Shown in pieces: positions 1 through 64,000 of a stretch of DNA of 64,000 nt. This DNA comes from Acidobacteriaceae bacterium TAA 166 (GTDB lineage Bacteria > Acidobacteriota > Terriglobia > Terriglobales > Acidobacteriaceae). The DNA lies in assembly GCA_000421065.1 (NCBI GenBank), contig ATWD01000001.1, positions 3,774,001 to 3,838,000 of the forward strand. Direction: 5' to 3'. The position numbers and the translations under genes were made by a program. The notes under the pieces are model-generated. The model had not been told where the DNA came from, did not search any database, and was given only the letters and a program-made list of their open reading frames with translations. Numbering within the stretch: position 1 is the first letter of the stretch; every line of letters begins with the position of its first letter.

Positions 1-124
1 TGGGCATCACCAGCAGAACGTCGCGCCCCTCGGTGGCAGCACAGCACACGGCCTCCTGGTTGGCGCGAAAGCCGTCGAAGCCGAAGGTTTTGTGGAGAAG
101 CTCAGCGAGCAAAGAGGAATCCAT
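1..124 (-). CDS. recQ: ATP-dependent DNA helicase RecQ, N-terminal fragment (cut by window edge)
   Basis: Only the first 41 codons are inside the window; the gene runs leftwards off the edge. Reading the minus strand from the ATG at 122-124 gives a helicase start: a leucine-rich opening, then FGFDGFRANQEAV (the Q-motif region of RecQ, where the Gln contacts the adenine of ATP) and GRDVLLVMP, which in RecQ proteins leads straight into the Walker A loop. The Walker A itself is outside the window. RecQ helicases unwind DNA 3'-5' in recombination and repair. The gene is divergent from the rhodanese gene. It could be another RecQ-like DEAD/DEAH helicase, because the family-defining domains are not visible. 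Confidence 0.75.
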   Translation of the reverse strand, partial: MDSSLLAELLHKTFGFDGFRANQEAVCCAATEGRDVLLVMP

Positions 125-320
125 AGCCCCATGCCCATCTTCGCATATTGTTTGCCTGGGGGTGGATAGGAAAAGCAGGACGTATCAAGACAAATGACAG
201 AGAGAGACAGCAATAACGTGACCGGTATTGTCCTAGAGGCTCGGCAGAGCCCTCTTCCGTTCTACTTCCGAATCCAAGGCTCGGGGAGGGGAATCTGTTA
301 ACAAGCGGAGGAGCGAACCC

Positions 321-779
321 ATGCTGTATGCAACGGCAGTTTCGTTGATGGTTGCGGCCGTGGTCGCAGCGGTCGGTCTGGTCGTCTGGCGCTTTCGTGT
401 GCGCCATTTGCGCGAGCTGGAAGAGTACAGCATCGGCGCTGAAGAGCTGCGCAGCCTGCTCGAGGCTACGCCCCAAATCCAGGTCTTCGACGTTCGTCAA
501 CCGCTCGATGTCCTGGCCTACTCGGAGATGATTCCCGGAGCAAAACGCATTCCTCCGAAAGAGATTCTTGCCGACCCATCCCTGATCCCCTCCGATGTCG
601 ACACCGTGGTTTATTGCACCTGCGCGGGGCAGAAGACCAGCCGGGAGATCATCGAGCGCGCGCTTGGCCTCGGCTTTCGCCGCGTCAAGCTGCTGCGGGG
701 AGGTTTGGCCGCCTGGAAGGCCAAAGGGTTTCCCGTGGTGCCGTACAAAGACGTCTTTCATCTGGATACCGCCGTCTGA
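321..779 (+). CDS. Membrane-anchored rhodanese-domain protein
   Basis: A 152-aa protein with one N-terminal membrane segment (about residues 4-23), a basic RFRVRH stretch that would hold the rest in the cytoplasm, and a single rhodanese domain (about 35-140). The substrate-entry part reads VFDVRQPLDV and the active-site loop reads VVYCTCAGQKTS with Cys99 and Cys101. This is the YCxC variant loop that I associate with rhodaneses fused to DedA membrane proteins, not the plain CxxGxRS loop. Rhodaneses move sulfane sulfur between a donor and a thiol acceptor; the substrate cannot be told here. A GGAGGAG ribosome site at 307-313 lies 7 nt before the ATG and fixes the start. Confidence 0.85.
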   Translation: MLYATAVSLMVAAVVAAVGLVVWRFRVRHLRELEEYSIGAEELRSLLEATPQIQVFDVRQPLDVLAYSEMIPGAKRIPPKEILADPSLIPSDVDTVVYCTCAGQKTSREIIERALGLGFRRVKLLRGGLAAWKAKGFPVVPYKDVFHLDTAV

Positions 780-866
780 CCTTCATTTTTCCTCTCTCCG
801 CGCCTTCATCACCCGTTAGGATGAAGAGCGTTCGACGATGCAAAGATCTGCATTTGGGAGTGGGCT

Positions 867-2432
867 TTGAAGGCTTGGAAGAGAGTGCTTCCGTCCGTGG
901 CCATGATGATGGTCGCATCTGTCTCGTCCGTGACTGTCTACAGCCAGGAGAACCGGGGCCAGGAAAATCGGCCCAAGGGCTCAGAGGAGAAGCCCAGGGA
1001 AGAGACCGTCATTCCTGTGCCACCGGAGACTACCGCGGTCACCAAACATGATCTGACGCTCGGTAGCCAGCCGATCCACTACACCGCTACTGCGGGCAAC
1101 CTCCTCATCCGTGACGCTCAGGACCATCCCAACGCCAGCATCTTTTACGTCGCCTATACCCAGGACGGAGTCGACGCTAAATCCCGCCCTGTGACCTTCT
1201 TCTATAACGGAGGTCCGGGAGCCGCCACCATTTGGCTGCATATGGGCTCCTTTGGCCCGGTGCGCGTCCTCACCCACAGCCCCGAGGCCAGCGGTCCCGC
1301 CCCCTTCACTTGGGTCACGAACGAGCACAGCCTGCTCGACAAGAGCGATCTGGTCTTCATCGACGCTCCGCTCTGCGGCTTCTCGCGTGTTGTGGGCAAG
1401 GGAACGGTAAAGGACTTTGCCGGAACCGACCAGGACATTCAGGCCTTCCGGCGCTTCATCGAGCGCTACATCACCGTCAACCAGCGATGGAGCTCTCCGA
1501 AGTTTCTCTTTGGAGAGTCTTACGGGACCACGCGCTCGGCTGGTCTCGCGGCCGCGCTCCAGAACGACGGAGTGCCCTTCAACGGCGTAGTCCTGCTCTC
1601 CTCCATCCTCAACTACGGCATTCGAAGTCCGGGGTATGACGCTGAATCCGTTGGATATCTTCCCTCGTACGCGGCAATTGCCTACTACTACAAGAGGGTC
1701 AGGCTCACAGGCTCGTTGGCCGATTGGGTTCAGCAGGCACGCGAGTTTGCTCGTGGGCCCTACTCCCAGGCCCTCGCCCAGGGAGATCGTCTTCCCCCGG
1801 CAGAGTTCGACTCCATCGCGACCCGCCTGGCGGCCTTGACCGGTCTTCGGGTCGAGTACCTCAAGGATGCCCGGCTCCGTATCGCTCCCGCTCGGTTCCG
1901 CAAGGAGCTCTTACGCGACGACGAACGCACCCTAGGCCGATACGATGCCCGCTTCATGGGCTGGGACCCCGACGCCGCAGGAGAGACCCCGGGCTTCGAC
2001 CCCTCCGACACCGGAATCAGTGGCGTCTACGTCGGCGCCTTTCACGACTACATTCAGCACGAATTGAAGTACATGAGCCAGGAACCCTACTATCTCTCTG
2101 GTCCAGGGGTCAACGATGCCTGGGACTTCAAGCACCAAGCTCCTGGAGAAGGACGAGGCCATCAGACCGCTCCCGATACCGCCGTCGACCTCGCCGATGC
2201 TATGCGCAAAAACCCAAGGCTTCGGGTCTTCTCCGCTAACGGCTACTTCGACCTGGCCACACCCTTCTTCGCCACCGAGTACGATGTCGCCCACATGAGC
2301 CTTCCTCCTATGCTTCTGAGCAACGTCGAGTTCGGCTATTATCCTGCCGGCCACATGGTCTACCTCAACGTCGACGCTCTCCGGCAAATGAAGGCCGACC
2401 TGGCGCGTTTCTATGCCGAGGCGCAGCGATAA
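867..2432 (+). CDS. Secreted serine carboxypeptidase, peptidase family S10
   Basis: A 521-aa protein with an N-terminal signal peptide (about residues 1-26) and a low-complexity Glu/Arg/Pro stretch (27-50). The S10 signatures are present: NGGPG at 114-118 (oxyanion region), GESYG at 216-220 with nucleophile Ser218, catalytic Asp462 in YFDLATP and His496 in PAGHMVY. S10 enzymes remove C-terminal residues from peptides, usually at acid pH; they are abundant in fungi and plants and found in acidobacteria. Location is probably periplasmic or extracellular. It stands alone between the rhodanese gene and the small unknown gene. Peptide scavenging is the likely role; substrate preference cannot be read. 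Confidence 0.88.
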   Translation: MKAWKRVLPSVAMMMVASVSSVTVYSQENRGQENRPKGSEEKPREETVIPVPPETTAVTKHDLTLGSQPIHYTATAGNLLIRDAQDHPNASIFYVAYTQDGVDAKSRPVTFFYNGGPGAATIWLHMGSFGPVRVLTHSPEASGPAPFTWVTNEHSLLDKSDLVFIDAPLCGFSRVVGKGTVKDFAGTDQDIQAFRRFIERYITVNQRWSSPKFLFGESYGTTRSAGLAAALQNDGVPFNGVVLLSSILNYGIRSPGYDAESVGYLPSYAAIAYYYKRVRLTGSLADWVQQAREFARGPYSQALAQGDRLPPAEFDSIATRLAALTGLRVEYLKDARLRIAPARFRKELLRDDERTLGRYDARFMGWDPDAAGETPGFDPSDTGISGVYVGAFHDYIQHELKYMSQEPYYLSGPGVNDAWDFKHQAPGEGRGHQTAPDTAVDLADAMRKNPRLRVFSANGYFDLATPFFATEYDVAHMSLPPMLLSNVEFGYYPAGHMVYLNVDALRQMKADLARFYAEAQR

Positions 2433-2597
2433 CTTAAAGCAAACAAATAAGTTGCGGGACCTCATGGGAATCTGGAAAAGGCCGAAAACCTTGATTTTCA
2501 TGGGAAAATTAGAGTAAACTAAGTGATGTGGTCCCTTTCTTCTCGAGTTTTCTAAGGAGCGGGAGGCACAACACACCAGAAGAGGTATCTGTAAACT

Positions 2598-2825
2598 ATG
2601 GCAAAGCGTCGTGGAAATCCGAACTGGGGCAAGCCGGAGCCGATCGGCCCCGTCGTCCCAACGGTCACATCCTTCGAGCAGGTCGTAAAAGAGTTCAAGC
2701 TGACGCCCGACCAGTACATCCGGTCGACGCGGTTGCGCGAATGGGCGCGCCGCAACAAAAACTCGAAGTACATCCCGGAGGCCCTTTTGGAGGCCTGGGG
2801 CTTCGAGATCGAGTCGACCCTGTAG
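2598..2825 (+). CDS. Conserved small basic protein of unknown function
   Basis: A 75-aa protein starting MAKRRGNPNWGKPEP, with a Pro/Gly-rich basic N-terminus, then a probably helical segment with FEQVVKEFKL, STRLREWARRNKNSKYIP and EALLEAWGF. I do not recognise a named family. The pattern of a basic tail plus a helical body with a WARRN motif suggests a nucleic-acid-contacting protein, but that is inference. An AGAGG at 2581-2585 lies 12 nt before the ATG, which is longer than usual spacing. The gene is monocistronic and ends just before a strong Rho-independent terminator (2848-2884), so it is clearly a discrete transcription unit. Confidence 0.75.
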   Translation: MAKRRGNPNWGKPEPIGPVVPTVTSFEQVVKEFKLTPDQYIRSTRLREWARRNKNSKYIPEALLEAWGFEIESTL

Positions 2826-2847
2826 CGACTGGAGTATTGTAGAGCAA

Positions 2848-2884
2848 AGACGCCGCCCACCTTCGGGCGGCGTCTCTCTTTTTT
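2848..2884 (+). terminator. Rho-independent terminator after the 75-aa gene
   Basis: Perfect 11-bp stem AGACGCCGCCC (2848-2858) / GGGCGGCGTCT (2865-2875) with a short loop, followed by CTCTTTTTT. It separates the small unknown gene from the downstream riboflavin gene. Confidence 0.9.
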
Positions 2885-2963
2885 GCGTCGAAGGTATGCT
2901 TAGAAGAGTCCAAGATAGAGCACAGATGTCGTTCTAAGGGTTGTTCTGGTGAAGGAGAGGCTC

Positions 2964-4142
2964 ATGTTTGCTGATGTCGCCGAGGCCGTCCAAGAGATTC
3001 GCTCTGGCCGCATGATCGTAGTCGTGGATGACGAGGACCGGGAGAACGAAGGCGACCTCACCCTCGCAGCGGAGTTTGTCACCCCCGAGGCCATCAACTT
3101 CATGGCGAAGTTCGGACGCGGCCTCATCTGCCTTACCCTCACGGAGGAGCGCGCCGACTACCTTCGTCTGGGACCCATGACGCAGGAGAACACCTCGCGC
3201 TTCGGCACAGCCTTTACCGAGAGCGTCGAGGCGCGCGAGGGCGTTTCCACGGGCATCTCCGCCGCCGACCGCGCCCACACCATCAAGGTGGCCATCGATC
3301 CCGCCTCCACCTCGCACGACCTCGCCCGCCCGGGCCACGTCTTCCCTCTGCGCGCCCGCAAGGGAGGAGTCCTGGTTCGCGCCGGCCAGACTGAGGCCTC
3401 CGTCGATCTAGCCCGCATGGCCGGTCTCGTCCCCGCCGGGGTCATTTGCGAGATCATGAACGACGACGGAACCATGGCCCGCGTCCCCGACCTGGTGAAG
3501 TTCTGCGAGCAGCATGGGCTGAAGATGGTCACCGTCGCCGACCTGATTCGCTATCGCCTGCAGAACGAGCGTTACATCCATCGTGTGGCTGAATCATTAA
3601 TGCCGACTCCCTACGGAGACTTTCGTGCTATCGCCTACGAGAGCGAGGTCGAGGGCGGAGAATCGCATGTCGCCCTGGTGTATGGAGACGTGACCACCGA
3701 CGAAGGCGCCGCCGCTGCGAACGATCCGGTGATAGTGCGGGTCCACACCCACTGCCTGGCCGGGGACGTCTTCGGGACGACGCTCTGCGACTGCAAGGCC
3801 GTGGTCGACAACTCTCTGCGCATGATCGCCGAGTCTGGCCGTGGAGCTCTCGTCTATCTCCACAACGGCAATGCGGGATTCGGCATCGACCGCACGGTTG
3901 CGCCGCATCGTATCCTCTTCCACCGTGATCCTCGTTCGCGCGAGCGCAGCGAAGAGCGTGCCCAGCGCACCCTGCGCCAGGTTGGGCTGGGAGGCCAGAT
4001 CCTCTCCGATCTGGGCATCCACAAGATTCGTCTGCTGACCAACACGCCAACCCATGTTCCCGCCCTTCAGGGCTTCGGGATCGAGATCGTCGAGCAGGTC
4101 CCAATTTCCATTCCAGGATCGATCCCGCACACCGCGCGTTAG
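2964..4142 (+). CDS. ribBA: RibBA-like protein: DHBP synthase with a divergent GTP cyclohydrolase II domain
   Basis: A 392-aa protein in two parts. Residues 1-200 are 3,4-dihydroxy-2-butanone 4-phosphate synthase ([11 protein letters not shown], later [12 protein letters not shown]), which makes the four-carbon riboflavin precursor. Residues 205-392 align with GTP cyclohydrolase II: the three zinc cysteines are kept (264, 275, 277 in [15 protein letters not shown]). The usual QEGRGIGL segment, however, is NGNAGFGID (300-308) and the usual NNPRK is NTPTH (360-364). The first half is probably active; the second may not be. The ATG at 2964 is chosen over the GTG at 2949 because AAGGAG (2952-2957) is well spaced for it. 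The stop TAG adjoins palindromic repeat copy A. No FMN riboswitch fits in the short upstream gap. Confidence 0.88.
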
Positions 4143-4353
4143 GGTATGGCCTGCCGGCCGGGCCCACTACGCGTAGGGCGGTACCTTCGTGATGTGTATT
4201 TCCCTTCGGGGTGGGGCTCCCGTTGGTCGCTTGCATAAATCTTTGCGCCGACGACCAGCGGGAGGCCCACGATGAAGCCGGTATACGTGACCGCTCCACG
4301 CGCAACGGCCCCGCGCGGCAGCGCCTGTCTTCTCCCTCGAATAGGTCGATACC
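4143..4353. repeat. Palindromic intergenic repeat, copy A (convergent junction)
   Basis: About 210 bp filling the whole gap between two convergent genes. Outer arms: CCTGCCGGCCGGGCCCACT (from 4151) with a diverged partner GGCCCCGCGCGGCAGCGCC near 4308-4325. Middle arms: CCTTCGTGATGTGTAT against GTATACGTGACC. Inner arms: CCCGTTGGTCGC against GCGCCGACGACCAGCGGG around the asymmetric loop TTGCATAAATCTTT. Both edges carry the same terminal signature next to a TAG stop: TAGGGTATGG on the left (ribBA stop) and, read on the minus strand, TAGGGTATCGA on the right (stop of the giant gene). No protein-coding content is supported. Confidence 0.85.
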
Positions 4354-7300
4354 CTAACGAGCGATTACGGTGAGGTTCAACGTGACCGTTTTCGCGATGG
4401 TCTTGCCGGAGCTGTTGGTTGCGGTCACCTGGTACTGATAGGTTCCCGGGGGGGTATAGAGCAGGCTCGAATCGTCTACGCTCCTTTTGAGGACGATGGT
4501 CCCGCCGCCGCATCCGTCGGCGAAGATCGTGATGATACTGAGAAACGCAATCATAAGCCCCGCGCGCCGCCGCAGGAAGAGCATCCCGAAGGGAAGCAGG
4601 CAGGCCGCAAAGATGGCTGGCCCATGGCGACGATGGATCTCCTCCGAAATTCCAGTCTCCGTCACTGTGTTCAGAGTCGCGGCAGAGCTCTGCGCTCCAC
4701 CGTTAATGCTGACGCTCGACGGTAGCAGGGAGCAGGTCGCGTATTGGCCGGCGTGGATCGACGTGCAGTTCAGCACCACCGGTCCCGTAAAGCCCTCCTG
4801 CGGCGTGAGCGCGAGCTGGTAGCTGGCCGGCTGGCCGCTCTTCACCGTCAAGGAGGCTGTGGAACCGCCATCGACGGTCAGGGTGAAATCTTCCGGGGTG
4901 GTTCCCCCTCCTCCTCCGCCATCCTCTCCTCCTCCTCCGTTATCCGGGGCGGCGATGCCGTTGCCGGTGAGTGCAAGATGCACTGGCGACCCCGGGTCGG
5001 AACTCGAGACCGTCAGGCTACCGGTTCGTGCTCCCGCGGCGGTGGGGAGGAAGGTCACGATAGCGGTGCAGGCTGCTCCAGGAGCCAACGCGGTCGAGGG
5101 GCAGGGCTGCGTCAGAACGTAATCTCCGGTCACAGCCAGAGCGATGCCGTCGATTGCAGAGGTTCCGTTGTTGGTAAGTGTTACGGTGAGGCTGGCTGAT
5201 TTGCCAAGAGCCGTATCGCCGAAGGAGAGGCTGGATGGGCTGATCTGAAGCCGCGATTGCGTTCCCCTGCCGGTGAGATTCGCAGTCAGGGCCAGCGTTG
5301 TGAGCGAGGTCGCGATTGAGACGGTTCCCGTGCGCACCCCGGCCTGCGAGGGCCTGAAGGTGACCTGGAGGGTGCAGCCTGCGGAAGCTGCCAGCTGCGA
5401 TCCGGCTGCAGGGCAATCACCTGAGAGCGCGTAGTCCCCGGTGGCCTGAATGCTCTGAATGGTGGCCGCTGCCTGGCTGCCGTTGGCGATCCGGATTGGC
5501 AGGGTCGCGGATCCGCCCACCAGGACCGCACCGAAGTCCAGCGCTGTCGTCGAGAGCGAGAGTCCCGATGGAGTGGCCGTTCCCAGCAGGCTGACAAACT
5601 CGAGCGAGGTGCTCGAGTCCGAGCTAATCTCAAGCGCGCTTATCACGGGAGATGTCGTTACCGACGACGAGGCCTGTGGGGTGAAAGTGACTGTCAGCGG
5701 ACAGCTGGCTCCGGCCACCAGCGTGGCACAGCTGCCGCTGACGGCGAAGTCTGAGGTCGTGGTGAGACGCTCGATGTGAATCGTCGCCATGCCCGTGTTC
5801 GTGAGCGTAAGCGTCTGGGGAGCCGAGACGTTTCCCCCCTGGGTGGGATCGAAGGTGAGCGAGCCCTGCGAGGTCGCCAATGAGACCAGGGGGGCGGAGT
5901 TCGACGGTGCTGCAACGATCACTGAAGTGACGGTTCCGGTCAGATTGAGAAAGTCGGGGCTGCTCTCCGCGTTGCTCTCGATCACCAGCGTTCCCGAGTC
6001 GGTGTTGAAGGGCGAAGAGGACGAGCTGGATCCGTTGACCGGAGAATATGTAACCGTAACGGTGCAGCTCCCGCCGACCGGCAGGGCGCTGCCGCAGGTG
6101 GTGGTGGAGAGGAACGGCCACTCGCTGGTAATGCGCCGTGTCGTGATCGCGAGGGTGCCCGTGTTAATCACAGTAAGGGTGCGGGTGGCGAACTGGCCCG
6201 AGGCCACCTGGCGGAAGTCGACGACTTCACCCGGAAGGATGTCTCCGGTTACGCTGAGCGATCCCTTGCCCTGGCCGAAGCCCTCGAGGAAGCCCAGGCC
6301 ACTGAACGCAGCGCTGCCGTCGGTGGGAGTCGCCTGGGCGGCGGTGGTTCCGGTCGCGGCACCGTTGGTCAAAGGAAGGAATGCGACCGAGAAGCTGCAT
6401 CCGGCCCCCGGAGCCAGCGTGGCGCAGGGTGGTTCGGTCAGCACGAACTGCCGCGGCAGCGCCAATGCGAGCGTGACGGATTTGGTCGTCAGGTTGTTGA
6501 TCAGGAACTGGCGGATGACGCCGAGTGAAGAGGTTGGGGTTGGCCCGTAATCGGCCTCGCCGGGAAGGATCTGAAGCCCGGTGTCCTCGTCGGTGTAGCT
6601 GCCTGTGAGCGCGATCGTGTAGATGTTCTGAAGGTTCCCGGGGGCCGAGCTCGTAACCGGGATCGAGAGTGTGCCGGTGACGGTTGCATTTGTCGGGATG
6701 AAGTCGACGGTGATCGTGCAGCTGACTCCCGGAGCCAGCAGGGCGCAGGTGGTGGATGCAGCGAAGCTGGCTGTGTTCACTGTGGGCGTGTCGATCGTGA
6801 GGTTGTCGATGCCGGTGTTCGAGAGCGTGATCGTCTGCCGGGACGCCAATGGACTGGGAACGTTACGGAAGACCAGAGCCTCGGGGTTGAGGGCAAGCCC
6901 AGGGTCGGGTGAGCCGAAGCCGGTGAGCTGAGCGGCCGCCGTATTGCCTGAGGAGCCCACGGTCAGGGTGCCGCTGGCCGGACCGGTCGCAGTGGGGGAG
7001 AAGGCAACGGTGACGAAGCAGGAGGCGTTGGCGACGAACGTGCCCACGCAGGCGGGACCTCCTGTTACGGTGTTGGTGATGGCGAAGCCGCCGGTGACCG
7101 AGGGTGCGGAGAGATTGACCGTGCCTCCAGTCAGGTTGGTCAGAGTGAAGATTGTTGGTGCGCTCGAGCTGTGCACGGCTATGGGACCGAACTCCTGCTG
7201 GAGCGGCGTCAGCAGAAGCCCGATGAGAGGAAGTCCATTGCCGGTGAGCGAGAGCACGTAGGGCAGGCCGCCGGCTGAAGACGCGAGCTTCAGCGTGGCC

Positions 7301-10239
7301 GGGCGCGGGCCGGCGGCAGAGGGAACCAGCTGCACCCCCAGCCAGCAGTTGAAGCACGATCCCGTTGTCGTGGGCGTAAACTCCGAGACCGCGGGCTGTC
7401 CATGTCCGTAGCCGATGTCCTCGACCAGCGCCACACCGAAGTCGCCTCCCGCCGAAGCCGTCAGCTGGCTGAAGGCCTGCGTGATCTTGGTCCACAGAAC
7501 CACCGGCTGCCCGATGGCGGTGCTTCCCAGGTCGAGCGTACCGTTGTTGCCGGCCATCAGTGGGGCTCCGGTTCCGCTCAGATCGACAAACACCGGCGCC
7601 GACCCGCCGGAGGTTACCGCAAGCGAGCCCGGCCGCGCTCCCGGCGCGGATGGCGTAAAGCTGACTACGACCGAGCAGGAGGCGCCTGCGGCCAGTGTCG
7701 AGCCGCAGCTGGTCGATTGCGCGAAGTCGCCCGTCAGCGCGAGCGAGACCGGCAGAGGAGCCGCCCCCGTGTTCCGCACCGTAACCGTCTGGGTGTCAAG
7801 GGAGACGCTGGTGACCGTGACCGCATTCACGAACGCAAGCTGCGAGGGCGTGACCTCCAGGTTCGGATTCACCGTCGAGCCTCCGGTGCCAGAAGGCGCG
7901 GATGTCTTACCTGTTACCAAAACGCTTGCGCCTTGATCGAGGGACAGCGTGACCGAGTCCGAGGAAACTGCGTTCGAGAGGTAGTCGATCTCGATCTGGC
8001 AGATTGTGTGCGGCTCGATCACGATAGGGCAACGGTCGGCGACCGTGAACGGGGAGCCAGCCCCCAGGGCAACCGAAGCATGCCCAATTGCTGTAGCGGA
8101 GTTGTTCGAGAGATAGAGGAAGCGCGGCAGCCGCAGGCCGCCTAAAAGCTGTGTTCCGAAGGCGATCTCGCTCGCGGAGAGATTCAGCGCAGTCGGCTCG
8201 ATGAATCCCGTGATCGTAATTGAGCTCGCGGGAGAGTCTTCGGCGGCGGACCAAGTGCTTTGAAAGGAGCCTTTAAGTGCTGCGGCGGGAGCCGATACGC
8301 TGATGACGAGATGGCAGCTGGCTTCGGGTTGCAGGGGAGCGGCCGATCCCACCCCGGGGCAGTCGCCCGCAACCGTTGCGGTCCAGAGCGCATTTGTGCC
8401 GAAGGTGATCGAAGGAAGCTCGGCCACCGGGGAGGAGCCGAGATTTGTAACCGTGATGGTTCTTGCGACCGGAGCCTCGCCCGCAACAAGCACGCCGAAG
8501 TCGAGCTCTCGCGGCGAGTAAACCACGGTCGATGCCGCACGCCTGGGCGCAGCGAGGCTCACACTCTGCGAGGACGCATTTGCAGCTGAGATCGAGACGG
8601 CTCCCGGCCAGCCGCCGGTCAGGACCAGATCGCACTCCCCCCCCGCTGCCAGCTGAGACGGGCAGTCGTGCGAGAGGGTAAAGCCTGTCGCTGAGACCTC
8701 GAGATTGTTCGCCGCCTTCGATCCCAGATTGCGTAGGATCAGGTTCGGCGCTGCGTCGGTCGAGATTGCAAGCGCCGGTCCAGGGCTCAGCTTGAGCTTC
8801 GCGAGGTACGCTCCCGACCCCGCGCAAAGGCTTCCGCAGTTGGTCCCGGCGGGCAGAACGGCGTCGCGCAAGGAAGAGGGCAGCGCCTCCGTTGGGGAGT
8901 TCAACAAGGGAAGATCGAAGCTTTGGGTTGCGAGCAGGTCGGCGCTCGTCGTGGGCTGCGCCTGGCCGGCCAAGACCGGCTGGCCGCTGCTGTCGAGCGC
9001 GATGGCGGCGATGGTGACCGGCGTGCTGCCAAAGCCCATGCCGAGCGACCCGATGCGCGCGCTCTCGTCGATGAAGTTCTGTGCATGGATGCGGAAGACT
9101 CCCGTGTTGCCGAATGCCGCAACCGGGGCCAGCGGAGGCAACGGAGTGGACATCGTCATCGCGGCCCAGATCGCCTCGTCAGGGCCAGCCGCAAGGACCG
9201 ACTGCGATCCCGGGGCCAGAAGAGACGAGGCCATGACGCGGCTTCCATCCAGCGGCATCCGCACCACGCTCTGGTACTCGGAGGTGACAATCGGGGCGGA
9301 GGCGGTCATGATGGGGAACGCTCCGGGCGAGATTGCTCCCGAGAGCACGAGCGTCTGAGAATCTCTATCCAAAGCAAGCGAGGTGAGGCCTTGCCCGGGG
9401 AGGAAGGTTGAGAAGACGATCCCATCGCCCGCCGGGGTGAGCTTGGTGAGGAAGCCCGAGCCCGAGCCGATCATCTCCGGGACGACGGCTGCGGTCGTCG
9501 GATACCCCGGCGAGGTGGTGTATCCGGCGACGTAGGCATCGTCGTTGTCGTCGGCGACGATGGCGGTCGCGCTGGTGGTACCGTTGAATCCCGTCAGATA
9601 GGTGGCATAGACCAGAGAGGTTCCCGCCGCATTGAAGCTCTCGACGAAGCCGTTGCCGCCGTTGCTGCCGTCAGCGGGGAGGGTGAAGATCGCCGACGGC
9701 GTCGTCGGCAGCGTCGCGGCGAAGATCGACCCGGTGAGAAAGACGCGGTCTGCCGTGGCCGCGATGCCGGTCACCGCCATGCGTCCGCTTCCCAGGTAAG
9801 TGAGGAAGGTGATGTGCAGGTTCGAGTCCAGCTTGGCGACAAAGGAGTTTATGGAGGCGTCGGCCAGTGAGGGGAAGGGAGCATCCGACGTGGTGGGCAA
9901 GGTCCCCGAAGAGGCCGTTCCAGCGACATACACGTTCCCCATGCGATCGAGCGTGAGCGCGATGCCGATGTCGCCCCGAGCCCCGAGGTGGGTCTCGGCC
10001 AGTACCTGGTTCGCGCTCGCGTCGGTCTTGAGCACGCGAACGCCATCCTTCTCGTCCAGCAGCAGATAGAGGTTGCCCTCGGCGTCGATCTTGACGGAGT
10101 TGAACTGGCCCTGTCCGACCACGGCGCGGAGGCCGGCAAAGGCCAGATGCTGTGCGCCCTGCGCCTGCGCTGTTGCAGACGCAAAGATACCGGCATACAG
10201 CCAAAGAAGAGTTTTCAGGAGTCCGGAAGATCGCTTCAT
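4354..10239 (-). CDS. Giant secreted choice-of-anchor-D / Ig-like repeat protein (1961 aa)
   Basis: A Sec signal peptide (about residues 1-27, ending SATAQAQ) is followed by about 400 residues of beta-propeller-like SBBP repeats (phrases such as DRMGNVYVAGTA and DDNDDAYVAGYT). Then come many repeats of roughly 100-120 residues of the choice-of-anchor-D (ASPM/SPD-2/Hydin-like) type, each with LDFGxxxxG, VTLTNxGxxxI and CxxxLAPGxxCxxxVxFxP. A Gly-rich linker (GGGGEDGGGGGG) leads to an Ig-like domain. Near the C-terminus there are two hydrophobic segments separated by LRRRAG, with CGGGT, and a final Ig-like strand set. The likely role is a cell-surface or adhesion protein; no enzyme motif is visible. 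Repeat copy A lies at its 3' end; copy B lies upstream. The paired cysteines in each repeat would need an oxidising compartment. Confidence 0.85.
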   Translation of the reverse strand: MKRSSGLLKTLLWLYAGIFASATAQAQGAQHLAFAGLRAVVGQGQFNSVKIDAEGNLYLLLDEKDGVRVLKTDASANQVLAETHLGARGDIGIALTLDRMGNVYVAGTASSGTLPTTSDAPFPSLADASINSFVAKLDSNLHITFLTYLGSGRMAVTGIAATADRVFLTGSIFAATLPTTPSAIFTLPADGSNGGNGFVESFNAAGTSLVYATYLTGFNGTTSATAIVADDNDDAYVAGYTTSPGYPTTAAVVPEMIGSGSGFLTKLTPAGDGIVFSTFLPGQGLTSLALDRDSQTLVLSGAISPGAFPIMTASAPIVTSEYQSVVRMPLDGSRVMASSLLAPGSQSVLAAGPDEAIWAAMTMSTPLPPLAPVAAFGNTGVFRIHAQNFIDESARIGSLGMGFGSTPVTIAAIALDSSGQPVLAGQAQPTTSADLLATQSFDLPLLNSPTEALPSSLRDAVLPAGTNCGSLCAGSGAYLAKLKLSPGPALAISTDAAPNLILRNLGSKAANNLEVSATGFTLSHDCPSQLAAGGECDLVLTGGWPGAVSISAANASSQSVSLAAPRRAASTVVYSPRELDFGVLVAGEAPVARTITVTNLGSSPVAELPSITFGTNALWTATVAGDCPGVGSAAPLQPEASCHLVISVSAPAAALKGSFQSTWSAAEDSPASSITITGFIEPTALNLSASEIAFGTQLLGGLRLPRFLYLSNNSATAIGHASVALGAGSPFTVADRCPIVIEPHTICQIEIDYLSNAVSSDSVTLSLDQGASVLVTGKTSAPSGTGGSTVNPNLEVTPSQLAFVNAVTVTSVSLDTQTVTVRNTGAAPLPVSLALTGDFAQSTSCGSTLAAGASCSVVVSFTPSAPGARPGSLAVTSGGSAPVFVDLSGTGAPLMAGNNGTLDLGSTAIGQPVVLWTKITQAFSQLTASAGGDFGVALVEDIGYGHGQPAVSEFTPTTTGSCFNCWLGVQLVPSAAGPRPATLKLASSAGGLPYVLSLTGNGLPLIGLLLTPLQQEFGPIAVHSSSAPTIFTLTNLTGGTVNLSAPSVTGGFAITNTVTGGPACVGTFVANASCFVTVAFSPTATGPASGTLTVGSSGNTAAAQLTGFGSPDPGLALNPEALVFRNVPSPLASRQTITLSNTGIDNLTIDTPTVNTASFAASTTCALLAPGVSCTITVDFIPTNATVTGTLSIPVTSSAPGNLQNIYTIALTGSYTDEDTGLQILPGEADYGPTPTSSLGVIRQFLINNLTTKSVTLALALPRQFVLTEPPCATLAPGAGCSFSVAFLPLTNGAATGTTAAQATPTDGSAAFSGLGFLEGFGQGKGSLSVTGDILPGEVVDFRQVASGQFATRTLTVINTGTLAITTRRITSEWPFLSTTTCGSALPVGGSCTVTVTYSPVNGSSSSSSPFNTDSGTLVIESNAESSPDFLNLTGTVTSVIVAAPSNSAPLVSLATSQGSLTFDPTQGGNVSAPQTLTLTNTGMATIHIERLTTTSDFAVSGSCATLVAGASCPLTVTFTPQASSSVTTSPVISALEISSDSSTSLEFVSLLGTATPSGLSLSTTALDFGAVLVGGSATLPIRIANGSQAAATIQSIQATGDYALSGDCPAAGSQLAASAGCTLQVTFRPSQAGVRTGTVSIATSLTTLALTANLTGRGTQSRLQISPSSLSFGDTALGKSASLTVTLTNNGTSAIDGIALAVTGDYVLTQPCPSTALAPGAACTAIVTFLPTAAGARTGSLTVSSSDPGSPVHLALTGNGIAAPDNGGGGEDGGGGGGTTPEDFTLTVDGGSTASLTVKSGQPASYQLALTPQEGFTGPVVLNCTSIHAGQYATCSLLPSSVSINGGAQSSAATLNTVTETGISEEIHRRHGPAIFAACLLPFGMLFLRRRAGLMIAFLSIITIFADGCGGGTIVLKRSVDDSSLLYTPPGTYQYQVTATNSSGKTIAKTVTLNLTVIAR

Positions 10240-10400
10240 GATTCGTGGCTGCGGTTCCAGCTCGAGTTGCAGCCTGCCCTCTCACTCCATGAATAATGGA
10301 AGTTGAGGAAAATGAGCGGTCCCACTTGCACAAAGGTCATAGGCCGTGTCCCAAAATGGGAATTGGCACACTCATCGTCACGTTACTGTAAAGAGACACT

Positions 10401-10599
10401 GCTTGCGCTACCGGGCGGGCTTACTGCGCATGGGGCGCACCCTTCGTGACGTGTGGACCGGCTTCGCCTTATGCCTCCCACTGGTTGGCGCAAAAATTCA
10501 TCAAGCGACCAACGGGAGCCTCGCACGAAGGCTCATTCGCCGTCCGCGAAGGACCGCAGTGGGCTCGGTCGGCAGGTCATTCTCTTCCCTCGATACAAC
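10401..10599. repeat. Palindromic intergenic repeat, copy B (hybrid arms)
   Basis: About 200 bp between the 5' end of the giant gene and the 3' end of the HAD gene. The left arm is the common type (ACTGCGCATGGGGCGCACCC then TTCGTGACGTGTGGAC). The right arm is a different type (AAGGCTCATTCGCCGTCCGC then GAAGGACCGCAGTGGGC) that is shared only with the left side of copy C. The inner stem is CTGGTTGGCGC / AAGCGACCAACGGG, so the loop is in the opposite orientation to copies A, D, E and F. The right edge CGATACAACCTA contains the TAG stop of the HAD gene on the minus strand. The preceding stretch 10240-10400 shows no gene; it should hold the promoter of the giant gene and contains the short palindrome TCCCAAAATGGGA (10350-10362). 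Confidence 0.85.
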
Positions 10600-11229
10600 C
10601 TAGATCTCGAGCAGCCGGCCCAGTCCTCGCTCCCGCATCTCTTGCTCGAAGAAGTCGTGATCGAGATATTGAATCGCCTGAAGCCCCGCGCCATGGGCGG
10701 CCTCGATGTTCTCGATCTTGTCGTCGATGAAGAGAACCTTGTCCGGAGGGGTCTTGAGCCCTTCCACCGCGGCGAGGTAGATCTCGGCCTCGGGCTTGGC
10801 CAGACGCAGGCGATAGGACCAGGTACAGTGGTGGAAGCCGTTGATCCAGTCGAACTTCTTCAGCAGGCCGTCGGTCATGGCGTCACCGATGTTGGAGAGG
10901 ATTCCCGTGCGCACGCCCGCGTCCTGCAGCCGCTTCGCCCAGGCGAGCATGGGGGCGTTCAGCTGGGTCCACAGATCGACGTCGGCCGCGATGAGGCCTT
11001 CGACCTGCTGAGGGGTGAAGGTGGTCGAGCCGGAACGGGCGACCTCGTCCCAGTAGGCGAATCCCGTCAGGTCGCCGCGATCGTAGGCGTGACGCGGAGC
11101 CCAGTAGCCGCGGTGAAGCGTCTCTTCGTCGAAGCCCGAGATCTCACGCATCCTCTGCCACGCCATCGGATCGGGGGGAGCCGAGAGGACCATGCCGTAG
11201 TCGAATAAAACTGCCTGAATGGAGTCCAT
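10600..11229 (-). CDS. HAD-superfamily hydrolase, subfamily IA-like
   Basis: A 209-aa protein from the ATG at 11227-11229 (MDSIQAVLFDYGMVLS); a start 4 codons earlier is possible. The four HAD motifs can be followed: nucleophile Asp in FDYGMVLS, Thr/Ser motif ILSNIGD, Lys in AKPEAEIY, and acidic motif LFIDDKIENIEAA, with a helical cap between motifs I and II. Motif I is DYG instead of DxD, as in the FDFGGVL group related to the epoxide hydrolase N-domain, so the usual second Asp (acid/base for phosphate ester hydrolysis) is missing. Substrate unknown. The gene is divergent from the aminotransferase gene, 44 nt away, and its TAG stop lies on the edge of repeat copy B. Confidence 0.8.
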   Translation of the reverse strand: MDSIQAVLFDYGMVLSAPPDPMAWQRMREISGFDEETLHRGYWAPRHAYDRGDLTGFAYWDEVARSGSTTFTPQQVEGLIAADVDLWTQLNAPMLAWAKRLQDAGVRTGILSNIGDAMTDGLLKKFDWINGFHHCTWSYRLRLAKPEAEIYLAAVEGLKTPPDKVLFIDDKIENIEAAHGAGLQAIQYLDHDFFEQEMRERGLGRLLEI

Positions 11230-11273
11230 GAATGAACCCATTGTAGGGGAACGAATGCGGCTGAACCATTAGC

Positions 11274-12497
11274 ATGGAGGATGTGAGCCAGAGATTTTCA
11301 TCCCGTACCGGCTGGGACTTGGGGGAGAGCGCTTTCGCCAAGGCGATCCGGCGGGCGCGCGCCGAAGGCCGTGACCTGATCGATCTGACCGTCTCGAACC
11401 CGACCGCCTGCGGCTTCGAATATGACGCCGAAGCAATTCTCGCTCCCCTGAGCGATCCCCACGCCCTGCTCTATGATCCCGATCCTCGAGGCATGCGCTC
11501 GGCCCGCGAGGCGGTTGCGGACTACTATGCGTCCCACGACGCTCAGGTCGATCCCGATGCCCTCATCCTGACCACCAGCACCAGCGAGGGCTACGGCTAT
11601 CTTTTCCGGCTGCTCTGCGACGCCGGAGACGAGATCCTGGTGGCCCAGCCCAGCTATCCGCTCTTCGAGTTTCTGGCTGAGATCGAAGATGTCCGGCTCC
11701 AGCCCTATCCGCTCTTCTACGACTTCGGCTGGTGGATCGACTTTGCCGAGCTCAAGCGCCGGATCAGCAAGAAGACCCGGGCCATTGTGGTGGTTCACCC
11801 CAACAACCCTACCGGCCACGGGACGGGGCTGGCTGAACGCATGCAGCTTGAGAAGTTGTGCCAGACCTATGGTCTTGCGCTCATCGTTGACGAGGTCTTT
11901 CTTGACTATCCTTATAGAGATGTATCGCTTCGGAGCTTCGCCCAGGGGTCCCATCCGGTTCTGACCTTTGTCCTGAGCGGAATGAGCAAGATCGCCGGGC
12001 TGCCCCAGATGAAGGTGGGCTGGATCGCAACCTTTGCCGGAGAGCGGGACCGCAGCGAGGCGCTCGCCCGGCTGGAGGTGATTGCCGACACCTTTCTGTC
12101 GATGAATGCTCCGGCGCAGCTGGCTCTTCCCGGCTGGCTCGCGGGGAGAGCGAAGATTCAGAGACAGATACTTGAGAGAGTGTCGGCTAATCTCAATGAG
12201 ATCAGGAGTTGCGGCATCGAATCGGGCCCAGAATCAGGCATCGAGCCGTTGGAAGCGGATGGCGGCTGGAGCTCGGTGCTACGGCTGCCCCGGATCGGTC
12301 TCGGGACAGGAGATCTGCTGGAAAAGCATGGAGTGATCGTGCATCCGGGCAGCTTCTACGGGATGGCGGAGAGCGAACGCATCGTCGTCAGCCTGATTGT
12401 CGAACCGAAGATCTTTGCTGTGGGGATGAGGCGGATCCGGGAGGCCTCTCGGGTCTTCGACCCGCGCGAAGCGATGGACACAACAAAGACCCTCTAG
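11274..12497 (+). CDS. Pyridoxal-phosphate aminotransferase, class I/II
   Basis: A 407-aa fold-type I aminotransferase. Motifs in order: SNPT near 41-44 (N-terminal substrate region), TTSTSEGYG (100-108, phosphate/PLP contact), HPNNPTG (175-181), VDEVFLDY (205-212, the Asp that bonds the pyridine nitrogen), and SGMSKIAGLPQMKVGW with the Schiff-base Lys239. These place it with aspartate/aromatic-type aminotransferases acting on amino acid plus 2-oxo acid, in the cytoplasm. Neighbours do not reveal a pathway; the substrate cannot be assigned from sequence alone. The start ATG is preceded by only a weak ribosome site. Confidence 0.85.
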   Translation: MEDVSQRFSSRTGWDLGESAFAKAIRRARAEGRDLIDLTVSNPTACGFEYDAEAILAPLSDPHALLYDPDPRGMRSAREAVADYYASHDAQVDPDALILTTSTSEGYGYLFRLLCDAGDEILVAQPSYPLFEFLAEIEDVRLQPYPLFYDFGWWIDFAELKRRISKKTRAIVVVHPNNPTGHGTGLAERMQLEKLCQTYGLALIVDEVFLDYPYRDVSLRSFAQGSHPVLTFVLSGMSKIAGLPQMKVGWIATFAGERDRSEALARLEVIADTFLSMNAPAQLALPGWLAGRAKIQRQILERVSANLNEIRSCGIESGPESGIEPLEADGGWSSVLRLPRIGLGTGDLLEKHGVIVHPGSFYGMAESERIVVSLIVEPKIFAVGMRRIREASRVFDPREAMDTTKTL

Positions 12498-12615
12498 GCT
12501 GTCGATCCGCTAGGACTCTCCAGGAAAAGACAACGACTGAACGAGAGGACGAATCTCACCTTGCTAGCTTGCCTTGGGAGCGTTCGCTGACTCTAGGGCG
12601 ATGGAGGAGATATTT

Positions 12616-13212
12616 ATGGCTACACACAGCGAAAACCGTAATCAATTGAAGGGCCGCCGCATCGCGATTCTTGCCACTAAGGGCGTCGAAGAGGTGGAGC
12701 TGACCAAACCGAAGAAGGCCCTCGAGGAGGCTGGCGCGAAGGTCGATGTGATTGCTCCGGAGTCGGGGATCAAGTCCGGAAAGATCAAGGCGTGGGATGT
12801 AACCGACTGGGGTGAGGAGATTGAGGTGGATATCCCGCTCTCCCAGGCTAAAAGTGGAGACTACGATGCCCTGCACCTTCCCGGTGGAGTCATGAACCCG
12901 GACTACCTGAGGCTCGAGCCCAAGGCGATCGAGTTCGTCAAAAGCTTCGTGGAGGAGGGCAAGCCGATCGCCGCGATCTGCCACGCCCCCTGGACCCTGA
13001 TTAATGCGGGCGGTGTTCAGGGCCGGACCCTGACCTCATGGCCGTCGCTCCAGACCGACCTGAGGAACGCGGGAGCCACCTGGGTCGATCGCGAGGTGGT
13101 CGAGGAGAAGGGCCTGGTGACCAGCCGCAAGCCGGACGATCTTCCGGCCTACAACCAGGCGATGATCAAGCTGTTTGCCGATTCTGCCGCCTCGCATCAC
13201 GCTGCGGCATAG
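12616..13212 (+). CDS. DJ-1/PfpI-family protein (type 1 glutamine amidotransferase-like)
   Basis: A 198-aa protein. The nucleophile elbow AICHAPW holds Cys122 and His123, and the conserved acidic residue is in GVEEVEL (23-29). The LHLPGG segment (87-91) precedes the oxyanion turn. The family includes YhbO/YajL/PfpI-type proteins linked to glyoxal or protein deglycation and stress; the exact activity in this organism is inference. The ATG at 12616 is chosen because GGAGGA (12603-12608) sits 7 nt upstream; a longer reading frame from 12574 lacks such a site. The gene converges on pepA with an inverted repeat between them. Confidence 0.85.
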   Translation: MATHSENRNQLKGRRIAILATKGVEEVELTKPKKALEEAGAKVDVIAPESGIKSGKIKAWDVTDWGEEIEVDIPLSQAKSGDYDALHLPGGVMNPDYLRLEPKAIEFVKSFVEEGKPIAAICHAPWTLINAGGVQGRTLTSWPSLQTDLRNAGATWVDREVVEEKGLVTSRKPDDLPAYNQAMIKLFADSAASHHAAA

Positions 13213-13260
13213 CTCAAACTCTCCGTAACAATGTTGTCCGGAAGAATATTCAGGGGGAAG

Positions 13261-13307
13261 CGGTTACCCATCTTCGCCAAGCTGGAACGAATCGAGGTGG
13301 GTAACCG
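13261..13307. terminator. Inverted repeat between convergent genes, possible bidirectional terminator
   Basis: Arms CGGTTACCCA (13261-13270) and TGGGTAACCG (13298-13307) are perfect 10-bp complements, and the stem extends inward with some mismatches (TCTTCG against CGAGG). There is no clear U-run on either strand, so termination is only suggested by its position between the 3' ends of the PfpI-like gene and pepA. Confidence 0.5.
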
Positions 13308-13322
13308 AATCCTAAGTTCACT

Positions 13323-14891
13323 TCAGGCTGAATAGCCCCGAACCCATTCGACAATTGATCGGACAGCCACTCCGCTGGGTCCTTTGGAATGCCAGGGTTT
13401 GACATCTTCGTTCCAGGCGCAGCCGGCGATATCGAGATGTATCCAGGGGGTGTCTTCGACAAACTCCTTGAGGAACATCGCCGCAGAGATGGCCCCGCCC
13501 CAGCGGCTGCCGCCGGTGTTCATGATGTCGGCGATCTGGCTCTTGATGACATCCTTATAGTCGTCGGTGCAGGGAAGCCGCCAGAACTTTTCGCCGGAGG
13601 TGCGTGAGCTCTGGAGAAATTTTTCGAAGGTCGCCTCGTCGTTCGAGAAGACGCCGGCGTTAATCATGCCTAAAGCAACGATGCATGCTCCGGTCAGGGT
13701 GGCAGCGTTGATAAGATGGGTACAGCCCAGGGTCTTGGCGTAGTGCAGGCCGTCGGCCAGCACCATGCGTCCCTCGGCATCCGTGTTCATGATCTCGATG
13801 GTCTTGCCCGACATGGCGGTGTAGATGTCGCCGGGCTTATAGGCGGTTCCACTGGGCATATTCTCCGCCGAACAGACGATCCCGATGACCTTGACCGCGG
13901 GCTTGAGCTGCGCGAGGGCGCGCATGGCCCCAATCATGGCTCCGGCGCCGGCCATGTCGTACTTCATCTTTTCCATGCCCTCGGCGGACTTGAGCGAGAT
14001 GCCGCCGGTGTCGAAGGTGATGCCCTTGCCGACCAGGCCCAGTACGGGCGCCGGGTTGGAAGCATCCTTGGCAGAGGCCTTGCCCTTCTCGAGCTTTGGC
14101 TCATAGGTCATGACGATCAGGGCCGGCGGCTGGGCAGACCCCTTGGCGACGGCGAGAAAGGCTCCCATGCCCAGCTCCTCGAGCTTGGCGGTCGAGTGGA
14201 CCTCGCACTTGAGGCCGGTCTCGGCGCACATGGCCGCGGCCCGCTTGCCTAACTCGGTGGGGGTGAGCACGTTTCCCGGCTCGTTTACCAGCGTGCGGGT
14301 GAAGTTCTGCGCCTCGCCGATGATTCGCCCCTCTTCGAAGCCGGTTTGAATCTCGCGCGTGGTGGAGTCCTCGGTCGCGGGCGAGAGGATCGTAAGCTCT
14401 TCGACGGAGAGGTCTTTGCGGTTGCTGCGATAGGTGTCCCAGTCGGGTTCGGCGAGGAGGGCTCCCTCGAGCAGGGCGCGGCTGAGCAGCGTACAAGGGA
14501 GGTTTTCAAGATGCTCATCGGAGAGCGCGTGATCCTCGGGGAAGGCAAGAGTCACCTGACGGATTCCACGCGGCTTGGCGTAACGGAGTGCAGCGCCGGC
14601 GCCTTTACGGACTTCGTCCACGGACAGGGTCTTGGCCTTACCCAGCCCAACAATCAGCAGGCGCTCGGCCTTGAGACCATTGGGGGCGTGCAGGAGAACC
14701 TGCTCGCCGAGGCAGCCCTTGAACTCTCCCGAGGCGATGACGGTAGCCGCCGCATTGGTGACAGCGTCTGAGGTCGTCAGCAACGCGATCAACGGGTCGG
14801 CATCTTTCCCGGTCGCGATATCCACGGCGAAAACTGCCAGCAGCGGCGTTGCAAATCCGGCCGCATCCTGAAACACCAGCTTCGTATCCAT
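13323..14891 (-). CDS. pepA: Leucyl aminopeptidase, family M17
   Basis: A 522-aa cytosolic aminopeptidase from MDTKLVFQDAAGF. The N-terminal domain is variable. The C-terminal catalytic domain has the two-metal site: VGKGITFDTGGISLK (Lys and Asp ligands), YDMAGAGAM, and the M17 signature NTDAEGRMVLADGL. These hexameric enzymes remove N-terminal residues, recycle peptides and in some bacteria bind DNA. A longer frame starting 17 codons upstream is open, but the family usually begins near this methionine; neither start has a strong ribosome site. The gene is co-oriented with smpB and convergent with the PfpI-like gene. Confidence 0.92.
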   Translation of the reverse strand: MDTKLVFQDAAGFATPLLAVFAVDIATGKDADPLIALLTTSDAVTNAAATVIASGEFKGCLGEQVLLHAPNGLKAERLLIVGLGKAKTLSVDEVRKGAGAALRYAKPRGIRQVTLAFPEDHALSDEHLENLPCTLLSRALLEGALLAEPDWDTYRSNRKDLSVEELTILSPATEDSTTREIQTGFEEGRIIGEAQNFTRTLVNEPGNVLTPTELGKRAAAMCAETGLKCEVHSTAKLEELGMGAFLAVAKGSAQPPALIVMTYEPKLEKGKASAKDASNPAPVLGLVGKGITFDTGGISLKSAEGMEKMKYDMAGAGAMIGAMRALAQLKPAVKVIGIVCSAENMPSGTAYKPGDIYTAMSGKTIEIMNTDAEGRMVLADGLHYAKTLGCTHLINAATLTGACIVALGMINAGVFSNDEATFEKFLQSSRTSGEKFWRLPCTDDYKDVIKSQIADIMNTGGSRWGGAISAAMFLKEFVEDTPWIHLDIAGCAWNEDVKPWHSKGPSGVAVRSIVEWVRGYSA

Positions 14892-14990
14892 TGGACTATC
14901 GTAGCGCGAGATGGAGGCGAGACTCTCCATGAGAGCTGTCAAAAAAATGTGGAGACAAATTTACTGCTTCATGACAGGTATTGCGGAGCG

Positions 14991-15533
14991 TCAGCTTCGC
15001 TGGCTGCGGGCGACCGCGGCGCGGGCCTCTTTGTCGGCCTCGCGTTTGCGCTCGGTCTCGCGTTTGTCCCAGTCCTGCTTGCCCTTGGCCAGGGCGAGCT
15101 CACATTTGACGCGCCCATTACGGAAGTAAAGCCGCGTGGGGATCAGGGTGAAGCCCTTCTGCCGCGTGAGAGCCTCGAGCTTGCGCAACTCCTGCCGGTG
15201 CAGCAGCAGCTTACGGGTGCGCAGGGAGTCGTGGTTCATGGCGTTGCCGTGCGAGAACGGCCCGATGTGGGCGTTCAGCAGGAAACACTCGCCATCCTTT
15301 AATACGCCGTAGGAGTCCTTGAGATTGGCCTTGCCCTCACGGATGGACTTGACCTCGGTTCCGCGCAGCGCCACCCCGGTCTCGAAGCGGTCGGTAAGGA
15401 AGTAGTTGTGGCTGGCCGCGCGGTTGAAGGCGGCGTCGCGCTGTCCCGCGGCCACCGGATCGCGATCCTTCGGCTTGGCCGTGGCAGCCTTCGGCTGGTA
15501 GGCCGTAGTCGGATTGGAGAGCGAACGAGGCAT
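14991..15533 (-). CDS. smpB: SsrA-binding protein SmpB
   Basis: A 180-aa trans-translation factor that binds tmRNA and brings it to stalled ribosomes. The core is unmistakable: NRAASHNYFLTDRFETGVAL, GTEVKSIREGKANLKDSYG, LLNAHIGPFSHGN, RTRKLLLHRQE and GRVKCELALAKGK, then the basic tail (KRETERKREADKEARAAVA) that enters the mRNA channel. It is longer than the usual 150-160 residues because of a Lys/Pro-rich N-terminal extension of about 30 residues. No ssrA gene was recognised nearby. It is divergent from the secretin gene. Confidence 0.95.
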   Translation of the reverse strand: MPRSLSNPTTAYQPKAATAKPKDRDPVAAGQRDAAFNRAASHNYFLTDRFETGVALRGTEVKSIREGKANLKDSYGVLKDGECFLLNAHIGPFSHGNAMNHDSLRTRKLLLHRQELRKLEALTRQKGFTLIPTRLYFRNGRVKCELALAKGKQDWDKRETERKREADKEARAAVARSQRS

Positions 15534-15753
15534 GAAATCTTGATTTTAACATGGTTTAGAGGAGGGGATTCATGAAGGGGAGAGAGGAAGGGACAAGATC
15601 GGACTCACCATGGCGTGGAGTGCTCGTCTAATCCCCAACGGATAAAAACAATTGTGTCTCTCCGCTATCTCACTATCCATTGCTGATCTGTTTGTTCTGC
15701 GTGACGGTCTCCCGTCCCGATCTGCTTCATTCATAAGGAATCTTAAGTTCGAA

Positions 15754-15762
15754 TGCTATACT
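15754..15762 (+). promoter_or_regulatory. Possible extended -10 promoter of the secretin operon
   Basis: TGCTATACT fits an extended -10 element (TGnTATAAT with one mismatch). No good -35 is seen, as expected for extended -10 promoters. Transcription would start near 15769, which rules out the most upstream in-frame ATG at 15753 and supports the downstream start at 15894. Confidence 0.4.
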
Positions 15763-15893
15763 CACCCGAGCGCAACAGCCTGGAAGGGAATGCCACGACA
15801 GGCAGCGCCCTGTCCTGCGAAGATCCAGGGGCAGACATGTACTTCGGCCGACGCCTCATTCTTAATGGTGTAAAGGACGCAGACGAACGCAGC

Positions 15894-18311
15894 ATGGGTC
15901 GCGGCAAAAACTCTCCTTCTTTCGAACTCGCCTCAGGCGCACATCGCACATGCCTGGCGCTCCTGTTTTTGATGGCTCTGGTGGGCGGCATCCAGGCGCA
16001 TGCGCAGTCGGCGAAGACGTGGGACAAACGCGGCCAGGATGCGGAGGTCCGTCAGAACTACGATGCGGCTTACGAGGATTACCGTCAGGCACTTGCGAAG
16101 AAGCCGGCGGATCTGCGCTACAAGACGCACTTTGAGCTGATGCGGTTTCAAGCTTCGGTGAGCCACGTCGATCGCGGCAGGGTTCTGCGCCAGAACGGCG
16201 ATCCGCAGGGAGCCCTGACCGAGTTCACCCGCGCTCTTGCCATCGACGGCGGCAATCAGACCGCGCAGCAGGAGATCGACCAGGTTACCCAGGAGATTCA
16301 GGCGCAGTCGGTTGCCCAACCCGCGCCCGCGCCTCCCACTGAGGATGCCTCGGCGGTCAATACCGTTGCCGGACCGGTCGCGCTGAAGCCGGTCTCAAAT
16401 GACCCCATCACTTTTCATGCAGTCGAGGATGTGAAGAACATCTACCAGGCGATCGGCAAGATGGCCGGCCTGAACGTGATCTTCGACCCGGACTATACCT
16501 CGAAGCGCGTTCCCGTCGATCTGACCAACGTCAGTCTCGCCGATGCTCTGCGTATCGTGGGAACGCTCTCGGGAACGTTCTACAAGCCTGTGACGTCGAA
16601 CACCATCTTCGTGGCGCAGAACAACCGCACCAAGCGCACGGAGCTCGATGAGCTGGCGGTCCAGACCTTCTACCTGACCAATGCAAGCCAGCAGTCCGAT
16701 GCCAACGAGGTGATGACGGCGCTGCGCAATCTGCTGGACCCGAGCTCGAAGATCACGCTGATTCCCAGCCAGAACGCGATCGTTCTGCGATCGACCCCCG
16801 ATCAGCTGCTGCTGGCCCAGAAGCTGATTAATGATGTAGACCGCGCCCGCCCCGAGGTGGTGGTGGACATCGCGATTCTTCAGGTCAACCGCGAGAAGGT
16901 GCGGAAGCTGGGCATTACGCTGCCGCAGAATATAACGATTACCCCGCAGGCGAATCCGAACTCGACCACGAGCAGCAGCTCATCCTCTTCTTCGGGAACG
17001 ACGACGAATACGACGTCGAACTTTACGTTGAATACGCTGGGAAATATTAACGCGAATAACTTTGGCGTCACTATTCCCGCGGGTTCGATCGATGCTCTTT
17101 TAACAGATAGCGACACCCGCATCCTGCAGAATCCCCGGGTCCGCGCGACGGATGGCCAGAAGGCCACGGTGACCATTGGTTCGAAGATTCCGATCGCGAC
17201 GGGTTCTTATAACGCCGGCGTCGCCACCGGCGTGGGCAGCATCGGCGTGCAGACTCAGTTCACCTATATCGACGTGGGCGTGAAGATCGAGATGACCCCG
17301 ACGATCCACTTCGACCGCGAGGTCGGCCTGAAGATGCACATGGAGGTTTCCTCGCAGCAGAGCCAGGTGACCATCTCAGGCGTGGTCGAGCCGGTGATCG
17401 GGCAGAACATCGTCGAACAGGTGATTCAGCTGAAAGAGGGTGAGCCCAGTATCCTGGCCGGCCTGGTGAACAAGCAGGATACGCGTGGTCTGAGTGGAAC
17501 TCCCGGACTGAGCGAGCTTCCGCTCTTCAAATACTTCTTCGCCTCTAACTCGCGCGACGTACTGGATAACGAGATCGTCTTTCTGCTGATCCCGCATATC
17601 GTTCGTGAACCGGTGCTGACACGGCTGAACCGGCGCATCGTCGATACGGGAACGACCAACTCGTTTGAACTGCGGCGCGATCTCTCGCTGGCGGACCAGA
17701 ACGACGATCTTCTGCCTCCGAGGCCGAAGCAGATCGGTGAGCCGACGACGGCTGCCAACGCGGTCACGGCTGCGGCTCAGCAGCTGATGCAGCAGGCCCA
17801 GCCACCGAAGCCGCCGCCTCCGGGTGCGGGAACTCCGGCGACTGCGACTCCTTCGGCTGGACAGAAGGCTTCGGCGGCCCAGGCCGTGCCGGGAGGTCCT
17901 CCGGTGAGCCTGACGGTCGCTCCTCCGGCGGGGAACCAGGCGATCGGCAGCACCTTCCAGGTGCAGGTGAACGCCTCGGATGCCAAGGATCTGTATGCGG
18001 TTCCGTTGCAGCTGCAGTTCAATCCGGCGGTTCTCGAGCTGGTGAACGTGGATGCGGGAACGCTGCTGAGCCGTGACGGTCAGCCAGTCTCGATCGTCCA
18101 TCGGGATGAGGGGAACGGGCTGGTGACAATCTCGACCTCGAGGCCGCCGAATGTGCAGGGCATCAATGGCGGAGGAAGCGTGGCGACCTTGACCTTCAAG
18201 GCGGTCGCGGCGGGCGACTCGAACCTGGCGCTGGTCAAGGTGGGAGCGAGGAGCAGCACACAGGCGAATCTTCCGGCGGTCGGATCGCAGTCCGTGGTGC
18301 ATGTGAAGTGA
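15894..18311 (+). CDS. Type II secretion / type IV pilus secretin with C-terminal cohesin domain
   Basis: About 805 aa: signal peptide (ends IQAHAQS), TPR-like helical region (about 45-130), STN/N0 domain (from FHAVEDVKNIYQAIGK), N1 domain (NEVMTALRNLLDPSSKITLI), a Ser/Thr-rich linker of consecutive serines, and the secretin pore domain (RILQNPRVRATDG, VGVKIEMTPTIH, EGEPSILAGLV, LPLFKYFFAS, NEIVFLLIPHIV). A Pro/Ala-rich linker follows, then a cohesin-like beta domain (from VSLTVAPPAGNQAIGS to the end). Secretins form the outer-membrane ring for folded proteins or pili. A cohesin tail is unusual and should face the outside or the vestibule. The stop overlaps the next start (TGATG), so it is translationally coupled to the two pseudopilin genes. 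Confidence 0.9.
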   Translation: MGRGKNSPSFELASGAHRTCLALLFLMALVGGIQAHAQSAKTWDKRGQDAEVRQNYDAAYEDYRQALAKKPADLRYKTHFELMRFQASVSHVDRGRVLRQNGDPQGALTEFTRALAIDGGNQTAQQEIDQVTQEIQAQSVAQPAPAPPTEDASAVNTVAGPVALKPVSNDPITFHAVEDVKNIYQAIGKMAGLNVIFDPDYTSKRVPVDLTNVSLADALRIVGTLSGTFYKPVTSNTIFVAQNNRTKRTELDELAVQTFYLTNASQQSDANEVMTALRNLLDPSSKITLIPSQNAIVLRSTPDQLLLAQKLINDVDRARPEVVVDIAILQVNREKVRKLGITLPQNITITPQANPNSTTSSSSSSSSGTTTNTTSNFTLNTLGNINANNFGVTIPAGSIDALLTDSDTRILQNPRVRATDGQKATVTIGSKIPIATGSYNAGVATGVGSIGVQTQFTYIDVGVKIEMTPTIHFDREVGLKMHMEVSSQQSQVTISGVVEPVIGQNIVEQVIQLKEGEPSILAGLVNKQDTRGLSGTPGLSELPLFKYFFASNSRDVLDNEIVFLLIPHIVREPVLTRLNRRIVDTGTTNSFELRRDLSLADQNDDLLPPRPKQIGEPTTAANAVTAAAQQLMQQAQPPKPPPPGAGTPATATPSAGQKASAAQAVPGGPPVSLTVAPPAGNQAIGSTFQVQVNASDAKDLYAVPLQLQFNPAVLELVNVDAGTLLSRDGQPVSIVHRDEGNGLVTISTSRPPNVQGINGGGSVATLTFKAVAAGDSNLALVKVGARSSTQANLPAVGSQSVVHVK

Positions 18312-18844
18312 TGTTGGGCAACAACCCGGCGCTCGTGGAGGCTCCGGCTGGAAGGTCAGGGGAGGCGGCGCGGTCTGTCCGGGCGGGATGGCTGGAGGCA
18401 GGCTCCGAGGCCGGACTGACGCTGGTGGAGCTGATTATCGTGGTGGCGATCATCTCCATCCTGGCGACAGCGGCCATTCCCATCGCTAGGTTCCAGGTCA
18501 GACGCGAGAAGGAGCGGGAGCTGAGGCAGGATCTATGGGAGATGCGTGCCGCCATCGATCGCTACAAGGACGCCGCCGACAAGGGAGCGTTCCAGATCAA
18601 GGCGGATTCGCTGGGATATCCCCCGGATCTGCAGACGCTGGTGGATGGAGTTGAGGTTCAGGGCAAGAAGGTGCGGTTTCTCCGGCGCATCCCGGTCGAC
18701 CCGATGACGGGAAACTCGGACTGGGGGTTGCGCTCCAATCAGGACGACCCCGATACGGACGACTTCGGGGGCCAGAACGTCTTCGATGTGCGCTCGAAGA
18801 GCCAGGGAACGGCACTGGATGGGTCAAAATATTCGACATGGTAG
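18311..18844 (+). CDS. Type II secretion GspG-like pseudopilin (first of two)
   Basis: A 177-aa prepilin. A long leader of about 35 residues ends in EAG and is followed by LTLVELIIVVAIISILATA, the class III prepilin N-helix with Glu5 of the mature protein; a PilD-type peptidase would cut after the Gly. The mature part has a GspG-like globular domain (YPPDLQTLVDG, RIPVDPMTGNSDWGLRS) and ends KYSTW. Leaders of class III prepilins are normally much shorter, so the long one is notable. The ATG overlaps the secretin stop by one base. The C-terminal DxDxDD region (DDPDTDD) could be the calcium site known in major pseudopilins; this is inference. Confidence 0.85.
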   Translation: MLGNNPALVEAPAGRSGEAARSVRAGWLEAGSEAGLTLVELIIVVAIISILATAAIPIARFQVRREKERELRQDLWEMRAAIDRYKDAADKGAFQIKADSLGYPPDLQTLVDGVEVQGKKVRFLRRIPVDPMTGNSDWGLRSNQDDPDTDDFGGQNVFDVRSKSQGTALDGSKYSTW

Positions 18845-19293
18845 CTAACCGTCAAAGTCGGCTTAAGGGATTACTCGCCGGAACGCGCAGGACGGAGCCC
18901 CGGGGGTGCGGTCATGCCGGCTTCACGCTGATCGAGCTGGTCATCGTGATGACGATCATCGGCCTGCTGGCGGCAATCGCGGTTCCCATGTATGTCCAGA
19001 GCGTGCGGCACGCCAAGGAGGCGGTGCTGAAGGAGGATCTGCGCACGCTGCGATCGGCGATCGACGCCTACACGGTGGATAAGCAGAAGGCTCCCCAGAG
19101 CCTGGACGACCTGGTGCAGGCGGGTTATATCAAAACGATGCCGAAAGATCCGTTTACGAACCGGACGGATACCTGGGTTCCGGCACAGGACGACACCTTG
19201 CAGAGCCTCGACCAGACAGAGGCGGGCATCAACGATGTCCACTCCGGGGCGCAAGAAACGGGCGCGGACGGGACCAGCTACTCGAGCTGGTAG
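18838..19293 (+). CDS. Type II secretion GspG-like pseudopilin (second of two)
   Basis: A 151-aa prepilin with a 28-residue leader ending GHAG, then FTLIELVIVMTIIGLLAAIA (N-helix with mature Glu5) and a GspG-like body (LRTLRSAIDAYTVDK, AGYIKTMPKDPFT). It ends SYSSW, echoing the KYSTW end of the preceding pseudopilin, so the two are probably old duplicates. The ATG lies inside the end of the upstream gene (ATGGTAG, overlapping its TAG), which implies translational coupling. With the secretin it forms a minimal three-gene unit; the ATPase, platform protein and prepilin peptidase must be elsewhere. Confidence 0.87.
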   Translation: MVANRQSRLKGLLAGTRRTEPRGCGHAGFTLIELVIVMTIIGLLAAIAVPMYVQSVRHAKEAVLKEDLRTLRSAIDAYTVDKQKAPQSLDDLVQAGYIKTMPKDPFTNRTDTWVPAQDDTLQSLDQTEAGINDVHSGAQETGADGTSYSSW

Positions 19294-19482
19294 CTTGTTG
19301 GAAGGACGGAACATGGCTCGAAGGTAATGCCAGGGCTCCTGGTTCCTGTTTGTCTTCCGTAACTTTCCGGCGCATACTTACGTCTAAAGAACGCGGGACC
19401 CTCTCCATCGTTTATTTGTGGGATCTTCAGGTTGAGAATCTCTCCGGATCGATGGACCGACTCCCGTGAGGAGACTTTTCTT

Positions 19483-20658
19483 ATGCGTTCCGCGACGCAC
19501 CTTGGTCTAGCCGCTTTTCTTGCTCTTTCGACGGTCTCCTTTGCGCAGATTGCGCAGCAACCGTCTTCTACGCCGCCGTCGCCGCCGACTCCTCCAGGAC
19601 AGTCAAAGCCGATTCCTTCGGACACGAAGGACACCCCCGCCGACGATAAAGCGGCGAAGGATGAGGCGAGCAAGAAGGCTGATTCCTTGCCTTCGCCGGG
19701 CGAGGCGCTGGACCCCCACATCAAGGCGGGCAGCGAGGACGATGTGAATGCGATCGGCACTCGCAACATCGGCGGTCGCGGGCTGGGGAACTGGTACTCG
19801 ACGGACTGGGAGATTCGCGCCGGCAAGAGCTACTCGATGGAGATCGAGAAGTCGGCCCACATGGTGAACGACCCGGTGATCAACGAGTACATCAACCGGG
19901 TGGGACAGAATATCGTCAAGAATTCGGACTGCAAGGTTCCGTTCACGATCAAGGTGATTGATTCGGACGAGATTAACGCCATGGCGCTGCCCGGCGGATT
20001 CTTTTATGTGAACTCGGGCCTGATTCTCGCCGCAGACGAAGAGGCGGAGCTGGCCGGGGTGATGGCGCATGAGACGGCGCATGTGTGCGCGCATCACGCG
20101 GCACGGCAGATGACGAAGATGAACTACGCGCAAATCGGGTCGATCCCGCTGATCATCTTCACCTCGGGCTCGTGGACGGGATACGGCATCTATGAGGCCA
20201 CGCAGCTGTCGATTCCGGTGGCGTTTTTGAAGTTCTCGCGTATGGACGAGGCCGAGGCGGACTGGCTGGGCCTGCAGTATATGTACAAGGCCGGCTACGA
20301 TCCGCAGGCGTTCATTCAGTTCTTCGAGAAGATCTCAGCGCTCGAGAAGCACAAGCCGGGGACGCTTTCGAAGGTCTTCTCGGATCATCCGCAGACGCCG
20401 GACCGCATTGGACGCTCGGAAGATGAGATTGCGACGATCATGCCGGCGCGCTCGGATTACATCGTCTCCACCTCGGAGTTCGATGACGTGAAGGCGCGGC
20501 TGGCGCGTCTGGAGAACAAGCGCAAGCTGAACGACAAGAAGGACGGCAACAAGCCGACGCTGCGGCGGGTGGGCGGAGGGAACAACGATCCTTCGAATCC
20601 GGGCAATAACAATCCTTCGAACACGGACGATCGTCCCACGCTGGGCCGGAGAGACTAG
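19483..20658 (+). CDS. Secreted M48-family metalloprotease
   Basis: A 391-aa protein with a signal peptide (1-21), a Pro/Lys/Asp-rich low-complexity segment (about 22-75) and a zinc protease domain with HETAH at 196-200 inside MAHETAHVCAHHAARQM. A downstream DEAEADWLGLQYM supplies the third zinc ligand. The domain resembles BepA/YfgC- and LoiP-type periplasmic proteases that check outer-membrane proteins, fitting its place after a secretin. An Asn/Pro-rich tail (NNDPSNPGNNNPSN) ends the protein. TGAGGAG (19467-19473) supports the ATG at 19483. No TPR tail as in BepA is evident. Confidence 0.88.
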   Translation: MRSATHLGLAAFLALSTVSFAQIAQQPSSTPPSPPTPPGQSKPIPSDTKDTPADDKAAKDEASKKADSLPSPGEALDPHIKAGSEDDVNAIGTRNIGGRGLGNWYSTDWEIRAGKSYSMEIEKSAHMVNDPVINEYINRVGQNIVKNSDCKVPFTIKVIDSDEINAMALPGGFFYVNSGLILAADEEAELAGVMAHETAHVCAHHAARQMTKMNYAQIGSIPLIIFTSGSWTGYGIYEATQLSIPVAFLKFSRMDEAEADWLGLQYMYKAGYDPQAFIQFFEKISALEKHKPGTLSKVFSDHPQTPDRIGRSEDEIATIMPARSDYIVSTSEFDDVKARLARLENKRKLNDKKDGNKPTLRRVGGGNNDPSNPGNNNPSNTDDRPTLGRRD

Positions 20659-20679
20659 GGTCTTTGTATAGCAGGAGGG

Positions 20680-20710
20680 AAGGGCGTGGCCTGGAGCCAC
20701 GCCCTTTGTG
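20680..20710 (+). terminator. Hairpin terminator after the M48 protease gene
   Basis: Perfect 11-bp stem AAGGGCGTGGC (20680-20690) / GCCACGCCCTT (20696-20706) with a 5-nt loop, followed by TGTGTCT. The U-tract is weak, so termination may be partial. Confidence 0.65.
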
Positions 20711-20833
20711 TCTAGGGTTCAATCACGACGTGGTTTGGACATGCGGCGTGGTGGCGGGTAAGGTGGATCGTGTTGCGCGAGAGCGGAGACGAAGCTGATC
20801 TCCGCCGCTATCTCTCGGAGAGATCCATTCACG

Positions 20834-23014
20834 ATGAAGCCTACACGCCGCGAGTTCAACGCCATGGGAGCTGGAGCCATCCTGGCGACAGCGCTTCGCA
20901 GTTCAGGAGCGATGACAACCGCCGCCATTTCCTCTGAAGCAGACAAGGCAGATCCCACGGGTGTGCCCTGGTATCGGCGGATCAAGCGGATTGGGCAGAC
21001 GAACTTCAACGAGAAGGATCCGGTCTTTGGCGACGTCGAGGCCTGGGCGAACTATTGGGCTCAGGCGAAGGTGGATGCGGTGGCCCTGTCGGTCTCGGGG
21101 CCGGTCGCATTTTATCCCACCGAGGTTCCGTACTTTCATCGCAGCAAGTATCTGAACGGCCGCGATCTGTTCGGCGAGTGCGTGGCCGCGGCGAAGAAGC
21201 GTGGGATTCGCGTGTATGGGCGCATGAGCCCGGATATCCAGTACACGGAGCTGGAGCTGGTGAAGGCGCATCCTTTATGGTTTAGGCGTCAGCAGGATGG
21301 AAGCCTACAGTACTCGGCCCCGGATATCGCGTTTACCTGTCACTTCAGCGGACAGTTCACGGAGCAGCAGCCGGCGATTATTCGCGAGCTGAACCGGCGA
21401 TACGACATCGACGGAATCTATATGAACGGCTGGCCCAATCTCCAGGTATGCTACTGCGAGACCTGCCGGAAGATTGGCGATCCGCACTCGGCAGAGTACA
21501 AGGCTGCGTTTATGGAGCACGCCGAGGAGCTGATTGTTCTGTACAAGAAGATCGTTCTGGAGAAGAGCCCGAACAACTTTTACAGCTGCAACCTGGGCGG
21601 TGGTCTGCAGGAGTCGGGCCTGGATCAGTGGAAGCTGACGCGTGAGGCGCTGTGGTACACGGCGGACAATCAGTCGCGGACAGCAGCGGTGGCGCCGGTG
21701 TGGCAGGACGCGCAGCAGGTGAAGTTCGCGCATGCGCTGATGGGCGGCAGACCGGTGGCCGCGGTGAGTGGAAGCTACACGCGGTCGGGACGGCTGATGT
21801 GGCGGCAGGTGACGGATACGACGGCCGAGGTGGAGTGCCGGATGGCGCAGACGGCGGCGGCCGGTGGCATCGTCTGGTATCACTGGCTGGGGTTGGAGCA
21901 GGGGTTCAAGGAAGATCGCCGGTGGCAGAAGCGGGGCATCGATTTTCTAAGCTGGCACGCGAAGCATGATCGGCACTTTCAGAATGTGCGGTCGATGGCA
22001 CGGGTGGGGGTGGTGGCCTCTTCCCGCTCGACGACGAGGTATGCCGCGCCGGCGGGATCGGAGAAGACGGATTCGCTGGAGGGGATGTATGCGATGCTGG
22101 TGGCGGCGAGGATTCCGTTCGATCTGGTGCATGAGGAGGACCTGACGGAGGAGAGGTTGGCGCAGTACACCACGCTGATTCTGCCCAATGTGGCTCTGAT
22201 GAGCGATGCGCAGGTGCGGGCACTGCAGCAGTATGCGGCGAACGGTGGCTCAATGCTGGCCACGTTCGAGACAGGACTCTACGACGAAACAGGCAAGCCG
22301 CGTGCGGACTTTGCGCTGGCGTCGCTGTTCGGGATTGCCATGGCAGGCGAGCGGCAGAGGGCGCAGGATCAGAGGGGGCCGATCGATGAGGTTTATCTGC
22401 AGTCGATCCGGTCGCGCCATGCGATTACGGAGGGTTTTGAGGAGACGGAGTGGATCGCCGGGCCAGTGTGGAGCGTGTCGCTAAAGCCGGTGCAGAGCCC
22501 GGTGATGACATTCATTAAGCCATATCCGGTCTATCCGCCCGAGGCAGTGTATATGCGCGAAGGGCCGACGGAGATGCCGTCGGTGGTATTGCGCGAGGCT
22601 GGAGGCTCGCGGCTGGCGTATCTGGCGGGCGATATGGAGGCGACGTTCTGGAGGACGGATAATCCTGATCTTGAGGCACAGTTGATCAATACCCTGCGCT
22701 GGGTGATGGGCGGCAAGAATGCGGTCGAGGTGGAGGGCGAGGGACTGGCGGAGGTCTTTGCGTGGGAGACGGGGCCGGGCTTTGCGGTGCATGTGGTGAA
22801 CTACAACGGGCCGAATGCATTTCGGGGAAGGATGAGGACGCCTGCGAGCCTGGGGGCACAGAGGGTGAGGATGGAGCTTCCGCGAGATGCCAAAGTTAAA
22901 TCGGCCTCGCTGCTGCGGGCGGGGACGACGTTGAAGTTTGAGCAAAAGGGGCGCGTGGTGGAGTTCGTGATTCCGGCGGTGAAGCTATATGAGGTGGCGG
23001 CGCTCGAGGTCTAA
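20834..23014 (+). CDS. Tat-exported glycoside hydrolase-like protein with GH42-type trimerisation domain
   Basis: A 726-aa protein with a twin-arginine signal (TRREFNAMGAGAILATAL). Residues about 50-400 form a TIM-barrel-like region (VDAVALSVSGPVAFY, RGIRVYGRMSPDIQ, IDGIYMNGWPN) similar to hypothetical glycosidases of the GHL6/GH42 type. Residues about 400-520 resemble the beta-galactosidase trimerisation domain, which has a class I amidotransferase fold (VGVVASSRSTT, TLILPNVALMSDAQVRAL, GGSMLATFETGLYDE). The C-terminus is beta-rich. Acting on a glycoside in the periplasm is a reasonable inference; catalytic glutamates were not identified with certainty. The pair of cysteines in CYCETCRK could bind a metal. 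It opens the carbohydrate-oxidation region. Confidence 0.75.
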   Translation: MKPTRREFNAMGAGAILATALRSSGAMTTAAISSEADKADPTGVPWYRRIKRIGQTNFNEKDPVFGDVEAWANYWAQAKVDAVALSVSGPVAFYPTEVPYFHRSKYLNGRDLFGECVAAAKKRGIRVYGRMSPDIQYTELELVKAHPLWFRRQQDGSLQYSAPDIAFTCHFSGQFTEQQPAIIRELNRRYDIDGIYMNGWPNLQVCYCETCRKIGDPHSAEYKAAFMEHAEELIVLYKKIVLEKSPNNFYSCNLGGGLQESGLDQWKLTREALWYTADNQSRTAAVAPVWQDAQQVKFAHALMGGRPVAAVSGSYTRSGRLMWRQVTDTTAEVECRMAQTAAAGGIVWYHWLGLEQGFKEDRRWQKRGIDFLSWHAKHDRHFQNVRSMARVGVVASSRSTTRYAAPAGSEKTDSLEGMYAMLVAARIPFDLVHEEDLTEERLAQYTTLILPNVALMSDAQVRALQQYAANGGSMLATFETGLYDETGKPRADFALASLFGIAMAGERQRAQDQRGPIDEVYLQSIRSRHAITEGFEETEWIAGPVWSVSLKPVQSPVMTFIKPYPVYPPEAVYMREGPTEMPSVVLREAGGSRLAYLAGDMEATFWRTDNPDLEAQLINTLRWVMGGKNAVEVEGEGLAEVFAWETGPGFAVHVVNYNGPNAFRGRMRTPASLGAQRVRMELPRDAKVKSASLLRAGTTLKFEQKGRVVEFVIPAVKLYEVAALEV

Positions 23015-23097
23015 GCGGTTTTGCCGGGCTGCAATGCCAAAAACCATGTGGAGATGAGAAGATGCCATTAGCAAAAAACATTCAGGAGATTCGAAAC

Positions 23098-23550
23098 ATG
23101 AGCAAGCTGTATTCGTCGGTGAAGAAGCTCGGCCTTGTGATGGCCGGGGTGGTGATGGTCTCGGCTTCGGCCAGCGCGGTCGCCCAGAACAAGGCAATCG
23201 ACTTCAAGCAGGGCAACCCCTTCAGCGATGGGTTTGTTGCCGGCAACACCCTGTACGTGGCCGGTCAGCAGGGTCCGGATGCGTCGGGCAAGGTGACGGG
23301 CACCGATATCACGGTGCAGACCACCAATGCGATCGCCGCGGTGAAGAAGGTGGTGGAGAAGGCTGGATTTCAGATGTCGGACATCGTCTCGGTGACGGTG
23401 TATGTAACCGACCTGAACGATGTGAAGGACATGAACAAGGTTTACATCAAGGAGATGCCGGACCCGAAGCCGGCCCGCGCTACGGTGCAGGTGGCAGGGC
23501 TGATCGGCGGGGCGAAGATCGAGATCGCGGCGGTCGCGGTCAAGCACTAA
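23098..23550 (+). CDS. Periplasmic RidA (YjgF/UK114) family protein
   Basis: A 150-aa protein with a Sec signal peptide (about 1-28, ending SASAVAQ) and one RidA domain. Family features: FVAGNTLYVAGQQG, TTNAIAAVKKVVEKAG, DIVSVTVYVTDLNDVKDMNKVY and the ARATVQVAGLIGGAKIEIAAVA end, with the conserved Arg that binds the substrate carboxylate in PARATVQV. Cytosolic RidA hydrolyses reactive enamine/imine intermediates; an exported one must have another target or act on imines made in the periplasm. CAGGAG (23083-23088) supports this start over an upstream frame opening. A similar Tat-exported protein occurs at 34214. Confidence 0.85.
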   Translation: MSKLYSSVKKLGLVMAGVVMVSASASAVAQNKAIDFKQGNPFSDGFVAGNTLYVAGQQGPDASGKVTGTDITVQTTNAIAAVKKVVEKAGFQMSDIVSVTVYVTDLNDVKDMNKVYIKEMPDPKPARATVQVAGLIGGAKIEIAAVAVKH

Positions 23551-23705
23551 GTCCTTCGCGGACGACGAGTGAGCCTTCGGCGCGGGCCTCCCGTTGGTCG
23601 GCGCAAAGATATTTGCAAGCGACCAGCGGGAGCTCCACCCCAAAGGGGGTATACAAGTCACGAAGGGTGCGCCCCACGCGCAGTGGGCCCGGCCGGCGGG
23701 CCATG
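23551..23705. repeat. Palindromic intergenic repeat, copy C
   Basis: Starts directly after the RidA stop. The right arm is the common type (GTATACAAGTCACGAAGGGT, then GCGCCCCACGCGCAGTGGGC and CCGGCCGGCGGGCC). The left arm is the alternative type, GTCCTTCGCGGACGACGAGT, then GAGCCTTCGGCGCG, which matches the reverse complement of the right arm of copy B. The inner stem is CCCGTTGGTCGGC / AAGCGACCAGCGGG. Loop orientation is as in copies B and G. Confidence 0.85.
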
Positions 23706-23735
23706 CAATCTCATTGAAAGATCGTTGGGGAGAGG

Positions 23736-23780
23736 CGGCTTCGGGGCCTTCTAGGAAGGCCTGAAGCCGTTGTCTTTTTT
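23736..23780 (+). terminator. Rho-independent terminator downstream of repeat copy C
   Basis: Stem CGGCTTCGGGGCCTTC (23736-23751) / GAAGGCCTGAAGCCG (23755-23769) with one bulge, then TTGTCTTTTTT. It lies about 185 nt after the RidA stop, so a RidA transcript would carry the whole palindrome copy C in its 3' end. Confidence 0.85.
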
Positions 23781-23878
23781 TGTGGATAGGGCAGAAGACG
23801 GAGTGCCATCAACGGGAAGCCGTTGTAGGATGTTGGGAATAAGCCGCCCATGTTTTCACCTTAGGAGAGTGCCCGTTG

Positions 23879-24598
23879 ATGGATGCGTCAAAGCTCGCGT
23901 TGTCGAAAGTTCAAACTTCTGCGAAGAAGAATCGTAAGCGTCTTTTTGGTTGGGTCTCCGCGATGGTATTGGTGGCTGCGTCGGCCACCGGTGTTGGTCT
24001 GTTGGCGCAGCAACAGCGGCCCAGGATTCCGGGCAACGACTGGATTCAGCTGTTCAACGGCACGGACCTGAACGGATGGACGAAGATCGGCGCGGAGAGC
24101 TGGACGGTCGAGGACGACGGCGTTCTGCATGGTCGCGGTCTGACCAAGGCTTATGGCTACCTGCAGACCGATAAGGACTACAAGGATTTTCAGCTCTCGC
24201 TGCGCTTCAAGTGCGTGGGCGATGGTAACAGCGGCGTCTTCTTCCATACGGGGTTCAAGCCGAACTCGGTGGACGCCTCGCAGGGGATGCAGTTTGAAGT
24301 CGATTGCTCGATGATGCACCACACCGCAGGCGTCTATGCCGAGGATGGCCGTGGATGGGTGGTGTGGCCGTCGCCCGAGAACGAGGGCGTGGTTCGCAAG
24401 GGCGAGTGGAACGATTACTTCGTCGAGGTGATCGGCAACCGTTACCGGTCGCGGTTGAATGGCGTCCCGATGGTCGATTTCACCGATCCACACCCCGGCG
24501 CTTCGGATGGAAAGATCGCGCTGCAGCTGCACGCCGGTGGCGCGGGCAATATGCAGTTCAAGGACATTTGGATCCGCGATCTGTCGGCTCGTCAGTAA
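23879..24598 (+). CDS. Exported 3-keto-disaccharide hydrolase-like protein (DUF1080)
   Basis: A 239-aa protein with an N-terminal membrane or signal segment (about 22-42, after KKNRKR) and one DUF1080 (concanavalin-like beta-sandwich) domain: WIQLFNGTDLNGWTKIG, WTVEDDGVLHGRG, FKCVGDGNSGVFFHTG, and KIALQLHAGGAGNMQFKDIWI at the end. The family includes enzymes that split 3-keto-glycosides or 3-keto-disaccharides. It is followed by a PQQ dehydrogenase, a permease, an oxidoreductase and a TIM-barrel protein in the same direction, so an oxidative sugar route is suggested. AGGAGA (23863-23868) supports the ATG at 23879. Confidence 0.82.
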   Translation: MDASKLALSKVQTSAKKNRKRLFGWVSAMVLVAASATGVGLLAQQQRPRIPGNDWIQLFNGTDLNGWTKIGAESWTVEDDGVLHGRGLTKAYGYLQTDKDYKDFQLSLRFKCVGDGNSGVFFHTGFKPNSVDASQGMQFEVDCSMMHHTAGVYAEDGRGWVVWPSPENEGVVRKGEWNDYFVEVIGNRYRSRLNGVPMVDFTDPHPGASDGKIALQLHAGGAGNMQFKDIWIRDLSARQ

Positions 24599-24686
24599 TC
24601 TCGTTGTTTGAAGCCCGGTGCTTAAGCTCCATAGCCTGCGCCGGGCTCTTGATTCATGGAAGACTTTATCGGAAGGTTCAGGCTTG

Positions 24687-26876
24687 GTGAAGACGCAAAC
24701 GGCGGTTAGGATACGGCGAGCTCTGTGGTTTGCGTGTTGTATCTCGATGGTCTCCCTGCCCATGCGGGCGCAGCATATGGAGTGGCGCGACTATGGGGGA
24801 GCCGCGGATGGCGCGCAGTACTCGGCGCTCAAGCAGGTCAATCGGGGCAACGTCGCTCAGCTTGAGAAGGCGTGGACCTTCGAGACCGGGGACAACCGCG
24901 GTTATCTCTTCAATCCCATCGTCATCGGCAAGGTGATGTATGTGCTGGCGCACAACAACTCCGTGGTTGCGCTGGATGCCGAGAGCGGGCGTGAGCTGTG
25001 GACGCATGGATTCGATGCCAAGACGTTGCTGATGACCAACCGCGGCATCAATTACTGGGAGAGCGAAGACAAGAAGGACCGCCGGTTGATCGTGGCCGTG
25101 GATAACAATCTCGTGGAGCTGAATGCCGAGACCGGAGAACCGATTTCGAGCTTCGGCACCGGCGGCAAGATCGATCTGCGCGAGGGACTGGGGCGCGATC
25201 CGCAGCGGCTTACGCTGGTGCAGTCCTATAACCCTGGGCGTATCTTTCATGATCTGCTGATCCTGGGTTCGTCGACGAACGAGGAGTACGGATCGGGGCC
25301 TGGGGATATCCGCGCCTATAACGTGCTGACCGGCAAGCTGGAGTGGACCTTCCATACGATTCCGCATCCGGGCGAGACGGGCTATGAGACGTGGCCGAAG
25401 GATGCGTGGAAGACCGTCGGCGGAGCGAATGCCTGGAGCGGCATGGCGCTCGATACCCAGCGTGGAATCGTCTTTATCCCGACGGCCAGCCCGAAGTACA
25501 ACTTCTACGGTGCCAATCGCAAGGGAGCGAATCTCTTCGGCGATTGCCTGCTGGCGCTCGATGCGAAGACGGGAAGGCTGGTCTGGTATTACCAGATGGT
25601 GCATCACGATATCTGGGACTACGACAACGCTTCGACGCCGATGCTGCTGACGGTGCATCACGAAGGCAAGAAGGTGGATGTAGTCGCGCAGGCCAGCAAG
25701 ACGGGTTTCCTGTGGGTCTTCGATCGCGAGACTGGCAAGCCTCTGTGGCCAGTGGAGGAGCGTCCGGTTCCGAAGTCGCCTATGCCGGGCGAGGAGACCT
25801 CGCCGACGCAGCCGTTTCCTACGTTGCCGTTCCCATTTGCCCGGCAGAAGTTTACGGCTGAGGAGCTGAGTCCGTTTCTCGAGCCGGAGGAGAAATCTCA
25901 ATTAGCTGCTCAGATTAAAGCAGCGAGGAATCAGGGACTGTTTACGCCGCCGAGTCTCGAGGATACGGTCGAGATGCCCGGGAACAACGGTGGGGCGAAC
26001 TTTGGAGGGTCGGCGGTCGATCCGGCGACGGGATATTTCTATGTTGTGTCAAAGGATCTTCCGGCGATGCTGAAGCTCACGCTGGCGGCGGAGCCTTTGA
26101 AGATGGGGTCGCCGGAGGTGCGTGGGCGGGCGCTGTTCGAGGCGAACTGCAGTCTGTGCCATGGGACGAATCGAGCAGGCAAGCCGCCTGCAATCCCTTC
26201 ACTAGTGGATGTTCGTTCGAGGCTGAGCGAGAAGGAGATTCAGGACACGGTTCGTTATGGCAAGGGGCTGATGCCTTCGTTTGCGCAGCTCTCAGGGGAC
26301 GATGTCTCGTCGGTGATCGCGTATCTCACGCGGCCGGACCTTTCGCCGGATGAACCTAAGTCAGCGTCTCCGGTTGCGAAGCCTGCCGCGGGTGATCCGG
26401 CGTTGGCGCACTATCGCTCGAGCTTCGGCTTCATGTTTGCGTCGAGCGGCCTGCCGGTGATCGCTCCTCCCTGGACGACCCTGACCGCCTACGATCTGAA
26501 TACAGGCACGATCCGTTGGCAGATTCCGTTGGGAGAGGTTCCGGAGCTGGCGGCCAAAGGAATCACGAATACGGGTTCGCATTTTCCGAAGGTGAATCCG
26601 GTGGTGACGGCGGGTGGGCTGATCTTTACGGGCTCGCGTGATAAGAAGGTGCGCGCCCTGGATTCGAAGACGGGGAAGGTGCTGTGGGAGTCGGAGGTCG
26701 GCGCTGCGCTCGATGGAATGCCTGCGGTCTATGAGGTGAATGGGCGCGAGTATGTGGTGTTCTGCGCCGCGGCGCGGTCGACGACGCATACGCATGCCGT
26801 GCCGGGGCATCCTGCCTCGCAGGACCCGATTCACGGAGCATATGTGGCGTTTGCTCTGCCGGCGGGCAGCCGATGA
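24687..26876 (+). CDS. PQQ-dependent dehydrogenase with an internal cytochrome c domain
   Basis: About 729 aa from a GTG start (GGAAGG at 24671-24676 upstream), with a signal peptide (RRALWFACCISMVSLPMRA). It is a quinoprotein propeller of the glucose/alcohol dehydrogenase class: repeated tryptophan-docking phrases (DAESGRELWTHGF, DAKTGRLVWYYQ, DSKTGKVLWESEV) and the active-site-type HHDIWDYDNASTP. A c-type heme domain is inserted between propeller blades: CSLCH at 488-492, with GRALFEANC before it and MPSF as the probable distal Met. The enzyme would oxidise a sugar or alcohol in the periplasm and pass electrons to its own heme. It lies 88 nt after the DUF1080 gene, probably in one operon. 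No pqq biosynthesis genes are in the window. Confidence 0.88.
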   Translation: MKTQTAVRIRRALWFACCISMVSLPMRAQHMEWRDYGGAADGAQYSALKQVNRGNVAQLEKAWTFETGDNRGYLFNPIVIGKVMYVLAHNNSVVALDAESGRELWTHGFDAKTLLMTNRGINYWESEDKKDRRLIVAVDNNLVELNAETGEPISSFGTGGKIDLREGLGRDPQRLTLVQSYNPGRIFHDLLILGSSTNEEYGSGPGDIRAYNVLTGKLEWTFHTIPHPGETGYETWPKDAWKTVGGANAWSGMALDTQRGIVFIPTASPKYNFYGANRKGANLFGDCLLALDAKTGRLVWYYQMVHHDIWDYDNASTPMLLTVHHEGKKVDVVAQASKTGFLWVFDRETGKPLWPVEERPVPKSPMPGEETSPTQPFPTLPFPFARQKFTAEELSPFLEPEEKSQLAAQIKAARNQGLFTPPSLEDTVEMPGNNGGANFGGSAVDPATGYFYVVSKDLPAMLKLTLAAEPLKMGSPEVRGRALFEANCSLCHGTNRAGKPPAIPSLVDVRSRLSEKEIQDTVRYGKGLMPSFAQLSGDDVSSVIAYLTRPDLSPDEPKSASPVAKPAAGDPALAHYRSSFGFMFASSGLPVIAPPWTTLTAYDLNTGTIRWQIPLGEVPELAAKGITNTGSHFPKVNPVVTAGGLIFTGSRDKKVRALDSKTGKVLWESEVGAALDGMPAVYEVNGREYVVFCAAARSTTHTHAVPGHPASQDPIHGAYVAFALPAGSR

Positions 26877-26915
26877 TCGTCAGATGAGATGATTTGGGAG
26901 TGAAGGGACGATGAG

Positions 26916-28154
26916 ATGCTGAAAGCTCGGCTAGGCCTGATGTTTCTGCTGGAGTATGTGATCTGGGGCACGTGGTATGTCACCATCGGGACCTGGCTTT
27001 CGGTCTCGGAGCACTTCAATGGACGGCAGATCGGTCTGGTCTCTGGATCGACGGCGGTGGGAGCGATTGTGGCTCCGCTGCTGGTGGGCCTGATGGCGGA
27101 CAAGCTGTTCGCGACCGAAAAGGTGTTGGCGGTGCTGCACCTGATGGGCGGTGTGCTGCTGTTTCTGGCGGCGCGGCAACATACGTTTCCGGCGGTGTAC
27201 ACGTTGATGCTGTTGCACTGCTGCTGTTTTATGCCGACGCTGGCGCTGACGAACTCGCTCTCGTTCCGGCATATCCGCGACCCGAAGGCGGAGTTTGGAG
27301 CGATCCGCGTAATGGGGACGGCGGGGTGGATCGTGATTGGCCTGCTGATCGGCAAGCTACGCCTGGAGGCGACGTCGAAGCCGCTGATGCTGGGCGCCGC
27401 GATCTCGATTGTGATGGCGGTCTACTGCCTGACGCTTCCGCATACGCCACCGCTCGAGCCCGAGGGCAAGTTCTCGATGGGCAAGCTGTTTCCGAGGGAG
27501 GCGGTGGGTCTATTGAAGGAGCGGTCGATGGCGGTGTTTGCGATCGCGTCGTTCCTGATCTGCATCCCGCTGACGTTTTATTACGCGTTCACCAATCTCT
27601 ACTTTAACCAGGCAGGTGTGGTGAATGCGGCCGGAAAGATGACGCTGGGGCAGGGGTCGGAGCTGTTCTGCATGCTGCTGATCCCGGTCTTCTTCCGCAG
27701 GCTGGGCGTGAAGTACATGCTGGCGGTGGGGATGTTCTGCTGGGCGCTGCGCTACCTGATGTTCGCCTATGGCAACGCGGGCGCGGGGATGTGGATGTTC
27801 TGGATCGGCATTGCGATCCACGGCGTCTGCTACGACTTCTTCTTCGTGACCGGGCAGATTTACATTGATCGTAAGGCTCCGCCGGAGCTACGGGCGGCGG
27901 CGCAGGGGCTGATCGCCTTCATCACGCTGGGTGCGGGCATGTTGATCGGATCGTGGCTGGTAGGCGCGGTGGTGGACCGCTTTACGCTGCAGTCGGCGGT
28001 GGGCACGCAGAGCTATGACTGGCGCTCGGTGTGGCTGGTGGCCAGCGGAATCTCGCTGGTGGTGCTGGTCGCGTTCCTGCTGACGTTCAAGGAGCGGGAA
28101 TCGGACGACGTGGACACATCGCAGCCGGTGCCGCTGCCGGATACGGTTCTGTAG
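26916..28154 (+). CDS. MFS permease, nucleoside:H+ symporter-like
   Basis: A 412-aa protein with about 12 hydrophobic helices. It starts MLKARLGLMFLLEYVIWGTW, and EYVIWGTWYVTIGTW with SVSEHF resembles the nucleoside permease group (NupG/XapB) of the major facilitator superfamily. The second half begins after GKLFPREAVGLL. Nucleoside permeases of this type are often adapted in acidobacteria and planctomycetes to unknown sugars. Its place between a periplasmic dehydrogenase and cytosolic sugar enzymes suggests it imports the oxidised or hydrolysed product. Same strand and close spacing to both neighbours. Confidence 0.82.
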   Translation: MLKARLGLMFLLEYVIWGTWYVTIGTWLSVSEHFNGRQIGLVSGSTAVGAIVAPLLVGLMADKLFATEKVLAVLHLMGGVLLFLAARQHTFPAVYTLMLLHCCCFMPTLALTNSLSFRHIRDPKAEFGAIRVMGTAGWIVIGLLIGKLRLEATSKPLMLGAAISIVMAVYCLTLPHTPPLEPEGKFSMGKLFPREAVGLLKERSMAVFAIASFLICIPLTFYYAFTNLYFNQAGVVNAAGKMTLGQGSELFCMLLIPVFFRRLGVKYMLAVGMFCWALRYLMFAYGNAGAGMWMFWIGIAIHGVCYDFFFVTGQIYIDRKAPPELRAAAQGLIAFITLGAGMLIGSWLVGAVVDRFTLQSAVGTQSYDWRSVWLVASGISLVVLVAFLLTFKERESDDVDTSQPVPLPDTVL

Positions 28155-28174
28155 AGAGAAAGGAAAGGGTGGGA

Positions 28175-29143
28175 ATGAAGTTTGCTTTGCTGGGGTATGG
28201 CTTTATGGGTGGGGCTCACCTGGCTGCTATGCGAAGGATCGACGGGGTGACGGTGAAGGCGGTGGCCTCCCGTACGCGACCGTCGGCGGATGGGCCGGCA
28301 CGGGGGAATCTCGACCTCGAGAGTGGCCCGTTGCCGGAGGATGTGGCATGGCTTCCGGACTGGCGAGAGGTCTTGAAGGATCCCGAGATCGATGCGGTGG
28401 ATGTATGCCTGCCGACCGATCTGCATAGAGAAGTGGTGCTGGCGGCGCTGACGGCGGGCAAGCACGTCTTCTGCGAGAAGCCGATGGCGTTGAACACCGA
28501 GGACTGCGAGGTGATTCTGCGGGCGGCGGAGACCAGCAGCGGGACCTTCATGGTGGGGCAGGTGCTGCGGTTCATGTTTCCGTATCAGTTTGCCGCTGAG
28601 TTTCTCAAAGAGCAGGGCCGAGAAACGGTTCTGCGATGCGTCTTCGAGCGCAAGACGGGATTCCCCGGGTGGGGTGGGTGGCTGGGCAAGGCGGAGCGAA
28701 GCGGAGGGGCAATCCTCGATCTGCTGAGCCACGATCTGGACCAAGTGCTTCATATCTTTGGTCCTCCGGACTCTGTGCGCGCGGTTACGCTGGGGCCGGT
28801 CGACACCATGCGGGCGACGATGCGGTATGAGGATGATCTCGAGGTCGAGGTGGCCGGGGGATGGTTTCAGTCCGAACTTCCATTTTCGGCTGGCTTCGAG
28901 ATCGAGACGGATGCGGCGCTGCTCTCGTTTCGTGAGGGAGTTCTTCGGCGGGGTGACCGGATCATCGAGATGCCGGAGCAGAATCCTTACTTGGATGAGA
29001 TCGCTTACTTCGTCGATTGCTGCCGCAAAGGCATTGCCCCGGACCGTTGTCTACCGGCCGAGTCTGCAGCGGCGGTGCGGCTGTCGAACTTACTGCGGGA
29101 GTCCCGCGATGAAAATGGAAGGGGAATAGCATGGCAAATGTAG
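28175..29143 (+). CDS. Gfo/Idh/MocA-family sugar oxidoreductase
   Basis: A 322-aa protein. The N-terminal Rossmann fold starts directly with MKFALLGYGFMGGAH (GxGxxG dinucleotide loop), and the family signature CEKPMA with the catalytic Lys lies near residue 110. It is followed by the mixed beta-sheet substrate domain (SGGAILDLLSHDLDQVLHIFG). Members oxidise or reduce sugars and cyclitols, often at C3. The true start is the ATG at 28175: the frame is open further upstream but overlaps the MFS gene in another frame, and GGAAAGGG lies just before 28175. It overlaps the next gene by 13 nt. Confidence 0.88.
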   Translation: MKFALLGYGFMGGAHLAAMRRIDGVTVKAVASRTRPSADGPARGNLDLESGPLPEDVAWLPDWREVLKDPEIDAVDVCLPTDLHREVVLAALTAGKHVFCEKPMALNTEDCEVILRAAETSSGTFMVGQVLRFMFPYQFAAEFLKEQGRETVLRCVFERKTGFPGWGGWLGKAERSGGAILDLLSHDLDQVLHIFGPPDSVRAVTLGPVDTMRATMRYEDDLEVEVAGGWFQSELPFSAGFEIETDAALLSFREGVLRRGDRIIEMPEQNPYLDEIAYFVDCCRKGIAPDRCLPAESAAAVRLSNLLRESRDENGRGIAWQM

Positions 29144-29976
29144 ATCCGATGGAGATTGGCCTGGTCTTCTGGACGGAGGAGAGCGCGGCAAAGATGCTCG
29201 CGTATCTGAAGTCTTTCGGCCTGCGTGTGGGGCAGCTTGGTGTGCCGCCGGCGATCGACTGTGTGAAGGCGTTGGGGGAGTGGAAGGCGCAGCTTCCGGG
29301 CTCGGGCGTGATCCTGACCAGCGCGGTCTGCTGCTATGAGGGCGAGGACTACTCGAACCTGGAACGGGTGCATGAGTCGGTCGGGTTTACAACGCCGAAG
29401 TATCGTGAGGCCCGGACTGCTCGGACGCGCGAGATTGCCGAGCTTGCGCATGGGCTGGGGATTGGTGCGGTCTCGTGCCACATCGGATTTATTCCTTCGG
29501 ATCGCAAGAACGCGCTTTATGGGGAGCTGCGCGAAGTGACCCGGCAGCTCTGCGATGTGTGCGCGGAGCATAAGCAGGATTTCGTGCTCGAGACCGGGCA
29601 GGAGTCGGCCGAGGTGCTGCTGGGCTTTATCGCGGATGTGGAACGGAGCAACCTGAAGGTAAACTTCGACCCGGCGAATATGGTGCTGTATGGCTCGGGT
29701 GATCCCATTGAGGCGCTGGGAATGCTGCGTGAGCATGTGCTCTCGGTCCACTGCAAGGATGGCCGCTCGCCGGTCGGGCAGGGCCAGTTGGGATCGGAGT
29801 GCCGCCTGGGAGATGGCGAGGTGGATTTTCCGGCGTTTCTGGAGCAGCTCAAAAAGATCGGATATACCGGTACGCTCACGATTGAGCGCGAGGAGCCGGA
29901 TCTCGAGACGAAGAATGCCGATGTGCGGACTGCCATCGAGAGGCTGAAGCAGTGGAAGACAGAGGCTGGTCTCTAA
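29131..29976 (+). CDS. Sugar phosphate isomerase/epimerase-type TIM barrel (AP endonuclease 2 fold)
   Basis: A 281-aa protein of the xylose isomerase-like TIM-barrel superfamily: VSCHIGFIPSD, DFVLETGQESAEVLLGF, NLKVNFDPANMVLYG, LSVHCKDGR, GEVDFPAFLEQLKKIGYTGTLTIERE. Metal ligands Glu/Asp/His/Glu typical for the fold are visible in FVLETG, VNFDPAN, SVHCKD and TIERE. It partners with the Gfo/Idh/MocA gene, with which it overlaps by 13 nt; the pairing is very common in inositol- and keto-sugar-type pathways. Substrate unknown. Ribosome site GGAAGGGG lies inside the upstream gene. Followed by repeat copy D. Confidence 0.87.
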   Translation: MANVDPMEIGLVFWTEESAAKMLAYLKSFGLRVGQLGVPPAIDCVKALGEWKAQLPGSGVILTSAVCCYEGEDYSNLERVHESVGFTTPKYREARTARTREIAELAHGLGIGAVSCHIGFIPSDRKNALYGELREVTRQLCDVCAEHKQDFVLETGQESAEVLLGFIADVERSNLKVNFDPANMVLYGSGDPIEALGMLREHVLSVHCKDGRSPVGQGQLGSECRLGDGEVDFPAFLEQLKKIGYTGTLTIEREEPDLETKNADVRTAIERLKQWKTEAGL

Positions 29977-29981
29977 GAAAG

Positions 29982-30187
29982 GCGCTGGCCTGCCGGCCGG
30001 GCCCACTGCGCGTGGGACGCACCCTTCGTGACGTGTGTACTCCCTTTGGGGTGAGACTCCCGTTGGTCACTTGCGAAGATCTTTGCGCCGACCAACGGGA
30101 GGCCCACGGCGAAGCCGGTATACGCGTCACGAAGGGTGCGCTCCACGCGCAGTGGGCCCGCGCGGCAGCGCCTGTCTTTTATTCCCC
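29982..30187. repeat. Palindromic intergenic repeat, copy D (most regular copy)
   Basis: The clearest copy, filling the gap between two convergent genes. Outer arms GGCCGGGCCCACTGCGCGTG / CACGCGCAGTGGGCCCGCGC; middle arms CGCACCCTTCGTGACGTGT / ACGCGTCACGAAGGGTGCG; inner arms CTCCCGTTGGTC / GACCAACGGGAGG around ACTTGCGAAGATCTTTGCGCC. The arms are near-perfect complements, so either strand could fold into a single long hairpin about 180 nt in length. The right edge on the minus strand reads TAAGGGGAATA next to the dehydrogenase stop, a diverged form of the edge signature. Confidence 0.9.
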
Positions 30188-31876
30188 TTAGCGCAGCATA
30201 AAGGACCAGAGCGTATCGCCGGTCGCGGCGATGACGTACTGATGGCCATCAAGCTCGAAGGTCTGGGGAGCGTTGGTGACCTGACCGATCCGTGTGTTCC
30301 AGATCGGGTTGCCGGTGGCGGCGTCGAAGGCCGCGAGCGAGCCGGAGCCATCGCCGGTGAAGAGCAGACCGCCCGCGGTAGAGAGGATGCCTCCGCCGCC
30401 GATGCGGCCGCCGTAGAATTTATGCCGCCAGCGGGCATCACCGGTCTTGTAGTCGATGGCGGTCAGAAAGCTTCCGGTGGATCCGACGGAGGCCTCTTCC
30501 TTGCCGCCAAGGCCCATGGAGCCGCGCGGGTCAGGATCGGTGAGATAGAAGATCGAGAAGCTGTCGACCTCGTAGGTATAGAGCAAACCGGTGACGGGGG
30601 AGAAGGCCGGGGGCTCCCAGTTGATGGTGCCGCTGGAGTTGGGCGAGGCGAGCGAGCCGGGGATCGTCGCGTCCTTCGAGGGATCGCGCTTCGGTCCGCC
30701 TGCCGGGGTCAGCCCGTTGGCCCAGCTGGTGGTCTGGCCGTAGCGGCTGGTGACCAGGTGTTCGCCGCTGACACGATCGAGAGTGAAATAGTAGCCGTTG
30801 CGCGCCGCGGTGGCGACCATCTTGCGCATCTTGCCCTTGAACATGCCGTCGAAGATAACGGGGGTCTGGGCGGAGTCGTAGTCGTGCATGTCGTGCGGCG
30901 AGGTCTGGAAGTACCAGGACATCTTGCCGGTGTCGACGTTGACCGCGATCAGCGAGCAGGTGAAGAGATTGTCCTTATCGCCGCGCATCCCGGTGGTGTA
31001 GGCGGGAGTGGGGTTGCCGGTGCCGAAGATGTAGAGGTTGGTCGCGGGATCGTAGGCGCCGGTGATCCAGGTCTGGGCGCCGCCGTGGCGGGCAGCATCG
31101 ATCGTGGTCCAGGTATCGGCGCCGGGGTCGCCCTTCTCCATGGGAACGGTATAGAACTTCCACTGCAGATCGCCGGTCTCGGGATCGTAGGACTGGAGGA
31201 AGCCGGGCGAGTCGATGTCGTTGCCGACGCCGACCAGAACATGCTTGCCGATGACGATGGGGGCGGGGGTGGAGAAGTAGCCCTCTTCGACCTTGGCGAT
31301 CTGGCGGTGCCAGCGCTCCTTGCCGGTCTTGGCATCGAGCGAGACCAGGTAGTCGTCCGGGGTCTCCATGAAGAGATAGCCGTTCCACATGCCGAAGCCG
31401 CGATTGCCGATGTGGGTTCCGCCGGTGGTCTTCCAGTAGTAGTGCCAGAGCGGGTGGCCATCGCGCGCGTCGAGCGCCCAGGCGTTGTCGGGCATGGTGA
31501 TGTAGATGGTTCCATCGACCACGAGCGCGGAGCCCTTGATGGAGCCGCCGTGGATGCTGATGGCCCCCGTGCCCTCGCCGCCCACGATGGTCGTGACGGC
31601 GTTACGGGCGTTGTTGTTGATGGAGTTGGGGCCGGGGGAGCCGTCGCCGGGGGTGAGCTGTGACGTCCAGGCGAGGCCGAGATTCTTGACCGTCTGGCGG
31701 TTGACGGCGGTGAGCGAGCTGTAACGCTTGCCGGTGTAGTCGCCGTTGTAGGTGGGCCAGGTCTTGGCGAGCGGCTTGAGCAGATCGGAGGGAGCGACCC
31801 CTGCGCCCTGTCCGAAGGAGAGGGTCGTAGTGGCGAAGAAGAGGGATGCGATGGAGAGCGTATGTCGAATGTTCAC
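30188..31876 (-). CDS. PQQ-dependent alcohol/sugar dehydrogenase (quinoprotein propeller, no heme domain)
   Basis: A 562-aa protein with a signal peptide (to about residue 22, LSFGQ) and an eight-bladed propeller of the methanol/ethanol dehydrogenase class: WPTYNGDYTGKRYSSL at the start, DARDGHPLWHYYW, DAKTGKERWHRQI, DPETGDLQWKFYT, DYKTGDARWRHKF. The active-site segment is HDMHDYDSAQTP. Only one cysteine is present, so the adjacent-Cys disulfide typical of methanol dehydrogenases is absent. The GTG start overlaps the stop of the upstream cytochrome gene (GTGA), so the two form an operon in which the diheme cytochrome is the probable electron acceptor. Its 3' end abuts repeat copy D. Confidence 0.88.
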   Translation of the reverse strand: MNIRHTLSIASLFFATTTLSFGQGAGVAPSDLLKPLAKTWPTYNGDYTGKRYSSLTAVNRQTVKNLGLAWTSQLTPGDGSPGPNSINNNARNAVTTIVGGEGTGAISIHGGSIKGSALVVDGTIYITMPDNAWALDARDGHPLWHYYWKTTGGTHIGNRGFGMWNGYLFMETPDDYLVSLDAKTGKERWHRQIAKVEEGYFSTPAPIVIGKHVLVGVGNDIDSPGFLQSYDPETGDLQWKFYTVPMEKGDPGADTWTTIDAARHGGAQTWITGAYDPATNLYIFGTGNPTPAYTTGMRGDKDNLFTCSLIAVNVDTGKMSWYFQTSPHDMHDYDSAQTPVIFDGMFKGKMRKMVATAARNGYYFTLDRVSGEHLVTSRYGQTTSWANGLTPAGGPKRDPSKDATIPGSLASPNSSGTINWEPPAFSPVTGLLYTYEVDSFSIFYLTDPDPRGSMGLGGKEEASVGSTGSFLTAIDYKTGDARWRHKFYGGRIGGGGILSTAGGLLFTGDGSGSLAAFDAATGNPIWNTRIGQVTNAPQTFELDGHQYVIAATGDTLWSFMLR

Positions 31877-32796
31877 TTCAGGGTCACCAGATAGGCAGTC
31901 ACGTCGTGGATGTTCTCGTCGGTATAGGTGGGGAGCATCTCTCGGTGTCTTTCCAGGGGATCGTGCACGACGATGCGAGGCACGGTAGGTCCGAGGCGCT
32001 TGAAGCTACGCTCGGTTCCATCGCTGAGGCGGACGGTAACGAGGAAGTCGTCGATGTGGACGAGGTCGCCGGAGACGGCCGGACCTCCTCCGGTACTGAG
32101 GGTGGGGATCACCTCGACGGTGGCCTGAGCGCCGGCGCCTGCGGTCGCGGAGGTCCGTGCGCCGGTGACCCACCGCGTCTGCAGGACGCGAGGCTCCGGG
32201 AAGCGGGTGGCGATGTCTTTGAGGTCCCCGGTGGCGGAGTGGCAGTTGGCGCAGTGCGCGGCGAAGTAGGCCTGTCCTCGGGTGGCGTACCCGACGACGA
32301 TATTCAGCGGCTTGTCCTCTCCTGGCGGCTTGCCCTGGCTGCCGATGGTGCCGATCACGCTGCGGACGTAGGCGGCGACAGCGCCGGCGTCGTCGTTGTT
32401 CAGGCCGATGTTGGGCATGCCCTGCGCCTGACGCGCTCCCTGAATGATGGGAATAATGTTTTCGCCGTGGTGGTCGGTAAGGGCTGCCTGAGAGCGGAGG
32501 AGGTTGGGTCCACCCATATCGCCACCGCGAAGGTCGGGACCATGACAGGCCTGGCAATTAATGCCGTAGAGAGCTTTGCCGTGGGCGGCGACGACGGGGT
32601 CCTCCTGGGGGCGAGGTTCGCCGGAGTTGAAGACGTGCGGCCGGCCGGGAGTGGGAGCCTGCCCGGAAGGCGGAGCAGAGGCGGGTGTCTGCCCGGCAGC
32701 GGCGGGTGGAGGCGCTTGGGGAGACTGGGCGAAAATACCTAGAGCGGTGGCTACGGACGCTGTGCCCAGGGCAAGAATACGAAAGCGATTACGCAT
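31873..32796 (-). CDS. Exported diheme cytochrome c
   Basis: A 307-aa protein from MRNRFRILALGTASV, with a signal peptide (to about residue 23) and a Pro/Ala-rich linker (25-65). Two heme c attachment sites are present: CQACH (81-85) and CANCH (182-186), with Met ligand candidates in QGMPNIGL and elsewhere. The C-terminal half has a beta-rich segment (VHIDDFLVTVRLSDGTERSF) that resembles the usual tail of dehydrogenase-linked cytochromes, ending in TDENIHDVTAYLVTLK. It is translationally coupled to the PQQ dehydrogenase, so it should accept its electrons and hand them to the respiratory chain. Confidence 0.88.
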   Translation of the reverse strand: MRNRFRILALGTASVATALGIFAQSPQAPPPAAAGQTPASAPPSGQAPTPGRPHVFNSGEPRPQEDPVVAAHGKALYGINCQACHGPDLRGGDMGGPNLLRSQAALTDHHGENIIPIIQGARQAQGMPNIGLNNDDAGAVAAYVRSVIGTIGSQGKPPGEDKPLNIVVGYATRGQAYFAAHCANCHSATGDLKDIATRFPEPRVLQTRWVTGARTSATAGAGAQATVEVIPTLSTGGGPAVSGDLVHIDDFLVTVRLSDGTERSFKRLGPTVPRIVVHDPLERHREMLPTYTDENIHDVTAYLVTLK

Positions 32797-32941
32797 TAAA
32801 AACTCAACTTTTCTAGGCAAGTTAGGAGAAGACGAGGGGCTGCTGCTGGCTTTTCAACTCTTCGACAGACCCGTTTCGGCTTTCTTCTTATTAGACACTT
32901 TTTTACCTTACTGCGGGTACTTGCGGGAAGGGCGAGCAGAA

Positions 32942-33679
32942 ATGAGAAGAAGATCTATCATCGGATTTATGGCGTTAAGCGTGTTGGAGGAGAGAATTGC
33001 TGTTGACGGTTATGCCGTCGTTGAAGGTGCGCTTTCGAGCACCGATATGGTTTCTCTTATAGAAGTTTTGAAAAGAGTGGATGATTCGGGGGCCTTGCGA
33101 AGACAGGGTGGAGTCTTCGCGGTTCGCAATCTTCTAGACGCTCCTGAGATCAGGGAACTGGCGCGGTCAGAAGCTCTGGAAAATTGGTGCGGCCAGTTCT
33201 CGGTGACCAATTTTTTCCAGTGCGCGGAATTCTGTTTGATAAGATTCCCGACGCGAATTGGAAGGTTCCATGGCACCAGGATGTGACCATTGCGGTTCAA
33301 GAAAGGATTGATGTAGATGGATTTGGCTCGTGGTCAATCAAAGCGGATGTCATTCATGTACAGCCACCAGCATACGTTCTTGAAAAGATGATCTCAGTCC
33401 GACTGCATCTTGACAACTGTACTGCAGAAAATGGGGCTCTGCGGGTTATCCCCAGATCGCATCTTCGGGGGGCGAATTCCAGAGGAGGAGATTTCCGCTA
33501 TTCGAGAAGAGAATTCTGAGGAGATTTGTGTTGTGGCGAAGGGAGGAGCTCTGCTGATGCGTCCGCTCTTATTGCATGCGTCCTCGTCTTCCTTATCGCC
33601 GGCGCATCGTCGTGTCATTCATATTGACTTTGCTGCAGGGGAGCTGCCTGGTGGGTTGCGTTGGTTCAGCGAAAGGTAA
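32942..33679 (+). pseudogene. Phytanoyl-CoA dioxygenase (PhyH) family gene with two compensating frameshifts
   Basis: Three pieces in two frames join into one PhyH-like Fe(II)/2-oxoglutarate oxygenase. Piece 1 (32942 to about 33182) has VDGYAVVEGALSS. Piece 2 (about 33183-33469) has VRGILFDKIPDANWKVPWHQD with the HxD metal motif (WHQD), then ENGALRVIPRSH. Piece 3 (to 33679) has LLMRPLLLHASSSS with the distal His, and RRVIHIDFA with the 2-oxoglutarate Arg. The breaks fall in an A-run (GGAAAATTGG, near 33182, one base short) and a G-run (TTCGGGGGGCG, near 33470, one base long). Two opposite single-base changes in homopolymers could be sequencing errors; otherwise this is a recent pseudogene. 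Confidence 0.75.
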
Positions 33680-33714
33680 ACCTTTCATCCTTCGAACCCC
33701 GGTAAAATAGAAAT

Positions 33715-34134
33715 ATGACCAATAAGTACACGACTGGCTATACCGACGACCATGCTGCGGCGGGGCTCGATACGTCTTTTCCCGAGATCGAGACCTGGCA
33801 AAACCAGTTCAAGGCCTATGAGATTCTGGTCGACGATCCGGAGTTCACCAGCGTCTGCCCGAAGACCGGGCTGCCTGACTTCGGACAGATCACCATCCGT
33901 TATATGCCACGCGAGCGTTGCATGGAGCTGAAGTCGCTCAAAGAGTATTTGTTCTGCTATCGAAACCTGGGCATCTTTCAGGAGAACATCGTCAACCAGA
34001 TCCTCAATGACGTGGTGAAGGCCACCGATCCCGTCTGGGTAAAGGTGGTCGGAGGTTTTCGTCCGCGCGGCGGCATTTCGACGGTGGTGGAGGCTTTTTA
34101 TCCGCGTCCTGAAGACTCCACGGGACCGCGGTAG
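33715..34134 (+). CDS. queF: NADPH-dependent 7-cyano-7-deazaguanine reductase QueF
   Basis: A 139-aa type I QueF, which reduces preQ0 to preQ1 in queuosine synthesis. The catalytic Cys48 lies in SVCPKTGLPDFGQ with the partner Asp55, and the NADPH-type motif is ELKSLKEYLFCYRN. The rest has the tunnelling-fold form (GGFRPRGGISTVVEAFYP). No other queuosine genes are nearby and no preQ1 riboswitch was recognised in the short leader. Length is typical for the type I family. Confidence 0.95.
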   Translation: MTNKYTTGYTDDHAAAGLDTSFPEIETWQNQFKAYEILVDDPEFTSVCPKTGLPDFGQITIRYMPRERCMELKSLKEYLFCYRNLGIFQENIVNQILNDVVKATDPVWVKVVGGFRPRGGISTVVEAFYPRPEDSTGPR

Positions 34135-34213
34135 GAGCCTCACCCGTTTTTCGTCAGCGCAGGATTCTGTACCATGATCCCGCTTCAGTTTGATCGAAGG
34201 AGGAGCGGTGAGC

Positions 34214-34678
34214 ATGGAGAGACAGACGCGCAGGGGATTGTTGAAGACTGCGGCCAAGATCGCTGCTGCGGGAGGAGTCCTCTCGACGCAGGGTGCTTCG
34301 GCGCAGCAGGTTGAACGGACGGTCAAGAAGGATGCTACGGGGAAGACGGCAGGGCCGTTTCCCTTCACTCCGGTGGTCTCCTTCGGCAATCTTCTCTTTC
34401 TTTCGGGGATCGGATGCCGCGTGAAGGGAACGATCGAGGAAGAGACGAAGTGGGTTCTGGATGAGATCGAGAAGAACTTGGCTGCCTCGGGATCTTCGCT
34501 CGAGAAAGTTCTGAAGGTAAACGTCTTCATGGAAGATATCCGGGAGTTCGACCGGATGAACGCAGTCTACAAGACGCGCAAATGGGGAAGCGTCTTTCCC
34601 GCGCGGAATACGGTGCAACCGACGGCACTGCCGGCGGGAGATTATGGCCTCGCGATCGACTGCATTGCCTATGTGTGA
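34214..34678 (+). CDS. Tat-exported RidA-family protein
   Basis: A 154-aa protein with a twin-arginine leader (RQTRRGLLKTAAKIAAAGG) ending near SAQQ, then a RidA-like domain: FPFTPVVSFGNLLFLSGIG, WVLDEIEKNLAASGSSLEKV, VNVFMEDIREFDRMNAVY, PARNTVQPTALPAGDYGLAID. The Arg in FPARNTVQ matches the carboxylate-binding position. It differs from the Sec-exported RidA at 23098 in its secretion route, implying export in folded form. AAGGAGG (34197-34203) precedes; ATG 34214 is preferred, though a GTG at 34208 is possible. It precedes an SDR gene on the same strand. Confidence 0.83.
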   Translation: MERQTRRGLLKTAAKIAAAGGVLSTQGASAQQVERTVKKDATGKTAGPFPFTPVVSFGNLLFLSGIGCRVKGTIEEETKWVLDEIEKNLAASGSSLEKVLKVNVFMEDIREFDRMNAVYKTRKWGSVFPARNTVQPTALPAGDYGLAIDCIAYV

Positions 34679-34712
34679 CATGAATCGCTACAAATTTATT
34701 GAGGGGTGAGCT

Positions 34713-35468
34713 GTGAGAGTTGCGGTCGTCACCGGAGCTGCGCAGGGAATCGGGCGCCGCACGACAGAGTTGCTGGCAGGAGCGGGGTATACGGTTGCGC
34801 TGATCGATCGCCAACCCTGCCCAGAGGGCGCTTCAGGCGCGGATCGCGAAGAACTGATGGGCGACATCACGGACGAGGGCTTTGTCGAGCGCTGCGTTGC
34901 GCGGGTTCGCGAGCGCTGGGGGCGAGTCGATGTGCTGGTGAACAACGCCGGCATCAGCTTCATCGCTCCGGCGGAGAGGGTAAGCGCTGACGACTTTCGC
35001 CGCGTGCTCGAGGTGAACCTTATGGCCCCTTTCCTGTTGTCTCGTGGTTTTGGAACGATGATGCTCGATCAGAGATCGGGAAGCATCGTCAACATCGCAT
35101 CTATCGCCGGGGTCACAGGCATTGGCGATCGCAGCGCGTACAACGCATCGAAGCACGGTCTGGTGGGACTGACACGGACGCTGGCGGCGGAGTGGGGCGG
35201 GCGGGGCGTGCGTTCGAATGCCGTGTGTCCAGGATGGGTGAAGACGGAGATGGACCACGTCGATCAGGCGAGCTCGGCGTACACAGACGACGATATCATC
35301 GATCGCGTTCCGATGGCGAGATTTGCCACGCCCGACGATATTGCACGGGCGGTGCTGTTTCTCGCGGATCCGGCGCAGAGCGGATTCGTCAATGGGCATA
35401 CGCTGGTCGTCGATGGAGGCTGGACGGCGGACGGTTCGTGGCAGTCGCTTCGGTTGAAACATCGCTGA
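34713..35468 (+). CDS. Short-chain dehydrogenase/reductase
   Basis: A 251-aa classical SDR: cofactor loop TGAAQGIG (7-14), NNAG (77-80), catalytic Ser130 in NIASIAG, Tyr143 and Lys147 in YNASK, and the C-terminal SGFVNGHTLVVDGGW. The residue after the second strand is Asp (ALIDRQ), which usually selects NAD over NADP. Such enzymes oxidise or reduce sugars, 3-oxoacyl groups or alcohols; the substrate cannot be assigned. The start is GTG, with the 34-nt gap to the RidA-family gene suggesting co-transcription. Confidence 0.88.
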   Translation: MRVAVVTGAAQGIGRRTTELLAGAGYTVALIDRQPCPEGASGADREELMGDITDEGFVERCVARVRERWGRVDVLVNNAGISFIAPAERVSADDFRRVLEVNLMAPFLLSRGFGTMMLDQRSGSIVNIASIAGVTGIGDRSAYNASKHGLVGLTRTLAAEWGGRGVRSNAVCPGWVKTEMDHVDQASSAYTDDDIIDRVPMARFATPDDIARAVLFLADPAQSGFVNGHTLVVDGGWTADGSWQSLRLKHR

Positions 35469-35510
35469 ACGGTGCGCTTGTCTTTCATAGGCTGCTGTTA
35501 TCCTGCCGCC

Positions 35511-36209
35511 ATGAAGAGGCGAATTTCTCTCCCCGTTCTTACCCTTCTTCTTGTGCTTCTTGCCGGATGTACTGGAGCGGCGCCGTCGCGACAGGACAGC
35601 GCAAGCCCATCGCAACCGCAGAGTGCTGCCCCAGCCCCGACGCTACTGGAGCCTCGGGCGTCCGGTACGCCGTCATTTGACTACTATCTGCTGACGCTCT
35701 CCTGGTCGCCGGAGTACTGCCACTCGCATCCATCCGATATTCAGTGCACGGAGCACTCGACCTTTGTGCTGCATGGCCTATGGCCGGAGAACAACGACGG
35801 CACCTATCCGGAGAATTGCAGCAACGCTCCGGGGCCTTCGAATCCCTCGCAGTATAGCGACATCTACCCCGATGTGAGCCTGCTCGACCATGAATGGAAG
35901 ACGCATGGAACCTGCTCGGGGCTCGCGCCGGACGCGTTCTTCCAGCTTGCGCGCAAGACGTTCCAGTCGATCACGGTTCCTCCTGAGCTGGCGGGATTGA
36001 CCAAGCAGACCTCAATGCCGCCCGCGCAGATTCTGGGGCTGATGATCAAGGCGAATCCTTCGATTGCGGCGCCAGACATGGCGTTGAGCTGCGGCAGCAA
36101 CTACCTGACGGCGGTGGAGGTGTGCGTCGACAAGCAGGGGCATCCGATGTCCTGCGGCAAGGTGAAGACGTGCCGGGCGAACACGGTTCGGATTCCGGCG
36201 CCGCAATAG
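35511..36209 (+). CDS. RNase T2-family ribonuclease, predicted lipoprotein
   Basis: A 232-aa protein with a lipoprotein signal (LLAGC, lipidated Cys20) and a Ser/Pro/Gln-rich tether. The RNase T2 domain has both conserved active-site segments: CAS I FVLHGLWPE (85-93, catalytic His88) and CAS II HEWKTHGTC (127-135, with Glu128, Lys130 and His132). Many cysteines are present for disulfides. RNase T2 enzymes cleave RNA through 2',3'-cyclic phosphates; a surface or periplasmic form would digest external RNA for phosphate or nucleosides. The frame is open upstream, but the signal sequence fixes the start at 35511. Confidence 0.9.
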   Translation: MKRRISLPVLTLLLVLLAGCTGAAPSRQDSASPSQPQSAAPAPTLLEPRASGTPSFDYYLLTLSWSPEYCHSHPSDIQCTEHSTFVLHGLWPENNDGTYPENCSNAPGPSNPSQYSDIYPDVSLLDHEWKTHGTCSGLAPDAFFQLARKTFQSITVPPELAGLTKQTSMPPAQILGLMIKANPSIAAPDMALSCGSNYLTAVEVCVDKQGHPMSCGKVKTCRANTVRIPAPQ

Positions 36210-36261
36210 ATCTTTCGGGAAGGGTAGCGCGGGGACGGTGGAGTGTGGTTCACTTTTGGGC

Positions 36262-36789
36262 ATGGCTCATACACACTCTCGCCGCACCTTTCTGCTGTCG
36301 GCTCCGCTGGCTGCCGCAGCCGTCTCTCCTTTGCATGCCCTGGCCTCTGCCGGGGCTCCTTCTGCCGCCGAGTCCGGGCCGGCGGGACCGATTCAGGTGT
36401 TTACCGCCGAGACGATGGTGGGCGCCCTGAAGGAGGTCGAGTCCTCAAATGGAACCAAGGACCTGATTACCTCGCCCGAGGTGGCGAAGACGTTGACGGT
36501 CACGATCAGCTCCGAGGAGAAGAAGGCGGGCAAGGAGTTCGAGTATCACGCGCATCGCGATCACGTCTTCCAGGTGCTGGATGGGGAGACGAAGTATGAG
36601 CTGGGGGGAACGCCCAAGAATTCGCACCAAACGAAGCTGGGCGAGTGGCTGGCCCCCGAGTCGGAGGGATTCCAGACGGTGACGTTGAAGAAGGGTGACT
36701 ACCTGACGATTCCCCGCATGACGCCCCACAAGCGAATCACGGAGGGCAAGGTAAGTCTGCTGCTGATCAGCTCGACGACCCCGGCTTAA
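36262..36789 (+). CDS. Tat-exported cupin-domain protein
   Basis: A 175-aa protein with a Tat leader (HSRRTFLLSAPLAAAAVS) and a cupin fold: EYHAHRDHVFQVLDGETKYELGG carries the HxHxxxH-type metal ligands, and LKKGDYLTIPRMTPHKR gives the second motif with its His. Cupins may be dioxygenases, isomerases or binding proteins; no further assignment is possible. It stands alone between RNase T2 and the phytase-like gene. A second exported cupin lies at 56717. Confidence 0.82.
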   Translation: MAHTHSRRTFLLSAPLAAAAVSPLHALASAGAPSAAESGPAGPIQVFTAETMVGALKEVESSNGTKDLITSPEVAKTLTVTISSEEKKAGKEFEYHAHRDHVFQVLDGETKYELGGTPKNSHQTKLGEWLAPESEGFQTVTLKKGDYLTIPRMTPHKRITEGKVSLLLISSTTPA

Positions 36790-37043
36790 CATTTTCAGCG
36801 ACTTTAGGCCAAAGCCTCGTTTGCGAGCGAATCGCCCCGAGGAATTTACGGTCTGTTCACCAGAAAGTTGGGATGAGTTTCTAGCATCGGCGAGACCGCC
36901 TTTCGAGCAATCTCCTGATGTCGTGGCATGGAATGAGGTCTTCGATGTCGTTTTCCTGTAAGAGAGGACGACTAGAACAACATTCTGACGCTCTACGCCT
37001 TCAGGAAATTGTTTTGGCGGCAACTTCAGGAGAGCAGACCAGA

Positions 37044-38501
37044 ATGAAAAGAGCAGTCTTACAGACGGCATTGATAGCGCTGGCATGCGTGCCGGTGGAG
37101 GCGCAGGTGAAGCAGGTAAACCTGCTTGCGAAAGGAACGTTGACGAGTTCGGCGGCCGGTCAGTACAAGGACCTGTCCGGGTTGAACTACACGCTGGAAA
37201 ACGGGGCTCCTGCAAATCTTCTTGGCGGTCTGGGTTCGGGAATCGCCTATGTCTCGGGCGATACCTTTCTGGCCGTTCCGGATCGCGGACCGAACGCGAT
37301 TACCTTCAATGATGCAGTCGATCAGACGGTCAGCTACATCAACCGCGTTCACACGGTGAAGATGAACCTTGAGCCGAACAAGGGCTCGGGTCTGCCGTAT
37401 GTGATCACGCCTCAGCTGCAGGCAACCACGCTGCTTTCGAGCCCCACGCAACTGGTGTACGGCAGCGGCGCCGGCCTGGACATCGGCTCGGGCAAGCCGA
37501 AGGAGAACACGCTGCTTCGCAACTACTTCACGGGCCGCTCGGATAATTTCGACCCGAACCAGAACTCAGGCGATGTTCGGGATGCTCGCTTGGATCCCGA
37601 GAGCATCCGGCTCTCGAACGATGGCCTGAGCTTCTTCATCTCCGACGAGTACGGGCCATACATCTACCAATTCCTGCGCAGCAACGGATCGCGCATCCGT
37701 ACCTTCTCGGTTCCGCAGGACCTGTATGTTGCTCACCCCGGACCGACGACCACGATCGAGACCACGATCAACACGTCGGGCCGCGTAGCCAACAAGGGAA
37801 TGGAAGGCCTTGCCATTACCCCGGATGGAAAGACGATGGTAGGGATTCTGCAGAACTCGACCCTGCAGGATACTGCCGAAGGTGGGGATGCGGCGAACCT
37901 TCTGCGCATGGTGGTGATCGATATCGCCTCGGGCAGGACACTGCACGAGTATGGTTATCTGCTCACCACCGGAAGCGGCGTCAGTGACATCGTGGCCCTG
38001 AACAACCAAGAGTTTATGGTGGATGAGCGCGACGGCCACGGTCTGGGCGACGATAGTAAGGCCAAGGTCAAGCAGATCTTCAAGATCGATCTGAAGGGCG
38101 CGACCGATATCCTGGGCATGGACGGCACGAACGCGGCCAAGGTCGCGGTGAAGAAGACCCTGTTCCTCGACGTCGTCAAGGTGCTTGAGGACAATGGCTT
38201 CACCGCCGATCAGATTCCGGCCAAGATCGAGGGAACGGCCTTCGGTCCTGACGTGAAGGAGAAGGGCAAGACCATCCACACCTTCTGGGTCGCCAACGAC
38301 AACGACTTCCTGCAGGACTTCGCCGGACCAGGCACGAATCCGAACCAGTTCTTTGTCTTCGGCTTCACCGATGACGATCTGGACGGATCGAAGTTCGTTC
38401 CGCAACAGGTGGGAAACGGACTGTTCGGAAACGGCGGGCTGTTCGGAGGTGACGGTCTCTTCGGTAAGGACGGTCTCTTCGGCAACGGCGGCTTGTTGTA
38501 A
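37044..38501 (+). CDS. Secreted esterase-like/phytase-like beta-propeller protein with GLFG tail
   Basis: A 485-aa protein with a signal peptide (MKRAVLQTALIALACVPVEA). The body matches the esterase-like-activity-of-phytase family: YVSGDTFLAVPDRGPNA, LDPESIRLSNDGLSFFISDEYGP, NKGMEGLAITPDGKTMVGIL, EFMVDERDGHG. Substrate is unknown; phosphate-ester or lactone hydrolysis is a family-level guess. The last about 30 residues are short repeats (GLFGNGGLFGG, DGLFGKDGLFGNGG), a glycine-rich tail not expected for the family. The start at 37044 has CAGGAGAG upstream (37027-37034) and is the one that gives a signal peptide. Followed by a good terminator. The gap 36790-37043 shows no gene. Confidence 0.8.
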   Translation: MKRAVLQTALIALACVPVEAQVKQVNLLAKGTLTSSAAGQYKDLSGLNYTLENGAPANLLGGLGSGIAYVSGDTFLAVPDRGPNAITFNDAVDQTVSYINRVHTVKMNLEPNKGSGLPYVITPQLQATTLLSSPTQLVYGSGAGLDIGSGKPKENTLLRNYFTGRSDNFDPNQNSGDVRDARLDPESIRLSNDGLSFFISDEYGPYIYQFLRSNGSRIRTFSVPQDLYVAHPGPTTTIETTINTSGRVANKGMEGLAITPDGKTMVGILQNSTLQDTAEGGDAANLLRMVVIDIASGRTLHEYGYLLTTGSGVSDIVALNNQEFMVDERDGHGLGDDSKAKVKQIFKIDLKGATDILGMDGTNAAKVAVKKTLFLDVVKVLEDNGFTADQIPAKIEGTAFGPDVKEKGKTIHTFWVANDNDFLQDFAGPGTNPNQFFVFGFTDDDLDGSKFVPQQVGNGLFGNGGLFGGDGLFGKDGLFGNGGLL

Positions 38502-38520
38502 TTCGCGCGTCGGCCTTTGA

Positions 38521-38560
38521 GAAAGCGGCTTACGGGTGAATCCGTGAGCCGCTTCTTTTT
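38521..38560 (+). terminator. Rho-independent terminator after the phytase-like gene
   Basis: Stem GAAAGCGGCTTACGG (38521-38535) / CCGTGAGCCGCTTC (38542-38555) with loop GTGAAT, then a T-run. It isolates the gene from priA, which starts 25 nt later. Confidence 0.85.
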
Positions 38561-38584
38561 ATGGGCAGTTATTCTTAAATCTCA

Positions 38585-41098
38585 GTGCCTCGATACGCCG
38601 ACATTGCGCTTCCGGTTCCCCTGGGCCAGACCTTTACCTATGAGGTAAGGGGTGCCACTCCGGCGGTCGGAGCCAGGGTGCTGGTTCCGTTCAGCGGGCA
38701 GAAGCTGATGGGTGTGGTGGTGCGGGTTCACGATGAGGCTCCCGCCGAAGAGTTCGAGATCAAGCCGATCCAGCAGGTGATGGACGATGCGGCTCTGCTT
38801 CCCGAGGAGCTGATGGAGCTGGCGCGATGGATCGCGCAGTACTACGTCGCTCCCCTGGGCGAGGTGTTGCGCGGCATGCTGCCGCTGGGCGCTGAGGTGA
38901 AGCGGCAGTTCATCTATCGCATCACCGAGACTGGTCGAAAGGTGTTGTACGAGGGCGCGGCAAAGGGAGCTTCGCGGAGATCGAAGCTGTCGGCGGAGGA
39001 TCAGAATCGCGAGTATTCGGTGCTGAACTATCTGGAGAGCGGTGAGGAGGCGAAGCTGACGTCGCTGCGTTCGGCGACGGGAGCGAACAAGGCTCTGCTG
39101 GAGGGGATGGTTCGCAAGCGCTGGCTGGTGCGTGAGGCAGTCGCCGAGGAACGCGATGCGCGGCGGCTGGAAAAGATTGTGGTCCTGATCGAGGATGCCC
39201 GGCTGCCGAAGCTGAACGCCAACCAGACCGCGATCCTAGCGGAGTTGGCTGCGGTGGGCGGACGGATGCGGGTTCGCGATCTGAGGGAGAAGCTCGCGCG
39301 GGCCGGTGTTCCTGAATCGACGCTGGGGACGCTGGTGCGGCGCGAGCTGGTGCGGATCGAGGAGGTGGCTGAGAACTTTCACCTCGGCGGGGTGGCCTCA
39401 CACGGCAAGAAGCACGCCCATGAGCACGCTCTGAACGAGGCCCAGATGGAGGCCCTGGGGACGATCGTTGCTGCGATGGCGAAGGGCGGCTTCGCTCCTC
39501 ATCTTCTTTATGGCGTGACGGGGAGTGGAAAGACCGCTGTCTACTTTGCCGCGATGCGGCGCACGCTCGATGCGGGCAAGTCGGCGCTGCTGATGGTTCC
39601 GGAGATCGGCCTGACGCCCGCGATGACGGGGCAGCTGGTGGCGGCGTTCGACGATGAGGTGGCGCTGCTGCACTCGCAGCTGACGCCCGATGAGAGAGCC
39701 GAGCAGTGGCACAGGATTCGCCGGGGCGAGGCGCGGGTAGTGGTAGGGACGAGGTCGGCGGTCTTCGCCCCGGTGCGAGACCTGGGGCTGATCATCGTCG
39801 ATGAGGAGCACGATGGCAGTTACAAACAGGAGGAGACTCCGCGCTACCACGGCCGCGATGTGGCCGTAATGCGAGCAAAGCTGAACGACGCCGTGGTGGT
39901 GATGGGGTCGGCGACGCCCTCGCTCGAGAGCTGGGCCAATGCGGAGAAGGGCCGCTATGCCCGCGTGGAGATGCGGATGCGCGTGGCGGACAGACCGCTG
40001 CCCGCAGTCGAGCTGGTCGATATGAAGGTCGAGTTTCGCGAGACCGGGCAGGAGCAGATCTTCTCGCGGCGCCTGATCGAGGAGACTGAGGCGACGCTGA
40101 TGCGCGGCGAGCAGGCGATCATTCTGCTGAACCGGCGCGGATATTCGTTTGTGGTGATGTGCAGGAGCTGTGGGGAGAAGATCGAGTGCGAGAACTGCGC
40201 GATCTCGATGACCTACCATAAGGCTTTGGATTCCGGGCTCAGGGCTGCCAGTGGCAACGACGCCATCGCGCAACCGGGGCAACGACTGGAGTGCCACTAC
40301 TGCGGCTTCCGGCGCGGGGTTCCAGGCAAGTGCCCGAAGTGCGAGAGCGAGCACCTGTACTACATGGGCGCGGGCTCTCAACAGGGCGAGGAGCGGCTGC
40401 AGGAGATCTTTCCTCATGCGCGCATCGGGCGCATGGATCGCGACACCGTGCGCGGTCGCAGCGATATGGAGCGTCTGCTGACGCGTCTGCATGCCGGGGA
40501 GATCAACTTGCTGGTGGGAACCCAGATGATCGCCAAGGGGCATGATATTCACGGAGTCACGCTGGTGGGCGTGGTCGGTGCGGACTTTGCCCTGGGGCTG
40601 CCGGACTTCCGCGCTGCGGAGCGTGTCTTTCAGCTGCTGACGCAGGTCTCAGGGCGCGCGGGCCGTGGCGAGCTGCCGGGCAAGGTTCTGGTCCAGACCT
40701 ACCATCCTGACCACTACGCCGTGAAGTTCGCGGCCGAGCATGACTATCCCGGCTTCGTGACCAAGGAGATGCAGTACCGGCGTTGGATGCACTACCCGCC
40801 GTATGGAGTTTTGGCGAACGTCGTGGTGCAGAGCGAGAGGCTGGAGGAGGCGACGGGCTGGTCGGCGGAGCTGGGACGATGGTTCGCGAAGACCAGGCTC
40901 GAGAAGGTAAGGGTGCTGGGGCCCGCGGCGGCGCCTATCTCACGGCTGAAGCGGATCTACCGGTTTCACTTTGTGCTGAAGGGGGAGACGCGTTCGGCGT
41001 TGAGCGAGGCGTTGCGGGGACTGCTGCGACATGCTGCGGAGAGGGAGATACCGCGCCGGAACCTTGTGGTCGATGTGGATGCTCTGCACCTGATGTAA
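38585..41098 (+). CDS. priA: Primosomal protein N' (replication restart helicase PriA)
   Basis: An 837-aa protein from a GTG start (MPRYADIALPVPLGQTFTYEV). Domains: N-terminal 3'-DNA-binding fold (about 1-110), winged-helix region, then the helicase core with Walker A GVTGSGKTAVYF (near residue 310) and DEEH box VDEEHDGSYKQ (near 405). The zinc-binding insert follows with paired cysteines (CRSCGEKIECENC, CHYCGFRRG, CPKC), and helicase motif VI near QLLTQVSGRAGRG. PriA reloads the replisome at stalled forks. Length is somewhat above the E. coli protein. It is convergent with the HU gene. Confidence 0.96.
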   Translation: MPRYADIALPVPLGQTFTYEVRGATPAVGARVLVPFSGQKLMGVVVRVHDEAPAEEFEIKPIQQVMDDAALLPEELMELARWIAQYYVAPLGEVLRGMLPLGAEVKRQFIYRITETGRKVLYEGAAKGASRRSKLSAEDQNREYSVLNYLESGEEAKLTSLRSATGANKALLEGMVRKRWLVREAVAEERDARRLEKIVVLIEDARLPKLNANQTAILAELAAVGGRMRVRDLREKLARAGVPESTLGTLVRRELVRIEEVAENFHLGGVASHGKKHAHEHALNEAQMEALGTIVAAMAKGGFAPHLLYGVTGSGKTAVYFAAMRRTLDAGKSALLMVPEIGLTPAMTGQLVAAFDDEVALLHSQLTPDERAEQWHRIRRGEARVVVGTRSAVFAPVRDLGLIIVDEEHDGSYKQEETPRYHGRDVAVMRAKLNDAVVVMGSATPSLESWANAEKGRYARVEMRMRVADRPLPAVELVDMKVEFRETGQEQIFSRRLIEETEATLMRGEQAIILLNRRGYSFVVMCRSCGEKIECENCAISMTYHKALDSGLRAASGNDAIAQPGQRLECHYCGFRRGVPGKCPKCESEHLYYMGAGSQQGEERLQEIFPHARIGRMDRDTVRGRSDMERLLTRLHAGEINLLVGTQMIAKGHDIHGVTLVGVVGADFALGLPDFRAAERVFQLLTQVSGRAGRGELPGKVLVQTYHPDHYAVKFAAEHDYPGFVTKEMQYRRWMHYPPYGVLANVVVQSERLEEATGWSAELGRWFAKTRLEKVRVLGPAAAPISRLKRIYRFHFVLKGETRSALSEALRGLLRHAAEREIPRRNLVVDVDALHLM

Positions 41099-41232
41099 TA
41101 CGGCGCATTCCAGCCTGCTCTGTCGGAACATGCAACAAGAGACACATCTTCGCGACACAAGGCGGATGGGGGATCGTTAGAGAGCTGAAAGGCCTCTTTC
41201 TGTGCGCAGCGGCTCCAGAGACCGGTCAGGGG

Positions 41233-41502
41233 TTAGTTCAGCAGATGCAGTTCTTTTCCGGGCTTGAAGCGAACCGCCTTGCCTGGCGCGATCGTGACCT
41301 CGGCTCCGGTCCGCGGATTGCGGCCGATTCCGGTCTTGCGGGGTTTGACGGTGAAAACTCCGAATCCACGAAGTTCAATGCGGTCGCCAGCGACCAACGT
41401 CTGCTTCATGCTCTCGAAGATTGCATCCACCGCAGCCTCTGCTTTCGTGCGTGGAAGGCCGGTGCGTTCAACGACACGCTGTATCAGATCCTGCTTTATC
41501 AT
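41233..41502 (-). CDS. HU/IHF-family DNA-binding protein
   Basis: An 89-aa histone-like protein: MIKQDLIQRVVERTGLPRTKAEAAVDAIFE (helices), GDRIELRGFGVFTVKPRK, and the DNA-inserting arm GRNPRTGAEVTIAPG with the Pro that kinks DNA, ending VRFKPGKELHLLN. HU and IHF subunits cannot be cleanly separated from sequence alone. A promoter with TTGACA lies about 100 nt upstream and shares its -35 with a promoter for the opposite strand. Confidence 0.93.
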   Translation of the reverse strand: MIKQDLIQRVVERTGLPRTKAEAAVDAIFESMKQTLVAGDRIELRGFGVFTVKPRKTGIGRNPRTGAEVTIAPGKAVRFKPGKELHLLN

Positions 41503-41582
41503 TTTGGGCCGCCATCCTTATGGGCTGTGAATTTTGTAGTGGGTGAAGGGGGAAACAATACGGACCGGGTTTTAGTAACGTG

Positions 41583-41611
41583 ATGGTAGAAAGTCCCGAT
41601 GCTGTTGTCAA
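41583..41611 (-). promoter_or_regulatory. Predicted sigma-70 type promoter for the HU gene
   Basis: On the minus strand: TTGACA (41606-41611), 17-nt spacer, TACCAT (41583-41588). The start of transcription would be near 41576, leaving a leader of about 74 nt. The -35 hexamer overlaps the -35 of the divergent promoter at 41605-41633. Confidence 0.5.
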
Positions 41612-41633
41612 CGACGGATCGCTCCCGTAAGAT
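41605..41633 (+). promoter_or_regulatory. Predicted sigma-70 type promoter facing dcd
   Basis: TTGTCA (41605-41610), 17-nt spacer, TAAGAT (41628-41633). Because TTGTCAA reads TTGACAA on the other strand, this -35 is shared with the HU promoter, so the two cannot be occupied at once. The leader to dcd would be about 175 nt and includes a short open frame at 41644. Confidence 0.5.
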
Positions 41634-41643
41634 GAAGAATCTA

Positions 41644-41718
41644 ATGAAGCAATGGCTGCCAAAGAAGGTGCGCGCCTATTTTGCCACAAGCGCATGGCTG
41701 CTCGCGATAAATTGTTAA
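41644..41718 (+). CDS. Possible 24-aa leader peptide upstream of dcd
   Basis: ATG to TAA frame encoding MKQWLPKKVRAYFATSAWLL followed by AINC, starting within a few bases of the expected transcription start of the promoter at 41605-41633, so it would be nearly leaderless. It is basic at the start and hydrophobic towards the end, as in small membrane-active peptides. No ribosome site and no homology can be shown; it may be chance. The gap 41503-41816 otherwise holds only the divergent promoters. Confidence 0.2.
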   Translation: MKQWLPKKVRAYFATSAWLLAINC

Positions 41719-41816
41719 GTTGAAAGCCTGGAAGATTTCAGGCCGAAGCTCCGGAATCGGGAGCTCCATCCCTCCGGATGCAAGTGAAGACGTTGAGAGA
41801 AGGGAAGTAGAGCCGC

Positions 41817-42371
41817 GTGGCCATTAAAAGCGACCGTTGGATTCGCGAGCAGGCGATGGAAAACGGAATGATCTCTCCATTCAGTGAGAAGCAGGTTCGT
41901 GAAGGCGTCATCTCCTACGGCCTTTCGTCGTATGGCTACGATCTGCGCGTCTCCGATGAGTTCAAGATCTTTACCAACGTCAATAGCGCCATCATCGATC
42001 CGAAAGACTTCGATGAGCGCTCCTTCGTTACGGTGGTGGCCGAGAGCGTCATCGTTCCGCCCAACTCGTTCGCGCTCGCCCGCTCCATCGAATACTTCAA
42101 GATCCCGCGCGATGTGCTGACGATCTGCGTGGGCAAGTCGACTTATGCGCGCTGCGGGATTATTGTGAACGTGACGCCCTTCGAGCCGGAGTGGGAGGGG
42201 TTTGTGACTCTCGAGATCTCGAATACAACACCTCTGCCGGCGCGGGTCTATGCGAATGAAGGTCTGTGTCAGATCCTCTTTTTTCAGTCGGATGAGGCTT
42301 GCGAGACCAGCTATGCGGATCGCAAGGGGAAGTACCAGAAGCAACAGGGAATCGTTCTTCCGAAGTTGTAA
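41817..42371 (+). CDS. dcd: dCTP deaminase
   Basis: A 184-aa protein from a GTG start, with the trimeric dUTPase-fold motifs: [18 protein letters not shown] near the start, [31 protein letters not shown] with the catalytic Glu, and ICVGKS (phosphate-binding loop Ser). It converts dCTP to dUTP for thymidylate synthesis; the length and sequence fit the monofunctional or bifunctional Dcd types, which cannot be told apart here. Upstream there is a promoter at 41605-41633. Confidence 0.94.
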
Positions 42372-42461
42372 GGCAACAGTCCGGGCCCCTGCCATGCAGG
42401 ATATTCTCTCCAGACGGCCGAAGGTTCGGCCTCTCTTCATCTCCCGAACTTGTTGAAAGCC

Positions 42462-43106
42462 ATGACGATAGATTCAAAGGAAGAGCTGTTCCGCATAGGT
42501 TTGATCGCCACCGATCCGCTCCGGGTGCTGGGGCTGAAGACGATCGTCGCAGAGGGCGGGAGCGCGGAGGTGATCGATGTCGACGGTCCCGGTGCTCTGG
42601 ATTCCTCCGGCGTATCGATGGTCCTGATCGACGCTGCCTGCACGGACCATCTCTTTGAGCTGATCGAAACCTTCCGGCGCTCTCGCCCTCACTTGCGGCT
42701 GATCGTGATTGGCCTGGAGGAAGATCAGGAGCATATCCAGAGGGTGATTGGTGCCGGGGCCAAGGGGTATCTGAGCCATACGGCCCGTGAGAATGAGATT
42801 CGTATGGCGATCGAGATTGTGCGGGACGGCTCGGTCTGGGCCCCTCGCAAGGTGCTGGCACGGCTGCTTGAGGCCTCCTCGACAGAGCGCCAGAACACTC
42901 CTGCTGAGCCGAAGTTTACGGAGCGGGAGACGCAGGTGCTGCAGCTTCTGGTCGCCGGACGGCCGAATCGGGAGATAGCCGATGCTCTGGGGATTGATGC
43001 GGCGACGGTCAAGGCGCATGTGGGGCGGCTGATGCGCAAGATGGGCGTGGATAACCGCATCGCTCTCAGCGTGCAGGCCGTCCATCGCAACCTGGTTGCG
43101 AAATAA
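42462..43106 (+). CDS. LuxR/FixJ-type response regulator (orphan)
   Basis: A 214-aa protein: receiver-like domain (about 10-125) and LuxR DNA-binding domain (150-214; TERETQVLQLLVAGRPNREIADALGI then ATVKAHVGRLMRKMGV). The phosphoacceptor candidate is Asp57 in MVLIDAAC and the conserved Lys101 is in GAKGYL, but the acidic pair near the N-terminus is reduced to one Asp (ATDP) and the usual Thr/Ser of strand 4 is Gly (VIGLEE). Phosphorylation may be weak or absent. No histidine kinase gene is next to it. ATG 42462 is preferred over TTG 42450. It is followed by a structured non-coding region. Confidence 0.85.
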   Translation: MTIDSKEELFRIGLIATDPLRVLGLKTIVAEGGSAEVIDVDGPGALDSSGVSMVLIDAACTDHLFELIETFRRSRPHLRLIVIGLEEDQEHIQRVIGAGAKGYLSHTARENEIRMAIEIVRDGSVWAPRKVLARLLEASSTERQNTPAEPKFTERETQVLQLLVAGRPNREIADALGIDAATVKAHVGRLMRKMGVDNRIALSVQAVHRNLVAK

Positions 43107-43197
43107 CGAGTTGCGAAATAACCGATTGCAAAAGAGCCGATGACAAAGTAATTTGATGGCCTTATGTTTGGGTACTCACATGCGAAAACTTTTAACG

Positions 43198-43337
43198 CGG
43201 AGGTCTACATACCTCCGTACCGTTGTAGATACCCTGGGGCTGAGGCAATCTTTCTACAAGCAACACAGACCTGGGAGAGGGGTTGTAGAGAGCGCGCCTG
43301 GCAAGCCAGGCACTTCTCTACAACCCCCATTTTTTCT
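43198..43337 (+). ncRNA. Structured non-coding region with mutually exclusive hairpins and terminator (attenuator or small RNA)
   Basis: Hairpin 1: CGGAGGT (43198-43204) / ACCTCCG (43211-43217). Then TTGTAGA (43223-43229), TCTACAA (43253-43259), TTGTAGA (43283-43289) and TCTACAA (43317-43323), so each TTGTAGA can pair with either TCTACAA. The last pair is inside a strong terminator: GGGGTTGTAGAGA (43279-43291) / TCTCTACAACCCC (43315-43327) with inner stem GCCTGGC / GCCAGGC and an ATTTTTTC tail. Pairing of 43253-43259 with 43283-43289 would break the terminator. It lies between the LuxR regulator and the SYLF gene. The gap 43107-43446 has no credible gene. Confidence 0.6.
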
Positions 43338-43387
43338 TTGGGGAGACAGGGCTGGAGCGTACAACGCGCTTTTCGTTTCAGTCATCA

Positions 43388-43419
43388 TATAAACTATTGC
43401 AAATAAAATGTTTATTTGC
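43388..43419 (+). promoter_or_regulatory. Possible promoter -10 and palindromic operator before the SYLF gene
   Basis: TATAAA (43388-43393) could be a -10 box, though no -35 is evident. It is followed by the perfect palindrome GCAAATAAA-ATG-TTTATTTGC (43399-43419), which would cover the transcription start and could be an operator or an mRNA 5' hairpin. Confidence 0.45.
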
Positions 43420-43446
43420 GCCTCAGAAAGAAAGGCTGGAATACCC

Positions 43447-44160
43447 ATGGAACGTTGGATGAAGCATTGGTCTGGATTGGCGTGTGTGGCGGCGATGGCA
43501 TTGAGCACATCGTCTGCTTCGGCAGCAACCGATAAGGCGAAGCTGGCGGAGCGGCTACAGGATGCGCAGGCCGTTGTGACGCAGATTATGGCGACTCCGG
43601 ATAAGTCGATTCCCTCAGGCATCCTCTCCGGGGCAACGTGCCTGGCGGTGATTCCAAGCTTCAAAAAGGCGGCCTTCATCGTCGGGGCGCAATATGGACA
43701 GGGTGTGGCCACCTGCAGGACGCCACACGGCTGGAGCGCCCCTGTCTTCGTACAGCTGACCGGAGGAAGCGTGGGCTTCCAGATCGGCGGTCAGGCGACG
43801 GATCTGATCATCGTTGCGATGAATCAGCAGGGACTTCAGGACATGCTGAAGAATAAGTTCAAGATCGGCGCCGATGCCGCTGCCTCGGCTGGTCCTGTGG
43901 GCCGCAATGCGCAGGCAGGCACGGACTGGAAGCTGAATGCGGAGCTGCTGACTTACTCTCGGAGCAAGGGACTGTTTGCCGGCATCGATCTGGATGGTAC
44001 CGTTCTGTCGCAGAACGAAGACGATACGCGTGCGTTCTATGGCAATGCGATTCCCTTCGAGACGATTCTGAAGGGCAATCATGAGACACCTGAGGAGGCT
44101 CGTCCGTTCGTGCGGACAGTCGCCAAGTACTTTGTTGAGGCTCGCGACCAAAACAAGTAA
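43447..44160 (+). CDS. Exported lipid-binding SYLF-domain protein (Ysc84-like)
   Basis: A 237-aa protein from MERWMKHWSGL with a signal peptide (ending SSASAA) and a SYLF domain: RLQDAQAVVTQIM, IPSGILSGATCLAVIPSFKKAAFIVGAQYGQGV, VFVQLTGGSVGFQIGGQATDLIIVAMN, and YSRSKGLFAGIDLDGTVL. SYLF proteins bind phosphoinositides in eukaryotes; the bacterial role is unknown. The frame opens 39 nt upstream inside the palindrome, but the signal peptide supports the ATG at 43447. Expression may depend on the structured leader region upstream. A terminator follows. Confidence 0.85.
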   Translation: MERWMKHWSGLACVAAMALSTSSASAATDKAKLAERLQDAQAVVTQIMATPDKSIPSGILSGATCLAVIPSFKKAAFIVGAQYGQGVATCRTPHGWSAPVFVQLTGGSVGFQIGGQATDLIIVAMNQQGLQDMLKNKFKIGADAAASAGPVGRNAQAGTDWKLNAELLTYSRSKGLFAGIDLDGTVLSQNEDDTRAFYGNAIPFETILKGNHETPEEARPFVRTVAKYFVEARDQNK

Positions 44161-44183
44161 TGGGATTGGTTGTCGATCGAAAG

Positions 44184-44210
44184 GGGGCGGCCTCAGGCCG
44201 CCCTCTTTCT
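44184..44210 (+). terminator. Rho-independent terminator after the SYLF gene
   Basis: Stem GGGCGGCCT (44185-44193) / AGGCCGCCC (44195-44203) with a tight loop, then TCTTTCT. Confidence 0.8.
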
Positions 44211-44255
44211 TGCGTTAAAAGAGAGGCTTGCAGGTGTTGCATTTAGACTGGAGAC

Positions 44256-45200
44256 TTGAACGGCGTAACAGGGAAAGATCCGGAACTGGGGGAGGTCTCG
44301 CTCCGCGAGCGTGTGGAGTTCGCAGCCGTATGGGTGATGGCACGGCTGTTGGGATCGCTTTCGCGGCCGGTCGCCCGCGGCGTCGGAGGAATGATCGGAG
44401 ATCTGGTTTACTACGCTCTCTCGCGTCTTCGGCGTGTGGGAGAGCGTAATCTGACGCTGGCCTTTCCTGAGATGACCGCCGGCCCCAGGAAGAAGATTTT
44501 GCGCGAGGTCTACCGCAAACTGGGCTATCTTTTAGCGGAGTTCTGTCTGATGTCGAGGTATACGCCGGAGCAGGCGAGCCGCTTTATCCGCTATGAAGGA
44601 CTGGAAAACTATCTCAGGGCGCGGGATCGGGGCAAGGGGGTTTTGGTGCTGACCGGGCACCTGGGCGCATGGGAGCTCTCGAGCTTTTACCACTCGCTGA
44701 TGGGATATCCGATGGGGATGGTGATTCGAAGGCTCGATAATCCTCTGGTGGACCGTTTCGTGAACCGGATCCGTTGCCTGCATGGAAACCGTGTGATCCA
44801 CAAGAACGATTTCGCCCGGGGGTTGATTGCGTCGATGCGAGCGGGGGAGACGGTGGGAATTTTGATGGATACGAATATGACTCCTCCGCAGGGGGTCTTT
44901 GTGCCCTTCTTTGGAGTGGAGGCGTGTACGGCGAGCGGAATGGCGCGTGTGGCTCCCAAGACCGGCGCAGCGGTGGTTCCGGGCTTTTTATTGTGGGAGA
45001 AGAGCGAAGGCCGTTATGTCTTGCACTTTGGCGAAGAGCTGCCCGTGATCTCGACGGGAGATGCAGAGGTCGATGCTGAGGCCAACACGGCGGCATTCAC
45101 CGCCGTAATCGAGAGCTACGTGCGGCGCTATCCTGAACAATGGTTATGGATGCACCGGCGCTGGAAGACGCGTCCGGTTGGAGAAGAGGGGATTTACTGA
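44256..45200 (+). CDS. Lipid A acyltransferase, LpxL/HtrB family
   Basis: A 314-aa membrane-associated acyltransferase from a TTG start. The HX4(D/E) catalytic motif is TGHLGAWEL with His135 and Glu140; it is followed by [19 protein letters not shown] and [21 protein letters not shown], typical for the late lipid A acyltransferase family. An N-terminal hydrophobic segment (about 20-55) anchors it to the inner membrane. It adds a secondary acyl chain to lipid A or a related glycolipid. Its stop overlaps the start of lpxD (TGATG), so both lipid A steps are translationally coupled. Confidence 0.88.
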
Positions 45201-46150
45201 TGGCGAGCGTGGGAGAGATTGCGGCGTGGCTGGGTGCGGTCGCTTCGGCAGAGGTGAGCGATCGAATCATCACGCGCATTTCAAGCATCGAGGGAGCGGA
45301 CAGGGATGCCATGGTCTTCGCGGTCGGGGAACCGGCTTTGTTGGAGGCGCTGCGGTCGCAGGCTGGCCTGGTGCTGGCCTCGTTGCGCGATATCGACGGC
45401 AATCCCTATGCAGACGGGGTCGAGGATGCGCGCTTGTTGAAGGTTGCCGATGCCCGCTATGGATTTGCTCTTGTGGCTGGGCGCCTGAAAGATAGCCCTC
45501 AAGAGGGTGAGCCGAGTGTGCATCCGACCGCTTTGGTCGACGAGACCGCCTCCCTGGGAGCGGGCACCGTGATTGGGCCAGGCGGGGTGCTCGAAGCAGA
45601 GGTGAAAATCGGGGCTCGATGCATGATCGGGCCTCGGGTCACGATCCACGCTGGCGTTGTTCTGGGGGACGATTGCGTGGTTCAGGCCGGAGCGGTGCTG
45701 GGATCGACTGGCTTCGGCTATGCGAGGAACCGCGAGACGGGAGAGTATCTTCTGTTTCCGCAGCAAGGGAGGCTGATCGTCGAAGACAGGGTGGAGATCG
45801 GAGCCAACACCACCATCGACCGGGGAGCTCTCGGAGAGACCAGGATCGGCAGGGGAACGAAGATCGACAATCTGGTTCACATCGGACATAACTGCGTGAT
45901 TGGAAAGAATGTTGTGATTGCAGCCCAGACCGGCATCTCGGGATCGAGCGTGGTCGAGGACGGGGCAGTTCTCGGCGGCCAGGTCGGCATTGGGGAGCAC
46001 GCAACGGTGGGCGCGGGCGTGATTCTGGGCGGCGGTGCCGGAGTCCTAAGCGGAAAGAAGATGTACGGTAAGGGAGAGGTCTTCTGGGGAAGGCCGGCGA
46101 GGCCGCTCAAGGAGTATCTGCGCGACCTGGCGCGTTTGAAACGCAGGTAA
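45200..46150 (+). CDS. lpxD: UDP-3-O-acylglucosamine N-acyltransferase LpxD
   Basis: A 316-aa protein: an N-terminal uridine-binding domain (about 1-100) and a left-handed beta-helix of hexapeptide repeats ([36 protein letters not shown]) with the catalytic His in [12 protein letters not shown]. The conserved GFGYARN segment is present ([10 protein letters not shown]-like, in [13 protein letters not shown]). It transfers the N-linked hydroxyacyl chain in lipid A synthesis. The ATG at 45200 overlaps the lpxL stop. Acidobacteria often carry lpxD apart from lpxA/fabZ, as here. Confidence 0.92.
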
Positions 46151-46166
46151 ATCAAGGAGGCTGGCG

Positions 46167-46793
46167 ATGGCGATTGTGGTGGTTGGGGGGCACTCGCGGA
46201 ACATCGGCAAGACCAGCGTCGTCGAAGGCCTGATCCGGGGAACGCCGGAGAGACGGTGGACCGCGTTCAAGATTACACAGTTCGGTCATGGCATGTGCTC
46301 GGCCAATGGCGAGCCCTGCGACTGCGAGACCGCGGAGCACACCGCCGCGGTCAGCGAGGAGAGGGACCGTTCGGGCGGGACAGACTCCTCGCGCTACCTG
46401 TCTGCTGGAGCGTTGCGGTCGCTATGGGTGAGAACCCGCACCGGAAATCTTGCCGAGGCGATGCCACGCATCCGCAAGGAGTTGGAACGGGCGGAGAACG
46501 CGATGATCGAGTCGAACAGCATCCTGCGATTCCTTCGTCCCGATCTCTACCTGAGCGTTCTCGATCCGTCGGTAGCTGATTTCAAAGACTCGGCGCGCCT
46601 CTATCTGGACCGTGCCGATGCGGTGCTGGTACCCGAGGGCATTCTGGGCCGGCCGGAATGGAAGGGTGTCTCCCTCAAACTGGTCAAGGATACTCCTGTG
46701 CTTGCAATCAGGCCTCCTGAGTATGTAACGGCCGAGGTGCTTCGGTTTATGGAGGAACGTCTCGCCTTGGGAATGAAGACAAACGCTTCATAA
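46167..46793 (+). CDS. P-loop protein of unknown function with Cys cluster (MobB-like N-terminus)
   Basis: A 208-aa protein whose start, MAIVVVGGHSRNIGKTS, is a P-loop (7-17) like that of MobB and related small GTP-binding accessory proteins. It then has a cysteine/histidine set, C44, C51, C53 and H58 (GMCSANGEPCDCETAEH), that could hold a metal, and later SLWVRTRTGNLAEAMPRI and ADAVLVPEGILGRPEW. I do not recognise a specific family; the close position after lpxD (16-nt gap, AAGGAGG before the start) suggests co-expression with lipid A genes. Nucleotide binding is likely; the reaction is unknown. Confidence 0.75.
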   Translation: MAIVVVGGHSRNIGKTSVVEGLIRGTPERRWTAFKITQFGHGMCSANGEPCDCETAEHTAAVSEERDRSGGTDSSRYLSAGALRSLWVRTRTGNLAEAMPRIRKELERAENAMIESNSILRFLRPDLYLSVLDPSVADFKDSARLYLDRADAVLVPEGILGRPEWKGVSLKLVKDTPVLAIRPPEYVTAEVLRFMEERLALGMKTNAS

Positions 46794-46865
46794 AACGGAT
46801 TTTATGATTTGCAATTAATCGGTTATGCTTCTCCGCTTCATGGTGTGAGAAGATAGCTCGCTTGG

Positions 46866-48188
46866 ATGAAACGGTCCAAGGGGTCAGTGAGTCGAACGAA
46901 CTGGGCCACGCAGATGTTTTTGCGAAGGGGTAGCGTAGGGGAGGAGAACCCGGGCTACATCATCCCGGGCCATGCGATGGATACGACGACGCTGGTTCTT
47001 GCAAATGTTTTACTATTTGCTCTGTGCACTACCGTGGTTCTGATCAACACCAGGATCGTCGGAGGGATGCGCAGCGCACTGTGGTTTGCAGGGGCGAATC
47101 TCTGCCGCGGCGTTTCGATGTTACTGGTAGGAGTAGATTGGCTGCACCTGGAGCCGTCGCGCTTCTCCGAAATGGCAAGCGCGCTTCTCTCGATGTTCGG
47201 CGTCGTCTTGCTTCATCGTGCCTTCGCGGAGATGTTAGAGCGGAGACCGATTCTGCAGGGAATCCAGCTTGGGCTGTTGGGCGCCACCACGATCATCTCG
47301 CTTTATCTGATGATCTTTCCGTCGACTCTTACCCTGCCTTCCTCGCTGCTCTTTGGATCGCTTGCGATTCAATACGGCCTGATATCGTTCCTGGTCGGTC
47401 GATTCTCCACCGAGGATGTGGGTCCTGTGGGGTGGCTGACCAGCCTGATACTGGGACTTTATACGGCGATCTTCCTCGTAAGACTGGTGTATTCGCTGGA
47501 GATGAGATGGCCCGGGGATCCGGCTACCTCGAGCGGGCTCGCCCATCTCTGGCTGACAGCCTGCCTGATGACGACGGCGGCGACCACCTTCGGATTCATG
47601 TCGATGTCGACGGCTAGGCTGCGGATGGAGCTGATGTGGCGCGCCCAGGTCGATGACCTTACCGGGCTGTTGAACCGCTGGGCGCTGAAGCGGATGGCGC
47701 TGAAGGAGATCCAGCGGTGCCGCCGCAACAACAGCTCGCTGGCGGTGGTGATGATGGATCTCGACGGCCTGAAGCTGGTCAACGACACCAAGGGACACAG
47801 CTGCGGCGATGTCGTGCTGCAGGCGGTGGCTGGAATTCTTCAGGAGACCATACGGATGGACGATTCCGTCGCCCGGATGGGAGGGGATGAGTTCTGCGTT
47901 CTACTGCCGGAGACCTCGATGCAGGAGGCGCTGGTGGTGGCCGAACGCCTGCGGGCGGAGATCGAAGATCTCGTCGTCCGATATCGCGGCGAGACGGTCG
48001 GGACCCGCGCCAGCCTGGGGGTCGCCTCCTCCGATCTCTCCGGGCTGGACTGGCAGAATCTTGTCGACGATAGCGACGCCGCCCTCTACCGGGCCAAACG
48101 CGAGGGAAAGAATCGCGTGATCGCGGCGGCCGTCCTGGTGGTCGAAGATCCGAAGACGAGATGGTCCCAGCGTCCGGACGAGGCCTGA
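46866..48188 (+). CDS. Membrane diguanylate cyclase (GGDEF)
   Basis: A 440-aa protein with about 6-7 N-terminal membrane helices (40-235) and a GGDEF domain. Active-site motif GGDEF is at 339-343, preceded by MMDLDGLKLVNDTKGHSCGD and DDLTGLLNR. The inhibitory I-site RxxD is intact: RMDD at 330-333, five residues before GGDEF, so product feedback by c-di-GMP is expected. It makes c-di-GMP from two GTP; the membrane part is probably the sensor. Methionines at 46866 and 46977 are both possible starts; neither has a clear ribosome site. A terminator hairpin overlaps the end of the gene. A YajQ-type protein, a possible c-di-GMP receptor, is encoded at 55242. Confidence 0.92.
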   Translation: MKRSKGSVSRTNWATQMFLRRGSVGEENPGYIIPGHAMDTTTLVLANVLLFALCTTVVLINTRIVGGMRSALWFAGANLCRGVSMLLVGVDWLHLEPSRFSEMASALLSMFGVVLLHRAFAEMLERRPILQGIQLGLLGATTIISLYLMIFPSTLTLPSSLLFGSLAIQYGLISFLVGRFSTEDVGPVGWLTSLILGLYTAIFLVRLVYSLEMRWPGDPATSSGLAHLWLTACLMTTAATTFGFMSMSTARLRMELMWRAQVDDLTGLLNRWALKRMALKEIQRCRRNNSSLAVVMMDLDGLKLVNDTKGHSCGDVVLQAVAGILQETIRMDDSVARMGGDEFCVLLPETSMQEALVVAERLRAEIEDLVVRYRGETVGTRASLGVASSDLSGLDWQNLVDDSDAALYRAKREGKNRVIAAAVLVVEDPKTRWSQRPDEA

Positions 48189-48203
48189 AGGAGCCTCGTC
48201 TTT
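48177..48203. terminator. Shared terminator overlapping the ends of two convergent genes
   Basis: GACGAGGC (48177-48184) / GCCTCGTC (48193-48200) with an 8-nt loop and TTT on the right. The left arm is in the last codons of the GGDEF gene and the tail touches the stop codon of bshB1, a very compact arrangement. Confidence 0.6.
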
Positions 48204-48918
48204 AGATGGATTGAACGGGAAGCGTCATTAGATCGCCCACCAGGCCGACCTCCTTCTGCACGAAGGGCTCGGCGTAACGCACGCCGGCCAGCAGGCCGTA
48301 GAACCGAGCCGTGGCGAAGGTGCGTTCCCGAATATCCTCCTCTGGAACGAAGAGGCCGCCTCCCGCGGTCTGATTCGCGTACTGGGAGCGGTAGGCGAGC
48401 AGCGATTGCAGCCGTTGTTCCATGTAGGGCGTGATATCGACGACGAAGGAGGGCCTCACATCGGCGTAGAGCGAGGCGTAGAGAATCTTGTAGGGCCGGT
48501 GCGGGGCGGCCGTACTTCCCGGAATCTCAAGCTTGCTCAGACCCGAGACAAAACAGGCTTCGTAACCCAGGGTGGCCGAGGTGTAATGGTCGGGATGACG
48601 CCCTTGCCAGTAGGGGAGGATCACAACGCGGGGGCGCAGCCGGCGCAGGACCTCTGCCACCTTGATGCGGTTGGGAAGGGTATTCTCGACGTTGCCGTCG
48701 GGAAGATCCAGAGCCTCGCGATGAGCGACGTTCAGGATACGAGCAGCGGCTTCGGCCTCGGAGCGCCGGTCGTCCGCGGTTCCGCGGGTGCCGGACTCTC
48801 CCTGGGTAAGGTCGAGGATGCCGGTCTTCCAGCCCTGGGCCTGCATCGCCAGCAGCGTGCCCCCGCAGGTCTGTTCTACGTCGTCACGATGCGCCGCAAT
48901 TGCGAGAATGTCGAGCAT
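48202..48918 (-). CDS. bshB1: BshB1-type N-acetylglucosaminyl-malate deacetylase (PIG-L family)
   Basis: A 238-aa LmbE/PIG-L family zinc deacetylase. The metal motif is AHRDDVE (9-15), where Arg replaces the usual Pro of AHPDD, and the third ligand is the His of GRHPDH. LDLTQGESGTRG and ALDLPDGNVENT are close to bacillithiol-pathway BshB1 proteins, which remove the acetyl from GlcNAc-malate. Acidobacteria are among the groups predicted to make bacillithiol-like thiols. No bshA or bshC is nearby, so the assignment rests on sequence alone. Convergent with the GGDEF gene. Confidence 0.85.
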   Translation of the reverse strand: MLDILAIAAHRDDVEQTCGGTLLAMQAQGWKTGILDLTQGESGTRGTADDRRSEAEAAARILNVAHREALDLPDGNVENTLPNRIKVAEVLRRLRPRVVILPYWQGRHPDHYTSATLGYEACFVSGLSKLEIPGSTAAPHRPYKILYASLYADVRPSFVVDITPYMEQRLQSLLAYRSQYANQTAGGGLFVPEEDIRERTFATARFYGLLAGVRYAEPFVQKEVGLVGDLMTLPVQSI

Positions 48919-48993
48919 AAAAGGGCCCTTCGCTAAAATGCCCCACTCACGCGTCGCATGAATGGGGCACTCGGTTGGGAGACGGACCTGGCC

Positions 48994-50472
48994 TCAGTTG
49001 GCGTCGTTCGTGGCAGCGTCCATAAAGGCTACGTCGAGCGCCGTGCCTTGAATGGTGAAGTTGGCGTTGTTGATCTCAGAGCCGTCGGCCGTGTTGAACG
49101 CATGAACCTGCCCGCCATAGGCGGTATACATCTTGTGCAGACCCTGAACCCAGCAAAGGCCGGTGAGATCGCCGTAGTAGAACTGATTTTCATTGGCGTT
49201 CGGGTAAGGAACTGGGACAGGGGAGCTGGGATCGGGATTGGCGTCGGGGACGACCTTCGCGGTCTTCGCGCCGAGGTCGTACCGCGTCAGGCAGTTGTAG
49301 TTCTGCTTCAGCTTCGCGCGCTCTCCGGTGGCGCAGCTCTGGGAACCGATCCAGAGGGTATTGTCGTCGCCCAGAAGCATCTTGCTGTGATAGCCGTCCG
49401 AGATGGAGTACTGTCCGGTGACCGTGTTTGAGCTCAGGTCGATCGTCGACAGGAAGCCGGCAAAGAGACCGTCGGGCTGAAGCTGTTGCCCGGCCACATA
49501 GAGCGTCGTCCCATCGGCAAGCACGGCGGTTGCTCCCCCCGGTACGGCGAAGCTTCCGGTCACGGGCGAGGGGTAGGGAGCTGAGGTCGGATAGTTGTCG
49601 ACGCGCAGGTTACCCTGCGGCATCATGGTGATGCCCGCCTTCGAGCCTCCGCACTCGGGACCGCAGTTCAGAACGTAGGCGGTGGTGCCGTCGAGCGAGA
49701 AGTACGCTCCCACTGGACGGTCGAGGCTCGGGCTATTGGGATTGTCAGGCACTGGAACCACGCACCATACTGGCACATTGAAGGGCTGGCAATCGACGGC
49801 TCCGGGCACCGCGGGCTGGTTCTGATTGAGTCGCAGCAGGCGGTACAGCGTATTCGAGTTGCGTACCATCGCCAGAATGACCGAGTCGCCCTCGTTGACC
49901 GCTACGCGATAGGCGTTGGGCAGATTCAGCTGGTAGGTTCCGCCGTTGGTGTTATCGATCACCGTGACCACGCCGACGGCTGAGACCGCTGCATAGACGT
50001 GCTTGAAGTTGACCGGCACGGCGACCGAGTCGGCCCTGGCCGGGAGTGTTCCGCCCGTCCCCGCCGAGGCCTCTTTCCCGTAATCGATCTTGGTCAGGGA
50101 GCCATCTCCAGTGGAGTAGACATAGCCCAAGACCTGCTCTGGAAAGTTGAAGATTGTTCCGGGCGTACCTGCGGAGAATCCCGAGATCGTAAAGGTGGAG
50201 TTGGGATTGAAGATGTTGTTGCGGATATCGCGCTGCGCGTCCAGGATCTGGAGAGCTCCCGAGGTGCTGGTTCCGGTGCCGTTAACCGCAATGCTGACCA
50301 GCACGCGCGTCGACAGCTTGCTGGGAGGGATCGGCCTGTTGGCGAACGTGAACTGAGGGAACTTGTAGTAGCGCACGCCGCAGGAGGTCAACCCAAGAGT
50401 GACGATAGCAATCATGAGGCCGCAGAAGAACTGGGCGCGGAACGAATGGGAAAAGGGACTTCTGATCTTCAA
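48994..50472 (-). CDS. Predicted lipoprotein with beta-propeller repeats
   Basis: About 492 aa from a TTG start at 50470-50472; a longer frame exists upstream but reads into the promoter of the divergent gene. The signal ends in a lipobox, GLTSC, with lipid-anchored Cys31. The body is YncE/NHL-like propeller repeats (VVTVIDNTNGGTYQLNLPN, AYFSLDGTTAYVLNCGPEC, LSTIDLSSNTVTGQYSISDG). Function unknown; such propellers are typical surface proteins in acidobacteria. Divergent from the metH/metF-type gene. Confidence 0.78.
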   Translation of the reverse strand: MKIRSPFSHSFRAQFFCGLMIAIVTLGLTSCGVRYYKFPQFTFANRPIPPSKLSTRVLVSIAVNGTGTSTSGALQILDAQRDIRNNIFNPNSTFTISGFSAGTPGTIFNFPEQVLGYVYSTGDGSLTKIDYGKEASAGTGGTLPARADSVAVPVNFKHVYAAVSAVGVVTVIDNTNGGTYQLNLPNAYRVAVNEGDSVILAMVRNSNTLYRLLRLNQNQPAVPGAVDCQPFNVPVWCVVPVPDNPNSPSLDRPVGAYFSLDGTTAYVLNCGPECGGSKAGITMMPQGNLRVDNYPTSAPYPSPVTGSFAVPGGATAVLADGTTLYVAGQQLQPDGLFAGFLSTIDLSSNTVTGQYSISDGYHSKMLLGDDNTLWIGSQSCATGERAKLKQNYNCLTRYDLGAKTAKVVPDANPDPSSPVPVPYPNANENQFYYGDLTGLCWVQGLHKMYTAYGGQVHAFNTADGSEINNANFTIQGTALDVAFMDAATNDAN

Positions 50473-50630
50473 CGGTGACTGACTCCGAACGGCGCTCCAG
50501 GCAAGCTTGCGGCTAACGCCCCTGTCGCAAAGTATAACAAAGCGAACCCTCGAGAGGGTGCAGGGTTGCGCGGGATTTGGACGATAGAGCCGCTTATCTC
50601 TAAGATAAACAGAATAGGCAGAGACCAAGA

Positions 50631-52553
50631 ATGAGCGAGAGTGGAGTGAGCGGGGCCGAAGCCCTGCCGGATGTGAAGAGGTTGTTTCAAGGATCGCCGG
50701 TGCTGTGCGACGGAGCGATGGGCACGATGCTCTACGCCCGCGGTGTCTTCATCAATCGCAGCTATGACGAGCTCAATCTCTCGCAGCCCGACTTGGTGCG
50801 CGAGGTTCACGCGGAATATCTGCAGGCCGGGGCCGAGGTGGTTGAGACCAATACCTTTGGCGCCAACGCCTTCCGTCTGGAGCACTATGGTCTTCGCGAC
50901 AAGGTGCGCGAGATCAACCTGGCCGGAGTAAATCTGGCCCGGCAGGCGGTCAACCAGATCCGCGATAAGCAGGCCTCGGAGGCCTTCGTGGCCGGAGCCA
51001 TCGGTCCGCTCGGGGTCAGGCTTGAGCCTCTCGGTAAAGTCGGGCTCGATGAGGCACGGGCGGCGTTTGCCGAACAGATCGCGGCCCTGGCCGGAGGAGG
51101 TCCGGGCATCGGCGTCGACCTTCTCTCGATCGAGACCATGACCTCGCTGACCGAGGCCGAGCAGGCCATCATCGCCGCGCGCGAGGTCGCCCCCGGTCTT
51201 CCCGTCATCGTGATGGTGACGGTGGATGAAGACGGAAACTGCCTCGACGGCTCCTCTGCCGAGACCGCCGCGAGGAGACTGACGGCGGCGGGTGCCGACG
51301 CCATCGGCTGCAACTGCAGCTCCGGTCCGGCGACGGTACTCAGCGTAATCGAACGGATGCGTCCGCTGACCTCGCTGCCTCTGGCCGCCATGCCCAACGC
51401 GGGGATTCCACGGGCTGTCGAGGGAAGGACGATCTACCTGACCTCGCCCGAGTATATGGCGAGCTTTACCCGCAAGCTGGTGAAGGCGGGTGCCTCCCTG
51501 GTCGGCGGCTGTTGCGGAACCACCCCCAGCTATACGCGGGCGATGCGGGGGGCTCTGCGGGCTCTCGATGCGATGGAGAGCGGGGCGGGAGTCATGGAAC
51601 GCCGCGTGGAGTCCGCTGAATCGGCGGCGAAGGTCTCGCCCCCACCGCTGGCCGAGCGTTCAAAACTGGGTTCGATGATTGCGAGCGGCGAATTCGTCTC
51701 CATGGTCGAGATTGTTCCTCCCAAGGGAATCGACTGCTCGAAGGAGATCGAGGGAGCGCGCATCCTTCACCGGCTCGGAGTCGATGTCATTAATGTCCCC
51801 GATTCGCCGCGGGCCAGCGCGAGGATGAGCGCGCAGAGCCTGTGCGTGCAGATCCAGCAGAACGTCGGGATCGAGACCATCCTGCACTACACCTGCCGTG
51901 ATCGCAACGTGCTGAGCATTCAGAGCGATCTGCTGGGAGCTTCGTCGATCGGGCTGAAGAACATCCTCTGCCTCACCGGCGATCCTCCCAAGCTGGGCAA
52001 CTATCCGGATGCGACCGCGGTCTTCGATGTGGATGCCATCGGTCTGGTGAATATTGTGCGAAATCTTAACTGCGGCCTCGATATCGGCAAGAACTCCATC
52101 GGCGAATCGACCGGCTGCGCCATCGCGGTCGCTGCCAATCCCGGCGTCCCCGACATCGAGCAGGAGCTTCGCCGCTTCGCCTACAAGGTGGAGGCGGGAG
52201 CCGAGTTCGCGATTACGCAGCCTGTCTTCGATCTGCGTCTGCTCGAAGAGTTTCTGAAGCGCATCGAGAGCTTCCGGATCCCTGTCATCGCGGGTATCTG
52301 GCCGTTGACCAGCCTCCGCAATGCGGAGTTCATGAAGAACGACCTGCGCCTTGCTGTTCCCGACGAGATCATGACGAGAATGGCCGCCGCAAGTTCTCCC
52401 GAGGCTGCTCGTGCCGAGGGCGTTCGCATCGCCCAGGAGATGCTCGAAGAGGCCAGGCCTATGGTGCAGGGAGTACAGGTCAGCGCTCCCTTCGGCAAGG
52501 AGAAGTATCTGGCCGCGGCCCGGGTGTTAGGGCTTGCAGAAAGTGGCGTCTAG
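50631..52553 (+). CDS. Bifunctional homocysteine S-methyltransferase / 5,10-methylenetetrahydrofolate reductase
   Basis: A 640-aa fusion. Residues about 15-310 are the cobalamin-independent homocysteine S-methyltransferase fold with zinc cysteines in GCNCSSGP (near 226) and GGCCGTTP (near 292). Residues about 345-640 are MTHFR (VSMVEIVPPKGID, NVPDSPRASARMS, LCLTGDPPK, FAITQPVFDLRLLEEF), a FAD enzyme that reduces methylene-THF to methyl-THF. The methyl donor for the first half need not be methyl-THF. The fusion is known in acidobacteria and firmicutes. Its stop overlaps the xseB start (TAGTG). The 5' leader (50473-50630) has a small TTATCT/AGATAA hairpin, but no SAM riboswitch consensus was seen. 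Confidence 0.92.
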   Translation: MSESGVSGAEALPDVKRLFQGSPVLCDGAMGTMLYARGVFINRSYDELNLSQPDLVREVHAEYLQAGAEVVETNTFGANAFRLEHYGLRDKVREINLAGVNLARQAVNQIRDKQASEAFVAGAIGPLGVRLEPLGKVGLDEARAAFAEQIAALAGGGPGIGVDLLSIETMTSLTEAEQAIIAAREVAPGLPVIVMVTVDEDGNCLDGSSAETAARRLTAAGADAIGCNCSSGPATVLSVIERMRPLTSLPLAAMPNAGIPRAVEGRTIYLTSPEYMASFTRKLVKAGASLVGGCCGTTPSYTRAMRGALRALDAMESGAGVMERRVESAESAAKVSPPPLAERSKLGSMIASGEFVSMVEIVPPKGIDCSKEIEGARILHRLGVDVINVPDSPRASARMSAQSLCVQIQQNVGIETILHYTCRDRNVLSIQSDLLGASSIGLKNILCLTGDPPKLGNYPDATAVFDVDAIGLVNIVRNLNCGLDIGKNSIGESTGCAIAVAANPGVPDIEQELRRFAYKVEAGAEFAITQPVFDLRLLEEFLKRIESFRIPVIAGIWPLTSLRNAEFMKNDLRLAVPDEIMTRMAAASSPEAARAEGVRIAQEMLEEARPMVQGVQVSAPFGKEKYLAAARVLGLAESGV

Positions 52554-52822
52554 TGGCGGACTTCGAGCGCAAACTCGCGGACCTGGAATCGGTCGTGGAG
52601 CGCCTGGAGCAGGGCGATCTGTCGCTCGAAGACTCGGTGCGGCTCTTCGAAGAGGGAATGAATCTCTCCGAGAGCTGCAAGAGCGAGCTTGAGGCCGCCG
52701 AGGGAAGAATCCAGGTGCTGATGGACCGTGGTGGCGGCAAGATGGCGGCCCAGCCTCTGGCAGTCGAGATCGATGTGGAAGAAGATCCCGACACGGACGA
52801 CGATCTGGAAGACGAGGAGTAG
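52553..52822 (+). CDS. xseB: Exodeoxyribonuclease VII small subunit
   Basis: An 89-aa protein from a GTG that overlaps the preceding stop. The helical hairpin core FERKLADLESVVERLEQGDLSLEDSVRLFEEGM is characteristic of XseB, which forms a complex with the XseA catalytic subunit. It has an acidic C-terminal tail (EEDPDTDDDLEDEE) longer than in typical 80-residue family members. No xseA is in the window. Confidence 0.93.
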   Translation: MADFERKLADLESVVERLEQGDLSLEDSVRLFEEGMNLSESCKSELEAAEGRIQVLMDRGGGKMAAQPLAVEIDVEEDPDTDDDLEDEE

Positions 52823-52833
52823 TTTCGCCCGGT

Positions 52834-53859
52834 TTAATGTTCCTGAGCCGGATCGCTGGCCCAGTAGCTCGTTCTGGCCGAAACCGTGAGCTGGGGATAA
52901 TTCGGCAGCCGCACCTGAAGCGGATGGAGGCCGGGCTCGGACGAGGTTGGGGTGAAGGTCAAAGTGTATCGGTTGTGGAGATGACTTCCGAGCATGGTCA
53001 GTTTGTCATCCAGTTCATGCTGGTTATTGAACGCTGCAACCTCTCCACCTGAGAGCGTTGCAACCTCAGCCGCGACATTCTTCTTCATCGCATCCAGAAT
53101 CATTCCCAACGGCTCGCTCAGGTTGAAGTAGCCGGTATAAGTTCCATTGGGCAGCGTGATGGGAGGGTTGGAGTGCGGCTTCTCCGTGAGCGAATCCTTG
53201 ATTCGAGTCTTCTGCGGAGAAAACGTCAGGGTGTAGATCGCGGTGTTGGTCTCGCCCGTCATCCGGACGACCTCTTTCGCGGCCGTCTTGCTGCCGAGAT
53301 CGAACGGCTGCGAGATCAATAGAATCGCCCGGCGGTTCGTGGCAGGCTGTTTTGCCAGCAACGCGAGCGCGTACTTCAGGCTGTCCATGATGGCGGCGCC
53401 ATCGTCTCCAGGGTCGGGATGATTGATGGCGTCGGTCCACTCCTCGATATTCGAGGTGAAGGGCGAGGCGGCCTCAGGTTTGCTGTCGAAGTTGACCACG
53501 GCGACCTGGTTGGGGGCCTTCCCCAGCACCTCGGCCAGCATGGTCTCGAGGTTGCGATACTTTTCGAACTCATGAACGGCCGCGCCTCCCGTCTGCAACA
53601 ACACGACCAGCGAGAGCGGCTGCGTGGCGTCATCATCAAGGTGAAGCTTTTGGGGAACGCCCTTGTCCGTCAGGAGGAAGTCATCGGCGTGGAGAGAGTA
53701 GACCGTCTCTCTGGAAGAGGTCTGGACCAGCGTGGGAACGACGACCAGCCTGGTCGTCGTCTGGAGCGTGGACGGCGCGGGGGAAGCATCGTTTTGCGCG
53801 AAGAGAGGACCGGCGCCTGCGAGCAGAAGAGCGGCGGTCGTAAGAGACCTGCGCATCAT
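52834..53859 (-). CDS. Secreted VWA-domain protein of the acidobacterial VWFA-related type
   Basis: A 341-aa protein with a signal peptide (ending GPLFAQ) and a beta-rich region (TTTRLVVVPTLVQTSS, DFLLTDKGVPQKLHLD) leading into a VWA-like domain (residues 80-230: VAVVNFDSKPEAA, ATNRRAILLISQPFDLG, ETNTAIYTLTFSP). This arrangement matches the VWFA-related domain set expanded in acidobacteria. The metal site is weak: the first Asp of DxSxS is not present (VVLLQTGGAAV), so it may not bind Mg. Role unknown, probably protein-protein contacts. It starts 26 nt from the end of the polyprenyl synthase gene on the same strand and is convergent with xseB. Confidence 0.83.
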   Translation of the reverse strand: MMRRSLTTAALLLAGAGPLFAQNDASPAPSTLQTTTRLVVVPTLVQTSSRETVYSLHADDFLLTDKGVPQKLHLDDDATQPLSLVVLLQTGGAAVHEFEKYRNLETMLAEVLGKAPNQVAVVNFDSKPEAASPFTSNIEEWTDAINHPDPGDDGAAIMDSLKYALALLAKQPATNRRAILLISQPFDLGSKTAAKEVVRMTGETNTAIYTLTFSPQKTRIKDSLTEKPHSNPPITLPNGTYTGYFNLSEPLGMILDAMKKNVAAEVATLSGGEVAAFNNQHELDDKLTMLGSHLHNRYTLTFTPTSSEPGLHPLQVRLPNYPQLTVSARTSYWASDPAQEH

Positions 53860-53884
53860 GCAGGAATGATACTAAGATTCGGGG

Positions 53885-54886
53885 CTAACGGTTGCGGCTG
53901 GTGACGAAGCCCGGAACCCACAGCAGCGCCCGCTTGGCATCGGAGGCCGGGAGATCGGCGACGGACTGGCGCGCGACCTCGGCGTAGGCACAGGCCGTAT
54001 CCATCGCGTATTCGATCGAGCCATGGCGTCGCAGGATCTCGAGGATCTGCGGATGGGAGACGCCGGTGAAGCTGCGGTCGGCCAGAACCGTGCGGATGGC
54101 CTCGCGATCGGCCCCGGTGCCCCGCTCGAGCGCATGAATGACCGCCAGTGTAGCCTTGCCCTCGCGAAGATCGCTGGCGACCGGCTTGCCCAGGACGTCC
54201 TCGGTGGCGGTCAGATCGAGCACATCGTCCACGATCTGGAAGGCGAGCCCCAGGTTGCGCCCGTACTCGCCGAGCCGGGCTTCCACCACCGTTGCGTCGC
54301 CGAAGCTATGCGGCGTAATGGCCGCGCCCAGCTGCATCGAGACCTTGAACAGGCAGGCGGTCTTGCGATAGATCAGGTCGAAGTACTCTTCTTCGTTGAT
54401 CAGGTGGCCGAGCTTCTCAATCTGCAGCAGCTCGCCTTCGACCATCTGCTGGGTCAGCGAAATCAGCAGATCGAGTACATGGAAATTTCGCTCCTCGAGT
54501 GCCGAGGAGAAGGCCTGCATGTAGAGCCAGTCGCCGGCAAGCACGCACTTGGAGTTGCCCCAGGTGGTGTTCGAAGAGGGTCGCCCGCGCCGCGTATCGG
54601 CCTCGTCGATGATGTCGTCGTGCACCAGCGTCGCGGTGTGCAGCATCTCCACCACGGCTCCCAGGCGGATGCGGTTGTGGACGGTCGAGCCCAGCGCCTT
54701 CGCCGCCAGCAGAAGCAGCAGAGGACGGATACGCTTCCCTCCGCCCGAGATCAGGTACTGAGCAATGTCCGTGATGACGGCCACGTTCGATGCCGACTGG
54801 CGGGAGAACTCCTGCTCGATAGCGGCAAGGTCGTCCCGGAGAAGGTCGAAGACCTCGGCAGCGGTCGCGATGGAGAGTGTGCTCAC
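53885..54886 (-). CDS. All-trans polyprenyl diphosphate synthase
   Basis: A 333-aa class I isoprenyl transferase. First Asp-rich motif DDIIDEADTRRGRPS (from residue 90) and second FQIVDDVLDLTATEDV (about 215-230), with GGGKRIRP near the N-terminus for diphosphate binding. The short side-chain-size residues before the first motif suit long-chain products (heptaprenyl to octaprenyl), used for the menaquinone or ubiquinone tail; the exact chain length is not readable. Repeat copy E lies just upstream. Confidence 0.92.
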   Translation of the reverse strand: MSTLSIATAAEVFDLLRDDLAAIEQEFSRQSASNVAVITDIAQYLISGGGKRIRPLLLLLAAKALGSTVHNRIRLGAVVEMLHTATLVHDDIIDEADTRRGRPSSNTTWGNSKCVLAGDWLYMQAFSSALEERNFHVLDLLISLTQQMVEGELLQIEKLGHLINEEEYFDLIYRKTACLFKVSMQLGAAITPHSFGDATVVEARLGEYGRNLGLAFQIVDDVLDLTATEDVLGKPVASDLREGKATLAVIHALERGTGADREAIRTVLADRSFTGVSHPQILEILRRHGSIEYAMDTACAYAEVARQSVADLPASDAKRALLWVPGFVTSRNR

Positions 54887-54980
54887 TTGGATTCAGAGTA
54901 ACAGGATGTTTATCGAACCGAGAGACCGGCTCGAAAATCGCACGAAAGATTTTCGCGGCTGGTCTCGAAGGATCAAGACG

Positions 54981-55241
54981 ATGGCCCCGCCCGGCCGGGC
55001 CCATTGCGCGTGGAGTCCACCCCAGCGAGGAAGCTCGCTGGGGACCCGGTGCGCGGTCCCTCGTGATGTGTGTACTCCCTTCGGGGCGAGGGCTCCGTTG
55101 GTCGCTTGCGAAGATTCTTCGCGCCGACCAACGGAAGGCTCTCGGGCGTTGCCGTTAGACACGTCACGAAGGGTGCGCAGCCCGCGTGGAGCGCCCAATC
55201 GGCAGGACTGTTCTTTACCCCAAACAACAGATCGATACGCC
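54981..55241. repeat. Palindromic intergenic repeat, copy E (with nested hairpin)
   Basis: The longest copy, between polyprenyl synthase (5' end) and yajQ (3' end). Outer and middle arms follow the common type (GCCCGGCCGGGCCCATTGCG on the left; GACACGTCACGAAGGGTGCG on the right). The inner stem is CTCCGTTGGTCGC / GCGCCGACCAACGGAA. The left arm is interrupted by a perfect hairpin, CCCCAGCGAG-GAAG-CTCGCTGGGG (55020-55043), not found in the other copies. The right edge ATCGATACGCCCTA holds the yajQ stop. Confidence 0.85.
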
Positions 55242-55742
55242 CTAGTTTGATCTAAAGTTGGTGAACTGCAGCTCCACCCCATAGTCCCCGGCACGGAGTT
55301 TTCCCATGACCTGCTGCAGGATGTCGCGATCCTTCGAGACCACGCGGACGGTGTCGCCCTGAATGCTGGCTTGAGCCTTGAGCTTGGAGTTCTTGACGGC
55401 GGCCACGATCTTCTTGGCGTTGTCGGAGGCGATGCCCTGCTTGAGCTTGATCTTCTGGCGTACGGAGGAGTTCGACGCGGGCTCGATCTTCTCGTACTCA
55501 AGATTCTTGAGCGAGATTCCGCGCTTGACCAGCTTCTGCGAGAGAATCTCCTTCACTGCCTCGAGCTTGTACTCATCCTGTGAAGCGAGCTGAATGGTCT
55601 CGGTTCCTTCGAGCTCGATCTTGGACTTTGAATCCTTCAGATCAAAGCGGGCGCCGACCTCTTTCGAGGCCTGATCGATCGCATTCTTGACCTCCTGGAT
55701 CTCTACTTTGCTCACTACGTCGAAGCTGTTGTCGGATGCCAT
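55242..55742 (-). CDS. yajQ: YajQ-family c-di-GMP/nucleotide-binding protein
   Basis: A 166-aa cytosolic protein of two similar ferredoxin-like domains: MASDNSFDVVSKVEIQEVKN, ARFDLKDSKSKIELEG, NAKKIVAAVKNSKLKAQASI, RVVSKDRDILQQVM, ending YGVELQFTNFRSN. YajQ proteins bind c-di-GMP in Xanthomonas and nucleotides elsewhere; a diguanylate cyclase at 46866 makes a local link possible but not proven. Its TAG stop is the inner edge of repeat copy E. Confidence 0.93.
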   Translation of the reverse strand: MASDNSFDVVSKVEIQEVKNAIDQASKEVGARFDLKDSKSKIELEGTETIQLASQDEYKLEAVKEILSQKLVKRGISLKNLEYEKIEPASNSSVRQKIKLKQGIASDNAKKIVAAVKNSKLKAQASIQGDTVRVVSKDRDILQQVMGKLRAGDYGVELQFTNFRSN

Positions 55743-55779
55743 ATTTGTTTCCTTCCCGTAATTTCAAAGCTCTATTATC

Positions 55780-56637
55780 TCAGGCAGCTGGACGGGTCGA
55801 GGGGAAGAGGCGATGGAAGTTCTCCGTCGTTGTTGCCGCCAGCTCCTCCGGTGAGATGCCGCGAACCTCGGCCAGGGCTGCTGCGGTGTGCGCCACCAGG
55901 GCGGGCTCGTTGCGCTGGCCGCGAAAGGGGATCGGCGCAAGGAAGGGAGCGTCAGTCTCGACCAGAATGCGATCGGAGGGAGCGAAGGCGGCGGCCTTGC
56001 GAATGTCCTGTGCCTTGGGATAGGTCAGGTTGCCCGCGAAGGAGAGATAAAAACCCAGGTCGAGCGAACGCCGGGCATCGTCGACGTTGCCGGAGAAGCA
56101 GTGCATGATGCCGCCCAGTCCCGAAGGCCGCAGATGCTCGGCGATGAGCGCGATGATGTCGGCCCAGGCATCGGCCGCTCCATAGCGTTGCTTCGACTGC
56201 GGCGTGGCCAGCTCCGAGGTGCGGCAGTGGATAATGATGGGCTTGCCGACCTGGACAGCGACGTTCATCTGCGCGACGAAGGCCTGCTGCTGAAGTGCGA
56301 TCTCCGGATTCTCAAGATGGTAGTAGTCCAGACCGATCTCGCCGACCGCAACGCAACAAGCATGCGAGGCCAGCCGGGTAAGTTCATCCAGCGCCTCGGG
56401 AGTAGCATGGTGCGCCTGCTCGGGATGAATCCCCGCACTCGCGTAGATCTTCGGCAGCCCGTCGCCGGAGAGGGTCGTCGCGAGATTGAGCGCAAGGTGC
56501 ATCTGAGAAGGATCCTGCCCGATGCCGATCGCCAGGATGGTCCTGACGTTCGCGTTCCAGGCGCGGCGCAGAACCTCGTCGCGTTCGGTGGGGTGGTGGG
56601 TATAGAAGTCGAGGTGCGCGTGCGAGTCGATGAGCAT
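55780..56637 (-). CDS. TatD-family metal-dependent hydrolase/DNase
   Basis: A 285-aa protein starting at ATG 56635-56637 with MLIDSHAHLDF, the HxH metal motif at residues 6-8. Other ligands: VGEIGLDYYHL (Glu), PIIIHCRTSE (His), LGGIMHCFSGN (His) and LVETDAPFLAP (Asp). These mark the TatD nuclease family (3'-5' exonuclease in DNA repair and oxidative damage), although family members also hydrolyse small molecules. The frame opens 8 codons earlier but the core starts here. The 5' end lies 80 nt from the divergent cupin gene at 56717. Confidence 0.92.
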   Translation of the reverse strand: MLIDSHAHLDFYTHHPTERDEVLRRAWNANVRTILAIGIGQDPSQMHLALNLATTLSGDGLPKIYASAGIHPEQAHHATPEALDELTRLASHACCVAVGEIGLDYYHLENPEIALQQQAFVAQMNVAVQVGKPIIIHCRTSELATPQSKQRYGAADAWADIIALIAEHLRPSGLGGIMHCFSGNVDDARRSLDLGFYLSFAGNLTYPKAQDIRKAAAFAPSDRILVETDAPFLAPIPFRGQRNEPALVAHTAAALAEVRGISPEELAATTTENFHRLFPSTRPAA

Positions 56638-56716
56638 GGTGTCTCTCCTCATCATATCCAAGGGGGTACAAGGCGATCACGACGTGTCTTCACGGCCTTC
56701 GGCTAAGATGGCGGGC

Positions 56717-57193
56717 ATGAAAAACTTCAATCGCCGTGATCTTTGTGTCGCGCTCTCGGCCCTGGCCGCCGTGGGCAGCCTCTCCTCCTCCGATGCGGAA
56801 GCACAATCGAAGTCCGACCAGGTCCTGTCGAAGTCGCGAACCTGGACCTTCGATTCGCTGCCCGCCAGGCCCAGCTCGAACGGCGGAGCCAGCCGCGCCG
56901 TCGTGCAGGGCTTGTTGGCGACGGGAGAGGCTGTCGAGGTCCACGAGACCACTCTGCCTCCCGGCAAGATGCCGCATCCACCCCACAAGCATGTTCACTC
57001 GGAGTTCCTCTTCGTCCGCGAAGGTGACCTCGAGGTGAACAGAGATGGCACCAAGTCCAAAGTGGGACCCGGAGGGGTGATCTTCAACGCCTCCAACGTC
57101 CCGCATGGTCTGAAGAACATCGGCACGACGCCGGCGAACTACTTCGTCATTGCGATCGGAAAGCAGTCTGTTCCCGTTCCCGTCGAGATTTAG
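56717..57193 (+). CDS. Tat-exported cupin protein
   Basis: A 158-aa protein with a twin-arginine-type leader (KNFNRRDLCVALSALAAVG) and a cupin barrel: metal motif PHPPHKHVHSEFLFVREGDLEV and second motif NASNVPHGLKN with the final His. The His-rich first motif suggests bound Fe, Mn or Zn. Substrate is unknown. The upstream ATG at 56708 is also possible. A second exported cupin lies at 36262, with a different loop pattern. Convergent with the alcohol dehydrogenase gene across the truncated repeat copy F. Confidence 0.82.
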   Translation: MKNFNRRDLCVALSALAAVGSLSSSDAEAQSKSDQVLSKSRTWTFDSLPARPSSNGGASRAVVQGLLATGEAVEVHETTLPPGKMPHPPHKHVHSEFLFVREGDLEVNRDGTKSKVGPGGVIFNASNVPHGLKNIGTTPANYFVIAIGKQSVPVPVEI

Positions 57194-57244
57194 AATTTGC
57201 CGAGGTTGTATCGAACTAAGTTCGAAGCCTTGACCTTTGGAAAG

Positions 57245-57340
57245 GCAATGGGTGGACTCGATGCGCGGTCACATCGTGACGTGTATATCGCCTTCGGGTG
57301 AGGCTCCGGTTGGTCGCTTGGAAATATCTTCACGCCGACC
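57245..57340. repeat. Palindromic intergenic repeat, copy F (truncated, runs into the alcohol dehydrogenase gene)
   Basis: Only the left arm and loop are present: GCGCGGTCACATCGTGACGT then GTATATCGCC, then CTCCGGTTGGTCGCTTGGAA around the loop and ATCTTCACGCCGACC at 57326-57340. The complementary right arm is missing: the sequence passes directly into coding DNA of the gene on the minus strand. The stop codon TGA and the two preceding codons (Ser, Ala) of that gene fall inside the repeat. Confidence 0.75.
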
Positions 57341-58343
57341 GTACCCGGATTACGATCTTGCCGAAGCCGCCATGCTCGAGCCGGTCGAAGGCTTTTCGCG
57401 CCTCCGCAAAGGAGTGGACCGAATCGATCACCGGATGGAGCTGCCACTGATCGAACCTGCGCAGCATGTCCTCCAACGCCCTTCGCGGGCCGACCGAGAT
57501 GCCGCGCAGCACCGCGTGCTTCTGAATGGCCGTGAAGAGCGGAATCGTCGCATCGAAACCGTCGATGACGCCGATGATGGAGATCTGTCCTCCCACGCTC
57601 AGAGCTTTGAGGGAGCGGGTCAGGTTCGATCCTCCTACGACCTCAAGCACCTGATCCACACCTTCCTTCGCGGTCGCGGCCAGCACCTCTTTCTCCCACT
57701 CCGGCGTCTTCGCGTAGTTGATGGTGTCATGCGCTCCGAGTTGTCTCGCCCGCTCCAGCTTCTCATCGCTCGAGGAGGTGGCAATGACCGTGGCTCCTGT
57801 GGCGGCAGCGATCTGGAGACCGAAGAGCGAGACCCCTCCCGTCCCCTGGATCAGAACGGTCTGGTCTGCGGTAAGACCGCCCTTTTCGACCAGGGCGAAC
57901 CACGCCGTCAGGGCAGCGCAGGGAAGTGATGCCGCCTCATCGTCGGTCAGATAAGTGGGAGTCTTTACGAGCGCCTCTTCGGTCAGCACCAGATACTCGG
58001 CTAGAGCACCGGGGATGGTATTGCCCAGCGTGTAAAGCGACTCCTTCGACGTCGGCTGTCCGTCAATCCATCGTGTGCAGTAGTTGGTGATAACGCGGTC
58101 GCCCACGCGAAAGCGATGGGTATCCGGGCCGAGCGCAACGATCTCGCCGACCGCATCCGCCACCTGGGTCATGGGGAACTCGAGGTGCGGATTGTAGCTT
58201 CCGTCATAGAGGAGCTTGTCGCGATAGTTCAGCGACACCGAAGCGATGCGCACCAGAGCCTCGCCAGGTCCGGGCTCAGGTTGAGGAACGTCATTCAGAA
58301 CAAGGTTTTCGCGGCCAAATCCTGTGAGCTGCCATGCTTTCAT
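57330..58343 (-). CDS. NAD(P)-dependent medium-chain alcohol dehydrogenase (quinone oxidoreductase-like)
   Basis: A 337-aa medium-chain dehydrogenase: N-terminal GroES-like half (VLNDVPQPEPGPGEALVRI, SLNYRDKLLY) and Rossmann half (LIQGTGGVSLFGLQIAAATGATVIATSSSD). The zinc ligands of true alcohol dehydrogenases are absent in the usual positions, so it fits the zinc-independent quinone-reductase/enoyl-reductase group. Substrate unknown. The final residues RSA and the TGA come from the truncated repeat copy F; the family-like end is likely VIRVR. ATG 58343 starts directly with MKAWQLTGFG. Confidence 0.85.
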   Translation of the reverse strand: MKAWQLTGFGRENLVLNDVPQPEPGPGEALVRIASVSLNYRDKLLYDGSYNPHLEFPMTQVADAVGEIVALGPDTHRFRVGDRVITNYCTRWIDGQPTSKESLYTLGNTIPGALAEYLVLTEEALVKTPTYLTDDEAASLPCAALTAWFALVEKGGLTADQTVLIQGTGGVSLFGLQIAAATGATVIATSSSDEKLERARQLGAHDTINYAKTPEWEKEVLAATAKEGVDQVLEVVGGSNLTRSLKALSVGGQISIIGVIDGFDATIPLFTAIQKHAVLRGISVGPRRALEDMLRRFDQWQLHPVIDSVHSFAEARKAFDRLEHGGFGKIVIRVRSA

Positions 58344-58395
58344 ACTTCATCTCCTTCTGGGTTTGATGATGTTTGAGGCAGGCGGCTGCTGCAAA

Positions 58396-60738
58396 TTACT
58401 TCAGCCGCGATCCCAACTCGATCTCATCGCCTTCGGCAAAGGTAGCGAGAATCGGTTTGCCGTTCTCTCCATGCGATGCCGCCAGCAGCATGCCGTGGGA
58501 CTCTAGCCCGCGCATCTTGCGCGGGGCCAGATTGGCGACGATGATAATGCGGCGCCCGACGAGATCCTCCGGAGCGTACCACTCGGCGATGCCGGAGAGG
58601 ATCTGCCGCTTCTCGTAGCCCAGGTCCACCTCCAGCCGAAGCAGCTTGTCCGCCTTGGGAATGCGCTCGGCCACAAGGACCTTGGCCACGCGCAGATCGA
58701 TCTTTACGAAGTCGTCGATGGCGATCTGCTGCGTTTCGGTTGCGGTCGAAGCTGCGAAGATGCCCGATGCCGGAGCTTCGGTATGAGGTGCAGGAGGCCT
58801 GGACAATTCAGCCACGCCGGACGAACTGGCGCCCACATGCGAGCCCGGATCGTGATGCGGAAGCTCGCTGGTCCGCGGAGCGGCGCCAGGGTGCGTCGAC
58901 TCGCCGGGGGCGGGCGTGGTGTGGGTCGTCTTTTCGTCGATCAGCTTCGAGGGCGTAGGTGCGGAGGGATTCTGTTCTGCGTCAGTCATAATCTGGATCA
59001 ATCCTTTATCGGCGCGGGGAAAGATGGGTCCCAGCGGTCCAAGTTGCGTGCCGCCCTTTAGTCCGCCCCAGACGAGGCTCTTCAACTCGCCGTTCCTCGC
59101 GGCAGCTTCCATGTCGCCCAGGCCGAGCTGCTGCCACACCTTGCGCGTCGAGTAGGGGAGCACGGGATAAAGCAGCGCCGTAATGACGCGGATCGCCTCG
59201 GCTGTGGTCGCCAGCACGGCACGAAGCTCCTCGCGAGCACCGGGCTCATCCGACTTCGCCAGCTTCCACGGGGCGCTGAGCGAGAAAAAGCCATCGACCT
59301 CCGTGATAAAGCTGGCGATGTTCGTCAGGACTCGCGTCAACCGAGCAGTGGCGAAGTCCTCCGCGACCGAATCGATCAGCGCCTTTGCCGAGATCTCAAG
59401 TTTCTGAGCCGATTCAGAGCTCGCCTGCGATGTGGGCAGACGAAGCTCGGGATAGATGCCGTCGAGGTTCTTTTCGATCATCGCCAGCGTGCGGCTGACG
59501 AGATTTCCGTAACCGTTGGCGAGGTCGGAGTTATAGCGCTGCACCAGAGCGTCGAAGCTGAAGCTGCCGTCCTGCCCGAACGGAATCTCCCGCAGAAGGA
59601 AGTAGCGCAGAACGTCGGCGCCGAAGAGATCCTGTTCCTGTTTCCAGGTATCGTCGTTGAGCTCCGGGCCCGGGCTGTCGGCCGGCTTCTGCTTAAGCGA
59701 TCCGAAGCCGTCGAGGATGGTCTCGGTGCGCACGATATTACCGCGCGACTTCGACATCTTCGACTCCTCGAAGAGCAGCCAGCCATGGGCCTGCACCTTA
59801 TTCGGCAGCGGAACGCCGGCAGCCAGCAGAAACGCCGGCCAGTAGACGCAGTGAAAACGAATGATCTCCTTGCCCACGAGGTGCAGATCGGTGGGCCAGA
59901 ACTTCTGAAACTTTGCCTGCGCCTCTGCGTCGTCGCTGCCGTAGCCGACGGCGGTCATGTAATTGGCCAGCGCATCCAGCCACACGTAGATGACGTGCTT
60001 CTTCTGCGTCGTGCTCGCCGCGGGCTCCGGAACGGGGATGCCCCAGTCAAAAGAGCTGCGCGAGATGGACAGATCTTTAAGCGCTCCCGGCACATAGGCC
60101 GTGCCTTTCGCCGAGAGCTTCGTCTCGGATGCGTTGGCTGTGTCTCCGCGCAGAAAGCTCAGTACCTCGTTGCGCCGAGCCTCGGGCTCCACGCAGAACT
60201 CGCCCGATTCGATCAGATCGATCAGCTGCGCCTGAAACGCGCTCAGGCGAAAGTAGAAGTTCTCTTCGGTGACGGTCTCGGTCGGCTTGCCGTCGGGCCC
60301 GATTGTTCCCGGAGGCCCATCGACGAACATCTCCTCGCCGACGGAGTATTGACCGGTGTAGGTGTCCAGGTAGATGTGGTCGCGCTCGTACAGCTCGGCG
60401 AAGAGCCTCTGCACGCCATGGACATGGCGGGGCTCGGTGGTTCGGATGTAATCGTTGTAGGTGATACCCATCCGCTGCCACAACGAACGGAACTGCGCCG
60501 AGACCTCATCGGCGAAGCGCTGCGGTGCAATCCCCACGGCCTCGGCCGAACGCTGAATCTTCTGGCCGTGCTCGTCGGTTCCCGTCAGAAACCAGACATT
60601 GCTGTCGCCCAGAAGTGCCCTCTGGCGTCGTGCGATGACATCGGCTGTGATGGTGGTGTAAGCGTGGCCGATGTGCGGCCGCGCGTTGACGTAGTAAATC
60701 GGCGTCGTGAGATAGAACTTCTTCTGCGTTTCAGACAT
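58396..60738 (-). CDS. metG: Methionyl-tRNA synthetase with C-terminal tRNA-binding domain
   Basis: A 780-aa class I synthetase: HIGH at 22-25 (NARPHIGHAYTTI), KMSKS at 327-331 (ESKMSKSRGN), anticodon-binding helices near 430-570. A C-terminal OB-fold tRNA-binding domain (about 670-780: IDDFVKIDLRVAKVLVAERI, KLLRLEVDLGYEKRQILSGIA) follows. The zinc-knuckle cysteines are absent. A low-complexity linker of about 80 residues (rich in Thr, Pro, Ser, His) between the anticodon domain and the OB fold is longer than usual. Cytoplasmic; charges tRNA-Met. The 5' side faces repeat copy G. Confidence 0.95.
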   Translation of the reverse strand: MSETQKKFYLTTPIYYVNARPHIGHAYTTITADVIARRQRALLGDSNVWFLTGTDEHGQKIQRSAEAVGIAPQRFADEVSAQFRSLWQRMGITYNDYIRTTEPRHVHGVQRLFAELYERDHIYLDTYTGQYSVGEEMFVDGPPGTIGPDGKPTETVTEENFYFRLSAFQAQLIDLIESGEFCVEPEARRNEVLSFLRGDTANASETKLSAKGTAYVPGALKDLSISRSSFDWGIPVPEPAASTTQKKHVIYVWLDALANYMTAVGYGSDDAEAQAKFQKFWPTDLHLVGKEIIRFHCVYWPAFLLAAGVPLPNKVQAHGWLLFEESKMSKSRGNIVRTETILDGFGSLKQKPADSPGPELNDDTWKQEQDLFGADVLRYFLLREIPFGQDGSFSFDALVQRYNSDLANGYGNLVSRTLAMIEKNLDGIYPELRLPTSQASSESAQKLEISAKALIDSVAEDFATARLTRVLTNIASFITEVDGFFSLSAPWKLAKSDEPGAREELRAVLATTAEAIRVITALLYPVLPYSTRKVWQQLGLGDMEAAARNGELKSLVWGGLKGGTQLGPLGPIFPRADKGLIQIMTDAEQNPSAPTPSKLIDEKTTHTTPAPGESTHPGAAPRTSELPHHDPGSHVGASSSGVAELSRPPAPHTEAPASGIFAASTATETQQIAIDDFVKIDLRVAKVLVAERIPKADKLLRLEVDLGYEKRQILSGIAEWYAPEDLVGRRIIIVANLAPRKMRGLESHGMLLAASHGENGKPILATFAEGDEIELGSRLK

Positions 60739-60861
60739 GGGCTGGCTAAATTTAAGTCTAGCAGGCGGAGGAGCGATTCCCGGTGCTCTCTCCGGCCTCT
60801 TCGACGCTCAGTCGGTTGCGTTTTTCTGCTCAGCTCGTATCGACCTATATTGTTTGTGGTA

Positions 60862-61090
60862 AATAGGCGTTGCGCTCTGCGAGGGCAGCGTACCCTTCGT
60901 GACGCGTATACCAGGCTTCGGCCTGGGGCCTCCCGCTGGTCGGCACGAAAATTACGTAAGCGACCAACGAGAGCCGCGACCCGAAGGGAGTACACGCGTC
61001 ACGAAGCGACCGTCCCGCGCGCAGTGGGCCCAGCCGGCAGGCCATCGTCTTTTCTCCCAAAAATCGTGGATTTGAATCTGTCGATACGCC
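60862..61090. repeat. Palindromic intergenic repeat, copy G
   Basis: About 230 bp between metG (5' end) and the FCD regulator (3' end). Left: GTACCCTTCGTGACGCGTAT and CTCCCGCTGGTCGG; right: AAGCGACCAACGAGAGC and CGCGTCACGAAGCGACCG, then GCGCGCAGTGGGCCCAGCCG. The loop orientation is that of copies B and C. The right edge, CTGTCGATACGCCCTA, is the cleanest form of the terminal signature and includes the TAG stop of the regulator on the minus strand. The stretch 60739-60861 contains no gene; it should hold the metG promoter. Confidence 0.85.
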
Positions 61091-61849
61091 CTACTCGATC
61101 ACGCTCTCGATCGCATCGGAGTCACGGTCCTCCGGATGCGGCTGGTCGGTCTCGGCATCCTGCGCGGTGCGGGCCAGGTTCAGGTGCTTTTCCATGGTCT
61201 GGCGTGCCAGGGCGGGGTTGTGCGAACGGATCGCACGGAAGATCTCGCGGTGCATCTCCGACGACTCCTTCAGGTCCTGGGAGTTCTGCACCGTCTTCGA
61301 TCGCAGCTCATAGAGATTTGCCGTGATCGTCTCCATCAGGGCGCCCAGAATCGGATTGCCGGCGGCCCTTGCGATGGTCCGGTGAAAACGCACGTCATGA
61401 ATCAGGTACTCCTGCGGGTCGGCGAGAGAGGCGTACATCTCCGCCACCTCTTCGGCCAGCTCGGCGATATGCTCGTCCGTTGCCCGCTCAGCTGCCAGCG
61501 CGGCGACGGAGGACTCCAGCACGAGGCGCGCCTCGAACATCTGCCAGGGAAGAAATCCATGCAGTGCGCCCAACACCGTCAGCGAGCTCGAATCGAATGC
61601 CGGGGGGCCGCTCGAGACGAACGTTCCCGCTCCATGGCGGCTTTTGAGAACGCCCATCGCGGAGAGAAATCCGATGCCCGCGCGCAGGCTCGATCGGCTG
61701 ATCTTCAACTCGCGGGCCAGCTCGCGTTCCGGAGGAAGCCGGTCGCCCGGCTTCACCTCGCCCGAGGCGATCAAAGAGCGCACGTGCTCGACCACCTGCA
61801 TGGTCAGCTGGCTGTGCGGGGTAGCATCGTTGACGACCTCTTTTTTCAC
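61091..61849 (-). CDS. FadR/GntR-family transcriptional regulator with FCD ligand domain
   Basis: A 252-aa regulator from a GTG start (residues begin KKEVVND). An N-terminal winged helix (RSLIASGEVKPGDRLPPERE, ISRSSLRAGIGFLSAMGVLK) is followed by an FCD domain: ARLVLESSVAALAAERA, YLIHDVRFHRTIARAAGNP, and SEMHREIFRAIRSHN, which supply the usual Asp/His metal ligands. Such regulators respond to sugar acids, lactate or similar carboxylates. The target genes cannot be read. The stop TAG falls on the edge of repeat copy G. The frame is open for 14 more codons upstream, but those residues look unlike the family start. Confidence 0.87.
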   Translation of the reverse strand: MKKEVVNDATPHSQLTMQVVEHVRSLIASGEVKPGDRLPPERELARELKISRSSLRAGIGFLSAMGVLKSRHGAGTFVSSGPPAFDSSSLTVLGALHGFLPWQMFEARLVLESSVAALAAERATDEHIAELAEEVAEMYASLADPQEYLIHDVRFHRTIARAAGNPILGALMETITANLYELRSKTVQNSQDLKESSEMHREIFRAIRSHNPALARQTMEKHLNLARTAQDAETDQPHPEDRDSDAIESVIE

Positions 61850-62009
61850 TGCGAAAAGGACCCTCACGGAGAAGTGCCAGCAGGGTAACACGACGGCGAG
61901 TCAGCCCGCTAAGGCAGCTGCCGGGGCGGAAACACAAACCGTCCCCACGAGCGTCGAAGCTATATAGAGGATGGTGTACTAGACTTGAGTCGTTCGATGG
62001 AGGGCGGTT

Positions 62010-63050
62010 GTGCGTAAGGCAGTCTGTATTTCAAAGACCGGACGGTGGAGGACCGCTCTAGCCCTGGCCGGGATGCTGGCGTATGGCGTGGCCGCCGCCG
62101 AGACCTGCACGACGCAGTCGGCGATGCCCGCAGCCGATCGCGATGCCCTGGCCTCCTCTGCGCGCACCCTCGCCGCCCGCGTCGAGGCTAACGATGCTGC
62201 GGGTTTGCAGGCAATGACCGTGCCCGAGTATGCAAAAGACTTTGGCGCGATTCAGAACGCGGTCGGAGGCGCTGCCGCGAAGATCAAGGGCGCAACCCTC
62301 GCCGTCGATCAGGTCTATCTACTCGACGCCAGCGATCTCAAGCCAGGAGCGGACGGCAAGCCCGCAAACGCGCAGTTTCTCTGCGCCCTGAATCGCTCGA
62401 TTAATGAAGCGGACTTTTCCATTCCATCACTGCCGGCCGGGAAGTACGGCTTCGCCATCGTGGAGGCGCGAGGCATCGCCACTCCATGGAGGCTCTCTTT
62501 TCTTCTGCAGCAGGAGCAGGGCAAGTGGCAGATGGCAGGCTTCTATCCCAAGCCCATGACCGCGGCCGGCCACGACGGTCTCTGGTACTGGACCGAAGCC
62601 CGCACCATGGCCAAGAGCAAGGAGCAGTGGAGCGCCTGGCTCTACTACCAGCAGGCCGAGGCGCTGCTCAACCCCTCGGGAATCGTTCAGAGTACGCATC
62701 TTGAGAAGCTGCGGAGTGAACAGACGGCTGCGGCTCCCCCGGCTCTGTCAAGCGGGGTCAGTGCGGGCTCTCCCCTCGTCGTCAAAGGCGCCGATGGAGC
62801 GGAGTATCACTTCACCGGTCTCGGCGTCGACGATTCACTCGCCAAGGAAAAGATCGATGTGACTGCCTGGCTCAAGGTCGAACAGATCGGCGACCCGGTC
62901 GCCGCGCGGAAGCGCAACACCGACGCCATGAGCGCGCTCGTCGGCGCCTACCCGGAGCTGCGCAAGAGCTTTCACGGCGTATGGATCTTCGCCCAAGTTC
63001 CGGGACAGAACCCCTACGCCACCGAACTCTCCATGAACGAGATCAAGTGA
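62010..63050 (+). CDS. Secreted protein of unknown function
   Basis: A 346-aa protein with a Sec signal peptide (to about 31, AAAET). The early mature region reads SARTLAARVEANDAAGLQAM, with later GKYGFAIVEARGIATPWRLS, KWQMAGFYPKPMTAAGHDG, and a C-terminal segment EKIDVTAWLKVEQIGD. It has three cysteines, at about residues 32, 33 or so and 125. No known domain is evident; the alpha/beta pattern with DAAGLQAM resembles SnoaL/NTF2-type or DUF families of acidobacterial exported proteins. GTG start without a strong ribosome site. No clear operon partner. Confidence 0.7.
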   Translation: MRKAVCISKTGRWRTALALAGMLAYGVAAAETCTTQSAMPAADRDALASSARTLAARVEANDAAGLQAMTVPEYAKDFGAIQNAVGGAAAKIKGATLAVDQVYLLDASDLKPGADGKPANAQFLCALNRSINEADFSIPSLPAGKYGFAIVEARGIATPWRLSFLLQQEQGKWQMAGFYPKPMTAAGHDGLWYWTEARTMAKSKEQWSAWLYYQQAEALLNPSGIVQSTHLEKLRSEQTAAAPPALSSGVSAGSPLVVKGADGAEYHFTGLGVDDSLAKEKIDVTAWLKVEQIGDPVAARKRNTDAMSALVGAYPELRKSFHGVWIFAQVPGQNPYATELSMNEIK

Positions 63051-63115
63051 TGCGGACGGTTTAACACGTCTTAGACCGAACCTGGCGGTCAAGATGCTAT
63101 CTTGAAGACGCCTTT

Positions 63116-63149
63116 GTCTTTGGGCGCGGCAAGCCTTGCGCGCAAAGAC
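63116..63149. other. Hairpin upstream of the nitroreductase gene
   Basis: GTCTTTG (63116-63122) / CAAAGAC (63143-63149) with a GC-rich inner stem (GCGCGGCAAG / CCTTGCGCGC, one bulge). It may lie in the 5' leader of the nitroreductase mRNA or end the preceding transcript; there is no U-run. Confidence 0.45.
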
Positions 63150-63180
63150 AACATCCTAAGTAAAGAGAACATAAGGACCC

Positions 63181-63834
63181 ATGGCGACGACTAGGAAATC
63201 ATTGACCCAGGCAATTGCTGAGCGGCGAGCCACTCCGAGCTTCGACGGCACGCCAATCCCTCCAGAGGATCTTCGACATATCATCGACGCTGGGCTCCAC
63301 GCTCCCAGCGGATACAACATGCAGCCCTGGCGCTTCGTCGTCGTGCAGTCGCCCGAGCAGAAGCGGCGCCTGCGCTCGGCCAGCTACAACCAGGCCAAGG
63401 TGGAAGAGGCGTCGGCCGTCATTGTGGCCTGCGGCGACGCCGACGGCTGGCGCAAGGATCTCGACCTGATGCTGCAGCTCGGCCGCGAAGGCGGAATGCC
63501 CGAGAGCTACGCCGCTCAGGCCCGAACCAGCGTCTCAAACTTCCTCTCCGGCTTCTCGAGCGGAGAGATGCACGGCTGGCTCAACAAGCATGTGATGATC
63601 GCCTTCACCCACATGCTCCTGATGGCCGAGGTGCTCGGTTACGACACCGCTCCCATGGAGGGCTTCGAGCAGGAGAAGGTGCACGAGGTGCTGCGCCTGC
63701 CCATGAGCTACTGGGTCGTTGCCCTGCTCGGTATCGGGCACCTCAAAGGCCCGGACAAGTACAACGGCGGCCGCTTCGAGATGAACCACACTGTCTTCGG
63801 CGAGGAGTACGGCAAGCCTCTGCGCGCATTCTAG
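63181..63834 (+). CDS. Nitroreductase-family FMN oxidoreductase
   Basis: A 217-aa protein: AIAERRATPSFDGTPIP and LRHIIDAGLHAPSGYNMQPW are the FMN phosphate- and ring-binding motifs, followed by AAVIVACGD-like (SAVIVACGDAD) and MLLMAEVLGYDTAPMEGFE, typical for the dimeric nitroreductase fold. The family reduces nitro groups, quinones or flavin with NAD(P)H. Substrate unknown. AAGGA (63173-63177) precedes the ATG. The TAG stop is directly followed by GGTGTATC, the repeat-edge signature, although no palindromic arms are visible in the remaining 166 bases. Confidence 0.87.
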   Translation: MATTRKSLTQAIAERRATPSFDGTPIPPEDLRHIIDAGLHAPSGYNMQPWRFVVVQSPEQKRRLRSASYNQAKVEEASAVIVACGDADGWRKDLDLMLQLGREGGMPESYAAQARTSVSNFLSGFSSGEMHGWLNKHVMIAFTHMLLMAEVLGYDTAPMEGFEQEKVHEVLRLPMSYWVVALLGIGHLKGPDKYNGGRFEMNHTVFGEEYGKPLRAF

Positions 63835-63893
63835 GGTGTATCTACGGGTAAGATGGTGGGCTGCTAGAAGGAAGAGCTATAGTCCCCCCCGAG

Positions 63894-63936
63894 GTGTCAT
63901 CCTGAGCGGAGCGTAGCGAAGTCGAAGGATCTGCTT
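63894..63936. repeat. REP-like dispersed repeat (TCATCCTGAGCG type)
   Basis: TGTCATCCTGAGCGGAGCG followed by TAGCGAAGTCGAAGGATCTG is, from memory, a very common intergenic repeat of many bacterial genomes, including acidobacteria; an internal inverted repeat (ATCCTxxGCG/CGAAGGAT) is visible. It sits in the last stretch of the window, downstream of the nitroreductase; 63835-64000 shows no supported gene. Confidence 0.6.
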
Positions 63937-64000
63937 TCCTTCGTCCAGCCATGGCGTCTTCCCACGCTTCGGAATCGAAGACTTCCTGTGAATTCAGTGA

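Follow-up and report, generated by a model that had tools for sequence, protein, structure and literature searches.

Acidobacteria are abundant soil bacteria. In the RsmX/Y/Z and CsrB/C systems, a small RNA lies beside or under a LuxR-type regulator, has an upstream inverted repeat, and carries repeated GGA hairpin loops. The U-tract of an intrinsic terminator is the usual landing site of Hfq. The LhrC RNAs of Listeria are described as a multicopy sRNA family with a shared short motif, a terminator, and response-regulator control, and as binding their targets by CU-rich sites (PMC4132741). Acido-1 (RF01686) is reported as a candidate noncoding RNA of Acidobacteria (PMC2864571).

The window analyzed here is a 64,000-nucleotide stretch of DNA from Acidobacteriaceae bacterium TAA 166. 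Between a gene for a LuxR-type regulator and a gene for a SYLF-domain protein it contains a predicted RNA gene (43195-43335, plus strand, as are all features given below). We think it likely that this is an independent gene for a trans-acting small regulatory RNA of a family widespread in Acidobacteriaceae. Comparison of related sequences shows that the RNA is conserved, that its terminator and 5′ hairpin covary, that it occurs without the SYLF gene, and that a conserved promoter-like site for the SYLF gene follows it. We infer its transcription, a promoter of its own, Hfq binding, base-pairing, and control by the LuxR-type protein.

The usual 5′ neighbor of the RNA is the luxR-type gene (42450-43106; Pfam GerE helix-turn-helix domain, E 2.3e-18), whose product has a weak, receiver-like match to Response_reg (21.1 bits against a cut-off of 30.2). 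The usual 3′ neighbor encodes a SYLF/Ysc84-domain protein (43447-44160; Pfam Ysc84, E 5.8e-40). The RNA itself is about 140 nt long; its ends are approximate, being the extent of matches to two covariance models, R1 and R2. The R1 match (G000:C1:3817195-3817335 in genome coordinates) is the single convincing copy in the genome. Near its 5′ end is hairpin I (43198-43217, CGGAGGT-ctacat-ACCTCCG), which the first-pass annotation had noted as a further hairpin. It is followed by helix II (43222-43264), in which GUUGU (43222-43226) pairs with GCAAC (43260-43264) around a variable loop, and by a nearly invariant core of 19 nt, CAACACAGACCUGGGAGAG (43261-43279). The RNA is predicted to end at an intrinsic terminator (43279-43335) with a 13-bp stem, in which GGGGTTGTAGAGA (43279-43291) pairs with TCTCTACAACCCC (43315-43327) and is followed by CCA and, at 43330-43335, TTTTTT. 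This stem and T-tract had been claimed from the sequence before, correctly, and the stem covaries in relatives. Folding of 43186-43345 gives -66.2 kcal/mol, compared with a mean of -46.31 (sd 4.2) for shuffled sequences (z -4.74, 0/200 as low). A consensus terminator scan called no terminator at the RNA locus; the scan accepts only loops of 3-8 nt and counts contiguous stem pairs, and the stem here encloses a further stem-loop.

When 61 genomes were searched by BLASTN with 43107-43447, 50 had a match of some sort at E up to 1, many of these meaningless. The strong matches cover query positions 92-229 (window 43198-43335) and come almost only from the window's own genus. We built a genus alignment from 30 own-genus loci, fetched 40 loci of other genera for comparison, and assembled a family alignment of 50 sequences, in which the tested structure was named by hand. 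In the genus, 9 of the 12 terminator pairs changed on both sides and 95.5% of cells are paired, and in the 50 family sequences 7 of 8 pairs changed on both sides with 92.6% of cells paired. Hairpin I has 8 of 10 pairs changed on both sides in the family alignment, but only 60.6% of its cells are paired there (69.6% in the genus). Helix II is paired in 95.3% of cells in the genus and in 79.4% for its 4 pairs in the family, with little covariation. Covariation over the whole structure is 0.297 in the 50 family sequences compared with 0.171 in shuffles (0/500 reached it), and structures slid along the alignment reach at most 0.119. An automatic consensus fold of the family alignment contains the terminator alone; hairpin I and helix II were read by hand and then tested. 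The consensus fold of the genus also included long-range CCU/GGG pairs, which we left out; they never or hardly vary and are therefore uninformative either way. As far as alignments can define it, the conserved unit is an RNA of about 140 nt that comprises hairpin I, the short helix II, the nearly invariant core, and the covarying intrinsic terminator. Sequence and covariation both predict that the RNA ends at this terminator, as a trans-encoded sRNA does.

Two covariance models were used to follow the RNA beyond the genus: R1, built from the 30 own-genus sequences, and R2, built from the family alignment. In a sample of 298 genomes of the order, R1 has matches to the RNA in 207, belonging to 50 of 70 genera. 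R2 finds it in 287 of 329 sampled Acidobacteriaceae genomes (70 of 79 genera), including 204 of 224 of good quality. Across 297 genomes of the phylum R2 gave 29 matches, all listed as Acidobacteriaceae, and none of 14 genomes of the sister family has an R2 match at E up to 1. A repeat search of four family genomes, negative at first, yielded one doubtful match (20.3 bits). Because filtering is stricter in the large searches, the absences are provisional. According to record titles, the carriers include Edaphobacter, Granulicella, and Terriglobus albidus. A scan with an 18-base pattern returned 40 stretches, 7 of them in records titled as other phyla, which by our own arithmetic is about the number expected by chance. 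Judged by these model matches, the RNA family is spread through Acidobacteriaceae and is present in most sampled members.

The genes around the RNA are usually the same. Of the 30 own-genus loci, 29 have a luxR gene upstream and 29 have the SYLF gene downstream; of 40 loci from other genera, 36 have luxR upstream and 37 the SYLF gene downstream (66/70 together for SYLF). One own-genus record (L028) ends near the RNA, and one of the 40 other-genus loci (L070) is a dispersed copy. One or both of the two genes are present in 66 of the 70 loci counted by neighbors, so a role tied to the LuxR/SYLF locus is possible. The distance from the RNA to the SYLF gene ranges from -5 to 1712 nt, two loci (L167 and L171) have the RNA without a SYLF gene within 4 kb, and luxR is absent at three loci (L079, L086, and L173) and 1337 and 1420 nt away at two.

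Some genomes contain additional copies. We found 11 dispersed copies in six genomes of genus g24, and none has PriA, dcd, LuxR, SYLF, LpxL, or LpxD within about 1.5 kb. In these copies AACACAGACCUGGGAGAAG is retained, exactly or almost exactly, ahead of terminators that are unrelated in sequence. The genes beside them are mutually unrelated and include a transpeptidase with an exonuclease, a sodium symporter, a transaldolase, a phosphate transporter, an alpha-galactosidase, and a carboxypeptidase with a tRNA; two of the copies (L138 and L139) occupy the same site in two genomes. At one locus (L165), the interval from luxR to the SYLF gene holds four tandem core copies spaced 223-247 nt apart, and behind each of them come a hairpin and a T-run. 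In Edaphobacter modestus a second full-length copy lies on a different contig (L091:2996-3136, 117.4 bits). Its terminator shows a compensated change from U-A to C-G, a long convergent Ig-domain gene is downstream, and luxR is absent. The 234-kb contig that carries it is possibly a plasmid; a comparison of this copy with plasmid records gave no match. In nine multi-copy genomes there are 26 matches, which we sorted by sequence into 9 usual copies, 2 further tandem copies, 11 dispersed copies, and 3 chance matches (L134, L143, and L144), leaving out the 26th (L152, 17.6 bits). The RNA unit is thus conserved independently of any one neighboring gene, which is characteristic of trans-encoded sRNAs.

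The position of luxR would allow a different origin for the same molecule. In 31 of the 36 other-genus loci with luxR, that gene ends only 4-74 nt before the RNA, so there is little room for a promoter outside luxR, and in those loci the RNA may plausibly be processed from luxR mRNA. According to this explanation the terminator belongs to luxR, and the RNA is released from the 3′ UTR of its mRNA and then acts in trans. It is countered by the loci where luxR is absent or far away, and by the dispersed copies and the second Edaphobacter modestus copy, which lack luxR altogether. At 5 of the 11 dispersed copies the Pfam-matched upstream gene is on the opposite strand, and therefore the RNA is not its 3′ UTR. 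A further argument against processing is an inverted repeat, TT(A)AC-N3-7-GT(T)AA, which 12 of 30 own-genus loci (including L012, L015, L016, and L017) have at a fixed position 26-28 nt ahead of the RNA (shuffle mean 0.41). It occurs within 70 nt upstream in 5 of 40 loci from other genera (shuffle mean 0.26), and is absent in 18 of the 30 own-genus loci, the window among them. This repeat could be an operator of the LuxR-type neighbor. Upstream of the RNA in the window, a promoter scan found one sigma-70-like site where 0.6 are expected, which is the chance level. We consider origin by processing a possibility, although a rather doubtful one; it may be true in some genera and false in others.

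As an independent gene, the RNA would be transcribed from its own promoter; at certain loci it may in addition form the 3′ end of luxR mRNA. The adjacent LuxR-type protein may control this transcription. The 5′ hairpin would cap the RNA, and the intrinsic terminator with its U-tract would end it. The core CAACACAGACCUGGGAGAG most likely base-pairs with mRNAs with the help of Hfq, and this pairing most likely alters their translation or stability. An Hfq gene was found in 24 of 25 own-genus genomes searched, including the genome of the window. A G-rich core in front of a U-tailed terminator is in keeping with a base-pairing sRNA of the Hfq type, and this is probably the type to which the candidate belongs.

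Within the genus, the most conserved part of the RNA is the core CAACACAGACCTGGGAGAG, and not the first two 7-mers (30 loci). All 30 own-genus sequences have an invariant CCTGGGAGA, and across the family the core occurs in the variants CAGAUCUGGGGAA and CAGAACCUGGGAGA. It is also kept in the dispersed copies despite their differing terminators. Thermodynamic folding of 61 sequences gave no sign that the core is freer of pairing than usual: its mean unpaired value is 0.36 compared with 0.40 for the whole RNA, and it is above the whole in 23 of 61. The genome of the window has, at G000:C1:224515-224529, an exact second copy of 15 nt of the core from which the remaining RNA is absent (11.6 bits with R1); this is probably chance or a relic. 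A similar lone core occurs in another genome, G034 (12.2 bits).

We searched for sequences that could pair with the core. When up to one mismatch was allowed, the complement CTCTCCCAGGTCTGT had 84 matches, spread over 58 of 60 genus genomes and in most cases being the RNA itself; the reversed control had 12. An 11-mer complement, CTCCCAGGTCT, has 42 matches in 10 genomes, 10 of which correspond to one RNA copy per genome, compared with 23 for the reversed control. We fetched 30 of these 11-mer loci, dropped 8 that are the RNA itself, and compared the remaining 22. One gene recurs in three genomes (with the site within the reading frame) and another in two, and one gene pair is only 36% identical. 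These scans gave no target in a leader region, and core complements are not clearly enriched.

This result is also what would be seen if the core bound a protein rather than serving as an mRNA seed. In such a scheme, a LuxR-type regulator would activate an RNA of a new titrating type, which ties up some global regulator (not CsrA) in the manner of CsrB/RsmY or 6S RNA. The core is GGGA-rich and more conserved than a variable set of targets would suggest, and the LuxR-type neighbor and upstream inverted repeat resemble the GacA-rsmY arrangement. If true, protein titration would explain the nearly invariant core, the unenriched complement, and the copies that keep core and terminator although their other parts have diverged. 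CsrA was found in 0 of 37 own-genus genomes, in a search for which control genomes gave matches, and we rejected the idea of a CsrA sponge on this ground; no other protein candidate is indicated. We likewise rejected identity with 6S RNA: there is no RF00013 match in the window, and the 6S RNA of this genome is at a separate locus (G000:C1:3527302-3527489, 53 bits). Titration of a protein is, in our estimate, unlikely.

Between the RNA and the SYLF gene there is a promoter-like site, AAC-N17-CATC, at 43363-43386 in the window. It supports the possible promoter that had been proposed after the terminator. The site is present between terminator and SYLF gene in 35 of 66 loci (shuffle mean 0.955, maximum 4), comprising, as counted from the list, 22 of 29 in the own genus and 13 of 37 elsewhere. 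Its spacing is fixed, as AAC and CATC at spacings of 15, 16, 18, and 19 occur in 0, 1, 4, and 1 loci. We take the site to resemble a promoter for an ECF sigma factor. Its conservation after the terminator makes it probable that the SYLF gene is served by a promoter of its own, located behind the RNA. Between this site and the start codon, and outside the RNA, is the palindrome GCAAATAAA-ATG-TTTATTTGC (43399-43419). It is a perfect 9-bp inverted repeat in the window, as had been stated, and is not visible by eye in the printed sequences of relatives.

These observations bear on the principal proposal of the first-pass annotation, an attenuator or riboswitch leader of the SYLF gene. The proposal was based on four segments, TTGTAGA at 43223-43229 and 43283-43289 and TCTACAA at 43253-43259 and 43317-43323, whose positions are all right. 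These 7-mers permit alternative pairing in the window, with the second and third segments forming an antiterminator that would compete with the terminator, and the SYLF gene is indeed 3′ of the RNA in 66 of 70 loci with the terminator in between. An attenuator is expected to conserve both exclusive helices and to be always 5′ of the regulated gene, and neither is found here. Segments 3 and 4 are the conserved arms of the terminator, whereas the first two, in the form given, are confined to the window genome and its nearest relative(s). When the complementary pairs were checked in relatives, the terminator pair was conserved and the antiterminator pair was not, which refutes the attenuator by the condition that the annotation itself had set. 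Segments 2 and 3 pair in 52.1% of cells (a percentage reached by 23 of 500 shuffles) with a covariation of 0.095 compared with 0.094 in shuffles, and segments 1 and 2 pair in 56.4% with 0.117 compared with 0.126. Attenuation is therefore not a conserved property of these sequences, as neither pairing covaries more than shuffles do. The SYLF promoter-like site behind the terminator, the copies without a SYLF gene, the tandem copies, the copy with a convergent gene downstream, and SYLF genes as far as 1712 nt away all argue against it as well. We consider a leader of this kind very unlikely. The evidence backs the other possibility raised in the same annotation, an independent small RNA that is ended by the terminator and followed by a promoter.

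The two remaining explanations fare worse. The location directly after luxR in most loci would suit nothing more than a conserved luxR terminator, but the core, which is upstream of the stem, is more conserved than the stem and is kept in dispersed copies that have quite different terminators and no luxR, making this exceedingly improbable. A small protein gene overlapping the core is barely conceivable: 50 of 61 sequences do have a frame that includes the core and is at least 15 codons long or open to the 3′ end, but such frames occur in all three phases (32, 20, and 17), alignment indels are not multiples of three, and changes in the stems are compensatory.

The candidate small RNA has no counterpart at threshold among the families searched. 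Rfam 15 has no match in the window at the gathering threshold, and 16 loci with homologues contain only one tRNA. Weak Rfam matches were sought in 43000-43500 at E up to 5, and the best was the viral element Parecho_CRE, which scored 27.5 bits on the opposite strand where its threshold is 55; we rejected it as a chance match to the long terminator stem. We found no report of such an sRNA in open-licence literature on Acidobacteria, Acidobacteriaceae, Edaphobacter, Granulicella, and Terriglobus, and no occurrence in a word search of the text of one Granulicella omics study. A candidate RNA with a 19-nt core, a neighboring regulator, and cultured hosts offers an entry to acidobacterial post-transcriptional control, and the covariance approach is repeatable in other groups.

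Compared with the described systems, the RNA shares individual features with each. Like RsmX/Y/Z and CsrB/C, it has a LuxR-type neighbor and an upstream inverted repeat, but it has one core instead of repeated GGA hairpin loops, in a genus where CsrA was not found. It is widespread, conserved, and usually present in one copy, as is 6S RNA (RF00013), which it does not match and which is encoded elsewhere in the same genome. Both it and Acido-1 (PMC2864571) are candidate noncoding RNAs of Acidobacteria, but Acido-1 has no match in the window or the 16 homologous loci at threshold, nor in 43000-43500 at E up to 5. Set beside the description of LhrC (PMC4132741), there is a likeness in the several copies with a short motif and terminator and in the possible LuxR-type control; the RNA differs in its G-rich core (CUGGGAGA) and in being multicopy only in some genomes. 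From Hfq-associated trans-encoded sRNAs this candidate differs in its restriction to one family and its lack of an Rfam match. It resembles them in its intergenic location, length of about 140 nt, 5′ hairpin, conserved core that is left unmatched, U-tract terminator, and presence in a genome with an Hfq gene. The RNA is a new family of a known kind, probably the small regulatory RNAs.
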